From positions 186,001 to 250,000 of the forward strand of contig NZ_JAFBGL010000007.1 in the NCBI RefSeq assembly GCF_016811075.1: a stretch of DNA of 64,000 nucleotides. The letters are read 5' to 3'. Below the pieces are notes generated by a model. That model was not told the origin of the DNA. It searched no databases and saw only the letters and a list, made by a program, of their open reading frames with translations. Both the position numbers and the translations under genes were made by a program. Positions 1 through 64,000 of this stretch are shown here, piece after piece. Position 1 is the first letter of the stretch, and each line of letters opens with the position of its first letter. The stretch comes from Oceaniferula flava. GTDB lineage: Bacteria > Verrucomicrobiota > Verrucomicrobiia > Verrucomicrobiales > Akkermansiaceae.

Positions 1-841
1 AGGCCGCGATGAGGTCCTTTTCCAAGCGCACGGCAGTCACCATGTATTCGGTGAGCTCGGCCTTGAAGGAATCGGTCCAGATGTCCGGGTTCTCGCCGAC
101 CATTTCCTGCAGCAGCTGATCGAACAGGCTGAGGCGGAAGGTGATATCGCCGATGAGTTTGTTGAAGACCTTGCCGGTGCCGGGGGTTTTGTTCTGTGCG
201 GAGAGTGAGAACAACGAGGCCCAGAGCGCGAAGCACTGGGTGCCTTCCATGCACTGGTTGATCAGGAAAATGTTCCGTGCCACCGCCTGCTTGTTAGCTG
301 TAGTGGTGGTATCGGTGTTGCGGTTCAGCGGGCTGAGCTTGGAGGTGACGAAGTCCTTCTTAGCATTGATCGCCGGAATGTCGGCCAGCTCGGCGCACTC
401 CATCGGGTTGATTCTCAGCGAGCCGTGCAGGTGCACCAGCACATCGCTGCGGGTGTTCTCCTCGTGGACAAAACGACCGAAAACCAGCTTCAGCTCAGGC
501 GCGGTGACCAGATCACGCACGGTGTAGATGCCGTGCGACTGGAACAGCTCCTGCGAGCGGGCAAAAGCACCGAGGGCGGTCTTGTAAAGCATCTGGCAAG
601 ACGCGCCGAGGTTCCCCCACTGCGCGGCATCCGTGTTCATCGCCACCTCGGCAGGCTCCCAGTGGGAGTTCTTCATCTCCTTGTAGAGCGCGTAGGCCCA
701 GTTGTATTTCAGCGGCAGAATGTTGAAAAACATCGAATTTCGGCCGTTGAGCACTTTTTTAGCCGCGTAGGCCTCCTCGGCCTTCTCGCGATCGAGATTG
801 AATGTACGTTCTCCGAGAGTGATTGTGATGGTGTCAGCCAT
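1..841 (-). CDS. Ribonucleotide reductase small-subunit (R2/NrdB) homologue with degenerate metal site, 3' end outside window
   Basis: I translated the minus strand from the ATG at 841; 280 residues are visible and the C-terminus lies beyond base 1. The fold signature is that of class I R2 proteins: NWAYALYKEM (47-56), HWEPAEV (60-66), TAPE (113-116), CMEG (197-200) and ENPDIWT near 247. By spacing to Chlamydia-type R2 the six metal-ligand positions read Q97, E128, R131, E199, I233 and R236, so only two carboxylates remain and both His ligands are Arg. The radical Tyr/Phe position is Leu135. Normal R2 proteins use a di-metal site to generate a radical for the large subunit; this one probably cannot in the usual way. 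It may be a metal-free R2, a regulatory paralogue or a decaying copy. The reading frame is intact, which argues against decay. The family assignment is strong; the function is open. Confidence 0.85.
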   Translation of the reverse strand, partial: MADTITITLGERTFNLDREKAEEAYAAKKVLNGRNSMFFNILPLKYNWAYALYKEMKNSHWEPAEVAMNTDAAQWGNLGASCQMLYKTALGAFARSQELFQSHGIYTVRDLVTAPELKLVFGRFVHEENTRSDVLVHLHGSLRINPMECAELADIPAINAKKDFVTSKLSPLNRNTDTTTTANKQAVARNIFLINQCMEGTQCFALWASLFSLSAQNKTPGTGKVFNKLIGDITFRLSLFDQLLQEMVGENPDIWTDSFKAELTEYMVTAVRLEKDLIAA

Positions 842-1203
842 GATATAAGGGTGAAAAGTGGGGGGAAAGATACTGAAAATGTGGCGGAAATGCGGTGGGT
901 TTGAGCGCGCTTTTCTGGGAAGTTCGCTCAGTCGCGAAGCCTTGCGATAGTGACCGAAAATGGCTCAAATGGTCAATTCAAATCTGTCCATATGGTATCC
1001 ACAAATTATTAACAACCCCACATGTTGTGGTTTTGTCCCATTTCCATAAAAATGACAATTTCCCTTGAGAAACCCCCAGCCCTAGGGAATCAACCACTTC
1101 GAAGCATTTCTATCCGACTTCATACTGACGCGACACCCAAGCGCTGGGGCTCAAAAAAATTGGAGCACCTAACTGCAACTGACGTGGCTGGCCCAGATTT
1201 TAA

Positions 1204-1241
1204 AAATTTTATGCCTCCAGGATAAATTTTATGCCTGCAGG
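1204..1241. repeat. Two tandem copies of a 20-base unit
   Basis: AAATTTTATGCCTCCAGG (1204-1221) and AAATTTTATGCCTGCAGG (1224-1241) differ at one base and are spaced exactly 20 bases apart, about two helical turns. Such spacing suits paired protein binding, but no known site is recognised. Confidence 0.7.
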
Positions 1242-1505
1242 CAGCAAATATCCGTCATTTCGCCCGATATCACGGGAAATAAAAAATTTACCTCCGAAGC
1301 TGAAAAGCAGATCCGGGGCTAACGATCTTGCGTCATATGACTGATACTCATAGAGATATGGATTTCAATTCCACACCATCAGGAGCCATTCAACCGTGCA
1401 CTTTTAGAATGCTCAAAACTTCTTCATCTGCATATTCGGAAGCCCCTACAGAACAGCCTGAGGAAGAGTGGCGAGTGCTACAACCGCTCGCCTCAGCAAC
1501 ACAAA

Positions 1506-1538
1506 TCGGCCGTAAACCCTGCATGAGTTTACGGCCGA
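1506..1538 (-). terminator. Hairpin terminator of the PEP-CTERM gene
   Basis: A perfect 12-base inverted repeat, TCGGCCGTAAAC and its complement, encloses a 9-base loop. On the minus strand it is followed by TTTGTGTTG. It lies 38 bases beyond the stop codon of the leftward gene ending at 1576. Confidence 0.75.
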
Positions 1539-1575
1539 GAATAGTTCCTCCTCTTCAGCGGGAGGTAGTAACAGC

Positions 1576-2295
1576 TTAGCTGGAACGACGGCGGAAGCCG
1601 AGCGCTGCAAGCAGGGTCAAACCGAGCACGGAAGTTGTCGATGGCTCTGGAACTGCGCGAACTTGAATGGCATTCAGCTGAGGAGAGCTCGAGCTCGAAG
1701 TCATCACGAGATCTTCTGTGGTCCCGCTGGCGATGAAGGTTCCGAGCGCATACTGCCCCAAGCCACCTTGAGTATCCACCGGGGTGTAATCCGCGGTGAC
1801 CTCGTTGCTCCCGTTCAGCGTGATTTCACGGTTATCGCGGCCGCTGCGTGAATCGTTGAACCAGACTTGCACTTCATAGGCTTGTCCAATCGTCAAATTA
1901 CCAAGAGTCACCGTTATGGCATCACCGGAGTTAACGTAAATCGCGCTATCCAAGAGGTGCTTGTAGTCGGTCGAGAGTTCGTTCCATGGCGATGCCGTCC
2001 CACCGTTGAAGGCAGATGCGTGGTATGCAACCAATGTGTCACTGGTGAGATCCCCGGAGCCGATATTCTGAGAGCCGGCATTATGAGTGGGTGATCCCCC
2101 GAGGAAAAGGACACCATTCACCGTGGCATCGGTATTATTGAGCGCATAGGCATACTCCAAGGTGCCCGAGGTGGAAACATCGGACACGGCATCGGTGATA
2201 TACTGCGGCGACTGCCAAAGAATGGCTGCAGAAAGAGGAAGGGCGCTGGCCAGCATGGCCGCGCATAGGGTGGGTAAGAGAGGTCTGGCTTTCAT
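1576..2295 (-). CDS. Secreted PEP-CTERM domain protein
   Basis: The start is placed at the ATG at 2295, giving 239 residues, because it opens a normal signal peptide (MKARPLLPTLCAAMLASALP); a longer frame to 2400 has no such feature. The C-terminus carries VPEPSTTSVLGLTLLAALGF followed by RRRSS: the VPEP motif, hydrophobic helix and basic tail recognised by exosortase-type systems, which process proteins for the cell surface or exopolysaccharide. The body is Gly/Ser/Thr/Asn-rich, looks like a beta-sandwich (for example QVWFNDSR), and has no catalytic motif I recognise. No exosortase gene lies in the window. It is transcribed alone, with a strong hairpin after it. Its function is unknown; surface display is inferred from the sorting tail. 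Confidence 0.85.
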   Translation of the reverse strand: MKARPLLPTLCAAMLASALPLSAAILWQSPQYITDAVSDVSTSGTLEYAYALNNTDATVNGVLFLGGSPTHNAGSQNIGSGDLTSDTLVAYHASAFNGGTASPWNELSTDYKHLLDSAIYVNSGDAITVTLGNLTIGQAYEVQVWFNDSRSGRDNREITLNGSNEVTADYTPVDTQGGLGQYALGTFIASGTTEDLVMTSSSSSPQLNAIQVRAVPEPSTTSVLGLTLLAALGFRRRSS

Positions 2296-2398
2296 TATGA
2301 TCGAATGGTTAATCTTGGACCAAACAGTATATCTCACCATCTGGAGGCACCCAAGGTTAAACGCTAGTATGACACAGAGTGAAGGCAGTAGATGACAC

Positions 2399-2425
2399 AA
2401 GCCGCAGGCTGGTCACCTGCGGCTT
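2399..2425 (-). terminator. Hairpin terminator of the VWA operon
   Basis: AAGCCGCAGG (2399-2408) pairs with CCTGCGGCTT (2416-2425) around a 7-base loop. It lies 66 bases past the stop of the leftward gene ending at 2491. The T-tract on the minus strand is poor (TTGTGT). Confidence 0.55.
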
Positions 2426-2490
2426 GATCGACAAGTCAGAGGCCATGGGAGCTGGCATGAAACCAGAACCATCCCCTGCCCAGACCAGCA

Positions 2491-3699
2491 TCATTTTTTG
2501 AATGCGTAGCCTTTTTTCTCGGCCTGGGCACGGACGGTGGCGGCGACGGCTTCATCGAGTGTTTGCTCCGCACGACCGCCCTCTTTCTCGGCGAGCTCCT
2601 TGCGTTTGGCAGCGACGTAGGCGGTCCGCTTTTGATTCAGCTCGAGGATTTGTTTTTGGATCGTGGCACGTTGCTGACTCATCTTGCGGATGTGTGCAAG
2701 GCGCTGCGCGGGTGTCATCGACTGCATTTCCTTCGGCAGCTGCTCTTTTTTCACCTGATTGAGATCGAAGTCTTTCTTCTTCGAGGCGTCCACCAGGTCC
2801 CAATTGCCATTCCAGTAATTGGCGCTGCCCTTGGCGACTGCACGCTGGACGGCGGCACCGCTGGCACGCTTGGCCACCGCATTGTTATCCTGGACAACCT
2901 GATCGTGCTTCTTACTCGCACCGCGTGTGCCGTAGGCGAGGTAGGTTTTATTGAGCTCCGCATTGAGCTTCACGATCTCGGCATCCTGCGGCGCCTCGAT
3001 GTGCACCACGGCGAGGTTGTGATCGATGGTGAGAAACTTCCCATCGGCGAGCATGGCCCCATTTTTCCACCCTCCGGAAATCCCCGCCTGCTCGCTGCCG
3101 CAGTGGATGGTGTTGACGATGACGCCTTGAGCGATCGAGCTCTTCACGGCGTCGCTGGCATTGATCGGCCCTTGGGTGAAGGCTTCGTTGCCGGCGATGA
3201 AGATGGCTTTGTAAACCTGGCTGGAGGGGTCCCATTTCAGATCGCTGGCGGCGCGCTGAATGACGGCTCCGCAGTATTCCTGACCGCCATTGGTCTTGAG
3301 GGCGAAGAGCTGCTTGCTGATCTCATCGAGGTCGCGTGTCAGCGGCTGGATTTGGCGGATCCAGTGCTGTTCCTGGTCGAGCGACGACTTGCCATACTCG
3401 TAGAGCGCCACCTCGACGTAGGGCACCTGACCGTTTTGCTTGGCATCGATGAAGGTGTTGACGATTTTCCACAGCTGCGTCTTGGTCTGCTCGATCAGCC
3501 CGCTCATGCTGCTGCTGGTGTCTAACAAGATGGCGAGTTGGACTTTCGCTTGGGCAGGTTTTTCGGTCGGGGCAGCGATTTTTGCACTGCTGGCCTTGGC
3601 CTCCTTGACCGCTGGGTTTGTTTGTTCTTTGGCGCTGGCGGGAAGGATGGCGAGCAAGGCAGCCAGGCCGAGGGTGGTGATGTGGATTGGTGTTTTCAT
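2491..3699 (-). CDS. Secreted von Willebrand factor A domain protein
   Basis: A 402-residue protein with an N-terminal signal peptide (about 1-23, ending LPASA). A VWA domain follows from about residue 52, with the metal-ion-dependent adhesion motif D60-T-S-S-S. VWA domains bind protein partners through a coordinated Mg or Mn ion. The C-terminal third (about 320-402) is Lys/Gln/Glu-rich and likely a long helix or coiled coil. The gene lies 51 bases downstream of another VWA gene on the same strand, so the two probably form an operon acting in the periplasm or at the envelope. The partner is unknown. Confidence 0.85.
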   Translation of the reverse strand: MKTPIHITTLGLAALLAILPASAKEQTNPAVKEAKASSAKIAAPTEKPAQAKVQLAILLDTSSSMSGLIEQTKTQLWKIVNTFIDAKQNGQVPYVEVALYEYGKSSLDQEQHWIRQIQPLTRDLDEISKQLFALKTNGGQEYCGAVIQRAASDLKWDPSSQVYKAIFIAGNEAFTQGPINASDAVKSSIAQGVIVNTIHCGSEQAGISGGWKNGAMLADGKFLTIDHNLAVVHIEAPQDAEIVKLNAELNKTYLAYGTRGASKKHDQVVQDNNAVAKRASGAAVQRAVAKGSANYWNGNWDLVDASKKKDFDLNQVKKEQLPKEMQSMTPAQRLAHIRKMSQQRATIQKQILELNQKRTAYVAAKRKELAEKEGGRAEQTLDEAVAATVRAQAEKKGYAFKK

Positions 3700-3750
3700 G
3701 GTGGTATTGGGTTTTTGGTTTGGGTTGATGATAGAGAGTTCTGACAGGGC

Positions 3751-5991
3751 CTATTTCCCTGCCTGGATGAGGTAGCTTTGTTGATCGATGCGGATGCGGA
3801 TGTTGTCGCCCAGCGCGAGGCAGCCTTGGCGGTGGTCGGGGATCAGGCGGGTGACGATTTTGGGGAACTCGGGACTGGAAACCTTCACCGTGACGGTGCT
3901 CTCGAGTTGGGCTTTTTGACCGACCAATGAGGCGTCCACCCACTCCTCGCCACTGCGGTAGAATGCCTTGTCGGCAACCTGGCAGAGGGCATCGACCTCG
4001 CTATTCTGAAGCTTCTCATCGAGGTAGCGGTTGCTGCGGTTCAGCTGGCTGGCGGACTTCGAGCGAGCGATGTTCCAGTCCTGGTTCACGGAGGCAGCGC
4101 CGGAGCGCTTCTGCACAGCTTTCCCCTGAATCTCGGCACTGGCGCGACTGACAGCGCGGCGGTGGGCATCGTTGCCAAAGACCATGCCCTCGCGGGCTAA
4201 AAAGGCGGTGTATTCGGTGAGTATGCCGTGCTCGGTGGAGAGCCTCACGATTTCATCCACCAGCTCGCGGATTTTGGGATCTTGCATGTTCACGGTCGAT
4301 CCCCGCTCGGCGCCGAGGTCACGCAGCGCCTCGGTCAGCACCGCGATCTTGCGGGTGGCCCAGAGCCTGGGGACGTGGGCATTTCCCCGGCTTGCCTTTT
4401 TCAACGATAGCTTGAAGGCATCCTTCCGCTGCCCGCGGTGGTCTCTGCCGGTGAGTTCGAAACGGAGCTGCTTTTTGGCCTGGTAACGCCCCATGACCAC
4501 CAGCTGTTCGCCTTCAAACATATCGGGCAAGCGAGCCGGGAGCATGTCGCGGACCCGACCCGGCACCGGCCGCCCCTGGGCATCGACAACGCGCAGCTGC
4601 GGCTCGCTGATCACAGGCCCTGACAGCCTGCTGAACACGCGGGCCACTTTCAGCTCCACGTTCTCCTTGGGTAACACATAGGTGGCGCGCGCACGGCTGT
4701 CATCGGCCAGGCGTGCCAGCAGGGGCGTGTTCACATCCACCCCCACGCCGAAGGTGAAGATGCGGCGATGGTGACGGTTTCCGGCCGAGATCGCATCGCG
4801 GATCTTTTTCTCCTGGGTCTGGCCGATGGTCGGCACGCCGTCGGTTAGGAAAAGCACCAGCGGCAACATGCCGGCGACCGGCTGCTGTGAGACGGCAGCT
4901 TGCAGGGCGTCGTGGATGTTCGTTCCGCCGCTGACGCGAATGCCGGCAATGTAGTCCCGCACCGCTAACAACGATTGGCGCGACTTAATCACCGGCGTGG
5001 CGGAAAACTGCTCAACGGCCTCGTTGTAGACGATGACGTTGAACGCCTCGCCATCGTCCAGCCCCTCGATGATCTGGCTGGCAGCCTTGAGTGCCTGCTC
5101 GATTTTCCCGCCGGCCATGCTGCCGGATTTATCAATCACCAGGGTCACCTCTCGCTTCACCAGCTCCTGCCGTGCCACCGCCGGCGGGGATAACAGTAGT
5201 AGAAAATAGCCGGCGTCCTTCGCCTCGGGGTAAGCCATGATCGAGGCTGTGGCGTGGGCCGTTTTCCTGCGGGTGGCGGATAGGCGCAGCGAACCGGGCT
5301 GCATCTTTCCACGGTTCTTGAGCTTGACCCGCGACGCTCCCACACGCTGCTCATCCATGACATGGCTCGGCGAATACACGGCGGCGATGCCTCCTTGGAG
5401 TCGCCAATCGACCTCCACCGACCACGGCACCCGGTAGGCCGGCGATTCAGTGCGCGGCAGCAGGTAATCCACCCGTTCGCCATCCACCTCTAGCAGTTCT
5501 TCGTAAACCAGCCGCACCCGGCTGCTACCGCGTGCTGGCACGGGGAAGACGCTCGACTTCACCAGTCCATGACCGGCAAACTCCAACAGAGCGGGGTCGA
5601 GCGACCGGCGCACAATGTCATCGTAAATTTTCCGAGCTTCGTCGCGGGGGATCAGCTTGCCGGGGAATTTCCCCTGCGCACCCTCCAGCCCAAACTCACG
5701 GATCCCCGCTGAGCCTGGCACCGGGATGAACACTTCGGACTCCTGCTGACGGTGGCCCGGGTTGGAAAGTGTCATCGTCATGGTAGTCACCGCCAAGCGA
5801 TCGATGATCGTCACGGCCACCTCCACCTTGCTCACCTGCACCGGCATCGGACGCTGAGGAATCGGCCGTATGTGCGGTATGATGGGCAGGTGTCTGTGAA
5901 CGGGCAGGCTGTGGGCCAAAAGTTCGTGTGGGGTGATGGCGCTGGCGACCACAGTGCCTCCGAGGATTCTAACAATTTCTCTGCGTTTCAT
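3751..5991 (-). CDS. VIT and VWA domain protein (inter-alpha-trypsin inhibitor heavy-chain type)
   Basis: The open frame extends to 6225, but I start it at the ATG at 5991 (746 residues). That start opens with MKRREIVRILGGTVVASAIT, an export signal with twin Arg, and clears the divergent recJ. A VIT domain spans about 45-175 and a VWA domain about 282-440 with MIDAS D287-K-S-G-S. VIT-VWA proteins in Gram-negative bacteria are exported envelope proteins of poorly known role; some are linked to marine proteobacterial sortase systems, but no sortase is seen here. Transcribed leftward, it is followed by the smaller VWA gene and forms a likely two-gene unit with it. Domain calls are firm; the biological role is unknown. 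Confidence 0.88.
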   Translation of the reverse strand: MKRREIVRILGGTVVASAITPHELLAHSLPVHRHLPIIPHIRPIPQRPMPVQVSKVEVAVTIIDRLAVTTMTMTLSNPGHRQQESEVFIPVPGSAGIREFGLEGAQGKFPGKLIPRDEARKIYDDIVRRSLDPALLEFAGHGLVKSSVFPVPARGSSRVRLVYEELLEVDGERVDYLLPRTESPAYRVPWSVEVDWRLQGGIAAVYSPSHVMDEQRVGASRVKLKNRGKMQPGSLRLSATRRKTAHATASIMAYPEAKDAGYFLLLLSPPAVARQELVKREVTLVIDKSGSMAGGKIEQALKAASQIIEGLDDGEAFNVIVYNEAVEQFSATPVIKSRQSLLAVRDYIAGIRVSGGTNIHDALQAAVSQQPVAGMLPLVLFLTDGVPTIGQTQEKKIRDAISAGNRHHRRIFTFGVGVDVNTPLLARLADDSRARATYVLPKENVELKVARVFSRLSGPVISEPQLRVVDAQGRPVPGRVRDMLPARLPDMFEGEQLVVMGRYQAKKQLRFELTGRDHRGQRKDAFKLSLKKASRGNAHVPRLWATRKIAVLTEALRDLGAERGSTVNMQDPKIRELVDEIVRLSTEHGILTEYTAFLAREGMVFGNDAHRRAVSRASAEIQGKAVQKRSGAASVNQDWNIARSKSASQLNRSNRYLDEKLQNSEVDALCQVADKAFYRSGEEWVDASLVGQKAQLESTVTVKVSSPEFPKIVTRLIPDHRQGCLALGDNIRIRIDQQSYLIQAGK

Positions 5992-6123
5992 GGGTGTTGG
6001 GGGTAGCTGATGGTGTGAAACTATCCCCATTTCCAAGGTCCGTGTGTAAAGTGGATGTAAAACAAAACCCGGATATCCTTTTCTGTCCTTGTGGTCACAA
6101 AGCACCACCTCTAGCCTCTGCCT

Positions 6124-7833
6124 ATGAGTCAAAAGCAGTCCCAATGGATCCTCGCAGAGGTCCCCGAAATCCCACCGGATATCGATGATACCCTGCCGGA
6201 AATCCTCGTCCGTATGTTGTGTCAACGGGGCGTAGAAATCGGTGACATGAAACGCTTCCTGCAGCCTCGATTGCAGGACTTGCAGGACCCCTTTCTGATG
6301 CCCGACATGCGCCCGGCCGTCGACCGCATCCTCACCGCCATCGACCAGAACCAGAGCGTTTGCGTCTACGGTGATTACGACGTCGATGGCATCACCTCAG
6401 TCACCTTGTTGACCCGCGTGCTGCGTGCCTACGGAGTGAAAACCCGCAGCTTCATCCCACGTCGCGGGCCGGAAGGATACGGCCTGAACGAGGCCGCTCT
6501 GAAACGCTGCATGTCGGAAGGCGACAAGCCGGATTTGTTAGTCACAGTCGATTGCGGAACCGCATCGCTGACAGAAATTGCCGCCCTCACTACCGATGGC
6601 GTGGACGTCATTGTGGTCGACCACCACGAGCCGCCACCGCAGGGGAAACCTGACTGCATCGCCGTGGTGAACCCGAAGTGCCCTCAAGAGCGTGAAGGCG
6701 ACAGCTTCGACTACCTTTGCGCCGCCGGAGTCGTCTTCAAGCTCGCCCACGCGCTGCTGAAGACCCGGATGATTGACGGCTTCGATCTCAAGGAACACCT
6801 CGATATGGTAGCGATGGCCACCGTCGCTGACATCGTGCCGCTGGTGAATGAGAACCGTTTGTTAGTACGCCACGGGCTCAAGTTTCTGGCCAACACCAAG
6901 AACGAAGGCCTGAAAGCCCTCATGGAAGTGGCCCAGGTGAAAGGTCCGCTGACCAGCGCCGACGTCGGGTTCCGGATCGGGCCGCGGATCAATGCCGCCG
7001 GCAGGATGGATCGACCCGAAGACGCCCTCGCCACCCTGACCACCACCGACGCCGACGAAGCCGCCGCCCTCGCGGAAACCTTGGACGGTCATAATAAAAC
7101 CCGCCAGGGTGAAGAGCTGCGCATTCACAAGGCTGCGCTCAAACAGCTGGAAGCCGAGCACGATCCATCCGACCCGGTGATCGTGTTAGGATCGCGCGAT
7201 TGGCACCCAGGCGTTGTCGGCATCGTCGCCTCGCGTTTGATGCGGCGTTTTCACAAACCCACCTTCATCATCGCTATCGATGCCCAAGGGATCGGAAAAG
7301 GCAGTGGGCGGAGCATTGGCGGCGTCTCGCTGATGGACGCGATCAACGCCAATCGTGAACTGTTAGAAGCAGGTGGAGGTCACGCCATGGCCGCCGGCAT
7401 CAGCGTGCACGAGGACAAGATCGATGCCTTCCGGCAGGGATTCGCCGACTTCGTCACCACCCATGTCAGCGAGGAAGACCGCCTTCCACGGCTGCACATC
7501 GATGCCGAAATCGACTTCCCTACCCTCTCGCTCGATTTCCTCAAAAGCTACGAACTCCTGCAACCCTTCGGCTCCGCCAACCCGGAGCCCCTGTTCATGA
7601 CCCGTGAAGTCTGGCTCACGGAACCTCCCCAGGAGCTGAAAAACCATCACCTCCGACTATCGATGAAACAGAAGGAGTGTTGGAAATCGGCGATGTTCTT
7701 TAGCGCCGGTCAGCGTAAGCTTCCCGAGCAACCGTGGGACATCGCATTCACGATCAATCGCAACGTCTTCCGAGGTCGCACCAGCCTGCAAATTGTGATC
7801 CAAGATGTGCGCGCGCATCAGAAAGAAGACTAA
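6124..7833 (+). CDS. recJ: Single-stranded-DNA-specific exonuclease RecJ
   Basis: A 569-residue DHH-superfamily 5'-3' single-strand exonuclease that acts in recombinational repair and mismatch repair. Visible motifs are DYDVDG (84-89), VDCGT (D143 region), DHH (166-168), GPRINAAGRMD near 285 and the DHHA1 motif GGGHAMAAG near 420. The length is normal for the family. The ATG at 6124 follows a 132-base divergent promoter region shared with the VIT-VWA gene. recG starts 18 bases after the stop, so recJ-recG is likely a repair operon. Confidence 0.97.
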   Translation: MSQKQSQWILAEVPEIPPDIDDTLPEILVRMLCQRGVEIGDMKRFLQPRLQDLQDPFLMPDMRPAVDRILTAIDQNQSVCVYGDYDVDGITSVTLLTRVLRAYGVKTRSFIPRRGPEGYGLNEAALKRCMSEGDKPDLLVTVDCGTASLTEIAALTTDGVDVIVVDHHEPPPQGKPDCIAVVNPKCPQEREGDSFDYLCAAGVVFKLAHALLKTRMIDGFDLKEHLDMVAMATVADIVPLVNENRLLVRHGLKFLANTKNEGLKALMEVAQVKGPLTSADVGFRIGPRINAAGRMDRPEDALATLTTTDADEAAALAETLDGHNKTRQGEELRIHKAALKQLEAEHDPSDPVIVLGSRDWHPGVVGIVASRLMRRFHKPTFIIAIDAQGIGKGSGRSIGGVSLMDAINANRELLEAGGGHAMAAGISVHEDKIDAFRQGFADFVTTHVSEEDRLPRLHIDAEIDFPTLSLDFLKSYELLQPFGSANPEPLFMTREVWLTEPPQELKNHHLRLSMKQKECWKSAMFFSAGQRKLPEQPWDIAFTINRNVFRGRTSLQIVIQDVRAHQKED

Positions 7834-7851
7834 GCCAAACTAGCAACCGTC

Positions 7852-9891
7852 ATGAATGGGCATCGCTGCGAAGAGCCGTTGAGCTCGGTGGATTTCATTG
7901 TCGCCAAGGATGTGCTCGCCTACGGCAGCGCCGGGGTGAACACCACCGGCGAGTTGCTCGACCGCTTACCGAAGCGCTACGAGGACCGCCGCGTCTTCGA
8001 TTCCTTTCCGGCACAAGCAGGAGGCACCGCACTCTGCCTGCGCGGCACTGTGGTGGATACCCAGGTGAAACGTTTCGGCGGCAGGAAGCAGTTCTATCAA
8101 GCAGTCGTCTTCGAGGGCGGCAGCAATGCGCTCAACTCGAACAAAATCACCTGCCGCTGGTTCAACATGCCGTGGATGAAAAATGCCCTCGCCGAGGGCC
8201 ACGAGGTGATCCTCTACGGCAAACCGAAAGAGTATCAAGGCGGCATGGTGATCGATCACCCGGACTTCGAAATTGTTGGCGATAGTGATGAGGTCTCGAT
8301 CCACCTCGAACGCATCGTGCCGATCTACAAGGGTGTCAGTGGTATCCCCCAGCGCCGGCTCCGCGAGCATATTTACAAGCTCTTGGAAACCACCGATGTT
8401 TCCAGCCTCAAGCCGATCTATGATGTCGATCCCAGCTACCCGCGCCACGAGGCCCTGAGGGAGGCGCATTTCCCCGATTCACTGGAACAGGCAGAAGCCG
8501 CCAAGCGCTACTTCGCCTTGGAAGAGTTCTTCGCCCTGCAGCTCAGTGTGGTGTGGAAGCGCGCCCGTGTCCGCGAGCACCAGGGGCGGGTGTTAGGGAA
8601 GAAGACCAAGCTGCTCACCGAATTTTACCACAGCCTACCATTCGACCTAACAGGCGCACAAAAACGCAGCGTCAAAGAAGTCCTCGCCGACATGCGCGCG
8701 CCCTATCCGATGAGTCGGCTGCTCCAAGGCGACGTGGGATCGGGGAAAACATTTGTCGCCATGTGCGCCATGCTGTTAGCCGTGGAGTCCGGCGTTCAGG
8801 CGGCCCTGATGGCCCCCACCCAGATTCTTGCCGAGCAGCACTACCTCACTTTCAAGAAGTGGCTCGCCCCGCTGAACCTGCGCATCTCGCTGCGCACCGG
8901 CTCTCGACAGGAAAACGCCCACATGGAGATGGAGGGAGAACCGCAAATCATCATCGGCACCCACGCCCTGCTCTACGAGGGGGTCGAGTTTGCTGACCTT
9001 GGGCTGATTGTCATCGACGAGCAGCACAAGTTCGGCGTCGGTCAGCGCAGCTCGCTGATCCAGCAAGGTGTCATGCCCGATGTGTTAGTGATGACCGCCA
9101 CACCGATCCCCCGCACCCTGACACTCACCATCTACGGAGACCTGGATGTTTCCATCCTCGACGAGCGCCCTGCGGGTCGGGGGGAAATCATCACAGCGGT
9201 CCGCGCCAAGCCCAAGGTCACCGACATCACGAAGTTCATCAAAGAGCAGCTGGTAAAAGAGCGACAGGTCTACCTCGTTTACCCGCTGGTGGAGGAAAGC
9301 GATGCCCTCAAGGCCGCCGCGGCTACGGTGGAGTATGAAAAGTGGGTGAAGCGCCTCAGCAAATTCAAGGTCGGCCTGCTCCACGGAAAGCTGAAACCGG
9401 AAGAAAAAGACGAGGTGATGACCCGCTTCCGCGATCGTGAACTCGATGTTCTCGTCGCCACCACGGTGATCGAGGTTGGTGTCGATGTGCCCAATGCCAA
9501 CACCATGATCATTTACAATGCCGAGCGCTTTGGTCTCGCCCAGCTGCACCAGCTGCGTGGCCGGATCGGCCGGGGCGAACACAAAAGCTACTGCGTGCTG
9601 GCGACCGATGGCAAATCCGCCGACGCCATGGAAAAACTCCAAGTCATGGCAGACACTTCGGACGGCTTCAAAATTGCCGAAGCCGATCTGCGCCTGCGTG
9701 GCCCGGGCGATGTTCTCGGCACTGAGCAGTCAGGCTTGGCAAACCTGAAATTCATCGACTACCTCGCCGATACCGCACTGATCCGCGAAGCGAGGGAGCT
9801 GGCCGAAACGGTGCTCGCGCAAGACCCGATGTTAGAGAAGAACCCCGCCCTTCTCCGCCTGATTCATGACGGAGAAGTCGAGGTGGGTTAG
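7852..9891 (+). CDS. recG: ATP-dependent DNA helicase RecG
   Basis: A 679-residue superfamily 2 helicase that regresses stalled replication forks and branch-migrates Holliday junctions. The N-terminal wedge/OB domain spans about 20-150. Helicase motifs include Walker A GDVGSGKT (293-300), DEQH (motif II), TATPIPRTL (motif III) and the QLRGRIGRG motif VI. The C-terminal TRG-like region is present. The gene lies 18 bases behind recJ and ends 7 bases short of the convergent glyoxalase gene, with no clear terminator between them. Confidence 0.97.
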   Translation: MNGHRCEEPLSSVDFIVAKDVLAYGSAGVNTTGELLDRLPKRYEDRRVFDSFPAQAGGTALCLRGTVVDTQVKRFGGRKQFYQAVVFEGGSNALNSNKITCRWFNMPWMKNALAEGHEVILYGKPKEYQGGMVIDHPDFEIVGDSDEVSIHLERIVPIYKGVSGIPQRRLREHIYKLLETTDVSSLKPIYDVDPSYPRHEALREAHFPDSLEQAEAAKRYFALEEFFALQLSVVWKRARVREHQGRVLGKKTKLLTEFYHSLPFDLTGAQKRSVKEVLADMRAPYPMSRLLQGDVGSGKTFVAMCAMLLAVESGVQAALMAPTQILAEQHYLTFKKWLAPLNLRISLRTGSRQENAHMEMEGEPQIIIGTHALLYEGVEFADLGLIVIDEQHKFGVGQRSSLIQQGVMPDVLVMTATPIPRTLTLTIYGDLDVSILDERPAGRGEIITAVRAKPKVTDITKFIKEQLVKERQVYLVYPLVEESDALKAAAATVEYEKWVKRLSKFKVGLLHGKLKPEEKDEVMTRFRDRELDVLVATTVIEVGVDVPNANTMIIYNAERFGLAQLHQLRGRIGRGEHKSYCVLATDGKSADAMEKLQVMADTSDGFKIAEADLRLRGPGDVLGTEQSGLANLKFIDYLADTALIREARELAETVLAQDPMLEKNPALLRLIHDGEVEVG

Positions 9892-9898
9892 AGAGGCA

Positions 9899-10282
9899 CT
9901 AGGAAACCTCGAGGATTTCCACTTCGTAGCCGTCCGGATCGTCGATGAAGGCCATCTTGCGCTCGCCGGAGGTGAATTTTTCCTTCCAGCCGGATGGCCA
10001 GATTTCGATGCCGTCGTTTTCCAGTTTCTCACAGTATTCGATGATGTCCGGAACGCCCACGCAGGTGTGCATCAGGTCTTCAGGGACATTTACTTCATAG
10101 TCCGGTGAGTAGGTCAGCTCGAGGAAATGCTCGTTGCCCGGCAGGTGAAGGAAGGCCAGCTGGTTCCCCTGCGGTGAAGTTTTTTGTTCGCCGAGCTCGA
10201 AGCCGACTTTCTCGTAAAATGCGATGCTTTCCTCAGGATTGGAAACACGGATACGGGTGTGTAGGAATTTGATCATGGCCAT
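9899..10282 (-). CDS. gloA: Lactoylglutathione lyase (glyoxalase I)
   Basis: A 127-residue vicinal-oxygen-chelate protein that isomerises the hemithioacetal of methylglyoxal and glutathione. The four metal ligands of the Ni-type glyoxalase I are in place: H8 (FLHTR), E55 (FLELTYS), H72 (MHTCVGV) and E122 (GYEVEIL). The C-terminal FIDDPDGYEVEIL is the family signature. Three N-terminal residues (MAM) leave the exact start at 10282 or 10276 open. The gene is divergent from the XylR-like regulator, with 82 bases between them. Confidence 0.92.
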   Translation of the reverse strand: MAMIKFLHTRIRVSNPEESIAFYEKVGFELGEQKTSPQGNQLAFLHLPGNEHFLELTYSPDYEVNVPEDLMHTCVGVPDIIEYCEKLENDGIEIWPSGWKEKFTSGERKMAFIDDPDGYEVEILEVS

Positions 10283-10364
10283 TTGTGCCGCGAAGATTCC
10301 GGCAGGTCAAGAGCGCTCATCTTGAATGGTTGCATTTGCATCGCACTTAGGATAGCTCTGTGGC

Positions 10365-11516
10365 GTGATTGAAACACGTAAGAATGTAGCCATTATTTTA
10401 GAGGACGATTACGAACGCCCATTTCGTTTAATCGACGGTATTCTATCGTCGCCCGGCGTCCGCGAACGCTGCGCATTCCGCAAATTTTCGATCTACAAAA
10501 TCGACAAGGAAGATGTCTTCACCGATGAGTGGAAACCCGACGGCATCATTACCTGTTATTCCAAACCGAACCACTGGCTCGAGGACCTCGATATCCCGGT
10601 GGTGAACATGACCGGCACACCTGAGAATAAATACCCGTCGGTGGGAACCGATATGCGCTCACTGGTGGCCACCGTCGTGGAACACTTCGATAGCCTCGGC
10701 TTCAAGCACATCCTCTGCCTCGATACCGAAGGCTTCACCATCGTGCCAAGCATGACCGATCTGATGCAACCCGTCTGCGACGCCCGCGGCATCAAACTAA
10801 CACGCGCCACGATGCCCGACGGTCTCGGCGGCCACGATGTTGCCAACCTCGGAGAAATCTGCCCTACTCTTGAAGACTGTGTGGAGAACCGCACCGAGCC
10901 TCTGGCGATCTTCTCCCTGCACGACCTTCGCGGTCGTCTGGTCACCGATTACCTGGTCAGCAAAAAAGTTCAGATCCCTCAGGAAGTTGCCATTTTGGGC
11001 TGCTTTGATTCTGTGGATGCCAAGCTCTGCGACCCGCCACTTTCCAGCATCGTGCTCCGCGACATCCAGATCGGGGCGCGTGGGATTGCCAAGCTTGAAA
11101 AGCTCATGGCCGGTGAGCCACTGGACACCGAACACGAGCTGGTGCCTGTGCACGGCGTCCGCGTGCGAGGTTCCACACTCGGCCAAAGTAAGGGCGACCT
11201 CGAAATCCTCCGTGCGCGCAGCATCATCCGCGAGCGCGCCCGCGAAGGAATCACCGTGGATATGTTGGTCAGCGAGATCAATGTCTCCCGCAGCACCTTT
11301 GAAAAACGTTTCATCGCCCTCACCGGACAATCGCCGGCGCAGGAAATCCGCAGCGTCCGGCTCGATTGGGCACGGGAACTTCTGCTGACCACCGACCTGC
11401 CGATGGCCCAGCTTGCGCCATTGGTCGGCTTCATGGATCGACGCGCCTTTGTGGTCTTCTTCAAGCGCGAAGCAGGTGTCACTCCCACCGAATTCCGCCA
11501 GGCAAACCGCGCCTAA
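10365..11516 (+). CDS. XylR-like AraC-family transcriptional regulator
   Basis: 383 residues starting at a GTG. Residues about 1-275 form a LacI/ribose-binding-like sensor (IILEDDYERPF, DGIITCY, VGTDMRSL, GFKHILCL, ILGCFDSV). Residues about 285-380 are an AraC-type pair of helix-turn-helices (SRSTFEKRF, GQSPAQEIRSVRL, APLVGFMDRRAFVVFFKRE). This layout matches E. coli XylR and its many Verrucomicrobia and Planctomycete relatives, which sense sugars and activate catabolic genes. No sugar-uptake operon adjoins it, so the ligand and targets cannot be read from context. A hairpin follows the stop. Confidence 0.9.
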   Translation: MIETRKNVAIILEDDYERPFRLIDGILSSPGVRERCAFRKFSIYKIDKEDVFTDEWKPDGIITCYSKPNHWLEDLDIPVVNMTGTPENKYPSVGTDMRSLVATVVEHFDSLGFKHILCLDTEGFTIVPSMTDLMQPVCDARGIKLTRATMPDGLGGHDVANLGEICPTLEDCVENRTEPLAIFSLHDLRGRLVTDYLVSKKVQIPQEVAILGCFDSVDAKLCDPPLSSIVLRDIQIGARGIAKLEKLMAGEPLDTEHELVPVHGVRVRGSTLGQSKGDLEILRARSIIRERAREGITVDMLVSEINVSRSTFEKRFIALTGQSPAQEIRSVRLDWARELLLTTDLPMAQLAPLVGFMDRRAFVVFFKREAGVTPTEFRQANRA

Positions 11517-11519
11517 CCG

Positions 11520-11557
11520 AACACCGGCCACTGCAAAAACAGGGCCGGCGTGTTTCC
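11520..11557 (+). terminator. Imperfect hairpin after the XylR-like gene
   Basis: AACACCGGCC (11520-11529) pairs with GGCCGGCGTGTT (11543-11554), leaving a two-base bulge. It lies 4 bases after the stop codon at 11516. There is only a short T run, so termination may be weak. Confidence 0.45.
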
Positions 11558-11576
11558 GCTGAGGGAGTGAGCTGAC

Positions 11577-12026
11577 TTACAGCTTGGTCACTAACAGAGC
11601 AAAGGCAACCAGCGCTCCAATTTTCTCGTGACTGCTACCCACGGCGGCGATGACGAGGAAGCCAAGGCACATGATCCCGACGGCCTTCAAGCGGGCCATG
11701 CTCCAGAACCAGATGCCAGTTTTCGCATCAACACTTTCCTCGGCAGCTTCCATGCGTGCCTTTTTCAGATCGTCTTTGCGCAGGTCGTCGATCTCCTCGC
11801 GCATCTTCTTTTTGTCATCCGAGCTCTCAGATTCCTCGATGTCTTTCTCGAGCATAGCGATTTCAAACTGCACGGCTTCGACTTTTCCAGAGGCGTCGCG
11901 CGCGGAGGTGCTCTTCCAAGTCAGGATCCCCTGACTCAGTAAAAATAGCAGCAGGCCGAGCAGGACGAGGGCGTAGCGGAACAGAGCGTTACCGCCTAAT
12001 TTTTGGGTTTCTTCATTGAGGTCCAT
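11577..12026 (-). CDS. Small membrane protein with a central coiled coil, function unknown
   Basis: 149 residues. A transmembrane helix lies at about 17-36 (ALVLLGLLLFLLSQGIL). A charged helical segment rich in Glu, Lys and Asp follows at about 48-98 and is predicted as a coiled coil. Two closely spaced hydrophobic segments follow at about 113-147 (VGIMCLGFLVIAAVG, IGALVAFALLV). I do not recognise the family. It stands alone, convergent with the XylR-like gene. Confidence 0.7.
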   Translation of the reverse strand: MDLNEETQKLGGNALFRYALVLLGLLLFLLSQGILTWKSTSARDASGKVEAVQFEIAMLEKDIEESESSDDKKKMREEIDDLRKDDLKKARMEAAEESVDAKTGIWFWSMARLKAVGIMCLGFLVIAAVGSSHEKIGALVAFALLVTKL

Positions 12027-12165
12027 GGACTTAGTGGGTGGTTGTTGTGGGGTTTAGATAAATGGTCCTAACCGTGCTATCGACGGTTCGGACTCACTAA
12101 CATGCACACAAATGCCCGAGGAACTCAATCAGCAAAGTCACTGATAGTCAGAGCGTTATTTTTTC

Positions 12166-12339
12166 GGAGTGCGGGGATGCAATCACCGCTTTGGATACTC
12201 GTGGGTGGTGGTTTCGTTCAGACGGCTGGAGATGGTCTTACGATGGACCCATGCGGGGTGGGGTTTTGGAGTAATGTCTACTTGACCTTGGGGTGAAGCT
12301 TTTTGGAATATGGAAAGCGGTGATTGCATCTCCGCACTC
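12166..12339. repeat. Short element bounded by 27-base inverted repeats (MITE- or REP-like)
   Basis: The sequence from 12166 (GGAGTGCGGGGATGCAATCA, then CCGCTTT) is matched in inverse orientation, with one mismatch, at the right end (to 12339). About 120 bases separate the arms. No transposase is encoded. The arms are too long and exact to be chance, and the spacing is too long for a simple terminator. Only one copy is present in this window, so mobility or multi-copy status is an inference. Confidence 0.6.
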
Positions 12340-12341
12340 CA

Positions 12342-12375
12342 TAAAAAAGCCGCCCGCAGGGATCTGCGGGCGGCT
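12342..12375 (-). terminator. Rho-independent terminator of the mcsA-mcsB-clpC operon
   Basis: A perfect 12-base stem (AGCCGCCCGCAG with its complement, 12348-12375) has a GGAT-type 4-base loop. On the minus strand it is followed by TTTTTT (12347-12342). It lies 27 bases past the clpC stop. This is the clearest terminator in the window. Confidence 0.92.
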
Positions 12376-12402
12376 GGGTGATTGATGCTTGGGTTGGGCG
12401 CT

Positions 12403-14913
<2,511 letters not shown>

Positions 14914-14925
14914 GATATTTGCTGG

Positions 14926-16038
14926 TTACGCCGGGGGCGTGTCTTCTGGGTTTGTATGATTAATAAAACTGATAACAGGTGTTGGGAGGGATTGCAACCT
15001 GCTACGTATGATTTCAGCGCGCAGGGTGTCTCTTTCCTCCGGGCTCAGCTTTCTTTTTGCGTGGTGTTGTAAATGCGCAGGTTCGATATCCATCAGCAGC
15101 GAGTCGCAGAGCTGCAATGTCTCCTTCGGGAAACATCCCATATCCGCACCCAGGCGCACCAGGGACAGGTGGGTCAGTGCTTCCTTGGAATCGATCACAT
15201 AAGCATAGCGTAGCAATCCGTATGCCCGGGCAATCTTATCGGCGATCATTTGTGGGTCATCCTCCACTAATTTAAGTCGGGCGTTGCGTTCGTGATCGCG
15301 CACTTTGCGAATGACGCGTTCGAGTCGACTGATGATGTCCTGCTCGCTTTCGCCGAGGGTCGACTGATTGGAAATCTGGAACAAATGCCCGAGCGACTCC
15401 GTGCCCTCGCCAAAGATCCCGCGCACGGCGAGGCCGAGTTTTCCAACGGCCTGGATCACCTGGCCGATGTGATCGCTGATGACCAGACCGGGCAGATGCA
15501 GCATGGCGGAGGCGCGCAGGCCGGTGCCGACATTGGTGGGGCAGGCGGTGAGGTATCCGAGCTCCTGATCGAAGGCGTAGGTCAGCTTTTTCTCCAGCTG
15601 CTCGTCCACCTTGGTGATCAATTCGTAGGCTTCCTGAAGATGCAGGCCGGAGCGGATCGATTGCAAGCGGAGGTGATCCTCCTCGTTGATCATCACACTC
15701 AGCGTCTGGGTGCGGTTCACCACCGCGGCACTTCCTTCGCTGCGGGCGGCTTGTTCCCGGCTGATCAGGTGGCGCTCTACCAACACCTGCTTTTGCACCG
15801 AGCTCAACTCGCTGAGCTGGTGGGAAAATGCGGCCTTCATCTCGGGCAATTCTTCGATGGCGGCGCGCAGGTCCGAGAGGATTTCGATGCGCTCTTGCTT
15901 GCGTGCCCAACCGGGGAAAGGTGTGTCGCTGACGTTGCGCGCCAGGCGGATGCGACTGGTCAGCACCACGGCGCTGTCCGAGTCCGCACCGGTCATCCAA
16001 TCGGCCGGGTGCTTCAATAATGTGGAAAATCTCATCAT
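14926..16038 (-). CDS. mcsB: Protein-arginine kinase McsB
   Basis: A 370-residue phosphagen-kinase-fold protein that phosphorylates arginine side chains and so marks proteins for ClpC. Signatures are SRIRLARN (28-35), the NEEDHLRLQ segment, CPTNVGTGLRASAMLHLP (the conserved Cys/NVGTGLRAS active-site stretch), and the C-terminal region with YVIDSKEALTHLSLVRLGAD. The length fits Bacillus McsB. It sits between mcsA (30-base gap) and clpC (12-base gap) on the same strand. No CtsR repressor is encoded nearby, unlike in Firmicutes. Confidence 0.93.
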   Translation of the reverse strand: MMRFSTLLKHPADWMTGADSDSAVVLTSRIRLARNVSDTPFPGWARKQERIEILSDLRAAIEELPEMKAAFSHQLSELSSVQKQVLVERHLISREQAARSEGSAAVVNRTQTLSVMINEEDHLRLQSIRSGLHLQEAYELITKVDEQLEKKLTYAFDQELGYLTACPTNVGTGLRASAMLHLPGLVISDHIGQVIQAVGKLGLAVRGIFGEGTESLGHLFQISNQSTLGESEQDIISRLERVIRKVRDHERNARLKLVEDDPQMIADKIARAYGLLRYAYVIDSKEALTHLSLVRLGADMGCFPKETLQLCDSLLMDIEPAHLQHHAKRKLSPEERDTLRAEIIRSRLQSLPTPVISFINHTNPEDTPPA

Positions 16039-16068
16039 GGCTAGAATGCGTGGTTTGAGTGGCGTTGC

Positions 16069-16629
16069 TTATTGCTCGGAGCTGGCGGCATTCTCATCGC
16101 TGAGCTTCTGCAGCTGATCGCGCAGGGCGGCAGCCTTCTCGTAATCTTCATTGGCGATGGCGCCATTCATTTCCTGCTGCAGCTGATCGATCTTCTGCTT
16201 GTTTTGGAAGGCCTCCATCATGCCCGCCGGCACTCGACCGACGTGACAGGTGTCTTTGTGCATGCCGCCGAGGTTGTGTTTAATCTCCTCGCGGAAAAAT
16301 TGGTAACACTGACTGCAGCCGAGCCGACCGGTCTTCTTCAGATCGTCAAAGGCAAATCCGCAGCCCGGACAGGTGCCGGTGCCCAGCTGGCGTCCAGCAG
16401 CTCCCATCGGACCGCCGAGAGAGAGCTTGCCCACATCCGAAGCCTCGGCCGCAGACGCCGCCTTCGCGGACAGCTTGTTCGGGTCCATGTCACCCAGCAG
16501 GAAGCCCGACGGATCGGTCACACCATTTTCGATGGCACACTTCTCACACAAACAAGATTTCTTCGAATGTCCGTCGATAATTTGAGTAAAAAAGACAGTG
16601 GCCTTGCTATCACAGTAGTCGCATTGCAT
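16069..16629 (-). CDS. mcsA: McsA-like zinc-finger activator of the arginine kinase
   Basis: The start is placed at 16629 (MQCDYCDSKA) rather than 16653, because AGGGTG lies 9 bases upstream of it and McsA proteins begin this way. 186 residues. Two zinc-binding regions are seen: C3/C6 with C28/C31, and CPGC with CSQC in the middle. A C-terminal UVR motif (KIDQLQQEMNGAIANEDYEKAAALRDQ) follows. McsA stimulates McsB and tethers it to ClpC. First gene of the leftward operon; a 196-base divergent region separates it from the dehydrogenase gene at 16826. Confidence 0.9.
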   Translation of the reverse strand: MQCDYCDSKATVFFTQIIDGHSKKSCLCEKCAIENGVTDPSGFLLGDMDPNKLSAKAASAAEASDVGKLSLGGPMGAAGRQLGTGTCPGCGFAFDDLKKTGRLGCSQCYQFFREEIKHNLGGMHKDTCHVGRVPAGMMEAFQNKQKIDQLQQEMNGAIANEDYEKAAALRDQLQKLSDENAASSEQ

Positions 16630-16825
16630 CGCTGAGATCACCCTAGACGCCACTGGGGGAAATGCGAAAAGAAAAACTCACCATTCCCGATTTTTTTCCG
16701 CCCGCACGCCGCCCCCCTCATCGGCTGCAGAACCCCCGACCCAAAATTCGCAAGATATCACTTGGAAAATTCCAGAATCACATCGAACGTCGCGGCAAGT
16801 AACACCCAGCACATCACTCACCATT

Positions 16826-17725
16826 ATGAGCAGTAACACAGAGAACCAATCAAGAATAGCCTTTGTCGGCGTCGGGCGCATGGGCGCGAACATGGCCCGC
16901 CGACTGAACGACTGCGGCTACCAGATCACCGCCGTCAACGATGTCAACCCGGACCAGGCGGCTGAGCTCGCCGAAGAGATCGGTGCGAAAAACTGCACGA
17001 AGCTCGCCGAAGTCACCGCCGCCGCGGATATCATCTTCACCGTGGTCAGCAATGATGCCGCCATGCGCCAGATTTTCATGGGCGAGGGCGACAACTTACT
17101 CACCGAAGCCGAAGGCAAGATCTTCATCAACTGCGCCACCCTCTCACCGGGCCTACAGCAAGAGGTCGCTCAGGCTGCCGAGGCCGCGGGCGCATCTGCC
17201 ATCGAAGGCAGCATGGCATCCAGCATCAGCCAAGCCCGCGACGGCACGCTCTACCTGATGATCGGCGGCGACCGCGCCGTGTTCGAGAAAACCCAACCGA
17301 TCCTCGAGCAGATGAGCGTCAAGCTGAAGTACATTGGAGAAATTGGCAAAGCGTCCCAAGTCAAGGCCCTGGTCAACATGGTGATGAACATCAACACCGC
17401 CGCCCTCGCCGAAGGACTGGGACTCGCCGATGCACTCGGACTCGACCTCAAAATGATCTGCGAAGTCTTCGCCAACACCGGCGCCAACAGCCGTGTGCTG
17501 GAAACCGACGCCGAGGACATGATCGACCGCGATCACGAAGCCTGGTTCATGGCGGAACACGCATCCAAAGACAGCGGCATCGCCCAGGACCTCGCCCAGC
17601 AAGCCGGCCTCAATCTGCCACTCAACAACGCCACCAAGGCGCAATACGATAAACTCATCGAAGTCGGCAAAGGCCAGCTCGACAAGTCCGCCGTCTCCGA
17701 ACTGACCTTCAAAGGGCGGAGCTAG
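16826..17725 (+). CDS. NAD(P)-dependent beta-hydroxyacid dehydrogenase (3-hydroxyisobutyrate dehydrogenase family)
   Basis: 299 residues. The Rossmann motif GVGRMG lies at 15-20, and the conserved Lys is in KASQVKALVNM. The C-terminal all-helical dimer domain spans about 175-299. Family members oxidise or reduce 3-hydroxyisobutyrate, tartronate or glyoxylate/succinic semialdehyde. The usual DAPVSGG substrate loop reads EGSMASSISQARDGT here, so the substrate cannot be named. The ATG at 16826 follows an A/C-rich leader. The DUF5069 gene follows on the same strand after 79 bases. Confidence 0.88.
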   Translation: MSSNTENQSRIAFVGVGRMGANMARRLNDCGYQITAVNDVNPDQAAELAEEIGAKNCTKLAEVTAAADIIFTVVSNDAAMRQIFMGEGDNLLTEAEGKIFINCATLSPGLQQEVAQAAEAAGASAIEGSMASSISQARDGTLYLMIGGDRAVFEKTQPILEQMSVKLKYIGEIGKASQVKALVNMVMNINTAALAEGLGLADALGLDLKMICEVFANTGANSRVLETDAEDMIDRDHEAWFMAEHASKDSGIAQDLAQQAGLNLPLNNATKAQYDKLIEVGKGQLDKSAVSELTFKGRS

Positions 17726-17804
17726 GCCACGCATCCTAAAACTCAATCTCGCTCGCCGCCCTGACGGTGGCGTATTTCAAAACCAGAACAACGAATACCA
17801 CATT

Positions 17805-18245
17805 ATGTCCCAAATTGTCCCACTCATCAGCTCCGGCACCGCCGGCCCACTCGGCGTGCTTCACCTGCCACGTCTCTGGCAGAAGGCCTCGCTGGCCAAG
17901 GTCGGAAAAATCCACCCTGACTACCCTGGCACCGGCCAAGGTTACGATCAGATGGTGCTCGACGGCCTCGGAATCGACCGCGACGCCTTCATCAGCTTCA
18001 TGGACGGCAAACCCACCTACCCCCAGCTGGAAGCGTGGATTCTCGAGCAAAAAGGAGGTTCGCTCAATGCCGCAGCCGTCAGTGAGCTGAACGACAGCAT
18101 TACCGGCTATATCCACAAAGACGAAACCCGCGCCGAAATCCTTGCCGCCTGTGGCATGGAAGACGATGGCAGCATCCTCGATGCCATCAACCTGAACAAC
18201 CTCGACGACTGGCAGGCGTTCCACGCCATCGAAATCGCTGGATAA
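17805..18245 (+). CDS. DUF5069 domain protein
   Basis: 146 residues. The segment HLPRLWQKASLAKVGK, then GYDQMVLDGLGIDRDAF and LEAWI, follows the DUF5069 pattern of LPR, a Lys/Ala helix and LD-LG-D, common in Verrucomicrobia. It has no signal peptide or membrane helix, so it is likely cytosolic. The family function is unknown. Possibly co-transcribed with the dehydrogenase upstream; a strong terminator follows. Confidence 0.75.
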   Translation: MSQIVPLISSGTAGPLGVLHLPRLWQKASLAKVGKIHPDYPGTGQGYDQMVLDGLGIDRDAFISFMDGKPTYPQLEAWILEQKGGSLNAAAVSELNDSITGYIHKDETRAEILAACGMEDDGSILDAINLNNLDDWQAFHAIEIAG

Positions 18246-18263
18246 GAGATCAACTCATCCGTC

Positions 18264-18299
18264 AAAGCCCCGCCGGAGACACTCCTGCGGGGCTTTTTG
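18264..18299 (+). terminator. Rho-independent terminator
   Basis: AAAGCCCCGC (18264-18273) pairs with GCGGGGCTTT (18287-18296), followed by a T-run. It lies 18 bases after the DUF5069 stop codon. Confidence 0.9.
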
Positions 18300-18570
18300 C
18301 TGCTTTTTTTTTGCTAAAACCCCGCCTTGTCAACCGGACTTCTCCGCCTCATTCTGCAACTCATTCAAATATTGGTCATTTCATATGAATATATTTCGCC
18401 ACCTCACGTCCAACCGGCTGAATGGACCCGTTCCGCCTGACTCCGCATCCGGCCCGCTACCGGCCAGCGGTGGCAACAGTGACGTGGCGTCGGGAGGCGG
18501 GTCTGAAGCCATAACCCACAACCAACAACAAGAAAGACCAAGCAACACAACCCCCGAAACCAATGCCGCG

Positions 18571-19146
18571 ATGGACGCTGCGGAGGATGCCGAACTGGTC
18601 CGTAAGGCCCAGTCAGGCGATACCCGCGCCTTCGATCAACTCGTCAGTAAACACCGAGGAAAAATCTACGCCATGATCCTGAATATGGTCAAAAATGATG
18701 CCGATGCCTGGGACCTCGCGCAAGAGGCCTTCATCAAGGCATGGCGTGCACTGCCCAAATTCGAGGGCAAGGCCCGCTTTTCCACCTGGCTGTTCCGCAT
18801 CAGCCACAACGTCGTTTACGACTGGCTGCGCAAGCGCAAGATCCAAGGCGACGGAGAGCTCAACGATGAGATCTTCGACGCAGGAAAAATCGACCCCGGC
18901 GCGGCCACCACACCTCACCACGATGCCCGCCCTGACGAGGCCATGCAACGTGGCGAACTTCGCAGCCAACTGGAAGCCGCCATCGCCAAGCTCTCCGATC
19001 AACACCGCGAAGTCATCGTCCTGCGCGAGGTCCAGGGGCTCGACTACAAAGAAATCGCCGACATCACCAACAACTCGCTCGGCACCGTGATGAGTCGCTT
19101 GCACTACGCTCGGAAAAAGCTCCAAGCCATCCTCACCACCCGTTAA
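18571..19146 (+). CDS. ECF-type RNA polymerase sigma factor
   Basis: 191 residues from the ATG at 18571. A frame extension back to 18385 adds 62 low-complexity residues and crosses an A/C-rich stretch typical of leaders in this genome, so I prefer 18571. Region 2 lies at about 8-75 (LVRKAQSGDTRAFDQLV, DLAQEAFIKAWRALPKFEG, FSTWLFRISHN). Region 4 lies at about 135-187 (LSDQHREVIVLREVQGLDYKEIA, GTVMSRLHYARKKL). It is followed at 31 bases by a likely anti-sigma factor, then by two exported proteins, forming a four-gene unit. It should direct transcription in response to an envelope signal. Confidence 0.92.
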   Translation: MDAAEDAELVRKAQSGDTRAFDQLVSKHRGKIYAMILNMVKNDADAWDLAQEAFIKAWRALPKFEGKARFSTWLFRISHNVVYDWLRKRKIQGDGELNDEIFDAGKIDPGAATTPHHDARPDEAMQRGELRSQLEAAIAKLSDQHREVIVLREVQGLDYKEIADITNNSLGTVMSRLHYARKKLQAILTTR

Positions 19147-19177
19147 ACTCCCCCCACTTTCCAACCACACACAAGCC

Positions 19178-19756
19178 ATGAACAAAGCACCTGATGAAAC
19201 CACACTCACCCTCTGGATGGACGGTGAGCTGCACGGCGACGAGCTCCAGAAGATGGAAGCTTATGCTAAGGAGCACCCGGAACTGCTCGCCGAGCGCGAT
19301 GCCGTGCAGGCCATGAGCCGCAGCATTCAAGAGAACATCCCCGCCAGCGTGGAGCCTCCTTATCCGGACTTTTTCAACGAACGCATCCTCCACGCCATCG
19401 AAGCCGAACGCCCGGCCGAAGCCACCACCCCAGCCCCCACACGTGGTGGTGCCGGTATTTGGAAATGGCTTGCCGCCCCACTGGCTGCAGGTGCCATGGC
19501 TGCTTGTTTCTACCTCGGCACCCAGGTCAGCAGCCCGGCCACCGATGCAGGAATGGCCAGCACCAACACACCGGCCCCATCCACCGTCTACACTCCGGAC
19601 AGCAGCGTGGAATCGAACATTTTCGTCGCCGGAGATCAGCAAACCACCGTCATCGTGCTCGAGGGACTCGAGGATGTGCCGGATGACATGAACATGGCAG
19701 GCGGACCGATCCAGGACCCGAACAGAGTCATGGTCAATACCGAGAACTACTACTAA
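19178..19756 (+). CDS. Probable membrane-anchored anti-sigma factor
   Basis: 192 residues. The cytosolic N-terminal part opens with TLWMDGEL followed by a helical pair (20-50), as in anti-sigma N-domains, but lacks the HxxxCxxC zinc motif. A Pro/Ala/Thr linker leads to a single transmembrane segment at 94-114, then a periplasmic tail of about 75 residues. Position directly after an ECF sigma gene is the main argument. Sequence similarity to named anti-sigma families is weak. Confidence 0.72.
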   Translation: MNKAPDETTLTLWMDGELHGDELQKMEAYAKEHPELLAERDAVQAMSRSIQENIPASVEPPYPDFFNERILHAIEAERPAEATTPAPTRGGAGIWKWLAAPLAAGAMAACFYLGTQVSSPATDAGMASTNTPAPSTVYTPDSSVESNIFVAGDQQTTVIVLEGLEDVPDDMNMAGGPIQDPNRVMVNTENYY

Positions 19757-19794
19757 GCACGACGCTATTCACCGCGACCTCTCCCCGCACCACC

Positions 19795-20316
19795 ATGTTC
19801 GCCAAGACCTATCTCCTGTTTCTCCTTCTCCCCGTTCTTCTGGGGCTGGGATCCGGCATGGCCGCCGCCAAGGACTCAAAAAATGACGCCGGTAAGGAAA
19901 AGATCGGTAAGATCCAGGCCACCGTCTACTACGGCACCAACGGCTCGGTAGAAAATTTGGGACGAAATGCCACCCCGGTGCCGAAAGCCATCAGTGATAA
20001 ACTCGGCAAGATCGAGAAGTTTCAATTCAGTCACTACCGCCAGTTGGGAAGCGATAGCCAACCGGTGCTGCGGAGTTACGAGAACTGGGTATCACCACTC
20101 AAGCCATCGGAGGAGATCATGCTTAGCTTTGAGTCGCGTGGGGTGACCCAAAAGACCAGCCTACGGCTCGACCTTGAACTTTGGCAACATCGCCGTAAGG
20201 TGATGAAAAGCGATCCGGTGCTGCACCCGAAACGTCCACTCTATATCCTCGGACCGAAGTGGCGCGAAGGCCGGCTGATCATCGCTGTGGAACTCATCTC
20301 ACTGAATCGCCAATAA
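19795..20316 (+). CDS. Exported protein of the sigma-factor operon, function unknown
   Basis: 173 residues with a signal peptide (about 1-25, LLFLLLPVLLGLGSGMAAA). The mature part is basic and beta-rich (KIQATVYYGTNGS, EEIMLSFESRG, GRLIIAVELISLN). I recognise no family. It lies 38 bases after the anti-sigma gene and 9 bases before the DUF1573 gene, so it is likely part of the same regulated unit. Confidence 0.7.
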   Translation: MFAKTYLLFLLLPVLLGLGSGMAAAKDSKNDAGKEKIGKIQATVYYGTNGSVENLGRNATPVPKAISDKLGKIEKFQFSHYRQLGSDSQPVLRSYENWVSPLKPSEEIMLSFESRGVTQKTSLRLDLELWQHRRKVMKSDPVLHPKRPLYILGPKWREGRLIIAVELISLNRQ

Positions 20317-20325
20317 CACACCATC

Positions 20326-21015
20326 ATGGACCACCTTTTCCGCCGTTTTCTGCCCTGCTGTTTCCTACTTCTTGCCAGTCTCAGCAGCCAAGCCAAAAGT
20401 GGCCTCAGCTTCGATCAGCAAAGCACTGAAATCAAGGTGAAGGCCGATGCTCTGACCACCACGGTGCCGTTCAAGTTCGAGAACAAGAGCCAGGAAGCCG
20501 TTACCATCGCCCGCTGGGATTCTGCCTGCTCCTGCCTCAACGCCCGCATCAAGGATGGGAAAATGACCTATCAGCCCGGCGACAAAGGGCTGATCTTGAT
20601 CGACTTCGAACTCGGTAGCTTTTCCGGTGTTCAGGAAAAGACCGTGATGCTCTGGACCAAGGACGACAGCCCGGAAAAACCATCCATCATTCTCACCGTC
20701 AAGATCCACATTCCAGTGCTCTTTGAAATCAGTCCGAAGACACTGTTCTGGGACCAAAATGGTAGCAAGGAAGCAAAGGTGATCAGTATCAAGGTGAACC
20801 ATGATCAGCCGATCCATATCGCCAATCACAGCGGCACAAACGAGAGCTTCCCCTACACCTTGAAAACCGTCAAGGAGGGCAAGGAGTATGAACTCATCGT
20901 CACTCCAAGCGGTGTCAGCAGCCCAGCCTTTGGTTTGATTAAACTCACCACGGATGCCAAGATCAAACGCTACCAGCGGCAGCAGGCATTTGTCTGTGTG
21001 CGCCGTGCCAAGTAG
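20326..21015 (+). CDS. Exported DUF1573-like protein
   Basis: 229 residues with a signal peptide (1-23). An immunoglobulin-like fold is suggested by FDQQSTEIKVKADALTTTVP, FKFENKSQEAVTI and DSACSC (C68, C70) followed by YQPGDKGLILIDFELG. This is the DUF1573 pattern, in which a CSC pair precedes a P-G-x turn. A second Ig-like repeat follows (KTLFWDQNGSKEAKVI). Such proteins are periplasmic or surface-located and of unknown role. Last gene of the ECF operon. Confidence 0.78.
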   Translation: MDHLFRRFLPCCFLLLASLSSQAKSGLSFDQQSTEIKVKADALTTTVPFKFENKSQEAVTIARWDSACSCLNARIKDGKMTYQPGDKGLILIDFELGSFSGVQEKTVMLWTKDDSPEKPSIILTVKIHIPVLFEISPKTLFWDQNGSKEAKVISIKVNHDQPIHIANHSGTNESFPYTLKTVKEGKEYELIVTPSGVSSPAFGLIKLTTDAKIKRYQRQQAFVCVRRAK

Positions 21016-21117
21016 TTTGGCAGGCTGGGCTTTAGAAAAGATCGAGAAGCCGGCAAGAGAGCGTAGCGCCGTAGCGCTGTGCTCCGAAAGATGGTAACCT
21101 CATCGCTGCGCAAACAG

Positions 21118-22872
21118 TTACTTCTCCCAGCCCATGGCCGCGATATCGATCAGCTCGATGAACGGCTGGTCCGGGCGACTGGTATTCCAGCGAAACGACA
21201 TGATGCAGTAGCGTGCCTCTACATAAGGGAAATCGGCGCGCGGCCCGATGCGGTCCATCATGGGCGAGTTTTTACTGAGAAAGGCATCAAAAGCCGCTTG
21301 GCTGCGCGGATGGTCTTTGATCACGAATCGGATCATTCCATCTTTTAAATCCTCTGGCAGGTTTTTCGCCAGATCGGCCGTCCGGGCCTCCGCGACGCAG
21401 TGGAAAGTGGTGGTTTTCTTCGTCGGGTTCAGACCGAAGCTCTTGAGCCGTTTTTCATAATGCTCGAGAAAGGCATCACCATTCACTCTTGGAGGATGGA
21501 TGCCGGGGCGCTCGACGACCTGCAACACCAGGCGCTGCCGTGAGCGAAGCTCTTCCTCATCTTCAAACGTCACGTAATAGCGATACTGCCGCATCTCGTC
21601 CTCCAAGCGCGGGATCATATCGGCGAAGTAGTTGGATTTTATCGGCTTCAATTTCCCCGCCAGCGCACTATTGGCCAGCTGCTCGGGCGTGTATCGGCTT
21701 TGGGTCATCACCTTCAAGCGCTCTTCGAGAGTGCTCGCATTGAGGAATTGATCCAGCACTTCATTGGCCAGAAAGCGCTGATCTTTCACCAAAGAACCCG
21801 CTTGTGGCGGGCTCTTGAGGTCGGTAGTAGGCGCTGGTTCCGCGCTGGTCTCGGTCACTGCATCCGGAGGTGCGGGAGTCGAGCTGGCAGGCGATGGCGG
21901 CATGAGATCAGGAAACTCACCCTCCGAGGATTCAGAACGGTTCTGGCCGGGAGGCGACTGCATAGTCTTCGGGTGCTCGACCGGAGTCGGCTTGGCTGGT
22001 GCCACATCCGCGGGAGCCTCGATGCTTGGTTCCTCAGGAGTTGGCGATGGCGTGTTCGGCGTGCCGGCGGGTTCCTTGGTCTCGGCTGGAGGCGAGGCAG
22101 GATCAGGGTCGACCTTAGGTTGAACACTTGCTGGAGCCGCGGCGGGAGGTTGATTTCCCATCGACGGCGTGCCGGAAACTTTGGATTTCAGCTCATCGAG
22201 ATTCCATAAATTCAATACCCCTGCCGCATTCAATACCGCCAGGATCAGAAGCACGGCAAGAAGTAGGAAGACCAGTGGGAAGACGACGCGCATCCAGCGG
22301 CCTCGGCGTACGGGAGCATCCGATGAGCGATTGCTCTCTTTGACCATGGGCGCAGCAGTTTGAGCGGGTTCCGGCTCATTCTTCACGGCTGGCTGGGTGG
22401 CTTGCGCTGATGTTAAAGGAGCGGGTGCTACTTCCTGTTGGATGGGAGCTTGTGCTTGCTGCTGAGTTGGCTGTGGGGCCTGACTCGGCTGCGCGGGAGC
22501 CTGCTGTTGTGGCGGCTGTTGGTGAGAGACTTGTGGCTGCGAAGTCATCGCAGGCTGCACAGGAACCTCGGCCGACTGCGCAAGCGGTGGCTGCTGCATC
22601 TGCTGTGAATGGAGCGGCGCCGTTGGCTGGGACTGAGGCGGTGACTGAGGATGAGGCACAGGCTGGCTGGGCTGCTGCGACTGAATTGGCGCCGTCGGCT
22701 GAGGCGCAGGATTCGGCGCTGCTTGAGGCGCAGGCTTTGGATCTGGCTGGGGCGCTGTGATGGTGGCCGAGCACTGCGGACATGGCCCCGTGACGCCTGC
22801 CATTTGCTCAGGCACTTGGAGTTTCATGCCACAGCTCGGGCAGTGAAAGGTAATCATCGGGGGAGTCTGCAT
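21118..22872 (-). CDS. Zinc-ribbon membrane protein with long Pro/Gln-rich linkers, function unknown
   Basis: The start is placed at 22872 (MQTPPMITFHCPSCGMKL); 22857 is an alternative, and the frame to 22947 adds nothing recognisable. 584 residues. An N-terminal zinc ribbon CPSCG...CPQC lies at about 10-34, followed by about 170 residues of Pro/Gln/Ala low complexity and one transmembrane helix (VVFPLVFLLLAVLLILAVL, about 205). A second Pro-rich linker then leads to a C-terminal globular domain of about 200 residues. The cytosolic zinc ribbon, outer linker and outer domain suggest a sensor or scaffold spanning the membrane. I cannot name the family. It converges on the DUF1573 gene and diverges from dnaE. 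Confidence 0.75.
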   Translation of the reverse strand: MQTPPMITFHCPSCGMKLQVPEQMAGVTGPCPQCSATITAPQPDPKPAPQAAPNPAPQPTAPIQSQQPSQPVPHPQSPPQSQPTAPLHSQQMQQPPLAQSAEVPVQPAMTSQPQVSHQQPPQQQAPAQPSQAPQPTQQQAQAPIQQEVAPAPLTSAQATQPAVKNEPEPAQTAAPMVKESNRSSDAPVRRGRWMRVVFPLVFLLLAVLLILAVLNAAGVLNLWNLDELKSKVSGTPSMGNQPPAAAPASVQPKVDPDPASPPAETKEPAGTPNTPSPTPEEPSIEAPADVAPAKPTPVEHPKTMQSPPGQNRSESSEGEFPDLMPPSPASSTPAPPDAVTETSAEPAPTTDLKSPPQAGSLVKDQRFLANEVLDQFLNASTLEERLKVMTQSRYTPEQLANSALAGKLKPIKSNYFADMIPRLEDEMRQYRYYVTFEDEEELRSRQRLVLQVVERPGIHPPRVNGDAFLEHYEKRLKSFGLNPTKKTTTFHCVAEARTADLAKNLPEDLKDGMIRFVIKDHPRSQAAFDAFLSKNSPMMDRIGPRADFPYVEARYCIMSFRWNTSRPDQPFIELIDIAAMGWEK

Positions 22873-23042
22873 AGTTCCAGTGTTTGTGGGCTGGCCGTAG
22901 AATTCTAGCAGCCCGGCAAGCGATGTCAACCAAGCAGGGTAGATCATCCGGCAGACTTAATTACTCAGCGATGAAGAAATTTCTTACCGCTATACGCATA
23001 GCATTGCCAAGCTGCGGATGCGTTCTAAGGTGTCGCTGCGCC

Positions 23043-26000
23043 ATGTCCGATTCCTTTGTCCATCTTCACGTCCACACCGAGTATTCCACTCTCGACTCCA
23101 CCGTTCGCACTAAAGAGCTTGTCGCCCGTGCCAAGGAGCTGAACATGCCCGCGGTGGCCATGACGGACCACGGCAACCTCTACGCCGCGATCGAATTCTA
23201 CCAAAATGCCACCGGTGCCGGCATCAAACCCATCCTTGGCTGCGAGGTCTACGTGGCCCCGGCCAGCCTTCACGATAAAAAGGAAGTGCCGGGCCGTAAG
23301 GACTCCACCCACCTCACCCTGCTGGCCAAGAATGAAACCGGCTGGAAGAACCTGGTGAAGCTGGTGTCAGTGGGCCACCTCGAAGGCGACTACCTCGGCG
23401 AGCCACGGGTCGACCGCGAGCACCTCGCCAAGTTTGCCGAAGGCCTGATCTGCCTCTCCGGCTGCATCAACGGCAGCGTCAACGAGTGGCTGCACAAAAA
23501 CGACATCGAATCCGCCCGCCAGGAAATCATCACCCTGCGCGATATCTTTGGAGCCGATGACTTTTACCTCGAGCTAAACGATCAAGGTCTGGAGATCCAG
23601 CAAAGCATCAACACCCAGCTGAAAGCCTTTTCCGAAGAGCTCGGGCTGAAGATGGTGGCCACCAACGATGTCCACTTCCTGCACAAGGACGACGCCGAAG
23701 CCCAGGACGTGCTGATCTGCATCGGCCAGGGACGGCTCCTGTTAGACGAGAATCGGAAGAGCTATCCGGTCGACCACTACTTCAAGACACCCGAGGAAAT
23801 GCGCACCCTCTACGCCGATTTCCCCGGCGCCTGCGACAACACCCTGGAGATCGCGAACAAGTGCAACGTCGAGCTCGTGCTGGACCCCACCAGCTCGGAG
23901 AAATACCCGCAGTTCGAGTCGCCCGATGGCTCACCGCGTGAGGAGTATTTCCGCAAAGTTTGTTTTGAAGGACTGGAAAAGCGCTACGCCAACGGCAAGC
24001 TCGAAGAGGTTGCCAAGATCCAGAATATTACTCCGGAGGAAATGCAGAAGGTGCTGGATGAGCGACTCGATTACGAGATCGGCACCATCAACGAGCTGGG
24101 CTTCGCCTCCTACTTCCTGATCACCGCCGACTTCATTCAGTGGGGCCGCGATAACGACATTCCCGTGGGTCCCGGCCGTGGATCCGCCGCCGGCTCGCTG
24201 GTGGCTTACACCATGGGCATCACCGACATCTGCCCGATGCGTTTCGGCCTGCTATTCGAACGATTCCTCAACCCAGAGCGTGTTTCCCCGCCCGATGTGG
24301 ATATCGATTTCTGCCAGACCCGCCGGGTAGAGGTCATCGAATACGTGCGACAAAAATACGGTGAGCGATCGGTCTCTCACATCATCACTTACGGAACGCT
24401 CGGCGCGAAGTCGGTGATTCGCGATGTTTCCCGCGTGATGGGCATTAGCTACGGCGATGCCGACATGCTGGCGAAAATGATCGAGGCAAAACCAGGGGTG
24501 AAGCTGCAGAAGGAATACGATGAAAAAGAAGAACTTCGCGACATCATTCAGAACAGCGGAACCTGGCAAGAACTCTGGAACTACGCCATCAAGCTCGAAG
24601 GCCTGAACCGCAACACCGGGGTGCACGCCGCCGGGGTGGTGATCGGTGACCGCGCGCTCGATGAACACTGCGCGCTGACCCGTGGTAATGAAGGTGAGGT
24701 GGTCACCCAGTGCGACATGGGTGCGATCACCGAGCTGGGATTGTTGAAAATGGATTTCCTCGGTCTGAAAAACATGACCGTCATCCAGGACGCGGTGAAC
24801 CACATCCGCAAGCACACTCCGGATTTCGATATCAACAACGTCTCGCTCGAGGACGGCCCCGCGCTCGCCCTACTCAACCGGGGTGAGACCATGGGGGTAT
24901 TCCAGCTGGAATCCGGCGGTATGGTCGAGACCTGTAAGAAATACGGCATCGAGAAAATCGAGGACATCATTGACCTTCTCGCCCTCTATCGTCCGGGGGC
25001 GATGCAGTTCATCGATCAGATGATCGAGGTGAAAAAAGGCATTACCAAGGTGCAGTATGAGCACCCGATGTTAGAAACCATCTGCGGTGATACCTACGGC
25101 GTAATGATCTACCAGGAGCAGGTGCAGAATGCGGCCAAGATGCTCGCCGGCTACTCACTCGGCGGCGCCGACCTTCTGCGCCGTGCGATGGGTAAGAAGG
25201 ACCCCTCCAAGATGGCGAAGGAGCGGGTTAACTTCGTGAACGGCTGTAAGGAGACCAACAACATCGAGGAGTCTCTGGCGAACAAGCTGTTCGATAAGAT
25301 CGAGATGTTTGCCGGCTACGGTTTTAACAAATCCCACTCTGCCTGCTACGGTCACATTTCCTATTGGACCGCCTACCTGAAGGCAAATTTCCCCGTCGAG
25401 TTCATGTCCGGACTGCTCTCTAACGAGCTAAATAATACCGACAAGATTGGCATCTTCATCAACGAGTGCCACCGCATGGACATCGAGGTGCTGCCACCGA
25501 ACATCAACAAGTCCCAGCTGAAGTTCGCTCCGGAAAAAATCCCGTCCGGAAAGATGGCCATCCGCTACGGCCTTGCCGCGATCAAAAACGTCGGTGAGGG
25601 TGCCATGCGCACCGCCATCGCCGAACGCGAAAAGAATGGGGAGTTCTCCAGCTTGGACGACTTTTCCAATCGACTCGATTCCAAGAGCGTCAACAAACGT
25701 ATCCTCGAGAACTTGGTGAAAGCCGGAGCACTCGACTGGACCGGTGAGTCCCGCGCCGCCATGTTCCACCGCATCGAACAAGTGGTGGCCTCCGCCAGCT
25801 CCGCCCAGCGCGACCGCGCCCAGGGGCAGGTCTCGCTTTTCGACACCATGGACTTCGCCGGCGCCGCCCCTGCGCAGGAACAGCAAGGTGGCGATACGCC
25901 GGAAATTGACGAGTGGTCCAAGGATGAAAGACTGGCCAATGAAAAGGAGTTGTTAGGCTGCTACACCAGTGGGCACCCGCTCGATAAATATCGCGATGTG

Positions 26001-26552
26001 ATCGACTCCGATCGATTTGAAAAGATCGGATTGTTAGATGAACTCGACACCAAGGACAAGCGCGCGCGCTACCCCTTCGCCGGCATGATCCGCCACGTCG
26101 AGCACAAGGTCACCCGCAAGGGCAAACCCTTCGGCGTGCTCTACATCGAGGACTTCACCGGTGACTGTGAGGTCGTTTGCTGGTCGGAAAGCTACATGCC
26201 TGCGCGCGAAGCCGGCTTACTGATGTCTGGCAACGTCATCCGCCTCAAGGCCAACGTCCAAGTGGACGAGCGCACCGAGACATTGCGCCTCACCGGCTCA
26301 GAGATCAAGGAACTGAAGGCTCGCAAGCGCGGCAAGAATGGTGCGGTGCAAGTCACCCTCTGGGTTGCCCGCCACAGCGAAAACGATCTGATGAGCATCC
26401 GCAAAGTCCTCCAGGAACACCCGGGAGACACCCCCGTGGAAATTCATCTGCAGAGCGGCACCGGCAAACGCGCCACCATCGAAGCCAGCGAAAAACTACG
26501 CGTCAAAAAATGCGCCGCCCTGGAACGCGGCCTCGCCGAGTGGTCAGAGTAA
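23043..26552 (+). CDS. dnaE: DNA polymerase III alpha subunit
   Basis: The start is set at 23043 (MSDSFVHLHVHTEYS), giving 1169 residues; the longer frame from 22884 adds an unrelated leader. The PHP domain opens with H7/H9/H11. The polymerase core shows GPGRGSAAGSLVAY and the catalytic pair in PPDVDIDF. The tandem HhH motif and the OB-fold (FAGMIRHVEHKVTRKGKPFG) follow. This is the replicative type 1 DnaE, not DnaE2: length, PHP His residues and the C-terminal domain all fit. It is divergent from the zinc-ribbon gene across 170 bases. Confidence 0.97.
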   Translation: MSDSFVHLHVHTEYSTLDSTVRTKELVARAKELNMPAVAMTDHGNLYAAIEFYQNATGAGIKPILGCEVYVAPASLHDKKEVPGRKDSTHLTLLAKNETGWKNLVKLVSVGHLEGDYLGEPRVDREHLAKFAEGLICLSGCINGSVNEWLHKNDIESARQEIITLRDIFGADDFYLELNDQGLEIQQSINTQLKAFSEELGLKMVATNDVHFLHKDDAEAQDVLICIGQGRLLLDENRKSYPVDHYFKTPEEMRTLYADFPGACDNTLEIANKCNVELVLDPTSSEKYPQFESPDGSPREEYFRKVCFEGLEKRYANGKLEEVAKIQNITPEEMQKVLDERLDYEIGTINELGFASYFLITADFIQWGRDNDIPVGPGRGSAAGSLVAYTMGITDICPMRFGLLFERFLNPERVSPPDVDIDFCQTRRVEVIEYVRQKYGERSVSHIITYGTLGAKSVIRDVSRVMGISYGDADMLAKMIEAKPGVKLQKEYDEKEELRDIIQNSGTWQELWNYAIKLEGLNRNTGVHAAGVVIGDRALDEHCALTRGNEGEVVTQCDMGAITELGLLKMDFLGLKNMTVIQDAVNHIRKHTPDFDINNVSLEDGPALALLNRGETMGVFQLESGGMVETCKKYGIEKIEDIIDLLALYRPGAMQFIDQMIEVKKGITKVQYEHPMLETICGDTYGVMIYQEQVQNAAKMLAGYSLGGADLLRRAMGKKDPSKMAKERVNFVNGCKETNNIEESLANKLFDKIEMFAGYGFNKSHSACYGHISYWTAYLKANFPVEFMSGLLSNELNNTDKIGIFINECHRMDIEVLPPNINKSQLKFAPEKIPSGKMAIRYGLAAIKNVGEGAMRTAIAEREKNGEFSSLDDFSNRLDSKSVNKRILENLVKAGALDWTGESRAAMFHRIEQVVASASSAQRDRAQGQVSLFDTMDFAGAAPAQEQQGGDTPEIDEWSKDERLANEKELLGCYTSGHPLDKYRDVIDSDRFEKIGLLDELDTKDKRARYPFAGMIRHVEHKVTRKGKPFGVLYIEDFTGDCEVVCWSESYMPAREAGLLMSGNVIRLKANVQVDERTETLRLTGSEIKELKARKRGKNGAVQVTLWVARHSENDLMSIRKVLQEHPGDTPVEIHLQSGTGKRATIEASEKLRVKKCAALERGLAEWSE

Positions 26553-26582
26553 GTTGCTTGGCAGAGTGAAATCCTTCACGCT

Positions 26583-26912
26583 CTAACTCCCTTCCACCAC
26601 GCGTTCGGCGAAGGCTTTGGCCTTGGCGTAGTCGCTGAAGTAGTAGATGTGCACGAGAGTGCCGGTGTCTCCGACGGTGATTTTCACCTCGGCTGACGCC
26701 TTGTCTGTTTTCTGCTCCAATTCCACAGCTCGGACCGTGCGGATTTGGTTTCTGGAGATATAGAGGTCGTCGGGTTTCCCCTCTTCGTTGTGCTCCCTGA
26801 TGTGCACGAAGCCATTCAGGTTCCCATCCACAAGGGTGAACTCATCCGCCTGGCTGAGTGCGCTCAGGCCGATGAACAAGGATGCGATGCAGGTTGTTAG
26901 TTTTTTATTCAT
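26583..26912 (-). CDS. Small exported protein, function unknown
   Basis: 109 residues from the ATG at 26912, which opens a clean signal peptide (MNKKLTTCIASLFIGLSALS). The upstream extension to 26987 is rejected. The mature part contains SRNQIRTVRAVELEQ, KITVGDTGTLVHIYYFSD and AKAFAERVVEG, a small alpha-beta fold. No family recognised. It converges on dnaE with 30 bases between the stops. Confidence 0.65.
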   Translation of the reverse strand: MNKKLTTCIASLFIGLSALSQADEFTLVDGNLNGFVHIREHNEEGKPDDLYISRNQIRTVRAVELEQKTDKASAEVKITVGDTGTLVHIYYFSDYAKAKAFAERVVEGS

Positions 26913-27058
26913 GACCTTCCAACTTAAGGTCAAATGGCTCGCCGTGCATCTCGTAATTTTTAGGCCGCCACCGTTAGGCCATCGCACGGACCTGCTTTTC
27001 CGCGACTTTCGCAGTCCACGGCCGACCGGCGCATCGCATGACCCGGGCCATCAGCGAC

Positions 27059-28666
27059 TTACCTTCCCAGCGGAATGGTGCTCACCTCGCCGCTGTCATC
27101 GGCGGTAATGATGAGCTGATTCGGGCGGACATCGGTGATGGTGAATTGGCGACCACTGGCGGTGGTGAATTTCTGGCCAGCGCGCGCGGCGTAGGTTTCG
27201 CCACTACTCTGGCTACGCAGCACCGCCCATGGCTCGGCTGCGGTGGCGGGAATCTTGGCGGTCATGCTCCGTCGTTGGCCGGTTTTCACATCTTCGATTT
27301 CAACCACGGAGACATCGGCCGGTTGGCCATCGGTGATCTTCGAGTGGTTGAGCATGCGGCGGATGCTGACGATCTTGAAGCGGGTGTCGGGAATCATCTC
27401 GCCCTCGCTTACCTCGACCTTCTCCTGGCTTCCGTAGAGTTTGCGCAGCTGCGCCTTGCTACCGCTTCCACCTGCTGCAGCACTGGTATTCTCCACCATC
27501 AATGGCAGCGGCTTCTGCTGGTAGTCCACCATTTTCAAATCCTCCGCCACGGCCGCGGGGGTCTCCGCCCGGGTGGCGATTTTCTTGCCGGCAATGAATG
27601 GCAGATGCTTTTCCTGAGTTCTGGGGCGGCGGGTTGCTGCCACAGTTGACTGATGGGTAGCTGCTGCAGGGGTGTCGTTGGCAAGGGACTGGCCGGTATT
27701 GGTAGGCGGCGCGGGAGTGGCCTCAGCTTCGGCAACGGTCTCCGTTTCCTGCGGCGCTGCGGGGTCTTGCCGAGCGACCTCGGTCGTGGTGCCGGTCTCC
27801 GCGGGGGCGGGGAGAGAATCCGTCTCGATGCTTGCCGGATCCGCCCACTCGACTCCTTCCTCATCGCTGGGTTCATCGAGTGCCAGTTCGTAGGCATCCG
27901 GCTCGCCGCTGAGCTCGCTCGCCAATTGATCTTTTCCGGAAGCGGCGGCGACCTGGGCAGCGGTCCAGCCGTGCTCGTTCACGGCAAAGCGGTTCGAGCC
28001 ACTTTCCAGCAGGGCCTGCACGGTTTTGCGATGACCATGCTGTGCGGCGAGCATCAGTGGGGTCATACCGCCGGTGTGGCGCACGTAGACGGATGCGCCG
28101 TAAGCTGTGAGGGTATCGATCACCTGGTGTTTTCCTTTCGACGCCGCATAGAGCAGGGCGGTGTCCAGCTGACTGCGTGAAAAAGGAGCCACCTCCTCGA
28201 CGCAGGAACGATGCCCCCCGTCCACGGCCAGGATCAGAGCGCTCCTTTTCTTATCGTCCTTCAGTTCCGGTTTGGCGCCTTGCTTGAGCAGGTAGCGCGC
28301 CATGCTGGCATTGCCCTCGCGGCAAGCTAACATCAGCGGGGTGACGCCATCGAGGCCGGTGGTATCCACCTTCATGCCGGCGTCCAGAAGGAAGGCGATC
28401 GATTCCTGCCGGTTCGCCCGGGCTGCCAGGTGCATGGCAGTCCAGCCGTTGTCATCGGTGGCTGTCAGGTCCATCTCGTGCTCCACAAATAATTGCAGCG
28501 CCTTGACGTCGCCATTTTCCGCCGCGCGGAGAAAATCTTCAGGGGTCGCTTGATAGCCGGAGGTTTCCAGCTCCTGCACCGCCTGTTCTTTTTTCCCACC
28601 ACAGGAGGTCAACACCATCGCGGCACCAACAAGACCTAACAACAAAGACGAATAGAGGGAGTGCAT
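27059..28666 (-). CDS. Ankyrin-repeat lipoprotein
   Basis: 535 residues. A lipobox (VLTSC, Cys at about 22) predicts lipid anchoring. About five ankyrin repeats span 40-255 (for example DNGWTAMHLAARANRQESIAFLLDAG and GGMTPLMLAAQHGHRKTVQALLESG). A Pro/Ala/Thr/Glu linker follows (260-350). The C-terminal domain (about 420-535) ends in a small beta fold with GQKFTTASGRQFTITDV and ISTADDSG-like strands, reminiscent of PilP-type domains. Ankyrin repeats bind proteins; the partner is unknown. Likely periplasm-facing on the inner or outer membrane. Confidence 0.82.
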   Translation of the reverse strand: MHSLYSSLLLGLVGAAMVLTSCGGKKEQAVQELETSGYQATPEDFLRAAENGDVKALQLFVEHEMDLTATDDNGWTAMHLAARANRQESIAFLLDAGMKVDTTGLDGVTPLMLACREGNASMARYLLKQGAKPELKDDKKRSALILAVDGGHRSCVEEVAPFSRSQLDTALLYAASKGKHQVIDTLTAYGASVYVRHTGGMTPLMLAAQHGHRKTVQALLESGSNRFAVNEHGWTAAQVAAASGKDQLASELSGEPDAYELALDEPSDEEGVEWADPASIETDSLPAPAETGTTTEVARQDPAAPQETETVAEAEATPAPPTNTGQSLANDTPAAATHQSTVAATRRPRTQEKHLPFIAGKKIATRAETPAAVAEDLKMVDYQQKPLPLMVENTSAAAGGSGSKAQLRKLYGSQEKVEVSEGEMIPDTRFKIVSIRRMLNHSKITDGQPADVSVVEIEDVKTGQRRSMTAKIPATAAEPWAVLRSQSSGETYAARAGQKFTTASGRQFTITDVRPNQLIITADDSGEVSTIPLGR

Positions 28667-28808
28667 GCGCCTATAATACTTTGGAAATCTTAAACTTCAA
28701 CACGGAAACTCCTGAGCTCTCAGGCTGGAGAGAACCGGTGGCATGCAGGCACTTTGGTCTGGATGCCTTACAGGAACTCGCTATCAATACCGCCACACAC
28801 TTTTGCGC

Positions 28809-29999
28809 ATGAACCAAGAAAACGCCCTAGGCTACGAAGAGCTCAAAGCTGCTCTCATCACTGAATACGAAAACCAATACGGAACCAAGCCACTGTGGTT
28901 TGTTGCGGCGCCCGCACGCGTCAACCTGATTGGCGAGCACATCGATTACTGCGATGGATTTGTCCTGCCTTTAGCGATCGATCGCCATGTGATGATGGCG
29001 GCCTCCCCCAATGGCACGGACGAAGCCTTGTTCACCTCACTGATGCTGCCTGACCAGCCGGCCGTCATCCCACTGGACGAGCGCCCCAAGATAGGCTCAC
29101 CCAGCTGGGCAAACATCATCCGCGGCGTCTTCTACGGATTTTACCAGAAAGACATCTGGCCGATCCCCGGATTTGACACCCTGGTGCACAGCAACGTGCC
29201 CCTGGGCGCCGGACTCTCCAGCTCCGCCGCACTTGGTGTCGCCGCTGCCACGATGATCGAGTCCGTCTCCGGACTGCAAATTCAGCCGAAAAATAAAGGT
29301 CTGCTCTGTCAGGCCGCCGAACATCAGTTTGCCGGTGTGCCCTGCGGCATCATGGATCAGTTTGCCTCCATCTTTGGAAAAAAAGACCATATGGTGCTGA
29401 TCGATTGTCGCTCCGAGGAGGCGCAGGCAGTGCCATTTACTGACGACTCCGTCACCGTCATCATTGCCAACACCTGCGTCGCCCACGAGCTCAGTGACGG
29501 CAGCTATGCCAATCGACGCAAGCAGACCGAGATCGCCCTGAGCGTGCTCGGCAAGGATTCATGGCGCGAGGTCACCATGGATGATCTGCTAGCAAAACAA
29601 TCGGCCATGAGCGAGCAAGTGTTTCGCAAGGCACGGCACGTGGTCACCGAGATCGATCGAACCCAGCAGGCGGCGCTCGCTCTCTCCCGTGGCGAAACCG
29701 AAACCGTGGGGGAACTCATGGCCGCCAGCCACCGCTCACTGCGCGACGACTTCGAAGTTTCCTGCGAGGAACTCGATATCATGGTGCAAGCCGCCTGGGA
29801 CATTGGTCCGGCCGGTGGGGTCTTGGGCAGCCGCATGACTGGCGGTGGCTTCGGCGGCTCCACAGTCACCCTGGCCCGCAAGGATGATGCCCAGCAGATC
29901 ATCGCAACGATGGCTTCGGTCTATCAGGAGAAGACCGGTATTGAACCGGAAATCTTCGCGACGACTGCGGTAGATGGTGCTCACGCGGTGGACGCCTGA
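28809..29999 (+). CDS. galK: Galactokinase
   Basis: 396 residues from the ATG at 28809 (the 22-residue extension from 28743 is not part of the family). A GHMP kinase that phosphorylates galactose at C1 with ATP. The N-terminal galactose-binding signature reads RVNLIGEHIDYCDGF. GHMP motif 2 is VPLGAGLSSSAALGVA, and motif 3 is GGVLGSRMTGGGFGG. No galT or galE neighbour is seen, so the rest of the Leloir pathway must lie elsewhere. Confidence 0.96.
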   Translation: MNQENALGYEELKAALITEYENQYGTKPLWFVAAPARVNLIGEHIDYCDGFVLPLAIDRHVMMAASPNGTDEALFTSLMLPDQPAVIPLDERPKIGSPSWANIIRGVFYGFYQKDIWPIPGFDTLVHSNVPLGAGLSSSAALGVAAATMIESVSGLQIQPKNKGLLCQAAEHQFAGVPCGIMDQFASIFGKKDHMVLIDCRSEEAQAVPFTDDSVTVIIANTCVAHELSDGSYANRRKQTEIALSVLGKDSWREVTMDDLLAKQSAMSEQVFRKARHVVTEIDRTQQAALALSRGETETVGELMAASHRSLRDDFEVSCEELDIMVQAAWDIGPAGGVLGSRMTGGGFGGSTVTLARKDDAQQIIATMASVYQEKTGIEPEIFATTAVDGAHAVDA

Positions 30000-30010
30000 T
30001 CGCTGACCTG

Positions 30011-31597
30011 CTAGAGACCCGAGCCGACGTCCATCGCCAGCAGGCAGACGTCGTCATCGAACTCATTGGTCTTCGAAAATGCCTTGGCTTCAGCAATGAT
30101 GCGGTCGAGACAGGTCGACAGCTCCTCGTCCGCATGATCCTCCAGCTGGGCGATAATCCGCTCCACGCCGTAGGGTTCGCCGTGTTCGTTTTCCACCTCG
30201 TGTAGCCCATCGGTGAAGACTAACAAGCGATCGATCTCATCCAGCGACAACTTCTCCGCCTTGAAGGGCGTGCCGGGGATCAAACCCAGTGCGGGGTTCG
30301 TTTCCTTGCCCTGCAGTTTCAGCTGCTGTGCCTTTCCCAGACGCACGGTGATCGGTGTCGGGTGGCCGGCGCAGGAGTAGCGCAGCGTGCCTTCCTTCAG
30401 ATTCACCACGCAGTAAATCGCCGTGGCAAAGAGCGTGACGTTGGCGCGCTCGAGGATGGAGACCAGGCCTTCGTTGATCCCGTAGAGGAACCATTCCGGA
30501 TCGGTCGCTGCCTCGCGTTCCTTCTCCATCAGTCCGCGCAGCATCGAGACCACCAGCGAGGCCCGGACACCGTGGCCCATGACATCACCGATGAAAAAGC
30601 CGATGGAATGTTGGGAAATAGGGATCACCTCATAAAAATCCCCCGCCATCTCGGAGGCGGGAGCGTAACGGCAACCGAAGGACACCTCGCGGGAGGAATC
30701 ACACAGGGTCAGGCCTTCCAAGCTTTGCGGCAAGAGTGCCTGCTGGATCTCGCGTGCCAGGTGCAGCTCCTCCTCCACCGCGGTGTAGCGAGATTGCAGC
30801 TCCTCCGCCAGGCTGGTGAGCATGCGCTGCGAGCGCACCAGATCGGTGATGTCACTGGTCACGCCGAAGGTGCCGCGCAGGTTGCCCTTACGATCCAGCC
30901 ACGGCAGCTTGGAAGTTTCCGCCCAAGTGTTTTCCCGATCTTCCCAGGTTTCACACTGGATCACCTTGATCTGCGGCTTCTGAGTCTCCATGATCTCCAG
31001 CTCATTCGCCCGCGCCACATCCGCGTGGCGGGCATCGAAGAAATCGTGGTCGGATTTGCCAATCAGATCCTGCACCGATTCCGCACCTAGCTTTTTCGCC
31101 GTCGAGCTGTTGGCCAACACAAATTTGGAATCCGTGTCCTTGTAGTAAACGTTGACCGGAATGTTCTCTATAAGCTCGTGCAGCCGGTGACGTTCCTCAT
31201 CCAGGGCAGTCTCGGCATTTTTCCTACGGGAGATATCGATGACGGAGCCAACGATGCGGTCCGAGCTGCCATCTTCCGCAGGCACCAGCACCCCGCGGAT
31301 GCGCAGCCAGTGCCAGCTGCCGTCCGGATGGCGATAGCGGCAGTCGGTGGCCAGGGTGTCCGGCGCCGACTCGCTGAGCACCTCACTGATTGCCTTTTGC
31401 AACTCCGGCTGATCGTCCTCGTGGATGTAACGATCCGAGTGCTTCAGAATGTTCGGAGCCTCGTCGCGCGGGTATCCGAGAAAGCCTAACACTCGATCGG
31501 AATAGTAGATCTCTTCCTCATCGACATACCAGTCCCAGACTCCCTCGTTAGAGGCCTGCAGGGCTAGCTCGAGTCGGCTCGGATGCTTCGGCTTCAT
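30011..31597 (-). CDS. PAS-PAS-PP2C (SpoIIE/RsbU-type) protein phosphatase
   Basis: 528 residues. PAS 1 lies at about 5-125 (LALQASNEGVWDWYV, RYRHPDGSWHWLRIRG, GSVIDISRRK), and PAS 2 at about 135-255 (NIPVNVYYKDTDSKFVLAN). A helical linker (260-290) contains LAREIQQALLPQ, the usual lead-in to this phosphatase type. The PP2C_SIG domain spans about 305-525 with EMAGDFYEV, GDVMGHGVRASL, DGLHEVEN and FDDDVCLL supplying metal-binding Asp residues. Such proteins dephosphorylate anti-sigma-factor antagonists in partner-switching pathways. No antagonist or anti-sigma kinase is adjacent. It converges on galK. Confidence 0.92.
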   Translation of the reverse strand: MKPKHPSRLELALQASNEGVWDWYVDEEEIYYSDRVLGFLGYPRDEAPNILKHSDRYIHEDDQPELQKAISEVLSESAPDTLATDCRYRHPDGSWHWLRIRGVLVPAEDGSSDRIVGSVIDISRRKNAETALDEERHRLHELIENIPVNVYYKDTDSKFVLANSSTAKKLGAESVQDLIGKSDHDFFDARHADVARANELEIMETQKPQIKVIQCETWEDRENTWAETSKLPWLDRKGNLRGTFGVTSDITDLVRSQRMLTSLAEELQSRYTAVEEELHLAREIQQALLPQSLEGLTLCDSSREVSFGCRYAPASEMAGDFYEVIPISQHSIGFFIGDVMGHGVRASLVVSMLRGLMEKEREAATDPEWFLYGINEGLVSILERANVTLFATAIYCVVNLKEGTLRYSCAGHPTPITVRLGKAQQLKLQGKETNPALGLIPGTPFKAEKLSLDEIDRLLVFTDGLHEVENEHGEPYGVERIIAQLEDHADEELSTCLDRIIAEAKAFSKTNEFDDDVCLLAMDVGSGL

Positions 31598-31650
31598 GGT
31601 AAACCATAGCTTAGGTCATCCATCGGGGATGAAGCAATAAGGAATAGAGG

Positions 31651-32367
31651 CTAAAGATGTTTTTCCAACCAGTCGGACACCTCGCAGGCGAGCACGCTGT
31701 AATTTCCATCGAACATGTGGCCGGTGCCCTGGATTTCGAGCAGACGCACGGGGCCACGCAGCACCTCCTTGAGATCGTGGCTATCCGAGACCGGCACCAC
31801 ATCGTCATCGCTGCCGTGCAGCAGCAGCCACGGGGTGCGTAGATCGCGAGCGGCATCGAGGGTGCTGCCGATCTGTTGCATGTCATCGAGGAAGGTTTGC
31901 GACAGCGGACAATCTTCATCGTCCCACATGTAGCCTTCGCCCGGTGTCACGTCGCCGAACTCGCGATCGTGGAATGCCGCGGTGTGCACCATGCCGGCGA
32001 GGGAGACCATCACCTTGACCCGCTCGTCACGGGCGGCGAACAGGGCCGCTACGGCACCAGACATACTATGGCCGATGAAGGCGATGCGCTTGCCACTGCC
32101 CACCTGATCGATCACCGCAGAGAGATCCGCGACTTCCTTGCTTATGGTGGAATCGCTGAAGGATCCTTCGGACTCGCCATTTCCCGAATAAGAAATCCGC
32201 AAACATGGCCATCCGGCTTCCGCCAGGGCATCGGCCAGTTCCACCAGCATCGGGCGGTCTTTATTCCCTGTCACGCCGTGGCCGATGATGACCAGGCAGT
32301 CTGATTTCTCGGCATCGTGCATGGCGACATCGAGTCGCTCACCGTGGCTATTTCTGATCGTGCTCAT
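31651..32367 (-). CDS. Alpha/beta hydrolase, cytosolic
   Basis: 238 residues with no signal peptide. Oxyanion region GHGVTGNKDRP, nucleophile elbow GHSMSG (Ser near 98), Asp in LLLHGSDDDVVP and His in GTGHMF make a full triad. The fold resembles the peptidase S9/esterase-like YheT-type hydrolases. The substrate is unknown. It lies 23 bases downstream of the CBM9-like gene on the same strand and is probably co-transcribed with it. Confidence 0.85.
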   Translation of the reverse strand: MSTIRNSHGERLDVAMHDAEKSDCLVIIGHGVTGNKDRPMLVELADALAEAGWPCLRISYSGNGESEGSFSDSTISKEVADLSAVIDQVGSGKRIAFIGHSMSGAVAALFAARDERVKVMVSLAGMVHTAAFHDREFGDVTPGEGYMWDDEDCPLSQTFLDDMQQIGSTLDAARDLRTPWLLLHGSDDDVVPVSDSHDLKEVLRGPVRLLEIQGTGHMFDGNYSVLACEVSDWLEKHL

Positions 32368-32390
32368 AAGATAAAAAAGAGTTCTGCGTG

Positions 32391-33023
32391 CTAGGCGCTC
32401 GGTTCGGGGGCAGTTTGGTCGAAGGTCAGACCGCCATCGACGATGCGCACGGGCTGGAACAGTTCGGGTCGGTGGAAATCAGGCTCGCCCTCGAGCGCCG
32501 GCGCGGCGGTGAGGAACTTCTGCTCCGGGGAATCAACGATGAAGGTGACATTCATCGCGGACTCGGGGCCGAAATCCAGTCGGGCCCGCAGCACGTCCAA
32601 CGGGATGGCGGCGGCCGCCAGCCAGGAGCCGTCGGGTGAGAGTTCGCCGAAGGTGTGCAGGCCGGGCACAGGAATCTCCTCCTCGCTGGCACGAACACGC
32701 GGTGCCGTGAACTCGGCCGACCACCAGGCGCCGTTCGATGCCAGGTTCAGCTCCAGATAGCGTCCGGATGGCGGGTGGCTGATGAACAGCTCGGCGGTGT
32801 CGTATTTCCACAGCTCCGGAGTGAATTCGCCGGGTCGTGCTTTCGGGTGCAGGGCGGCAGGTTCCCGGCGGGTAGTGACGAACCAGAGGTAGCTGTCATC
32901 CATCGCCAGACCGAAGCCTGCGGGGGTCGTCAATTTCTCGCCATACCAGTCCTTTTCCAGACCGAAGAGTCCCAGATCCAGTGCGCCCCATTGGAGCTTT
33001 TCCTTTTTGTGTTCGATCAGCAT
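32391..33023 (-). CDS. CBM9/DOMON-like domain protein
   Basis: 210 residues, without a signal peptide. The stretch LWKYDTAELFISHPPSGRYLELNLASNGAWW followed by FGELSPDGSWLAAAAIPLDVL has the beta-sandwich pattern of family 9 carbohydrate-binding-like domains (a residue defining the binding edge, then Y-x-E-x-N-x-x-G). In secreted enzymes this fold binds sugars; here it stands alone and looks cytosolic, so the ligand is uncertain. First gene of a two-gene unit with the hydrolase. Confidence 0.7.
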   Translation of the reverse strand: MLIEHKKEKLQWGALDLGLFGLEKDWYGEKLTTPAGFGLAMDDSYLWFVTTRREPAALHPKARPGEFTPELWKYDTAELFISHPPSGRYLELNLASNGAWWSAEFTAPRVRASEEEIPVPGLHTFGELSPDGSWLAAAAIPLDVLRARLDFGPESAMNVTFIVDSPEQKFLTAAPALEGEPDFHRPELFQPVRIVDGGLTFDQTAPEPSA

Positions 33024-33234
33024 CTGGCCCTGAATGTGCCTGTGCTGGTGCGGCTTGCCAAAGCTAAAAAAGGGCGATTTTTTAAGTGCCGATTCGGTGC
33101 TTTGCCAAAAATGAATCTTTTTGTCGCTTTTTGTGAAATATGCTGGAAATCAGGGCACGTATGTGTTGTTAATAACTTAAGCGCAAAACTCTAAGAACCC
33201 ATACAGCCCTAAGGCTAAATCTAACACGCACAAT

Positions 33235-34014
33235 ATGGATGCCATCGAATACATCGGACCCCGCCCTAAAAAACCCGCCCGCAAGCCATGGGGTGGAGGC
33301 TGGTTGATGATTCTTTTGGTCGTTGTCGGCGTGGGTATCGTGGCAAAACCTTTCATTCAGGACATCCTCGCCAAGGAGTCTCCCACCGATGAGCTGATCG
33401 TCGAGGAAACCGTCGCATGGCTGGCAAGGGCAGATGGGTTCGGCCATCTTCTGGCCAGCGCCGCTCTGGAGCGCACCAACGAGAAAATCACTTACGATCC
33501 TGCCTACTACAAGATTTCCTACCCCAACGGCGACGTGCCGGAAGATCGTGGCGTCTGCACTGACGTGGTGATCCGCTCTTACCGCGCGCTGGGAATCGAC
33601 CTCCAGCAGCTGGTCCACGAGGACATGGAAAAGAACTTCCGCATTTACCCGCAGCTGTGGAGCATGAAATCCACTGACAGCAGCATCGACCACCGTCGGG
33701 TGCCCAATTTGCAGCGCTTCTTCGGCCGTTACGGTGAAGAAGTCGCCTTCAGCGATGAATCCGCTCTCACCGGCAGTGATTTCGAATACGGTGATGTGGT
33801 TGCCTGGCGTCTGCCCCATGGAGCCACTCACATCGGCATCGTGGTTCCCGGACCGCAGGATCGCCGCAACGAGCGCTGGATCGTGCACAACAACGGCAAC
33901 GGACCCAAGTGGGAAGACAAGCTTTTGGAATACCAAGTCATCGGCCACTACCGCTTCAGCGGCGTCCAGAAGAGCCTTACCCAGAGCGACAAGCGTAGCT
34001 TGATCACGCACTAA
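33235..34014 (+). CDS. DUF1287 protein (NlpC/P60-like fold)
   Basis: 259 residues. One N-terminal membrane anchor (about 21-43, GGWLMILLVVVGVGIVAKPF). The conserved block reads YDPAYYKISYPNGDVPEDRG followed by VCTDVVIRSYR, with the presumed catalytic Cys at 108, then IDHRRVPNL and HGATHIGIV with the presumed catalytic His. This is the DUF1287 (YiiX-like) family, related to papain-fold amidases. It is likely a membrane-tethered periplasmic hydrolase. A 211-base divergent region precedes it. Confidence 0.88.
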   Translation: MDAIEYIGPRPKKPARKPWGGGWLMILLVVVGVGIVAKPFIQDILAKESPTDELIVEETVAWLARADGFGHLLASAALERTNEKITYDPAYYKISYPNGDVPEDRGVCTDVVIRSYRALGIDLQQLVHEDMEKNFRIYPQLWSMKSTDSSIDHRRVPNLQRFFGRYGEEVAFSDESALTGSDFEYGDVVAWRLPHGATHIGIVVPGPQDRRNERWIVHNNGNGPKWEDKLLEYQVIGHYRFSGVQKSLTQSDKRSLITH

Positions 34015-34208
34015 GGGGCAGAGGTATACTGGTGGTTCAGCCGTCGGCTTCAGCGGTCGGCATCTGGTTAGCTGAGTCGAGTTGAGCTCGCAAGTTGGGT
34101 TCTTGGTTCGACCTCAGCACCACACCACGGCCTCGATGATCGTGGCGCCCAGGGATCAAATCGCTTTTCCCTCTTGCTTGTTGTCACGCGATCTCTGATT
34201 CTCGCGCC

Positions 34209-35294
34209 GTGAGTCAGATATACGTCATCACTGGTAGCGACGAGGGCACCGTGTCCGAGGAGGCCCTGAAGACCTTCGAGAAAATCAAACCCGAGGGTGG
34301 CGATGATTTTTCCAACGAGATCATCAACGGCACGATCGCCAATGCGGACGAGGCGCACAGTGCCTGCAGCCAGGTCATCCAATCGCTGCAGACGGTTCCC
34401 TTTTTCGGTGGAGGCAAGACTGTTTGGCTGAAAAATGCCACCTTCCTCGGCAGCGATCGCACCTCCGAGGCGGAAGCAACCAAGAAGGGGGTGGAGGCAT
34501 TGCTCGATTGCCTGCAAGCCGGTATCTCGTCCGACATCACCCTGCTCATCAGCTGCACGGCCCTCGATAAACGCCGTGCCTTTTACAAGTATCTGAAAAA
34601 GGAGGCGAAACTCGACATCTACGACAAACCAGACGTCTCGCGCGACGGCTGGCAGGACCAGGTGGCCCGCCTGGTGCGCAACAAAGCCACCGAGCTGGGA
34701 CTCAGCTTCCAGGGCGATGCGCTGGAGCTCTTCGTCATGCTCGCCGGTGAAGACACCCGACAAATCAATAGTGAGCTGGAAAAAATCGACCTCTACCTCG
34801 GTGATCGCCGCGAGGTCACGGAGGAGGACGTCCGCCTGATGGTCCCCCTCAGCCGCGCCGGGGTGGTTTTTGAAATTGGCAATGCGATCCAGAAGAAAAA
34901 CGGCTCGCGCGCCATCGAACTGGTCGATCAACAACTCGCGCGCAAGGAAACCGCTGTGGGCATCCTCCGCGCCTCCATCATCCCGACGGTGAGAAACCTG
35001 TTCATGGCGGCCGCCGCCTGCGATGGCAAAAACATCCCCACCGGCAACTACAATTCCTTTTCCTCGGCACTCGATTCCCTACCGTCCCACGAACGCGCGT
35101 GGCTGCCGCAGAAAAAAGCCGGCGGCGTCAATGCCTACCCGCTCTTCCTAGCCAGCAAGAGCGTGCGTAACTTCGGCCTGCCCAAGCTTCGCAAAGCCAT
35201 GGAGGCTGCGCTGGATGCCGACCGCGCCCTGGTCACCTCAGGGCTGGATCAACGGGTGGTGCTGCACCGCCTGATCGCCACCCTCTGCTCCTGA
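34209..35294 (+). CDS. holA: DNA polymerase III delta subunit
   Basis: 361 residues starting at a GTG. Delta is the clamp-loader wrench that opens the beta clamp. Family features are YVITGSDEGTVSEEALKTF at the N-terminus, FFGGGKTVWLKNATFL (clamp-binding region), DITLLISCTALDKRRAFYKYLKK, and the helical collar with AGEDTRQINSELEKIDLYLGDR. The weak conservation of HolA limits certainty only slightly. The TSUP-like gene follows after 21 bases. Confidence 0.9.
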   Translation: MSQIYVITGSDEGTVSEEALKTFEKIKPEGGDDFSNEIINGTIANADEAHSACSQVIQSLQTVPFFGGGKTVWLKNATFLGSDRTSEAEATKKGVEALLDCLQAGISSDITLLISCTALDKRRAFYKYLKKEAKLDIYDKPDVSRDGWQDQVARLVRNKATELGLSFQGDALELFVMLAGEDTRQINSELEKIDLYLGDRREVTEEDVRLMVPLSRAGVVFEIGNAIQKKNGSRAIELVDQQLARKETAVGILRASIIPTVRNLFMAAAACDGKNIPTGNYNSFSSALDSLPSHERAWLPQKKAGGVNAYPLFLASKSVRNFGLPKLRKAMEAALDADRALVTSGLDQRVVLHRLIATLCS

Positions 35295-35315
35295 GCCCTC
35301 TCCCTTTTTCCCTTC

Positions 35316-35678
35316 ATGAAAACACTGATCATTGCCGCAGCCGTCGGCGTCACCGCTGGATTGTTAGGTGCACTCTGCGGCGTGGGCGGAGGCATCGTCA
35401 TGGTGCCCGCCTTTGTCACCGTGCTGGGCTTCGAACAGAAAAAGGCCGTAGCCACTTCGCTGGCAGTGATCGTGATCATCGCCGCGGTTTCCACCCTGAA
35501 CAACTCCCGCCAAAGCGGCTTGATCGATTGGAAAGTAGTCGCCCTGGCCGCCGTAGCCGCAGCCCTCGCCGCATGGTTCGGCACCGATCTGATGCACAAA
35601 CTGAGCAACCAGCACCTGACGCGCTTGTTTGGGGTCGTGCTGTTAGTCTTCGGTGCCAGGATGCTGCTTGGGAAATAG
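35316..35678 (+). CDS. Half-size TSUP (TauE/SafE) permease
   Basis: 120 residues with four hydrophobic helices. The TSUP signature is seen at the N-terminus (GLLGALCGVGGGIVMVPAF) and continues with EQKKAVATSLAVIVIIAAVS. Full TauE/SafE transporters have about 250 residues in two such halves; this one has a single half, so it would need to dimerise. It has a normal start and stop and no visible broken second half downstream. Transported substrates in the family are sulfite, organosulfonates or similar anions; the substrate here is unknown. Confidence 0.85.
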   Translation: MKTLIIAAAVGVTAGLLGALCGVGGGIVMVPAFVTVLGFEQKKAVATSLAVIVIIAAVSTLNNSRQSGLIDWKVVALAAVAAALAAWFGTDLMHKLSNQHLTRLFGVVLLVFGARMLLGK

Positions 35679-35684
35679 CATCCC

Positions 35685-36629
35685 TTATCGGCTCCGCTCC
35701 GGTTTCAGCGTGGCGATCAAGTAGTCGGCCACATCCGCATGCTTCACATTCGGGGCCCCCGGGTAAACCACCTCGCAGGGGACGCCGAGTTCACGGCATT
35801 GTTCCTGAAGCTTGATGCCGAAAATCGGTGAATGGGTCGGATCTGTCTCTTTGCCCTTCTTATTGGGAGCCTTAGCAAAGCTCATGTAAGTCGGCGGATC
35901 ACTCTTATCCAACAAGGCGTAGGGAGAATACTCATTGATCCACGGCAGGATGGCATCGCGCTGGGCGAGGAATTGATCAAAACCTTTAATACCAAACGCA
36001 TGCGCTCCGTAAGTGCAGTTAGGAATCCACTTTCGAATTTGCTGCGGATCGAGCGTGGTTTGCGGTCGGGTCACCGCGACGCAATTCAGACGGGTTGATT
36101 GCCGGGCCACCGGGTCGGAGCTTTGGGGGTCGGCCAAGTCGTCGTGGTAGGCGAGCCAGAGACTGGAGCATGCGCCGGCGGATCCTCCCGAGGCGGCGAC
36201 CCGTGACGGATCGATGTTCCACTTTTCAGCCATGCTGCGCACAAACTGGACGGCCCGGGCGGCGTCGCTGAGAGGCCCCTTGACCGGTGGCTTGAGGTCC
36301 TTGGAATGTTTCATCAGGCGGTAATTGATGGCCGCCACTGAAATTCCGGCATCGAGCAGTTTATGGGCATCCACAAAGCGGTGCAGGCGCTCCTTGCTGC
36401 CGCCATTCCAGCCGCCGCCGTGGATGACGATCACCACCGGCGTGGGACCTTGAGCCTTTGCCTTCCAAAAGTCCATGATGAGGCGCGGATGTTCACCATA
36501 GCGCACTGCGGTGAGTGTCGGCTTCGGCACTGAGGCATCATAGCCTGAGTCATTCTTCTGGGCGACGACCGTGGGCGCCAGGCTCATCATCACGGCGGCA
36601 AGGCCGAGGCATGCATACTCTCTAATCAT
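35685..36629 (-). CDS. Exported alpha/beta hydrolase (esterase/lipase, HSL-like)
   Basis: 314 residues with a signal peptide (1-23, ending VVA). The oxyanion motif HGGGW follows VVIVI. The nucleophile is in GGSAGA, the acid probably in DPTHSP or near it, and the His in VKHADVADYL. This is the carboxylesterase family often annotated as BD-FAE-like or lipase. It could deacetylate plant or algal polysaccharides; the substrate is not proven. It converges on the TSUP gene (6 bases between stops) and diverges from the HAD gene. Confidence 0.85.
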   Translation of the reverse strand: MIREYACLGLAAVMMSLAPTVVAQKNDSGYDASVPKPTLTAVRYGEHPRLIMDFWKAKAQGPTPVVIVIHGGGWNGGSKERLHRFVDAHKLLDAGISVAAINYRLMKHSKDLKPPVKGPLSDAARAVQFVRSMAEKWNIDPSRVAASGGSAGACSSLWLAYHDDLADPQSSDPVARQSTRLNCVAVTRPQTTLDPQQIRKWIPNCTYGAHAFGIKGFDQFLAQRDAILPWINEYSPYALLDKSDPPTYMSFAKAPNKKGKETDPTHSPIFGIKLQEQCRELGVPCEVVYPGAPNVKHADVADYLIATLKPERSR

Positions 36630-36788
36630 GATGCAGCCTCATCGATCAACGCTGGTGAGGCAACGGAAAAACTTGCCAGCATGCCCAGCCAGAAAGTGCA
36701 ATAATGACACAAATGAGTGTTGATCATGTGACAAATTCTCTCCCGACCGATCGACTAGCTGGCACGCATTGTGCTGACATCGCCAAGT

Positions 36789-37637
36789 ATGAAATACGGA
36801 TACTTACTCGACATGGACGGCGTGATCTATCGCGGCAGCGAATTGATCCCCGGTGCCAAGGAGTTCATCAAACGCCTCCGTGAGACCGATACCCGCTTCC
36901 TTTTCCTCACAAACAACAGCCAGCGCACACGCCGTGATGTGGCAATGAAACTCTGCCGCATGGGCATTGAGGCGACCGATCGCGATATCTTCACCTGCAG
37001 CATGGCCACCGCTCGATTTGTCGCTCAACAGAAACCCGGCGGCTCGGCCTATGTCATTGGCGAGGGCGGTCTGTTCAATGCTCTGCACCTGAATGGCTAC
37101 TCCGTGGTCGAGGACAATCCTGACTACGTCATCGTCGGCGAAGGGCGGACGATGACCTTTGAAATGATCGAAAAAGCGGTTCGTCTTGTGGCCAATGGAG
37201 CCCGCCTGATCGCTACCAATCTCGACCCCAACTGCCCGACCGAAGACGGCATTCGCCCCGGTTGTGGCGCGATCGCTGCGATGATCGAAAGCGCGACCGG
37301 AAAAAAAGCCTTCTCCGTGGGCAAACCCAGCCCGGTGATGATGCGGGCCGCGCGCAAACAACTCGGCCTGACCAGTGAGGAAACCATCATGGTGGGCGAT
37401 ACCATGGAGACTGATATCCTCGGTGGCGTCGGCCTCGGTTACCGCACGGTCTTAGTGATGTCTGGCGGCACCTCACGCGAGGACCTCGATGACTTTGCCT
37501 ATTCGCCTGACCTGGTGCTCGATAGCGTCGCCGATATTCTCGACCACCCGATGTTTAAAGAACCCTCGACTGGCAAGGACAGGAAATACAAACAACGGGT
37601 GCCTGCCTACACCATGGCGCAAGCAATGGTTCGCTAA
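36789..37637 (+). CDS. HAD-superfamily phosphatase, NagD type (class IIA)
   Basis: 282 residues from the ATG at 36789 (MKYGYLLDMDGVIYRG). Motif I is DMDGVIYRG, motif II TNNSQRT, the cap contains NLDPNCP and GCGAIAAMIE, motif III is the Lys in GKPSP, and motif IV is GDTMETDILGG. NagD-type enzymes dephosphorylate nucleotides, phosphoglycolate or sugar phosphates; the exact substrate is open. A pair of hairpins separates it from the convergent second HAD gene. Confidence 0.9.
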   Translation: MKYGYLLDMDGVIYRGSELIPGAKEFIKRLRETDTRFLFLTNNSQRTRRDVAMKLCRMGIEATDRDIFTCSMATARFVAQQKPGGSAYVIGEGGLFNALHLNGYSVVEDNPDYVIVGEGRTMTFEMIEKAVRLVANGARLIATNLDPNCPTEDGIRPGCGAIAAMIESATGKKAFSVGKPSPVMMRAARKQLGLTSEETIMVGDTMETDILGGVGLGYRTVLVMSGGTSREDLDDFAYSPDLVLDSVADILDHPMFKEPSTGKDRKYKQRVPAYTMAQAMVR

Positions 37638-37682
37638 TTCCACTCACAGCAAAGCGTCTCAACACACATTTTTTTGGGTTGT

Positions 37683-37752
37683 TGGCATTTCTTGGTGAGA
37701 GAAGAAATGCCACGACAAGAAAAAGCTCACCTCTTCGCGGGGTGAGCTTTTT
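37683..37752. terminator. Two hairpins between convergent HAD genes, the second a bidirectional terminator
   Basis: First, TGGCATTTCTT (37683-37693) pairs perfectly with AAGAAATGCCA (37702-37712). Second, AAAAAGCTCACC (37720-37731) pairs with GGTGAGCTTTTT (37741-37752), giving A/T-flanked stems that end in a T-run on either strand. The second can terminate both genes. Confidence 0.88.
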
Positions 37753-37776
37753 TCGGCATTCGTCCGAGGAAAATCG

Positions 37777-38424
37777 TTAGGCTTGCTTGAGATGTTTCGG
37801 GCACAGCATCAGCAGTTCCTCGACACTGTCGCAGAAGTGATCAGGCTGTTCCTTTTTCAAAGCCTCCGGTGAATTGAACCCCCAACCCACGGCGGCCACG
37901 GGAATGCCGGCCTTTTTTGAAGCGACGATGTCACGGATCTCATCGCCCACGTAAATCATCTCGGATGCTTCAAGCGAGAAGGTCTTGCGAATAGCGCGCA
38001 GATGCTTCGCTTTTCCGGTCAACTTGGAAGTCGACGAAACGAAGGTGAAGACATTTTCCAGACCGTGGGTTTCCAAAAACAAATTCACGTTCTCCACCGA
38101 GTTTGAGGTCAGGATTCCGACGTGTTCGATCTTGGTTCGCAGCGCCGGAAGCACGTGCTCCAGGCCCTCGAATAATGGCAGCGAACCGATGCTTTCTTTC
38201 AGCTGCTTGGTCCCCTGATAGAGCAACTTGGGCACACGGCGTTTGGGGATGCCGAGGTGGGAAAGAAACTGGTTGAGCTTCATATCGCGGAGCCCTGGGA
38301 TCTCATCCTCGCTGACGGCACGCAAGTCGTGCTCTTTCGCCATCTTATTATAAATATGGAACGCCTCATCCAAGGTGTCCGCCAGGGTGCCGTCGAAGTC
38401 AAAAATTATAGCTCGGTAGTTCAT
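37777..38424 (-). CDS. HAD-superfamily phosphatase, phosphoglycolate-phosphatase-like
   Basis: 215 residues. Motif I is DFDGTLADT, motif II LTSN, motif III the Lys in KLTGKAKHL, and motif IV YVGDEIRDI. The cap is of the small helical C1 type found in Gph and similar enzymes. Substrates in the family include 2-phosphoglycolate and pyrophosphate; none can be fixed from context. Confidence 0.88.
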   Translation of the reverse strand: MNYRAIIFDFDGTLADTLDEAFHIYNKMAKEHDLRAVSEDEIPGLRDMKLNQFLSHLGIPKRRVPKLLYQGTKQLKESIGSLPLFEGLEHVLPALRTKIEHVGILTSNSVENVNLFLETHGLENVFTFVSSTSKLTGKAKHLRAIRKTFSLEASEMIYVGDEIRDIVASKKAGIPVAAVGWGFNSPEALKKEQPDHFCDSVEELLMLCPKHLKQA

Positions 38425-38489
38425 AGACCAGTGTTAACTATACGGCCTATCCCAGAGCGCGCCACGAGAAATCACGTGACGTGATCGAC

Positions 38490-39185
38490 TCACGCCCGAT
38501 TATCGCCCGGCTCACAAGCCACGATCGTAGCGCAGCCGTCTTCCACCGTCCACCTGACATTGCAGCCATCGATCAGGCAGCCATACTCGCGGCCGCTTTC
38601 CTGCCTTTGATAGGCCGGTCGGGGGTCGGCAGCCAGCGTGGCCTCAATCAATCTTCGGTTCGCATCGCTCATCTCCGCCGGCACCGCGCAGTGCCACTGC
38701 ACACTCAAACAATCGGGAGCCCCGCTGACAAATCCGCCCACGGCATCCGGTAAGGCATCGGCGTAGGGGATGTATGGTTTGATGTCCAAAATCGGAGTTC
38801 CATCGACGAGGTCAACACCACTGAGCTTGAGCACCGGTCCGTCCGGATGATCGAGGTCGATGCCGTCTAACTTCACCACCGAGAGCCCGATGGGATTCGG
38901 TCGGAATGGTGAGCGTGTGGCAAAAACACCAACCCTTTCGTTGCCTCCCAAGCGCGGCGGGCGGACCGTCGGTTTCCAGTCCGAGCGCAAGGCCTGATGG
39001 AAAATAAAAACCAGCCAGACATGGGAAAATCCCTCTAGACCACGAAGCGCATCCGCATTTCTGAACTCCGGCTCAAACACCAACTCGCCCCAAGCGTCCT
39101 TGACCAATCCCGGTTGCCGCGGGACGCCGAACTTTTCTCCGTAACAGGTTCTGATATGTGCGATTGTTTCCATTTTCATAGCCAT
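38490..39185 (-). CDS. trmO: tRNA (N6-threonylcarbamoyladenosine37-N6)-methyltransferase TrmO
   Basis: 231 residues of the YaeB/TsaA family, which methylates t6A37 in some tRNAs with SAM. Signatures: GVPRQPGLV near 20, GLEGFSHVWLVFIFH, GVFATRSPFRPNPIGLS, and a KLSGVDLVDGTPILDIKPYIPYAD block. The C-terminal domain (about 160-231) is present. The start at 39185 could be two or four residues shorter. A porin fragment begins 19 bases upstream. Confidence 0.93.
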   Translation of the reverse strand: MAMKMETIAHIRTCYGEKFGVPRQPGLVKDAWGELVFEPEFRNADALRGLEGFSHVWLVFIFHQALRSDWKPTVRPPRLGGNERVGVFATRSPFRPNPIGLSVVKLDGIDLDHPDGPVLKLSGVDLVDGTPILDIKPYIPYADALPDAVGGFVSGAPDCLSVQWHCAVPAEMSDANRRLIEATLAADPRPAYQRQESGREYGCLIDGCNVRWTVEDGCATIVACEPGDNRA

Positions 39186-39203
39186 GATTTCAGGGTGACG
39201 GGC

Positions 39204-39308
39204 TTAATGGACATGACCACCGGCGCCCGAATCGAACCAACATGGTAAGCAGATGCTATCGTCGGCATCTCGCTCATCGCGCTGATCGTCATGGTATTGC
39301 AGCCGTGC
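39204..39308 (-). pseudogene. Remnant of a second porin C-terminus
   Basis: Translated on the minus strand, the last 34 residues of an open frame align with the C-terminus of the porin next door: RLQY-HDD at the start, then DADDSIC against GTEDSVW, and WFDSGAGG against GFDWGPGE, ending in a stop. The DNA matches too (GATAGCATCTG against GACAGCGTCTG). No start, signal peptide or barrel precedes it, and the porin operon's terminator lies between the two. I read it as what is left of a deleted tandem copy. Confidence 0.55.
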
Positions 39309-39319
39309 CATGAGCACAT

Positions 39320-39349
39320 AAAAAGCCGGTGCAGAAACCTGCACCAGCT
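39320..39349 (-). terminator. Terminator of the znu-porin operon
   Basis: AGCCGGTGCAG (39324-39334) pairs with CTGCACCAGCT (39339-39349), 10 of 11 positions plus a wobble, with loop AAAC. On the minus strand the stem is followed by TTTTTA. It lies 45 bases past the porin stop. Confidence 0.82.
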
Positions 39350-39394
39350 TGATCAGATCGGAAAGTCTAGCGATGTGCCAGACTAAAGCCCGGA

Positions 39395-40606
39395 TTAGCG
39401 AACTTCGCCAGGGCCCCAATCGAAGCCAAACTGAAGCCAGACGCTGTCCTCCGTGCCGTGACCATCGATATCATCGTGGTTATACTGCAGACGGACCAAA
39501 GCGCTGATGTCGTTGTCCAAGCGGAAGTGCTTGGTCAGTGAAGGAGAGATACGAGTGCGCTCAGCAAGCTCAGGATCGGCAACGCCTTCCATCCACTCAT
39601 AACGCAGACCAGCTTCCCAGCCTTCGATGAATTCATACATGACAGCGGTGTTGTAACCGTTGTCTTCGAAGCCACCTTCGTCGGTTTCCACATCACGCAT
39701 GATCCACTCAGTTCTCCAGCGGAACTGTTTGCCGCCAGGTTCGTAGCCATTTTCACGCCAGGTGTAGGTGAAGTCAGCACCGTAAATATCGGTCGTCAAG
39801 CCGTGGCCATTGTCACCGGTGAGGTAGCTAGCTCCAACTTGGAAACGGTGGAAATCGGTAGGACCGAATTGTGCCTGATAACGCACGGTGACGATGTTGT
39901 CGATTGGGCGAGCCATCTCAGCCTCTTCATCGTGCTCGTGGTCGTCGAGATCCTCATCGGCGTGATCGTCATCATCGTGGTCGTCCTCGTCATGATCTTC
40001 TTCCTCTTCTTCACCGTGCTCGTGATCGTGCACCACAGCGGATCCGAGACCGATGCTCAAGGAATCTGTCCATGATGTCGGTGGCATCCAGGTGATTTCA
40101 GCACCCTCAAAGGCAAAGCCGTCTTCACCGAGGTAGCGGACGCCAGCCATGTTGCCATCGACGAAATCCCAACCGTGCAAGTGGCGGGCATTCTGATCGC
40201 CAAATCTAGCCAGCATGCGACCGGCGCGGACTTCGAAATCGCCAGGAAGGTTGACGAATTTAATAAAGCCTTCTTCGAACTCAGATTCAAAGTCGCCACC
40301 GTTCACCTTGTAAACGTTGGTGGTGAAGAAACCACGGACGTATTCGCCGGCGTAAATGCTGGCTCCGATTTCCATGCCCTGGAGGTTGAATCCATCTTGG
40401 AATGGGTCGTGTCCGCCACGTTCGGCTTCACCTGAATCCAGTGTCGTAGATCCATGCACTGCTCTCAGGTGCAGGGTAGGATCGATGCGGATTTCCGGAA
40501 TTGCCGGAACCACAACGGAGACGGGCGTGTCAACTGCCTCTTCGGCAGTCACGGCACTCACACATGCAGCCAAAGCGGCAGTGATCATCATGTTGTTTTT
40601 AGTCAT
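39395..40606 (-). CDS. Outer-membrane porin with His/Asp/Glu-rich loop, zinc operon
   Basis: 403 residues with a signal peptide (1-21). The body is a beta-barrel pattern with alternating strands, for example GMEIGASIYAGEYVRGFFTTNV and DFEVRAGRMLARFGDQNAR, ending SVWLQFGFDWGPGEVR. Residues 193-230 form a loop with 8 His and more than 20 Asp or Glu, a likely metal-collecting segment. No TonB box or plug domain is seen, so diffusion rather than TonB-driven uptake is expected. Its ATG overlaps the znuB stop (ATGA), so translation is coupled to a metal transporter. Role inferred: passage of Zn (or Mn) across the outer membrane. Confidence 0.82.
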   Translation of the reverse strand: MTKNNMMITAALAACVSAVTAEEAVDTPVSVVVPAIPEIRIDPTLHLRAVHGSTTLDSGEAERGGHDPFQDGFNLQGMEIGASIYAGEYVRGFFTTNVYKVNGGDFESEFEEGFIKFVNLPGDFEVRAGRMLARFGDQNARHLHGWDFVDGNMAGVRYLGEDGFAFEGAEITWMPPTSWTDSLSIGLGSAVVHDHEHGEEEEEDHDEDDHDDDDHADEDLDDHEHDEEAEMARPIDNIVTVRYQAQFGPTDFHRFQVGASYLTGDNGHGLTTDIYGADFTYTWRENGYEPGGKQFRWRTEWIMRDVETDEGGFEDNGYNTAVMYEFIEGWEAGLRYEWMEGVADPELAERTRISPSLTKHFRLDNDISALVRLQYNHDDIDGHGTEDSVWLQFGFDWGPGEVR

Positions 40607-41475
40607 AATTGATGTTTTGGTTGGAGAGGTTGTTCTTGAGCACGACTGAATAAGCCGCTGTTAGGATTCACGAAATATGCCACGGCAAAGAGCGCACCGA
40701 GCACCAGCACGATGGCCGGCCCTGTGGGAATATTGAAAATCACCGAGAGGACCACGGCGGCCACTGAGCCGATGGAACCAATTGCTCCACCGCCCCAGAA
40801 CAGCCACCGGGTGTTGTTAGTGAACAAAGAGACGATCGCACCGGGCACGACCATTAAACCGATGGAAAGCACGGATCCTACTGCTTGGAAACTGGCCATC
40901 AGGGCCACAATCATCATGGCATACAGCAGGTAGTTGACTCCACGCACATAGACCCCCTGCACTGCTGCCACATTCGGCTCGAACAAGGTCAGCAAGATCG
41001 GCCGCATAAAGAGGGTGGATGCGATGAGGGTGAAAAAAGCGATGCCGAAGAACACCAGCAGATCGTTATCGCCCACTGAGAGAATGCTGCCAAACAGCCA
41101 CTCTTCGAGGTTCTGCGCGGTCTCGGCGTATTCTAACATCACCACACCCAGGGCGAAGGCACAGGTGAAGAAAATCGCCAGCGCAGTGCTCTGTGGCAGA
41201 CGGGTCTTGCGCGTGACCATTACCGACCCCAAACCCACCGCGAGCGCCGCTAACAGGGCACCGACAAAAGCTCCGCCCTGGTTCAGCGTGCCGGTGATCA
41301 ACACCACGGCAACGATGCCGGGCAGCATGGTGTGACTGAGCGCACTGAGCACCAGCGAGCTTCTGCGCAGCAGCACAAATCCGCTGACAAAGCCATTGGT
41401 AAAGCCAATCAGCGCGGCCGCCAACAACGCGCGCTTAAAGAACGGCATGTCTAATATTTGCAGTAACTGATCCAT
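40603..41475 (-). CDS. znuB: Zinc/manganese ABC transporter permease
   Basis: 290 residues from the ATG at 41475. An ABC-3 family permease with eight or nine hydrophobic helices and the conserved stretch SGFVLLRRSSLVLSALSHTMLPGIV, plus the later GSVLSIGLMVVPGAIVSLFTN. It works with ZnuC and the binding protein ZnuA. It starts 8 bases after the znuC stop and overlaps the porin start by 4 bases. Zn and Mn members cannot be told apart from the permease alone. Confidence 0.9.
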   Translation of the reverse strand: MDQLLQILDMPFFKRALLAAALIGFTNGFVSGFVLLRRSSLVLSALSHTMLPGIVAVVLITGTLNQGGAFVGALLAALAVGLGSVMVTRKTRLPQSTALAIFFTCAFALGVVMLEYAETAQNLEEWLFGSILSVGDNDLLVFFGIAFFTLIASTLFMRPILLTLFEPNVAAVQGVYVRGVNYLLYAMMIVALMASFQAVGSVLSIGLMVVPGAIVSLFTNNTRWLFWGGGAIGSIGSVAAVVLSVIFNIPTGPAIVLVLGALFAVAYFVNPNSGLFSRAQEQPLQPKHQL

Positions 41476-41483
41476 GGTTCTTG

Positions 41484-42236
41484 TTAGTTGTCTTTGGAGA
41501 AGGTGCGATCCAGGTTCTCCTCCGTCAGCGTGCTGGCGCATGGGCCTTGAGCGATCATGGTCCGGTTCAACAGCAGGGCTTCGTCAAAGATTTCGTGCGC
41601 CGAGTTCAGATCGTGGTGCGAGGCGATCACCAGGCGGTTTTCACCCGCGAGCATTCTCAGCAAGCGCGCAAGGTTGGCCATATGATTGCGGTCGAGACCG
41701 GTGAACGGCTCGTCTAACAACAAAACATGCGCCTGCTGCGCCACTGCCCGGGCGATGAACACCCGCTGCTTCTGGCCGCCGGAGAGTTCGTTGATCTGGC
41801 GATTGGCCAGCTCGCCATCCATCTCCATCATTTCCAAGGCGGAGTTCACGGCGGCGCTGTCTTGCTCGCCAAATTTCCGCCATGGTCCGAGCTGGGGGTA
41901 ACGCCCCATCTCCACCACACCACGCACGGTGATAGGGAAATCCCAGCTGACTTCCTCGAACTGGGGAAGGTAGGCAAACTCACCGCCTCGGCATTTCATA
42001 TTATCTTCGCCCGACCAGCGGATGCTGCCGTGACTGCGCTTCACCAGACCAGCAATGGCTTTCAACAAAGTGCTTTTCCCCGCCCCGTTCGGACCCACCA
42101 GTGCGAGGCAGTTGCCACAGCGCGTGCTGAACGAGATGTCCTCGAGCACCCGGTTTTTTCGATACGACACACAGACACCCTCCACATCCAGCTGATGCGT
42201 TTGGCCGTCTTCGTGCTGATGTTTACAGTTACTCAT
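41484..42236 (-). CDS. znuC: Zinc/manganese ABC transporter ATP-binding protein
   Basis: 250 residues from the ATG at 42236; the longer frame to 42365 runs into the upstream gene. Walker A GPNGAGKST, signature LSGGQKQRV, Walker B LLLDEPFTGLD, and the switch His in VIASHHDL are all present. The N-terminus has a Cys/His cluster (CKHQHEDGQTHQ), possibly metal-binding. It overlaps the preceding gene by 8 bases and precedes znuB by 8 bases. Confidence 0.93.
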   Translation of the reverse strand: MSNCKHQHEDGQTHQLDVEGVCVSYRKNRVLEDISFSTRCGNCLALVGPNGAGKSTLLKAIAGLVKRSHGSIRWSGEDNMKCRGGEFAYLPQFEEVSWDFPITVRGVVEMGRYPQLGPWRKFGEQDSAAVNSALEMMEMDGELANRQINELSGGQKQRVFIARAVAQQAHVLLLDEPFTGLDRNHMANLARLLRMLAGENRLVIASHHDLNSAHEIFDEALLLNRTMIAQGPCASTLTEENLDRTFSKDN

Positions 42237-42723
42237 CGTCGTGCTCCCCGCCACTGCTGTAATCCAATGTCTGGCTGATGATCGAAGTCGTCGTCGAATA
42301 GGCCACCTCCTTGGTCTCGCCGTAGTTCGGAGAAATGCGCATTTGCACGAAGTGGCGTTGGCCATCGGCCGGCTCCTCCGCCCAGGTCACATCCAGCCAG
42401 TAAGTAACCGTCTGGTGTGGCGGGATGGAGATATCTCCATAGGCGGGATTTTCCGTTAGTTCATCTTCAGTCAAGAGCTGCTGAGGCTCTCCATCATGGG
42501 ATAGCGGTGCTTGTTTTAGCGTGTAAAACTTGGGAGTGGTTGAAAAAATGAATTCCACCTCGGCATCCACCATTTCCTCGGCCGTAGCACTTTTCTCGAC
42601 CTCGTTCACCGGCGCCGCCCCTGCGCGATCAGACGCGCTGTGCAGGTAACGTTCTCCGGCGAATCCAGCTAACAACATGACAACTAACAGAACAATCGTC
42701 TGTAGAACCGGAGAACCTCGCAT
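42229..42723 (-). CDS. Unknown anchored protein of the zinc operon
   Basis: 164 residues. One N-terminal hydrophobic helix (8-22, QTIVLLVVMLLAGFA) anchors or exports it. The rest is acidic and ends in GGEHDDE. A beta-rich segment HQTVTYWLDVTWAEEPADGQ with RHFVQMRIS lies in the middle. I do not recognise the family. It sits between znuA and znuC with an 8-base overlap into znuC, so it is firmly part of the operon. It may be a periplasmic accessory to the transporter. Confidence 0.75.
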   Translation of the reverse strand: MRGSPVLQTIVLLVVMLLAGFAGERYLHSASDRAGAAPVNEVEKSATAEEMVDAEVEFIFSTTPKFYTLKQAPLSHDGEPQQLLTEDELTENPAYGDISIPPHQTVTYWLDVTWAEEPADGQRHFVQMRISPNYGETKEVAYSTTTSIISQTLDYSSGGEHDDE

Positions 42724-42779
42724 GATCGATAAGTATCAGCTTCTTCGAATGGATCGGAAATGTCTGCCTGGCTAACTTA

Positions 42780-43673
42780 TTATCTAGCCAGTGCTGCTAC
42801 GATCTTGTTGGTATTATCGCGCATCATCTTCTCGTAGTTCGATGCACCGTCAGCCACGAGGCTGCCGCCCAACTTCACGCCAGTCTCTCTGGAGATCACC
42901 GCGATGGCTTTTGGATTTGCCCGCAGCTCTGGGAAGATGGCCTTCACGTGATTCTTGCGGATTTCTTGAATCGCCTGGGCCTGATAGGCGGCGCTGGTTT
43001 TGTGACTGGCGGTCAGACCTTTCACCGGCAGGGACTTGAATCCATACTCTTTGCAGTAGTAACCGAAGGCGGCGTGGGCGGTGGTCAGGATGCGGTTGCT
43101 GCGGGGGATTCTGCTCACCTCGCGTTTCACCCAGGCATCGAGAGCTTCGAGCCGACGGGAGTAGGCGGCGGCGTTTGCCTTGTAGATTTTGGCATGGGCA
43201 GGATCCACTTTGCCAAATTCAGAGGCGATGATACGTGCAGCTTTCTGCATGTTGCTGACACGGTGCCACCAGTGTGGATCAATTGAGCCATTCGCGTGCT
43301 GCGGGCAGCAGACATACTGGCTATTGCGACCGCTGATTTTCTCCGAGGGAATCTTGCGGCCCACTTCAATGACGGGGACGCCTTTGCCGAGGGTGCTGCG
43401 AAGTTTATCCAAATACGTTTCGAGATTCTTACCACTCGCCAAGTAGAGCACCGCGCCTCTGGCCTTAGTCAGGTCTTTGGGCGTCGGGCGGAAATGATGG
43501 GGATCGGCATGGGGCTCGATCAGCTGCACGATCGTGGCGTGCTGGCCACCTACATTACGAGCGACATCGGAAATCAGCGGGTGCAAACTCGCGACTTTAA
43601 TCTGCGCAGAAACCCCACCGACCAGCAGCAACCACGTTGCCACAACGACTTGAAAAACCTTGCTTGCTTTCAT
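42780..43673 (-). CDS. znuA: Periplasmic zinc/manganese-binding protein
   Basis: 297 residues from the ATG at 43673 (signal peptide ending VSA; the longer start at 43697 is less likely). A cluster A-I metal-binding protein. Probable metal ligands are H60 (DPHHF), H134 (DPHWW), H200 (TTAHAAFGYY) and D275 or E249. The charged His-rich loop typical of many ZnuA proteins is lacking, but a CCPQH segment (122-126) precedes the second ligand. First gene of the operon. Confidence 0.9.
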   Translation of the reverse strand: MKASKVFQVVVATWLLLVGGVSAQIKVASLHPLISDVARNVGGQHATIVQLIEPHADPHHFRPTPKDLTKARGAVLYLASGKNLETYLDKLRSTLGKGVPVIEVGRKIPSEKISGRNSQYVCCPQHANGSIDPHWWHRVSNMQKAARIIASEFGKVDPAHAKIYKANAAAYSRRLEALDAWVKREVSRIPRSNRILTTAHAAFGYYCKEYGFKSLPVKGLTASHKTSAAYQAQAIQEIRKNHVKAIFPELRANPKAIAVISRETGVKLGGSLVADGASNYEKMMRDNTNKIVAALAR

Positions 43674-43704
43674 CACGCGGAGATGATTAACGCACACAGG
43701 CCGC

Positions 43705-43725
43705 TAATGCAAGTTTTTTGCATTA
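43705..43725. promoter_or_regulatory. Palindrome, candidate metalloregulator (Zur/Mur-type) operator
   Basis: TAATGCAA and TTGCATTA are perfect 8-base inverted arms with a 5-base centre (GTTTT). It lies 32 bases upstream of the znuA start and 64 bases upstream of gluQ, in the 115-base divergent region. Size and symmetry fit Fur-family sites. No regulator gene is in the window, so the assignment to Zur is by context. Confidence 0.55.
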
Positions 43726-43788
43726 TAAAATATTGTCGTCTCCCTTTTGGTGCTTTTTCACCACCGCCGGCTTGCTTAGAAATGAACT

Positions 43789-44619
43789 ATGACCACCCGC
43801 TTTGCACCATCACCCACTGGCCTCCTCCACCTCGGCCACGCCTATGCGGCGATGTTCGCCCGTGATCTGGCTCACTCACAGGGCGGTGCTTTTTTACTCC
43901 GTTACGAAGACATCGATGGCACCCGCGTGCGCGATGAATACTACTTGGATATCGAACGCGATCTAGCGTGGTTAGGGATTCAATGGGACGGAACCCCACT
44001 GCGCCAGACCGATCGCCTGACCGACTACGCCATGGCGATCAACTTGCTTAAAGCGCGCGGCGTCGTCTACCCCTGCTTCTGCACCCGCCGCGAGATTCAG
44101 GAGGAAATCCAAGCCATGGACGGCGCTCCGCAGGGACCGGAAGGGCCTCTCTACCCAGGCACCTGTCGGAATCTCAGCCCGGAGCAGCGCCAGCACCGAA
44201 TCGACGCTGGCGAGCCGCACTGCTGGCGACTCGACACGATGGCTGCCGCGGAACAGACCGGACCACTGAGCTTTACCGATCGGATCCAAGGCAAGATCGA
44301 CGTCGATCCATCCCTGCTGGGAGATGTCATTCTCGCCCGCAAGGACATCGCCACCTCCTACCACATCGCCGTGGTGGTGGACGATGCGATGCAGGAAATC
44401 AGCGATGTCACCCGCGGCGAGGATCTGCTGGCATCGACCCATGTGCATCGCCTGCTGCAGGAGCTGCTGGGCCTGCCGGAACCGATCTACCATCACCACC
44501 GCCTGATCCTCGACGCCGAAGGCAAACGATTGGCAAAAAGAGACAAGGCGCTCAGCATTCAGACACTCAGGGAGCGCGGAGCATCCCCTGAGGAAGTGCT
44601 GCAGATGGTTCAGCCGTGA
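43789..44619 (+). CDS. gluQ: Glutamyl-Q tRNA(Asp) synthetase
   Basis: 276 residues. A truncated GluRS-like enzyme that charges queuosine-34 of tRNA-Asp with glutamate. HLGH lies at 17-20, RYEDIDGTR follows, zinc ligands occur in YPCFCTRRE and YPGTCR, and the KMSKS-like loop reads KRLAKRD. The C-terminal anticodon domain of full GluRS is absent, as expected. Divergent from znuA. Confidence 0.93.
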   Translation: MTTRFAPSPTGLLHLGHAYAAMFARDLAHSQGGAFLLRYEDIDGTRVRDEYYLDIERDLAWLGIQWDGTPLRQTDRLTDYAMAINLLKARGVVYPCFCTRREIQEEIQAMDGAPQGPEGPLYPGTCRNLSPEQRQHRIDAGEPHCWRLDTMAAAEQTGPLSFTDRIQGKIDVDPSLLGDVILARKDIATSYHIAVVVDDAMQEISDVTRGEDLLASTHVHRLLQELLGLPEPIYHHHRLILDAEGKRLAKRDKALSIQTLRERGASPEEVLQMVQP

Positions 44620-44636
44620 GGAGGCGAATCAGAGGC

Positions 44637-45845
44637 TCAACTCGCCATGGCGCGCAGTAACAGCGGGTCGATGGCGGCTTTTTCTCCGCAAATCCGATCG
44701 ACAATCCGCTCCCAAACCTCCTGCCCTTTGAGGATATCCACCTCGATGCGGAGGAAATAGACCGGCACATCGAGCTCGGTGGGTTTCATAAAGCGGACGG
44801 CGTCTTTTTCCGTGGTGACAATCATCTCGATGTCGCGCTGCATGCAGCGGTTCATGAAGTTATCGATGTCCTTTTGATTGAACGAGTGGTGATCGGAGAA
44901 CACGCGGTGGAATTCCACCCGGGCGCCCAGGTTTCTTAGGATCTTCTCGAAGCTCTCCGGCACCGCGATGCCGGAAATGGCGGCGACGTATTTCTGATCG
45001 AGGAAATCCAGCGGCACACGCTCGCCGGTGAACAAGTTCTCCAAATGCTGCGGCCCGTGGGTGCACTCGATAATTTCCGCATGGCGGTTGTGTCGGCGAA
45101 TCTTGCGGATCAGCTCTTCGTTCGAGCTGCCATCGCACTTGGTGATGAAGATATAGTCGGCGCGGCAGAGATTCTTTGCCGGCTCGCGCAGGGTGCCGCG
45201 CGGCAGCATCTGGCCGGTGCCGAAAGGGGCATTTTGATCCACCAGAACCACATCGATCGAGTGCGCCAGATTGAGGTATTGCAGGCCGTCATCGAGGATT
45301 AGAATATCGCTTTCCAGCTCGCGCACGGCGAAGCTGCCTCCCTTGACCCGGTTTTTATCGACCACCACGGATACGCCGGGAAGATTCTTCGCCAGCATCC
45401 ATGGCTCATCGCCGGCGTGGGCGACCTTGAGTCGGGGTGCGCCACCGTCGCTGACCACCTTGGGCATTTCATCGTCCGGGATCAGCTCGCCACTTTCCTT
45501 GGCAATCCACTCCTGGGGCTCGGGCAGCTTTTTACTTTTATAACCACGGCTGAGAATGGCGGGCTTCCGACCGCGCTCACGTAACGTGCGGGCAAACAGC
45601 TCCACCACGGGCGTCTTGCCCGTGCCACCCACGGTAATATTTCCGATGCTGATCACCTGGGTGCCGAGATATTGCTGATCGACCGCGCCCCGGCGGAAAC
45701 GACTGAGGCGAAAGGCCACTCCGGCGCGATAAATCCCGGAGAGCATCCAAAGAAAGAGGCGCATCATAGTCGCCCTGAAACCACGAGCCCTGCCGAAGAT
45801 GACATCGGTGCCCCATTGTTCCAGTTCTTGCAGCGATTCTCCCAT
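44637..45845 (-). CDS. lpxK: Tetraacyldisaccharide 4'-kinase LpxK
   Basis: 402 residues. Phosphorylates the lipid A precursor at 4'. A membrane-associated N-terminus ([26 protein letters not shown]) is followed by the Walker [16 protein letters not shown] (about 67-81), LSRGY and [21 protein letters not shown]. Longer than E. coli LpxK (328), with additional C-terminal sequence. Its presence shows that the organism makes lipid A. Convergent with gluQ, divergent from rph. Confidence 0.95.
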
Positions 45846-45899
45846 GCGCGCCGTTCTTATATACTTGAAAGATTGAACTTCAAACTGGAAAGTTCATCT

Positions 45900-46682
45900 A
45901 TGATTAGACCCGACGGCCGTGAATTCGACCAACTCCGCCCCATTTCCTTCCAATCCGGTATCGCCCCCAATGCCACCGGTTCCGTGTTAGTCTCATTTGG
46001 AAACACCCGCGTCATCTGCGCAGCCACCGTGCAGGAGGATGTGCCACGCTGGATGAAGTATCAAAAAGTTGGCGGTGGCTGGCTCACCGCCGAGTACAAT
46101 ATGCTCCCCTACTCCACCCTCGATCGCAAACAGCGCGACATCTCCACCGGCCGCCTCGATGGTCGCTCGTCCGAGATCCAGCGCCTGATCGGAAGATCGC
46201 TGCGGGCAGTGGTCGATCTGAAAAAACTCGGCCCCCGCACGATCTGGCTCGATTGTGATGTGCTACAGGCCGACGGCGGCACCCGCACCGCCTCGGTGAC
46301 CGGTGGCTGCGTCGCCATCGCCATCGCCCTGAACAAACTCATGGCCGATGGCAAAATCAAAACCTTCCCCATGAAAAAACTGATCACCGGCATCAGCGCT
46401 GGGATTTATCAGGACACCGCCATTCTTGATCTCGATTACCCGGAGGATAAGGACGCCAGCGTCGATTTCAACGTCGTCATGACCGAGGACCTCGAGTTCG
46501 TGGAAATGCAGGGAAGTGGTGAAGAAGCGGTTTTCACCGACGAACAAATGGCAGCCATGCTCAGCCTCGCGCGCAAGGGTGTGAAAGAGATCACCGCGCT
46601 GCAGAAACAAGCCATTCTGGACGCGGACCAGGCATCCTTAACCGACCTTAAAAGCTTAGCTGACAGCTTCAAACGTCCGTAA
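45900..46682 (+). CDS. rph: Ribonuclease PH
   Basis: 260 residues from the ATG at 45900; the 76-residue extension from 45672 overlaps lpxK and is rejected. Phosphorolytic 3' trimming of tRNA precursors. The N-terminal RPDGREFDQLRPISFQSG and the phosphate-binding TASVTGG near 140 are hallmarks, along with a C-terminal helix-rich end. A 54-base divergent spacer separates it from lpxK. Confidence 0.95.
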   Translation: MIRPDGREFDQLRPISFQSGIAPNATGSVLVSFGNTRVICAATVQEDVPRWMKYQKVGGGWLTAEYNMLPYSTLDRKQRDISTGRLDGRSSEIQRLIGRSLRAVVDLKKLGPRTIWLDCDVLQADGGTRTASVTGGCVAIAIALNKLMADGKIKTFPMKKLITGISAGIYQDTAILDLDYPEDKDASVDFNVVMTEDLEFVEMQGSGEEAVFTDEQMAAMLSLARKGVKEITALQKQAILDADQASLTDLKSLADSFKRP

Positions 46683-46745
46683 CAGCAAATTCCCCCTTCT
46701 GACCCTTTTTTATCTTGCGAAGGCGTCTCAGAGCGTTAACTTGCA

Positions 46746-46793
46746 GTATCAGTTATCGTTATGCGGTGTCGCTGTGTCTCGGCTAACTGATAC
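46746..46793 (+). other. Long-range inverted repeat in the leader of the pseudopilin gene
   Basis: GTATCAGTTA (46746-46755) pairs perfectly with TAACTGATAC (46784-46793). The 28 bases between them hold CGGTGTCGCTGTGTCTCGG, which may fold internally. It lies 31 bases upstream of the start codon, so it could be a stem in the mRNA leader or a two-site operator. Confidence 0.55.
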
Positions 46794-46824
46794 ATAAAAA
46801 ACAAAACATAACCAAAATAAGTAA

Positions 46825-47496
46825 ATGAAACTAACTAAAAAACATATGAGCAAGGGCTTCACTCTGGTGGAGCTTCTCGTTGTGATTGCCATTATCGCGG
46901 CACTCGCAGCCATGGCGACTCCCGTCATCATGAAACAGAAGAAGAAAGCCGACATGACAACGGCTACCAACAACGCCAAGCAGATCTTCCTGCTGATGGT
47001 TGAGTTCGATGATGACTTCGGCGGATTCCCAAGTGACGACACCGCTGCTGCGGATGTCGACCTGAACGGCTACACCGGAACTTACTCTAACGACTACCTT
47101 GGCCAGTTCCTCGCAGGTGGCTACGTCCAGTCTGAAGAGATCTTCTACGCCAAATCCGGTTCCGTTTCTGACACCAACAAAAAGCCAGATAACGTTTACA
47201 ACACCAAAGGCAAGACCCTGGAAGCAGGTGAGTGTGGTTTCTCCTACGTGAAAGACCAGTCCACCAGCGGTAACTCCGGTATCCCAATCCTGATGGCTCC
47301 TATGGACAGCACCAGCAAGTTCAAGGAAGATCCATACGGTGGTAAGGCAGTTGTTCTTCGTATTGACGGTTCCGTGCAGACTCTGCGTCTGAGCAAAACC
47401 TTCGAAGCCAAGCTTCCTTCCGGTAACACTCTGTTCGACACCGGTGACGACTCTGTCTGGGGTGACGAAACTCCAGAGGTTATCAACGCTGAGTAA
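46825..47496 (+). CDS. Type II secretion pseudopilin-like protein
   Basis: 223 residues. A prepilin leader and N-methylation site are seen: MKLTKKHMSKG before FTLVELLVVIAIIAALAAMA, with cleavage after the Gly at 11. The hydrophobic helix is followed by a globular head with GKAVVLRIDGSVQTL near 165-180, similar to the H-X9-DG type of Planctomycete and Verrucomicrobia pseudopilins. There are no secretion or pilus genes beside it. Codon use shifts to favoured codons (GGT, AAC, TCC), suggesting high expression. The inverted repeat upstream and the terminator downstream frame a single-gene transcript. Confidence 0.88.
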   Translation: MKLTKKHMSKGFTLVELLVVIAIIAALAAMATPVIMKQKKKADMTTATNNAKQIFLLMVEFDDDFGGFPSDDTAAADVDLNGYTGTYSNDYLGQFLAGGYVQSEEIFYAKSGSVSDTNKKPDNVYNTKGKTLEAGECGFSYVKDQSTSGNSGIPILMAPMDSTSKFKEDPYGGKAVVLRIDGSVQTLRLSKTFEAKLPSGNTLFDTGDDSVWGDETPEVINAE

Positions 47497-47526
47497 GACT
47501 CTGACGTTCACCTAAACATTCAAGCA

Positions 47527-47557
47527 ACCGGAGAGGGCAACCTCTCCGGTTTTTTTG
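47527..47557 (+). terminator. Rho-independent terminator of the pseudopilin gene
   Basis: ACCGGAGAGG (47527-47536) pairs with CCTCTCCGGT (47541-47550) around loop GCAA, followed by a run of seven T. Confidence 0.93.
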
Positions 47558-47573
47558 TGTCCCGGACGCCAGC

Positions 47574-48095
47574 CTAAGCAGCGGAGATCCAGAACACATC
47601 GACGACGAACCAGACGATCATCATCACCCCGACGATGACTTTCACGATCAGACCGGCCACGGTGCCGAGCACGGAGCCGACGCCCGACACGGTCGATTCC
47701 CGAACCTCCTTCTTGGCAAAGGAAAACTCAAACAGCATCGCTCCGATCAGTGGTCCGAGAATCAGGCCGAAGGGCATGAAGAACATCCCCACAATCCCAC
47801 CAATCAGTGCGCCCGCAGCACCCCAGCGACTACCGCCGAACCAGCGTGTCCCCATCGCTCCACTGAGAAATTCGAGCACCTGGGACACAATCAGCAGCAA
47901 CGCAAGCACGGCAAAGGTCCACCACTCGACGCCGGAATCCTCACGCAGCATCAGCCAGTGGCCTACGGCAGCGAGGAAAATGATCAGATGCCCTGGCAAA
48001 AATGGCACCAAGGTCCCGATGAAGCCTGAAATCAGCAAGCAGACAGTGACGATCCAGGCGAGGCTGGAACCAATGATGGGGAGATAGTCGGCCAT
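47574..48095 (-). CDS. DUF456 membrane protein
   Basis: 173 residues with about four hydrophobic stretches: 13-30 (AWIVTVCLLISGFIGTL), 60-75, 90-120 (a Gly-rich GAAGALIGGIVGMFFMPFG segment), and a C-terminal helix (145-168). The GIVGMFFMPFGLILGPLIGA block is the DUF456 mark. Inner-membrane protein of unknown role. Divergent from the glutamate dehydrogenase gene. Confidence 0.82.
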   Translation of the reverse strand: MADYLPIIGSSLAWIVTVCLLISGFIGTLVPFLPGHLIIFLAAVGHWLMLREDSGVEWWTFAVLALLLIVSQVLEFLSGAMGTRWFGGSRWGAAGALIGGIVGMFFMPFGLILGPLIGAMLFEFSFAKKEVRESTVSGVGSVLGTVAGLIVKVIVGVMMIVWFVVDVFWISAA

Positions 48096-48208
48096 ATGCC
48101 CTTCTCTCTAACCTCTCCCCGCCATCTTGCAACTCCCCATCCCCGCGATGTGCATGGAGAATGGCAAAGCTAACTTGTCAAACCACCCACCCCCACCTAC
48201 ATAGAACT

Positions 48209-49471
48209 ATGCAAAATGACCTCATGGCCAACGATATCTTTCAAATGGCATCCACCCAGTTCGACCGCGCCGCCGACTACCTGGATCTCGACCAATCGGT
48301 TAGAGAACGATGCAAGTGGCCGAAGCGCCTGATCACCGTGACGGTGCCGGTGCAACGCGACAATGGCGACACCGAAGTCTTCTTTGGCTACCGGGTGCAA
48401 CACCACCTGTCACGTGGCCCGGTCAAGGGAGGTCTCCGCTTTCACCCGAACGTATCCATCGGTGAAGTTGCCGCCCTCGCCATGTGGATGAACTGGAAAT
48501 GCGCCCTCATGGGACTGCCCTACGGTGGCGGTAAAGGTGGCATCGCCTGTGATCCCAGATCGATGAGCACCCGCGAGCTGGAAAACATGACCCGCCGTTT
48601 CACCACCGAGATGCTGCCCTTCATTGGCCCGGAGACCGATGTCATGGCTCCGGACATGGGCACCAACGCCCAGACCATGGCCTGGATCACCGATGTCTAC
48701 TCCACCCATGCTGGCCACCTCGTTCCCAGCATCGTCACCGGCAAGCCGGTCGAATTGTTAGGGTCCGAGGGAAGAACGCAGGCCACAGGGCACGGCGTGG
48801 CATTCACGATTTCACGCGCATTTTACAAACTTGGCATTGAGGACACCAAGGCCACGGCCATCATCCAGGGCTTTGGCAACGTCGGTGCGCATGCTGCCTA
48901 CACCCTCGCACGCTACGGCGTCACCATCACCGGGATCTCAGACATTACCGGCGCGATTTGGAACCCGAAGGGCATTGATATCAATCAACTGACCGAACAT
49001 GTCGCCAAGACCCACGGCGTCAAAGATTTCCCTGGCGCGGATGCCATCGACCCGGAAGAAATGCTGACCCAGCCCTGCGATGCACTGGTGCCGGCCGCTC
49101 TCGAGCAGGTGATCCATGCCGACAATGCCGGCAAGCTGCAATGCCGCGTGCTGGCCGAAGCCGCCAACGGCCCCACCACGCCAGAGGCCGATACCATCCT
49201 CGAGGAACGCGGCGATATTTTCCTCATCCCCGATGTACTTTGCAACGCCGGCGGTGTCACCGTTTCTTACTTCGAGTGGGTGCAGAACCTGCAACACTAC
49301 CAGTGGAGCGAGCAGGAGGTGCTCAGTAAGCTGGAGACGATGTTAGAAAAAGCATTTGAAAATGTCATGCACTTCGCAGAGACCAATCAGATGTCTCACC
49401 GCGTCGCCGCGCTCGCCCTCGGTGTCCATGAAGTCGCCAAAGTCAAAGCGACCCGCGGTCTGTTCCCTTAA
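48209..49471 (+). CDS. gdhA: Glutamate dehydrogenase (Glu/Leu/Phe/Val family)
   Basis: 420 residues from the ATG at 48209 (a further Met sits five codons in). The block GPVKGGLRFHPNVSIGEVAALAMWMNWKCALMGLPYGGGKGG carries the catalytic Lys. The Rossmann domain has GFGNVGAHAAYTL. The C-terminal block with the Asn/Gly-rich stretch (DVLCNAGGVTVSYFEWVQN) is also typical. The size and motifs fit NAD- or NADP-dependent hexameric GDH. The enoyl reductase gene follows after 20 bases. Confidence 0.93.
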   Translation: MQNDLMANDIFQMASTQFDRAADYLDLDQSVRERCKWPKRLITVTVPVQRDNGDTEVFFGYRVQHHLSRGPVKGGLRFHPNVSIGEVAALAMWMNWKCALMGLPYGGGKGGIACDPRSMSTRELENMTRRFTTEMLPFIGPETDVMAPDMGTNAQTMAWITDVYSTHAGHLVPSIVTGKPVELLGSEGRTQATGHGVAFTISRAFYKLGIEDTKATAIIQGFGNVGAHAAYTLARYGVTITGISDITGAIWNPKGIDINQLTEHVAKTHGVKDFPGADAIDPEEMLTQPCDALVPAALEQVIHADNAGKLQCRVLAEAANGPTTPEADTILEERGDIFLIPDVLCNAGGVTVSYFEWVQNLQHYQWSEQEVLSKLETMLEKAFENVMHFAETNQMSHRVAALALGVHEVAKVKATRGLFP

Positions 49472-49491
49472 TCCATTTCCTACAACTTTCT

Positions 49492-50466
49492 ATGATCCGA
49501 TCCACCTACCAAAGCTTCGGCCGCGCCAACGATGTCATCGAGCTCGAGGAGCACATCCCCTACGCCCTCACCGATGGCCAGATCCGTGTCCGCATGGTCG
49601 CCGCGCCCATCAACCCCGCCGATATCAATTTCATCCAAGGGAACTACGGCATCCGTCCTGAATTACCGTGCACTCCTGGTATCGAAGGCGCAGGCGAGGT
49701 GTTAGAATCGCGCTCGGACCGATTTAGCGAAGGCGACAAAGTCATCTTCATTCGCGGTGTCGGATCCTGGTCCGAGGAGATGGTGTGCCCTGCTGAAAAT
49801 GCATTGAAGATCCCTGCCGAGACGCCCATGGATCAGGCCGCCATGCTCAAGGTGAATCCCCTCACCGCGTGGTCGATGCTTACCCAGTTCCGCAACCTTC
49901 CGAAAAATAGCTGGGTGATCCAGAATGCCGCGAACTCAGGTGTGGGCACTTGTGTAATCCAAATTGCCAAACTTCTTGGTCTGCGCACCATCAACTTGGT
50001 TCGCCGCAAAGAGCTGGTTGACGGACTGATGGACCTCGGCGCCGACCTTGTGTTGTTAGACAATGCCGAATCGATCGCCCACGTCAAGGAAGTCACCCAG
50101 GACGCACCTCCCGCCCTGGCTTTAAATGCCGTCGGCGGAGATAGCGCACTACGCCTAATGGACGCCCTCGGCGAGCGTGGCACCCACGTCACCTACGGAG
50201 CCATGAGCATGAAGAGTCTCAAGGTGCCTAACAAGTTCCTGATTTTCAAACGAATCGAGCTTCACGGCTACTGGATGTCGGAATGGATCAAGGAACAAGA
50301 GCCCGGCATGGTCGAGGGAGTTTATCAGCAGCTAGCGCAATGGATTGTGGAGGGAAAAATCGTCCAAGACATTGATAGTCGCTACCCATTGACCGATATC
50401 CAAAGCGCCCTTACACGCGCCCAAGAGAGTCGGCGTAACGGCAAGGTGCTGCTTGAAATGAGCTGA
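49492..50466 (+). CDS. MDR-family 2-enoyl thioester reductase (MECR/ETR1-like)
   Basis: 324 residues. A medium-chain dehydrogenase without structural zinc ligands. The substrate-side segment NPADINFIQGNYGIRPELPCTPGIEGAGEV and the cofactor segment QNAANSGVGTCVIQIAKLLGLRTINLVRR closely match the ETR1/MECR family, which reduces trans-2-enoyl thioesters with NADPH. It may act in fatty-acid synthesis, but quinone reductase activity is an alternative. Confidence 0.88.
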   Translation: MIRSTYQSFGRANDVIELEEHIPYALTDGQIRVRMVAAPINPADINFIQGNYGIRPELPCTPGIEGAGEVLESRSDRFSEGDKVIFIRGVGSWSEEMVCPAENALKIPAETPMDQAAMLKVNPLTAWSMLTQFRNLPKNSWVIQNAANSGVGTCVIQIAKLLGLRTINLVRRKELVDGLMDLGADLVLLDNAESIAHVKEVTQDAPPALALNAVGGDSALRLMDALGERGTHVTYGAMSMKSLKVPNKFLIFKRIELHGYWMSEWIKEQEPGMVEGVYQQLAQWIVEGKIVQDIDSRYPLTDIQSALTRAQESRRNGKVLLEMS

Positions 50467-50571
50467 TCTGTTAACCTTTATTCAGCTGGCGTTAATTATT
50501 CGTTAAGATTTTTTCTGAATAAATCCCGATGGCCAGGAGTCGAAGTATGCGAACACCAAAAACAACACGTT

Positions 50572-50919
50572 ATGAAAACAATACTCGCTACCCTCGCCAC
50601 TATCTTCGTAGGACTTGTCGCCCTACCGGAAAAAGTTGAAGCCCGTCCTGGTCACGGCCATACTGGAAGTAGTTACACCTACCGCAGCGGTCACAGCTCT
50701 TGCGGCTGCGCCACCTACACCCGTCGCGTCATCGTTTCCTACGATTGCCACCGCCGCCCAGTGTATCGCTACTACAGTGTGCCTGTTGTGCACAATTGTC
50801 GCAGTCATTATTCGCACCGCAGTCACAGCACACGTCACCACTATTCCCACCGTGGTCACAGTAGCCACCGCGGCATCACGATCAGAGGACCTCATGGCAG
50901 CGTCCGCATTTGCCGCTAA
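50572..50919 (+). CDS. Small exported His/Ser/Arg-rich protein
   Basis: 115 residues. A signal peptide (1-24, ending KVEA) is followed by GHGHTG, a Cys-containing centre (SSCGCATYTRR, YDCHRRP) and a repetitive tail of SHR/SHY units (about 78-100). A basic, His-rich secreted peptide could bind metals or polyanions; no family is recognised. The leader (ACCAAAAACAACACGTT) is A/C-rich with no Shine-Dalgarno. A terminator follows. Confidence 0.7.
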   Translation: MKTILATLATIFVGLVALPEKVEARPGHGHTGSSYTYRSGHSSCGCATYTRRVIVSYDCHRRPVYRYYSVPVVHNCRSHYSHRSHSTRHHYSHRGHSSHRGITIRGPHGSVRICR

Positions 50920-50948
50920 ATAAGCCTGAACTACATAATCACCCCATT

Positions 50949-50979
50949 AAGGAGGGCCCGCGTGGCTCTCCTTTTTTTT
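50949..50979 (+). terminator. Rho-independent terminator
   Basis: AAGGAGGGCC pairs with GGCTCTCCTT (one G-U pair), followed by a run of T, 29 bases after the His-rich gene. Confidence 0.88.
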
Positions 50980-51045
50980 GCATGCATCTTGGCATGGGCG
51001 TCGCTTAAGTGGGCGGAGAGAATTATCTAACCTTTCTTTTTGCCT

Positions 51046-52059
51046 ATGAAATTACGTCCACTCATCCATTTCCTATTCCTGCCACTGCTGCTTATTTCTC
51101 CGCTTCACGCCATGTCCACAGGGGACGAAGTCATGGCTGCGCTGAAAGAGAAGGTCGATGGCGAAGGCGACTTCGATGAAATCTACGATTCGGTGGACGA
51201 TCTTCCGATCAACGAGGTCAATGCGCTCTTTAAGAAAATCGACAAAATCTGGCCTCGTATGCGCGACTCCTGGATCTCCGACTTCAGCCGACTTGCCAAG
51301 GACTCCTCCAGCAAGTCATCCGATCAGAAAAAATACGTCCGCGAGCTGCGCGAGGAACTGGCCGCCATGAAAGATCTCGAAGACGGGCCGATGAAAACGG
51401 TGTTGAAAAAGCGCGGCATGCCGATCTTGAACGAACTGCGTAAGATCTTGCTCCCTAAAACTGCCGACGTGCTCGCCACCACCGATGCCGAAAATAAGAA
51501 GAAGCGCCGCACCCTGGTCGCCATCGCCGGCCTGCGTGACGCCCTGATCAAAGCCGCCATCATCCCCAGCACCACCAGCTCGATGGCCGAACTCAAGGAG
51601 GCCGAGCAGTCGGTGACCCGCTCAATCTCAGGACTCGACCGCAAAGGCCTCAAGGTCATGGAAAGCAACTTCAAGGTGGCAAAACGAAAGAAAGTCCCGG
51701 AAGCCGAGCGCATTGGTGTGGCTGATGCCAACCTCATGCGCCTGCTCGCCGGCTACACCGCCTTGGAGATCGATCCCAAACTCTGCGAGACCGGTCGCGA
51801 TCACTCGAAGGACATGGAGACGCACAACTTCTTCGCCCACATGTCACCAGTGAAAGGCAAACGCACACCAGGCGACCGCGCCAAGAATTTCGGCACCCGC
51901 GGCAATGGCGAAAACATCTACATGGGCAACGAAAGCCCACTGGCGGCGAACAAAGCCTGGTTTTACTCACCGGGCCACCACCGCAACTTGTTCCGCCCAA
52001 ATTGGAAGGTCATCGGCATGGGCCGACACAACCGCCACTGGACGCAAATGTTCTTCTAA
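51046..52059 (+). CDS. Exported CAP-domain (SCP/PR1-like) protein
   Basis: 337 residues. The ATG at 51046 is preferred to an upstream TTG at 51040. Signal peptide 1-22 (LFLPLLLISPLHA). A Lys/Glu-rich helical region runs from about 25 to 205. The C-terminal CAP domain (about 210-337) contains YTALEIDPKLCETGRDHSKDM, HNFFAHMSP, GTRGNGENI and GHHRNLFRPNWKVIG, the order expected of CAP proteins (HSxxM, HxxP, GENI, GHxxxxL). Secreted; molecular function unknown. Confidence 0.88.
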   Translation: MKLRPLIHFLFLPLLLISPLHAMSTGDEVMAALKEKVDGEGDFDEIYDSVDDLPINEVNALFKKIDKIWPRMRDSWISDFSRLAKDSSSKSSDQKKYVRELREELAAMKDLEDGPMKTVLKKRGMPILNELRKILLPKTADVLATTDAENKKKRRTLVAIAGLRDALIKAAIIPSTTSSMAELKEAEQSVTRSISGLDRKGLKVMESNFKVAKRKKVPEAERIGVADANLMRLLAGYTALEIDPKLCETGRDHSKDMETHNFFAHMSPVKGKRTPGDRAKNFGTRGNGENIYMGNESPLAANKAWFYSPGHHRNLFRPNWKVIGMGRHNRHWTQMFF

Positions 52060-52565
52060 GCCTGCTCTTCCAGGCGGCGTAGACGTTTTTCCTCCTTCTT
52101 CCGTTCACGGGCTTCGCGGAAGAAGCTCTGCAGCAGTGCCAGACATTCATCCTGCATCACCCCGACCTCGGTGTCGCAGCGGTGGTTCAGCGGCGGGTTG
52201 GATTCGAGCAAATTGATCCAGCCCCCGGCCGCGCCACCTTTGGGGTCGGGCAGACCGTAGACCACGCGATCGGGCCGACAGTGCACAATCGCGCCGGCGC
52301 ACATGGGGCAGGGCTCCTTGGTGACATAGAGAGTGCAGCCCTCCAGTCGCCAATCGCCGATGGCATTTTGCGCCGCCGTCAATGCCAGCATTTCGGCATG
52401 CGCCGTGGCATCCTTCAGCGTCTCGACCTGATTCCACGCCCGCGCGATGATTTTTTCGTCCTTCACGATCACCGCACCAATTGGCACTTCCTGTGCCGCA
52501 TAGGCCTTCCTGGCTTCGCGCAGCGCCTGCTGCATGAAAAAGCCATCGGTCTGAAAATCCACCAT
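52056..52565 (-). CDS. tadA: tRNA-specific adenosine deaminase
   Basis: 169 residues from the ATG at 52565; a TTG start at 52607 is possible but unlikely. Deaminates A34 of tRNA-Arg(ACG) to inosine. Zinc motifs HAEMLAL and PCPMCAG are present. The C-terminus carries a basic helix (REARERKKEEKRLRRLEEQ). Its stop overlaps the stop of the convergent CAP gene by 4 bases. Confidence 0.95.
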   Translation of the reverse strand: MVDFQTDGFFMQQALREARKAYAAQEVPIGAVIVKDEKIIARAWNQVETLKDATAHAEMLALTAAQNAIGDWRLEGCTLYVTKEPCPMCAGAIVHCRPDRVVYGLPDPKGGAAGGWINLLESNPPLNHRCDTEVGVMQDECLALLQSFFREARERKKEEKRLRRLEEQA

Positions 52566-52638
52566 TAAATCGTCGCTCACGTCAGTAATCTGACAATAAA
52601 ACTTCAAACTTCAAACCGAATACTTCAATCTCACTCGT

Positions 52639-53307
52639 ATGAAGAAATGGCTCCCCACCGATCGAATCATCGCCCCGTCCTTGCTCGCCGCCGATTTTGG
52701 TCGGGTCAAAGAAGAAACCACCCGTGCTATTCACTCGGGTGCCGACTGGATGCATCTCGATGTCATGGACGGACACTTCGTCGATAACATTTCCTTCGGT
52801 CCCGCCATCATTCAGGCTATCCATGATACCAATGACGTCTTCCTCGACGTGCACCTGATGATTTCCCGTCCCGATCACTTCCTCTCACGCTTTGTCGAAG
52901 CCGGAGCGGATATGATCACCGTGCACCTCGAAGCTGAACACGATGTGGCTGAAACCCTGAAACGCATCCGCGAAGCAGGCTGCAAGGCTGGTCTGGCGAT
53001 CAATCCCGCCACGCCATTCATCGATACCCTGCCTTATCTCGACCAAATCGACATGCTTCTGGTCATGACCGTCGTGCCCGGTTTCGGTGGGCAGTCGTTT
53101 ATGCATGAGATGATGGAGAAAGTGGAATCCGCTGCCAGCTATCGTGACGAGCACGGCCTGGCCTACCACATCGAAGTGGATGGCGGCGTGGATGCCAGCA
53201 CCGCTCCTGTCGCGGCCGCCGCCGGAGCCAATGTCTTTGTCGCCGGATCCTCCACCTTCAAAGCCCCAGACATGGCTGAAGCCATTTCCGTGATACGCCA
53301 GGCTTAG
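52639..53307 (+). CDS. rpe: Ribulose-phosphate 3-epimerase
   Basis: 222 residues, a TIM barrel. Interconverts ribulose-5-P and xylulose-5-P in the pentose phosphate pathway. Signatures: SLLAADFGRVKEE, WMHLDVMDGHFVDNISFGP, VDVHLMI-type metal-site His, VMTVVPGFGGQSFM and EVDGGVDASTAPVAAAAGANVFVAGSS. Divergent from tadA. Confidence 0.96.
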   Translation: MKKWLPTDRIIAPSLLAADFGRVKEETTRAIHSGADWMHLDVMDGHFVDNISFGPAIIQAIHDTNDVFLDVHLMISRPDHFLSRFVEAGADMITVHLEAEHDVAETLKRIREAGCKAGLAINPATPFIDTLPYLDQIDMLLVMTVVPGFGGQSFMHEMMEKVESAASYRDEHGLAYHIEVDGGVDASTAPVAAAAGANVFVAGSSTFKAPDMAEAISVIRQA

Positions 53308-53329
53308 CCGCGACGTATAGGTTTCTCAT

Positions 53330-55153
53330 ATGAAGTTGTCTCTGATTTTCACTGCTTCCATTCTCGGCACATCGCTACTGCCCGCAGCCACTCCCCCCAA
53401 AGACCTCGCCGCAAATCAAGCCGCTGAGGCCAGAAGCATCATCGAGTCGTGGCAGAAAGGTGAACCCACCGATGCCGAACGCATCCTGCACATCGTTTAC
53501 TGGACCCCGGCCGACCGCGAACCGGCACCGCAATATCGCGAGCGCCTGACCAGGGTAATGGAGTCGGTGCAGAAATTCTACGCGCAGGAAATGAACACCA
53601 TTGGCTTCGGTGCCCAGACGGTGAACCTCACCTATGAGGATGACAAGCTGCTGAAAATCCACCTCATCAAAGCCCCCAAACCTTACGCCGACTATGGCCC
53701 CGCAGATGGTCAACGCATCCGCAAGGAATGCCTGCCGACGCTGGAAAAAGCCGGCATCTATGCGGACCAGGAGACCGTTGTCATCTTCTGCAACATGTCG
53801 AACTGGGACTCTAAAAAGCTGCGCATGAGCCAGAACAGCCCGTATTACGCGGGTGGTGATCATCGACGAGGAACCGCCTGGCAGGTGGATTCCGCCCTGC
53901 TGGATTCCGATTTACTCGCTAAAAAATCCCCCATCATCCACGATGGCCAATACGGCAAGATCTCTGTTGGGAAATACAACTCGATCTTCGTTGGCGGTGT
54001 CGCTCACGAGCTGGGCCACGCACTTGGACTACCCCACAACTGCGAGCGTGCCGACGAGCGTGCAGCGCATGGCATCGCCCTGATGGGAAATGGCAACCGC
54101 ACCTTCGGGCGCGATCTTCGCGGCGAGGGCCAACCGTCTTTCCTCACCCTCGCCAGCGCCCTTCGCTGCGCCTCACACCCGATGTTCACCGGCTCGATCA
54201 AAGGCATGCACCTGCCGGGGAAAGCCCACCTGGAAGAGCTTCAATTCACTGCCAAAGACCGCGCCATCGCCATCAGTGGAAAAGTCGTAACCGCAGCTGA
54301 CAGCCCGCCGGTTCACGGTGTGATCGCCTACACCGATCCATCCGGCGGCAGCAACTACGATGCCACCACCGCCACTGCCGTGCCAGACAGCCACGGCCAC
54401 TTCACGCTCAATTGCACCGATCTCAAAGCGGGCAAATCCGCCTCGCTCCGACTGATCATTCTCTACGCCAATGGCGATGCCACCTCGCACATCGGTAGCC
54501 ACAGCCCCTACACCTACCCTTACACCGTGGGAAAAGACGGACAGCCGGATCTCAGCACCCTGCATCAGATCACACACTTCGCCGCGGTCAAACAAGCCAT
54601 GCAGCAGCGGAATCAGGCCGAGGTCACCCAGCAGCTCGAACGACTCAGCCGTGGCGAAGACCAGAAACTCGCCAAAATCGCCCAGCGCCTACTCGGGAAA
54701 CACCAGCGCCACAGCACGCCGGACAAGATCGCCCATGATCTCACCCATATCCCACTCGCCGATACCACCCCCACAGCAGCCAAGGTCGGCTATTTCCACC
54801 CCACCTACAATCGCCTCCCCAATGCCGATGTCCTGCTGAACTCGGGTAACCAGATCTACGAGCACGGAATCTACGCTCACGCCCCCGCCAGGCATACTTA
54901 CTCTCTCGATGGTCGATGGAAAAAGCTCACCGGAACCTGTGGTCTGGCCGCAGGCATGGGAGGCTCGGTGAAATTCTTCATCAAAGCCGATGGCAAGGTC
55001 GTCTGGCAGTCCAAAACCGTGAAAGCAGGCCAGAATCCTAAATTCTCCATCGATCTCAGTGGCGTGAAGCAAATTGAACTCATCACCGATGACAGTGGCG
55101 ATGGCACCGGGCAAGACTGGGGGCTCTGGCTCGAGCCGCTGCTATTGCGCTAA
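53330..55153 (+). CDS. Secreted metzincin-like metalloprotease with C-terminal NPCBM module
   Basis: 607 residues. Signal peptide 1-20. The zinc motif HELGHALGLPH (226-236) is the HExxHxxGxxH of metzincins, with a Met-turn candidate at M252 (IALMGNGN). The C-terminal about 125 residues (about 483-607, beginning VGYFHPTYNRLPNADVLLN and including YAHAPARHTYSLDG and LWLEPLLL) match the NPCBM carbohydrate-binding domain. This architecture resembles glycan-targeted proteases. It starts 22 bases after rpe. Confidence 0.87.
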   Translation: MKLSLIFTASILGTSLLPAATPPKDLAANQAAEARSIIESWQKGEPTDAERILHIVYWTPADREPAPQYRERLTRVMESVQKFYAQEMNTIGFGAQTVNLTYEDDKLLKIHLIKAPKPYADYGPADGQRIRKECLPTLEKAGIYADQETVVIFCNMSNWDSKKLRMSQNSPYYAGGDHRRGTAWQVDSALLDSDLLAKKSPIIHDGQYGKISVGKYNSIFVGGVAHELGHALGLPHNCERADERAAHGIALMGNGNRTFGRDLRGEGQPSFLTLASALRCASHPMFTGSIKGMHLPGKAHLEELQFTAKDRAIAISGKVVTAADSPPVHGVIAYTDPSGGSNYDATTATAVPDSHGHFTLNCTDLKAGKSASLRLIILYANGDATSHIGSHSPYTYPYTVGKDGQPDLSTLHQITHFAAVKQAMQQRNQAEVTQQLERLSRGEDQKLAKIAQRLLGKHQRHSTPDKIAHDLTHIPLADTTPTAAKVGYFHPTYNRLPNADVLLNSGNQIYEHGIYAHAPARHTYSLDGRWKKLTGTCGLAAGMGGSVKFFIKADGKVVWQSKTVKAGQNPKFSIDLSGVKQIELITDDSGDGTGQDWGLWLEPLLLR

Positions 55154-55213
55154 ACAAAACCCGGACAAGGGTCGTCATGAGATAGGTGATTTTTTATAAA
55201 AAACCACCAAACA

Positions 55214-55231
55214 GTTACATTAAGGTTACAT
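55214..55231 (+). promoter_or_regulatory. Tandem GTTACAT repeat, Pho-box-like
   Basis: GTTACAT occurs at 55214-55220 and 55225-55231, 11 bases apart with the 4-base spacer TAAG. This layout copies the Pho box (7-base repeats, 11-base period). No PhoB gene is visible; the call rests on layout alone. Confidence 0.35.
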
Positions 55232-55252
55232 TTGAAGAGCTTGAATATCAGG

Positions 55253-55269
55253 AATTATTGACAATAATT
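55253..55269. promoter_or_regulatory. 17-base palindrome overlapping a TTGACA
   Basis: AATTATTG-A-CAATAATT is a perfect palindrome 25 bases upstream of the PEP-CTERM start; TTGACA at 55258-55263 lies within it. It could be an operator covering a -35 box. Confidence 0.4.
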
Positions 55270-55294
55270 AACTTTTACATAATTGTGCGCCTGC

Positions 55295-56104
55295 ATGTCC
55301 ACACACACCTTACCCTTACTGCTTGCACTTATCTCTGCGCCTTGTCTGTTGGCTCAGAGTGTTGCGAACCTGGATTTCAGCTACGCGCACGGCACAGTCA
55401 TTGATGAGCAATACGCACCGCTCGGTATCACCATCAGCGTCAATGGCGGCCAGAACATCGGCATCGTCTACGATTCTGAACTCGGTGGCATCAATGGAGA
55501 CAAGATCGATGGTGCGGACAATGATCTCGAACGCCTCTCAAGCGCGGGCAACCCCACCGGCTGGGATGGTGGTAACCTGGGCACCGACTACAATGCCGGC
55601 GGCCTGCTAATCATTCAGGAAAATGCCGCCCTAGCCAGCGCTCCAACCTATGGCTCTGGGGAAAACCAAATCACTTCTGCGAGCAACTACAATCCGGACG
55701 ATAACGCCAGCGGCGGCACCATCTCCTTCGACATCAACGAAAACCTCTTCGACTACCACTACTTCAGCGTCACCCTTGCGGACTTTGAAGAGGACGGCCT
55801 GAGCTATTCCACCACCCTCTACGGCATCAATGGCACCATTGAGACATACAGCTTTTCCGATTTCACTGATCCCACCAACCCCCGATATGATGCCAGCATC
55901 GTTGGTGGCGACAATTTCATCAACTCTCTGCCCGAACTCTCCCTCAGCACGGGTGAGAAACTGAGCCAAGTGGACATCAAGTTCGACAACTCCAGCGGCA
56001 GCGTCAGTGGCATTGTTTTCAGCCAGTATCCTGTGCCGGAACCATCCAGCATCACCCTGCTCGGCCTCGGTGCCATGGGCTTACTGCTCAGACGTCGGCG
56101 CTAG
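55295..56104 (+). CDS. Secreted PEP-CTERM domain protein
   Basis: 269 residues from the ATG at 55295; the TTG at 55283 is less likely. Signal peptide 1-21 (LLLALISAPCLLA). The C-terminus reads VPEPSSITLLGLGAMGLLL then RRRR, the exosortase sorting tail. The body is Asn/Asp/Gly/Ser-rich and beta-sandwich-like. It is not closely similar to the other PEP-CTERM protein at 1576-2295 outside the tail. A tandem repeat and palindrome upstream suggest dedicated regulation. Confidence 0.86.
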   Translation: MSTHTLPLLLALISAPCLLAQSVANLDFSYAHGTVIDEQYAPLGITISVNGGQNIGIVYDSELGGINGDKIDGADNDLERLSSAGNPTGWDGGNLGTDYNAGGLLIIQENAALASAPTYGSGENQITSASNYNPDDNASGGTISFDINENLFDYHYFSVTLADFEEDGLSYSTTLYGINGTIETYSFSDFTDPTNPRYDASIVGGDNFINSLPELSLSTGEKLSQVDIKFDNSSGSVSGIVFSQYPVPEPSSITLLGLGAMGLLLRRRR

Positions 56105-56164
56105 TTCGCTGATTTCTCTAAAATCTTCCGTGTATTCCGTCGCGTCCGTGGTTAAAAAATCCAC

Positions 56165-57544
56165 GTGACCAGTCATGAGCTAAGCACCCGCCTCGGCACG
56201 CTTCTACGCGCCGATCAGATTTCCACCGCCGATGAGGTTCGGGCCGAACACGGCACCGACAAGTGGCATGCCTCCGCGCTCCCGGACGTCGTCGTCTTCG
56301 CCGAGTCCACCGAGGACGTGGTGGCGGTGATGAAGTTTGCTTCTGAAAATAAGATCCCGGTCTACACCCGCGCTGCCGGCACCGGTCACACCGGCGGCTG
56401 CGTGCCGGTCCACGGCGGTATCCTGCTCTCCGTGATGCGGATGAATCGGATTTTGGAAATCAATCCGTCCGACGGAGTCTGCGTCACCCAGCCGGGAGTC
56501 ATCACCGGCGAGCTGCAAAATGCCGTCCGCGAACACGGCTGGTATTACCCGCCCGATCCGGCATCGCTCAAGGAGTGCAGCATCGGCGGTAACATCGCTA
56601 CCAACGCCGGCGGCCCGCGCTGCCTGAAATACGGCGTCACTAAGCAGTATGTGCTCGGCCTCACCGTGGTGCTGGCGTCAGGTGAGATTTTGAAAACCGG
56701 CGGTCGCTGTCACAAGAACTCCACCGGCTTTGACCTGACCTCTTTGATCGTCGGCTGCGAAGGCATGTTAGGCATCGTCACCGAGATCACCGTGCGACTG
56801 ATCCCGCACCCGCAGACCCGCGCCATGCTCGGTGCCTCGTTCCCCGATTTCACCGCCGCCGCTGCCGCCGTGCAGGCCATTCTCGACTCCGGCACCCTTC
56901 CTTCCGCGCTGGAAATCACCGACGGCTTCACCATGGCCGCCGCCCGCGATTATCTCGGAGCCGATAAATTACCGCCCGGTGACGCCTACCTGATGATCGA
57001 GATCGATGGCAACGTCGAGACCGTCGCCCGCGAGCTGCCGGCCCTGCACGATTTCCTGCTGGAGCACCAAGCCCTACGGATCGATACCGCACCGGACGAA
57101 CCCTCCTGCGAACGCATCTGGCAGCTCCGCCGTGACTTTTCCTACTCCCTGAAACACACCGGCCTGACCAAGCTCAACGAAGACATCGTGGTGCCACGTT
57201 CCAAATTGGTCGATCTGGTGAACTTCGCCCAGCAGCTGCAGGCGGACACCGGCATCCCGGTCGCCTGTTTCGGCCACGCCGGCGATGGCAACATCCACAC
57301 CAACATCATGGTCGACAACTATGCGGATCCAGCGACCAAAAAAGTCGCCGACGCCGCGCTGGACCGACTATTCACCTGGGTCATCGAAAATGGCGGCGTC
57401 ATCTCCGGCGAGCACGGCATCGGCCTGGCCAAGAAACCCTGGATTCGCCAAGCACTGGGGGAGGTTTCTATCCAAACCCACCTTGCGGTTAAGAAAGCCT
57501 TAGACCCTACGAACATTCTAAACCCTGGGAAGTTTCTCGACTAA
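56165..57544 (+). CDS. glcD: FAD-linked oxidase, GlcD/D-lactate dehydrogenase type
   Basis: 459 residues starting at a GTG. The FAD-binding PCMH domain spans about 30-215 with YTRAAGTGHTGGCVPVHGG and CSIGGNIATNAGGPRCLKYG. The C-terminal oxidase domain has GHAGDGNIHTNIMVD and ends SGEHGIGLAKKPW with KKALDPTNILNPGKFLD. It oxidises glycolate or D-lactate. glcE and glcF are not adjacent, so D-lactate dehydrogenase is the main alternative. Confidence 0.92.
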   Translation: MTSHELSTRLGTLLRADQISTADEVRAEHGTDKWHASALPDVVVFAESTEDVVAVMKFASENKIPVYTRAAGTGHTGGCVPVHGGILLSVMRMNRILEINPSDGVCVTQPGVITGELQNAVREHGWYYPPDPASLKECSIGGNIATNAGGPRCLKYGVTKQYVLGLTVVLASGEILKTGGRCHKNSTGFDLTSLIVGCEGMLGIVTEITVRLIPHPQTRAMLGASFPDFTAAAAAVQAILDSGTLPSALEITDGFTMAAARDYLGADKLPPGDAYLMIEIDGNVETVARELPALHDFLLEHQALRIDTAPDEPSCERIWQLRRDFSYSLKHTGLTKLNEDIVVPRSKLVDLVNFAQQLQADTGIPVACFGHAGDGNIHTNIMVDNYADPATKKVADAALDRLFTWVIENGGVISGEHGIGLAKKPWIRQALGEVSIQTHLAVKKALDPTNILNPGKFLD

Positions 57545-57560
57545 ATCATAGGACTGATAA

Positions 57561-59801
<2,241 letters not shown>

Positions 59802-59944
59802 GGCATGCCTGGCCGCGTGATGCGCACACGGGGCCAGCCGAGAGCTTGCCAAGCTCTCTTCCTCTCGGTTTCAAAGGAAGTTTCCATGTCACAAACTTGA
59901 GTTCTCAGCCGGCGGAACCTCCGTTAGGCTGCTTGGGTAACTTT

Positions 59945-61612
59945 ATGAAAATCCCACACTTAGCTCTTGCTCTCGCCCTGTCGATCAAGGGGATCTGCGC
60001 CCCCTCCGTTCCGAAAGATGAATTTTTCAAAGTCGAAACCCTGGTTGAGGGCCTGGTGGACGCCATGGAGATCACCGTGCTGCCGACCGGTGATGTCTTT
60101 ATTGCCGAGCGGACCGGAGCGCTGAAATGGTATTCTCCGAAGACCGGTGAGACCAAGGAAATCAAGAAGTTCGAGGTCTCGGTGAAAACCAAGAAAGGCA
60201 CCTCGCGTGAGACCGGCTTGCTCGGCATCACCGCCGATCCCAATTTCATGAAAAACGGATGGTTCTACGTGTATTACTCACCGAAAAGCCCCGAGGTGCA
60301 CCGCCTGTCGCGCTTCACCTTCAGCCAGGGCAAGGTGAAGGACGAAAAGCGGATGCTGGAAATCCCCCAGTCGCGTAAAGAAGGCGTCTGCCACGAAGGC
60401 GGATCGTTGGCTTTCGACAGCAAAGGCAATCTCTTCCTCTCCACCGGCGACAACGCCGCGCCATTCCCCGCCAAAGGTTACCCACCGCTCGACGAGCGCA
60501 AGGGACACGAACACGAAAACTCCCAACGCAGCGCCAGCAACAGCAACGACCTGCGCGGCAAGGTGCTACGCATCCGCCCGACCGCCAACGGTGGCTACAG
60601 CATCCCGTCCGGTAACCTCTTTGCCAAAGGCACTGCCAAGACACGGCCGGAAATCTACGCGATGGGCTGTCGGAACCCGTGGCGGATCGGCGTCGACCAG
60701 CGCACCGACTACCTCTACTGGGGCGAAGTCGGCCCGGATGCCCGCAAGAATACCAGCCGTGGTCCACGCGGTTACTGTGAGATCAACCAAGCGAAGGAAC
60801 CCGGCAACTTCGGCTGGCCCTACTTCGTCGCCGATAACCAGGCTTACGCGCGCTACGATTTTGAAAGCAAGAAGACCGGCGACAAATTCATCGCCACCGC
60901 GCCGGAAAACGAATCCCGCCTGAACACCGGACTGAAAACCCTGCCGGCCGCCCAAGAGCCGCTGTGGTTCCAGCCACGGTCCTGCTACTGCGCCGGCCCG
61001 GTGTATTACTACGATGACTTCAGCAACTCCGCCGCAAAACTGCCCCGCGGACTCGACGGCTGCCTGATCACCTACGATTGGAACAACGGCCGGATGCAGC
61101 TCACCAAGCTGGACAAGGAGGGCAACATGGAGTGGAAGGAAGACTGGCTGCACAGCAAGAAATTCATCCACCCGTCAGATGTCGAACTCGGCCCGGATGG
61201 CAGCATGTATGTGCTGGAATACGGCTCGAAATGGTACAACGGCAAGAACGGCAAACTCAAGCGTGTCACCTTCACCAAGGCCGGTGATCAGGTGGTGAAA
61301 AACGATGGCCTGGACCCTCGACTCGAAGGTCTCAAGAAAGACCACCCCGGCACCCAGCTGCTGGCGAAGTCGACCTGCCTGTCCTGCCACCAGACGCAGG
61401 AAAAGTCCGTCGGTCCGAGCTACTCCGATGTCGCCGATCTCTATCGCGACAAAGAAAACGCCGCTGATTTACTGACGCAGAAGGTCATGAAAGGCGGCGT
61501 CGGCGCCTGGGGCAAAGTCCCGATGCCACCGAACCCCCAATACAACGAAGAGCAGGTCAGCCAGATGGTGGACGCCATTCTCTCGCTGAAGCCGGGCGGA
61601 CACAAAAAATAA
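59945..61612 (+). CDS. PQQ-type sugar dehydrogenase fused to cytochrome c
   Basis: 555 residues from the ATG at 59945 (signal peptide MKIPHLALALALSIKGICA; the frame from 59846 is rejected). A six-bladed propeller of the glucose/sorbosone dehydrogenase family (VLPTGDVFIAERTGALKWY, GLLGITADPNF, LFLSTGDNAAPF, GCRNPWRIGVD). A C-terminal monohaem cytochrome c domain (about 470-555) has CLSCH as the haem site and Met in KVPMPP. Likely a periplasmic enzyme passing electrons to the respiratory chain. The sugar substrate is unknown; members with this fusion are abundant in Verrucomicrobia and Planctomycetes. Confidence 0.9.
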   Translation: MKIPHLALALALSIKGICAPSVPKDEFFKVETLVEGLVDAMEITVLPTGDVFIAERTGALKWYSPKTGETKEIKKFEVSVKTKKGTSRETGLLGITADPNFMKNGWFYVYYSPKSPEVHRLSRFTFSQGKVKDEKRMLEIPQSRKEGVCHEGGSLAFDSKGNLFLSTGDNAAPFPAKGYPPLDERKGHEHENSQRSASNSNDLRGKVLRIRPTANGGYSIPSGNLFAKGTAKTRPEIYAMGCRNPWRIGVDQRTDYLYWGEVGPDARKNTSRGPRGYCEINQAKEPGNFGWPYFVADNQAYARYDFESKKTGDKFIATAPENESRLNTGLKTLPAAQEPLWFQPRSCYCAGPVYYYDDFSNSAAKLPRGLDGCLITYDWNNGRMQLTKLDKEGNMEWKEDWLHSKKFIHPSDVELGPDGSMYVLEYGSKWYNGKNGKLKRVTFTKAGDQVVKNDGLDPRLEGLKKDHPGTQLLAKSTCLSCHQTQEKSVGPSYSDVADLYRDKENAADLLTQKVMKGGVGAWGKVPMPPNPQYNEEQVSQMVDAILSLKPGGHKK

Positions 61613-61640
61613 TGGCGACCGCGCATTCACGATCGCCATT
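61605..61640 (-). terminator. Terminator of the interrupted thioredoxin-like gene
   Basis: AATGGCGA (61611-61618) pairs with TCGCCATT (61633-61640). On the minus strand the stem is followed by ATTTTTTGTG. It overlaps the stop codon of the convergent sugar dehydrogenase gene. Confidence 0.72.
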
Positions 61641-61659
61641 ATCTTGAAGCTTCCATCGA

Positions 61660-62733
61660 TTAGCGCCTTCTCCGTTGCGGGCGCTCGTCGATTTTTCCGT
61701 CACCGTCGCGGTCTTCGCCCCAGGGCATGTTGTCCTCATACTTCACCCCCTCGGCCCGCCCCTTGCGCACGTGAGTGGCGTAGACCTTGCGTTTTTCCGA
61801 GGAGGCAAAGGCCTGGTTCGCCTTGCCTAAGGCCGCTCTGATTTTCTCCGCCTTCGTGTCCAAGGGAAGCTCGGCGAGCACCTTGCCGGTCTGCCCGAAC
61901 TCGCCGGACTGGATGATGAAGATGCCGGTTTTGTTTTTGTCGCCCTCGATCACCTTGCTCCACTCGGCGTCCACCTTGTCGGCAAAATCGAAGTGGTATT
62001 TCCCGATGACTTCCTTGTGGTTGGCGACCTTTTGCATGCTTTTCTTCAGTGCCTCGCGCTGCTTCAGAGGAGCCACGGTGAAGACGAACAAGCGCTGATC
62101 GCCCGAGCTGATATTCAGCCCCTGCTTGAAGCTATTGAAATCTTCCACCACGGCATGTTCGGCACTGGCTTTGGCCGGGTATTGCTTGGCAATCTTGGTC
62201 ATGGCGGCCAGCACGGCAGCATTTTGTGCCTTCTCCTCGGCACCGCCAGCCTCAGGCCGACCACGGATGCCGAAGCCCATCTGCGGACTTCTGCCAGTGC
62301 GTGAGAGCTGCGTTTTCCCATCGGGTGCCAGCACACAGAAGGCGGTATTTTCAAAGCGACCATTGAGGAACTTGCGCACCATGTCCTGGTTCTCCTTGCT
62401 CTCGAATGACTCAATGCGCACACAGACGAAGGCGCGGGAGGCGGCGATAAATGCTTGGGTTGCGAACAAACTGTTCTGCGTTTTCGAGTAGCCCGGTCAG
62501 AACACGCCGGAAATGCCATCGCACTGCGCGGCGGCGGCCATGAAGAAGATCGGGCGCTGGCTGCGTTTTGCCTCGGCCACTGCCGTATCCCAGGTGGCAT
62601 ACCACATCACGCCGGAGCTTCCCATTTCCTGCTGACTCGCCCCCAGATCCATCGGTCTCGGCCCTTGGGCACATGCCGCACCGGTCAATGCCAGCACGGC
62701 GGTGAATTTGATCATTGCTGTTTTCATCATCAT
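61660..62733 (-). CDS. Exported thioredoxin-like protein with one in-frame UGA (possible selenoprotein)
   Basis: Two open stretches, 62733-62500 and 62496-61660, lie in the same frame and are separated only by a TGA at 62497-62499. Read through, the product has 357 positions including the UGA. A signal peptide is followed by WYATWDTAVAEAKRSQRP and IFFMAAAAQCDGISGVF, a thioredoxin-like start with C71, then the UGA at codon 79, then PGYSKTQ. The C-terminal domain includes ENTAFCVLAPDGK, VFTVAPLKQREALKKSM and an Asp-rich end (GEDRDGDGKIDERPQRRRR). Possible readings are Sec insertion, a recent nonsense mutation, or a sequencing error. The family is not identified. Start: any of several ATGs between 62733 and 62715. 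Confidence 0.75.
62462..62499 (-). other. Candidate SECIS-like hairpin downstream of the in-frame UGA
   Basis: After the UGA (62499-62497), 24 bases precede a loop AGUUU (62472-62468). GAAC/GUUC arms close it, extended by a GC/GC pair across a bulged A, and GGG near the UGA can pair with CCC beyond the stem. The loop distance and a G in the first two loop positions fit the general bacterial SECIS rules. The stem is short, so chance is possible. Confidence 0.4.
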
Positions 62734-62880
62734 TTATAAACCATCCACGCTGGCTGCAGTCTCGTGTTCTTTTGTTAAGAATGGGTAAATCCTCACCAGA
62801 TCCTCCGCAGGAAGTGGAAAATCTGTGCATCATGACACTAAGTTTTTGCCAAGCACCACCCGTGTGACATACTGCCGCGC

Positions 62881-63480
62881 ATGAAAGGATCTGTGATTTT
62901 AGCGATGGCCGCCACGGCCCTGCTTCCCTTGTTACTCAACAGCTGCGGCAGCAGTGGTGGCGGCAGTGTCTCTGAGAACCGATCCAACCGCGGCTTCAAC
63001 CCGGGCGTTGGCCCCTTCGACAGTCGGGGTAATTACGTCGAAAAATGGGCCGATGACAAAAGTAAAGGCCGCTGGTGGCGTAGCTCCAGCGTCAGGGAGT
63101 CCGCCGTGGCGAAAACGGAGACCAAGAAACCGACCACACCCGCCGTGGCCCCTCCGGTCATTGCCTCCAATGTCACCCCAAGTCCTGCCGCCGCCTCACG
63201 CCCCACGTATCAGCCACGCCCACCCGTTGGCACCTCTCGCCCGACCCCCACACCGCGCCCCAGACCGGCGGTTGTTTCCAAACCCAAGCCAAAACCGAAA
63301 CCGGTGGCTCGCACCAAACCCAAGAGCAAACCACCGATCCGTCACGTGATCAAAAAAGGCGACACCCTCTACGGTCTCTCACGCAAATACGGCACCAGCG
63401 TCACCGCCATCCAGCGCGCCAACGGCTTGAAAGGCACCAATCTCAGAATCGGCAAAAGCCTGCTGATTCCCCGCTATTAA
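62881..63480 (+). CDS. LysM-domain lipoprotein
   Basis: 199 residues. Lipobox LLNSC (Cys 22) predicts lipidation. A Pro/Lys/Arg/Thr-rich linker (about 75-150) leads to a C-terminal LysM domain (about 152-198: HVIKKGDTLYGLSRKYGTSV, then RANGLKGTNLRIGKSLLIP), which binds peptidoglycan. Likely an envelope protein anchoring the outer membrane to the wall or helping wall remodelling. Divergent from the thioredoxin-like gene, with 147 bases between them. Confidence 0.92.
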   Translation: MKGSVILAMAATALLPLLLNSCGSSGGGSVSENRSNRGFNPGVGPFDSRGNYVEKWADDKSKGRWWRSSSVRESAVAKTETKKPTTPAVAPPVIASNVTPSPAAASRPTYQPRPPVGTSRPTPTPRPRPAVVSKPKPKPKPVARTKPKSKPPIRHVIKKGDTLYGLSRKYGTSVTAIQRANGLKGTNLRIGKSLLIPRY

Positions 63481-63616
63481 GCGCTTGGGATAGTCACCGA
63501 AACAAGCGCGCAAGCTGACCAGCCACCTCCCCGCGGGGGAAAATCACACCCGCCTGGGGGCATCCCCAGATATCCACTCAGCATTTTCACTTGCTAGCTG
63601 CCTCATTTACCAATAC

Positions 63617-63630
63617 TGTTCATGTGAACG
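63617..63630. promoter_or_regulatory. LexA-type SOS box
   Basis: TGTTC-ATGT-GAACG lies 4 bases upstream of the start codon of the Y-family polymerase. It matches 9 of the 10 fixed positions of TGTTC-N4-GAACA, the LexA motif described for Verrucomicrobia. Position overlapping the initiation region suits repression. Confidence 0.65.
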
Positions 63631-63633
63631 TAT

Positions 63634-64000
63634 ATGGATTTGAGCGCACTATTTGTTGATTTCGATGCCTACTTCGCCTCGGCGGAGCAGCACATGAACC
63701 CGCAGCTTCGCGGCCTGCCGGTGGGCGTGGCGCCGGTGCTGGCGGAGAGCTCTTGCTGCATTGCCGCCAGTTACGAGGCGAAGGCACACGGAATCAAAAC
63801 CGGCACCCGCGTCAGCGATGCCCGCAAGCTCTGCCCCGGCATCCAGATTGTCGAGGCGCAACCGGCGCGCTATGTCGAGCTGCACCACCGCCTCGTCGCC
63901 GCGGTGGAAAGCTGCATCCACGTCGAGGCCGTGCTCTCCATCGATGAGATGTGGTGCTGGCTGCCCTACAACCTACGGGAAACCGAGACCGTGCTCAAGA
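63634..64000 (+). CDS. Y-family (translesion) DNA polymerase, 3' end outside window
   Basis: 122 residues are visible. Palm motifs: VDFDAYFASAEQ (D9, D11), AASYEAKAHGIKTGTRVSDARKLCPG, and the catalytic LSIDEMW (D104, E105). This is related to DinB/UmuC; the usual SIDEAY reads SIDEMW here. The LexA-type box directly upstream suggests induction by DNA damage. The subfamily (Pol IV, UmuC, ImuB) cannot be fixed from this part, but the catalytic acids are kept, unlike in ImuB. Confidence 0.88.
   Translation, partial: MDLSALFVDFDAYFASAEQHMNPQLRGLPVGVAPVLAESSCCIAASYEAKAHGIKTGTRVSDARKLCPGIQIVEAQPARYVELHHRLVAAVESCIHVEAVLSIDEMWCWLPYNLRETETVLK

Follow-up and report, generated by a model that had tools for sequence, protein, structure and literature searches.

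The gene at the left edge of the analysed Oceaniferula flava DNA, termed nrdX here, probably encodes a non-catalytic partner (beta-prime) of the class I ribonucleotide reductase (RNR) small subunit, which would form a heterodimer with NrdB, the product of the adjacent gene. On the basis of comparisons between sequences, we give this reading a probability of about 70%. As judged from the aligned genes, what is conserved across nrdX is the loss of the cofactor and of the radical relay, together with the retention of an NrdA-type tail. If this reading is true, bacteria would have arrived independently, starting from a Chlamydia-type R2, at the beta-beta-prime design of the yeast and apicomplexan enzymes, which has hitherto been described in yeast and malaria-type parasites but not in bacteria.

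Fold, ligand positions and C-terminus of NrdX

The window, i.e. the whole stretch of 64,000 nucleotides that was analysed (G000:C7:186001-250000), cuts the gene, and the open reading frame 841..1 on the reverse strand runs open off its left edge. Read beyond this edge, the complete nrdX gene (G000:C7:185783-186841) encodes 352 amino acids and ends with ...SFDDDDL (Table 1). The frame is undisrupted throughout; a disruption in the missing C-terminus, which the original prediction had named as evidence against it, is absent. In a profile search, NrdX matched the Pfam family Ribonuc_red_sm (PF00268) with 135.6 bits at a cut-off of 33.6; ten of ten nrdX orthologs matched the family too (the Rfam search gave no match). 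The AF2 model of the protein (mean pLDDT 80) aligned with Chlamydia NrdB (4d8g) over 311 residues with a Z-score of 34.8 and an rmsd of 3.4. By profile and by fold, NrdX is a member of the ribonucleotide reductase small chain family with the ferritin-like R2 fold. Among relatives in the PDB, Chlamydia R2 was matched with an E-value of 8e-29 and yeast Rnr4 (1jk0_B) with 1e-11; R2c of Chlamydia trachomatis (NrdB, class Ic) is among the nearest solved relatives of NrdX and NrdB alike. In the model of the lone NrdX chain, confidence was low at residues 7-44 and weaker at residues 110-130, as would be expected for segments whose folding depends on a partner.

Table 1. Positions of nrdX, its diagnostic codons and associated elements. 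Coordinates refer to the window unless a contig or locus is named.
Feature	Position	Strand	Remarks
nrdX, 5' part (280 codons of 352)	1..841	(-)	ATG 841-839; PF00268 135.6 bits; intact orthologs in 14 other genomes
nrdX, last 72 codons and stop	G000:C7:185783-186000		outside the window
Q97 codon, position of ligand 1 (Glu89 in Chlamydia R2)	551..553	(-)	from alignment
E128 to R131 codons, positions of ligands 2 and 3 (Glu120, His123)	449..460	(-)	from alignment
Leu135 codon, position of the radical Tyr/Phe	437..439	(-)	Leu in canonical R2 of the lineage too
E199 codon, position of ligand 4 (Glu193)	245..247	(-)	sole metal ligand kept in all nrdX
I233 to R236 codons, positions of ligands 5 and 6 (Glu227, His230)	134..145	(-)	from alignment
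Codons of residues 108-124 (end of helix B, start of helix C; TAPELKLVFGR)	470..520	(-)	near-invariant in nrdX
Codons of residues 11-57 (N-terminal segment NGRxxMFFNxLPLKY)	671..811	(-)	conserved in nrdX, eroded in paired nrdB
NrdR-box-like pair CCACAACATGTGGGGTTGTTAATAATTTGTGGATACCATATGG, two palindromes with centres 31 bp apart	988..1030	(-)	upstream of nrdX
Tandem R2 pairs of genus g46	L117:3631-6029; L118:7896-10423	(+); (-)	genomes G355 and G440

Aligned with the canonical R2 next to it, NrdX has Q97, E128, R131, E199, I233 and R236 at the ligand positions and L135 at the radical position, versus E, E, H, E, E and H with Leu at the radical position in the neighbour. These are exactly the residues that had been predicted from the letters alone. 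The missing Tyr, by contrast, is indeed a Leu but not a peculiarity of NrdX: Leu occupies this position in every canonical R2 examined in the lineage, the catalytic neighbour included (class Ic-like). Since the whole lineage uses Leu there, the absence of the Tyr is uninformative for NrdX. Throughout the orthologs of the genus, and in nrdX of Persicirhabdus, the pattern is Q/E/R/L/E/x/R (x being I, V or T), with E128, R131, E199 and R236 invariant in this set. The conservation among relatives, which the original prediction had advised to check, holds for the genus and Persicirhabdus, apart from the variable I233 position, but not for Rubritalea, where the pattern is G/Q/Q/L/E/A/R. None of these relatives has the usual ligands, whose occurrence would have spoken against the original prediction. 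On these patterns, the Glu/Arg arrangement is a genus-level feature and not a conserved active site.

In all nrdX genes, four to five of the six ligands are missing, while nrdB genes, whether solo or paired with nrdX, retain the ligands and the relay Tyr. This C-terminal radical-transfer Tyr (Tyr356 in E. coli, Tyr338 in C. trachomatis) is missing from every nrdX, whereas all full-length canonical R2 in the alignment have it. Invariant in all nrdX are W61, L135, E199, D232 and R236, and in the aligned cross-genus set the tail residues F347, D349, D350, D351 and L352 (F347-x-D-D-D-L) are invariant as well. The tail resembles NrdA-binding ends and is of the same kind as the DDDEL end of the partner; NrdX is predicted to bind NrdA. 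Judged by its residues, NrdX is not a catalytic class I R2 (Ia-Id), as it has neither the six ligands nor the relay Tyr. With both His replaced and Leu at the Tyr position, it does not belong to class Ie either, and on both points the earlier assessment holds. It likewise differs from R2lox, which has an intact metal site and no R1-binding C-terminus, as in NrdX the ligands are lost and the tail is kept; the R2lox model in NCBIfam gave no match for NrdX.

Operon structure and occurrence of nrdX

The gene order is nrdX-nrdB-nrdA. nrdX heads the group, nrdB lies approximately 95 bp downstream of it and is followed by nrdA (1087 aa), so that the leftward extension proposed earlier did yield an intact nrdB and an intact nrdA. 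In all 15 loci, the gap between nrdX and nrdB measures approximately 35-135 bp; in one of them nrdA lies past the contig end. In the partner NrdB, the six ligand positions are occupied by E, E, H, E, E and H and the radical position by Leu; the protein has the relay Tyr and ends in DDDEL. Because its nearest relative in the PDB is Chlamydia R2c (1syy, E 1e-80), and with six ligands around a non-Tyr radical position (E-E-H-L-E-E-H), it can be classified as class Ic-like. nrdA encodes the only RNR large subunit of the genome, and no class III RNR (NrdD) was detected in the genome (completeness 98.5%). Hence, the nrdX-nrdB-nrdA operon appears to be the only RNR of this genome. NrdA (L003:5093-8356, reverse strand) contains approximately 170 extra N-terminal residues (1-170) ahead of the sole recognised ATP-cone (174-258), perhaps a degenerate cone. 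Beyond nrdA and outside the window, two TIR-like genes (L003:3769-5027, reverse strand) matched PADLOC ThsB models (E 3e-43 and 2e-112). They are accompanied by opposite-strand genes for a trypsin-like protease and a hydrolase-like protein and may belong to a Thoeris-like defence neighbourhood. On the other side of nrdX, at window positions 1576-2400 (reverse strand), a secreted protein with the PEP-CTERM-like end VPEPSTTSVLGLTLLAALGFRRRSS is encoded.

Every locus has the two-palindrome element (43 bp) ahead of nrdX, and most other members of the family have it ahead of solo nrdB, while upstream of paired nrdB it occurred at background level only. The usual spacer of paired NrdR boxes is 15-16 bp (PMC12051234). 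The spacing of the element fits such paired boxes and suggests binding by NrdR, whose gene was found in the genome. From the position of the element, nrdX has taken over the NrdR-box promoter of the ancestral nrd operon and is the gene nearest to it.

nrdX followed by nrdB is present in 12 of the 14 genomes of the genus, which are all those with an assembled locus; of the two incomplete assemblies that remain, one has a contig break within nrdB and one lacks R2 altogether. The gene also occurs in the isolate genomes of Persicirhabdus sediminis, Rubritalea marina and R. profundi and in Akkermansiaceae MAGs (UBA985 and others), but among 388 genomes across the phylum none outside this family was found to carry it. 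In the family survey, the nrdX profile scored nrdX with 569-678 bits, solo R2 with 405-438 bits and paired nrdB with approximately 348-363 bits, fragments aside. As paired nrdB scored below solo R2, the partner must have diverged too. An nrdX fragment within a 585-aa ORF of a MAG labelled 'Gammaproteobacteria' (L046:1-1755) was rejected: the contig is regarded as chimeric because the reverse strand of the remainder encodes a cardiolipin-synthase-like protein. In R. profundi SAORIC-165 (L063:7101-8224), the paired nrdB consists of two overlapping ORFs in different frames which meet near the first ligand, due to either a sequencing error or a real frameshift.

Selection and phylogeny

For close pairs with unsaturated synonymous sites, dN/dS was 0.04-0.08 for nrdX versus 0.01-0.05 for nrdB, and at equal pS the median pN amounted to 0.19 and 0.09, respectively. 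nrdX is under strong purifying selection, which is about twofold looser than that on nrdB. In a mixture-model tree, nrdX formed one clade (100/100) and paired nrdB another (100/99), the latter nested among the solo nrdB of the family. A joint clade of nrdX and paired nrdB was not rejected (AU p 0.235), the nrdX branch being long and its attachment uncertain; a change of L121 to F is common to both. In a quick nrdA tree, the two Rubritalea genomes with the pair grouped with solo Rubritalea; the nrdB genes of these two genomes, however, are members of the paired clade. The conflict implies that nrdX and nrdB have been passed on as one unit, by inheritance or exchange, and independently of nrdA. 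Movement of the unit may reflect horizontal transfer or differential loss; both fit.

Division of conserved residues between the two R2 copies

The analysis of reciprocal loss was based on 178 positions that are invariant in solo R2 and aligned to nrdX. Eighteen of them are changed in paired nrdB and 83 in nrdX, with three shared versus 8.4 expected (P 0.006, with alignment columns that are not independent). The 18 positions lost in paired nrdB cluster at nrdX residues 10-57 and 109-122, and 15 of them are kept in nrdX, for instance K118 and G122 in the near-invariant segment 108-124. Most of this signal originates in the N-terminal block (P 0.4 when only residues above 60 were used), which indicates regional complementarity, not scattered coevolution. 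NrdX residues 109-122 reach from the end of helix B into the beginning of helix C; these two helices constitute the R2 dimer interface in L. blandensis, the one structure found for which this is stated (PMC6754362). The idea that the N-terminal patch contacts the ATP-cone in a dATP-inhibited ring was dropped, as the beta residue named at that interface in E. coli is I297 (PMC11447812).

A second tandem R2 pair, in the order B1-B2-nrdA, was detected in genus g46, which belongs to another family of the class. In the tree, g46 B1 was placed in a different starred clade from paired nrdB, so that the duplications look independent; a shared origin of nrdX and g46 B2 gave AU p 0.17, the long branches leaving it formally possible. 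g46 B1, the nrdB-like copy, has lost M37, N40, K118, L121 and G122, all of which are lost in paired nrdB too, while B2 keeps them (five shared losses versus 1.0 expected, P 0.001). B2, for its part, has changed 38 positions that nrdX changed as well (22.8 expected, P 1e-6). Both comparisons draw on two g46 genomes and were made post hoc, after the sequences had been seen. Both g46 copies retain all ligands, and B2 retains the relay Tyr too. As B2 shows by keeping all ligands, a tandem R2 pair does not have to be split into a catalytic and a non-catalytic copy. The two lineages share a division: the core is retained in one copy, which has lost the patch, while the copy that retains the patch has a loosened core. 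This split in two lineages is the strongest indirect sign that asymmetric R2 dimers may exist.

Discussion

The earlier suggestion that the gene encodes a structural or regulatory partner of a normal R2 turned out to be the best reading, because nrdX is directly followed by intact nrdB and nrdA genes. According to the model that we favour, NrdX would be catalytically dead and would pair with NrdB as a beta/beta-prime heterodimer. The working enzyme would be an asymmetric complex with the metal cofactor in NrdB alone (class Ic-like, with Leu at the Tyr site), from which the radical would be sent to NrdA. NrdX would supply the other half of the dimer, including the putative N-terminal and helix-C surface that NrdB lost, would contribute another tail that docks on NrdA and would probably aid NrdB in folding or metal loading. 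NrdB, in turn, would depend on NrdX, its homodimer no longer working well. This would be the logic of yeast Rnr2/Rnr4, arrived at independently in bacteria. A stricter version, which we would put at even odds, is an obligate asymmetric alpha2-beta-beta-prime class I RNR in which NrdB no longer homodimerises and activity is confined to the NrdB-NrdX heterodimer, the same surface residues having been lost independently in the second tandem-R2 lineage.

It is unlikely that NrdX is mainly a regulator which competes with NrdB for NrdA via its tail, or sequesters NrdB, and so lowers RNR activity without being a constitutive part of the enzyme. A conserved tail without the relay Tyr would suit a decoy, and the gene lies in the same operon under putative NrdR-box control. 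However, being promoter-proximal in an apparently shared transcription unit with nrdB and nrdA, nrdX could not easily be regulated separately; moreover, constraint acts on the whole NrdX domain, not on the tail alone, and nrdB has co-diverged with nrdX. We regard it as less probable still that NrdX helps to assemble the NrdB cofactor, as an assembly factor or chaperone, and departs before turnover. The retained NrdA-type tail suggests that NrdX stays in the holoenzyme, although such a role has been proposed for yeast Rnr4 (PMC3824934, PMC2704937), nrdX comes first in the gene order, and by sequence a chaperone is hard to tell from a heterodimer subunit.

There is very little to be said for a protein that has left RNR and acts as a homodimer in an unrelated function: the cofactor site is lost, but the strict linkage to a distinctive nrdB clade, the operon with nrdA and the tail of NrdA type all tie NrdX to this enzyme. 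Equally improbable is a new radical-generating R2, envisaged in the original prediction, with Glu/Arg salt bridges or a protein radical instead of the metals. The four residues invariant in the genus and Persicirhabdus would accord with it; on the other hand, salt bridges as the defining device do not agree with the G, Q, Q, A and R of the Rubritalea orthologs, the relay Tyr is lost in every ortholog, and the complete catalytic nrdB adjoining nrdX keeps the full cofactor site and relay. Decay of an nrdB duplicate, to which the faster evolution of the NrdX protein might point, is refuted by 15 intact full-length orthologs, by dN/dS values far below 1 and by the invariant blocks and tail.

The favoured heterodimer bears on the half-site behaviour of class I RNRs, for which one cofactor or radical per R2 dimer seems sufficient (PMC6754362). 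Whether the second R2 half is a mere scaffold is hard to test in homodimers. A bacterial enzyme with one genetically dead half, in which the halves are separate genes, would make this question directly testable.

Among known R2 proteins, R2c of Chlamydia trachomatis resembles NrdX in having no radical Tyr, but it is a homodimer with a full Mn/Fe site, whereas NrdX has lost four to five of six ligands. Class Ie R2 is metal-free, keeps both His and uses a modified Tyr. Taking the class as described in the original prediction, it shares with NrdX the loss of the metal site, while NrdX has neither the two His nor the modified Tyr nor the relay Tyr. In Candidatus Liberibacter asiaticus, a short nrdB of 125 aa, which arose by recent truncation and shares more than 99% identity with the long copy, has been speculated to form a heterodimer (PMC5154197). 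Like nrdX it is an extra bacterial R2 without an active site, but it is not a conserved full-length family. For a conserved full-length ligand-less R2 partner in bacteria, no earlier report was found in the literature searched, which lacked most subscription papers.

The closest parallels are eukaryotic. Apicomplexan R2_e2 is devoid of the C-terminal Tyr and keeps the R1-binding tail, and in Cryptosporidium its gene forms a tandem with that of R2; PfR4 binds both PfR2 and R1 (PMC3824934). R2_e2/PfR4 thus forms, as NrdX does, a second R2 clade with a missing relay Tyr and a conserved C-terminal motif, even though it retains most functional residues and is of class Ia. Yeast Rnr4 (Y4, beta-prime, class Ia) lacks three iron ligands, cannot hold a di-iron centre and activates Rnr2 as a heterodimer, the Rnr4-containing R2 dimer having one cofactor (PMC2704937). 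Rnr4 and NrdX are both ligand-less R2 paralogs which kept the fold and stand beside a ligand-complete R2, and the co-occurrence of NrdX with such an R2 and one NrdA is what would characterise an Rnr4-type beta-prime. What separates them is the apparent origin of NrdX inside Verrucomicrobiota, from a class Ic-like R2 and within a bacterial operon. In trees without yeast sequences, nrdX falls with or beside Verrucomicrobiota nrdB, and being no closer to Rnr4 than to other R2 proteins, NrdX would not belong to the Rnr4 family by descent. On this evidence, NrdX probably works like Rnr4 and R2_e2 by convergence and not by common descent.
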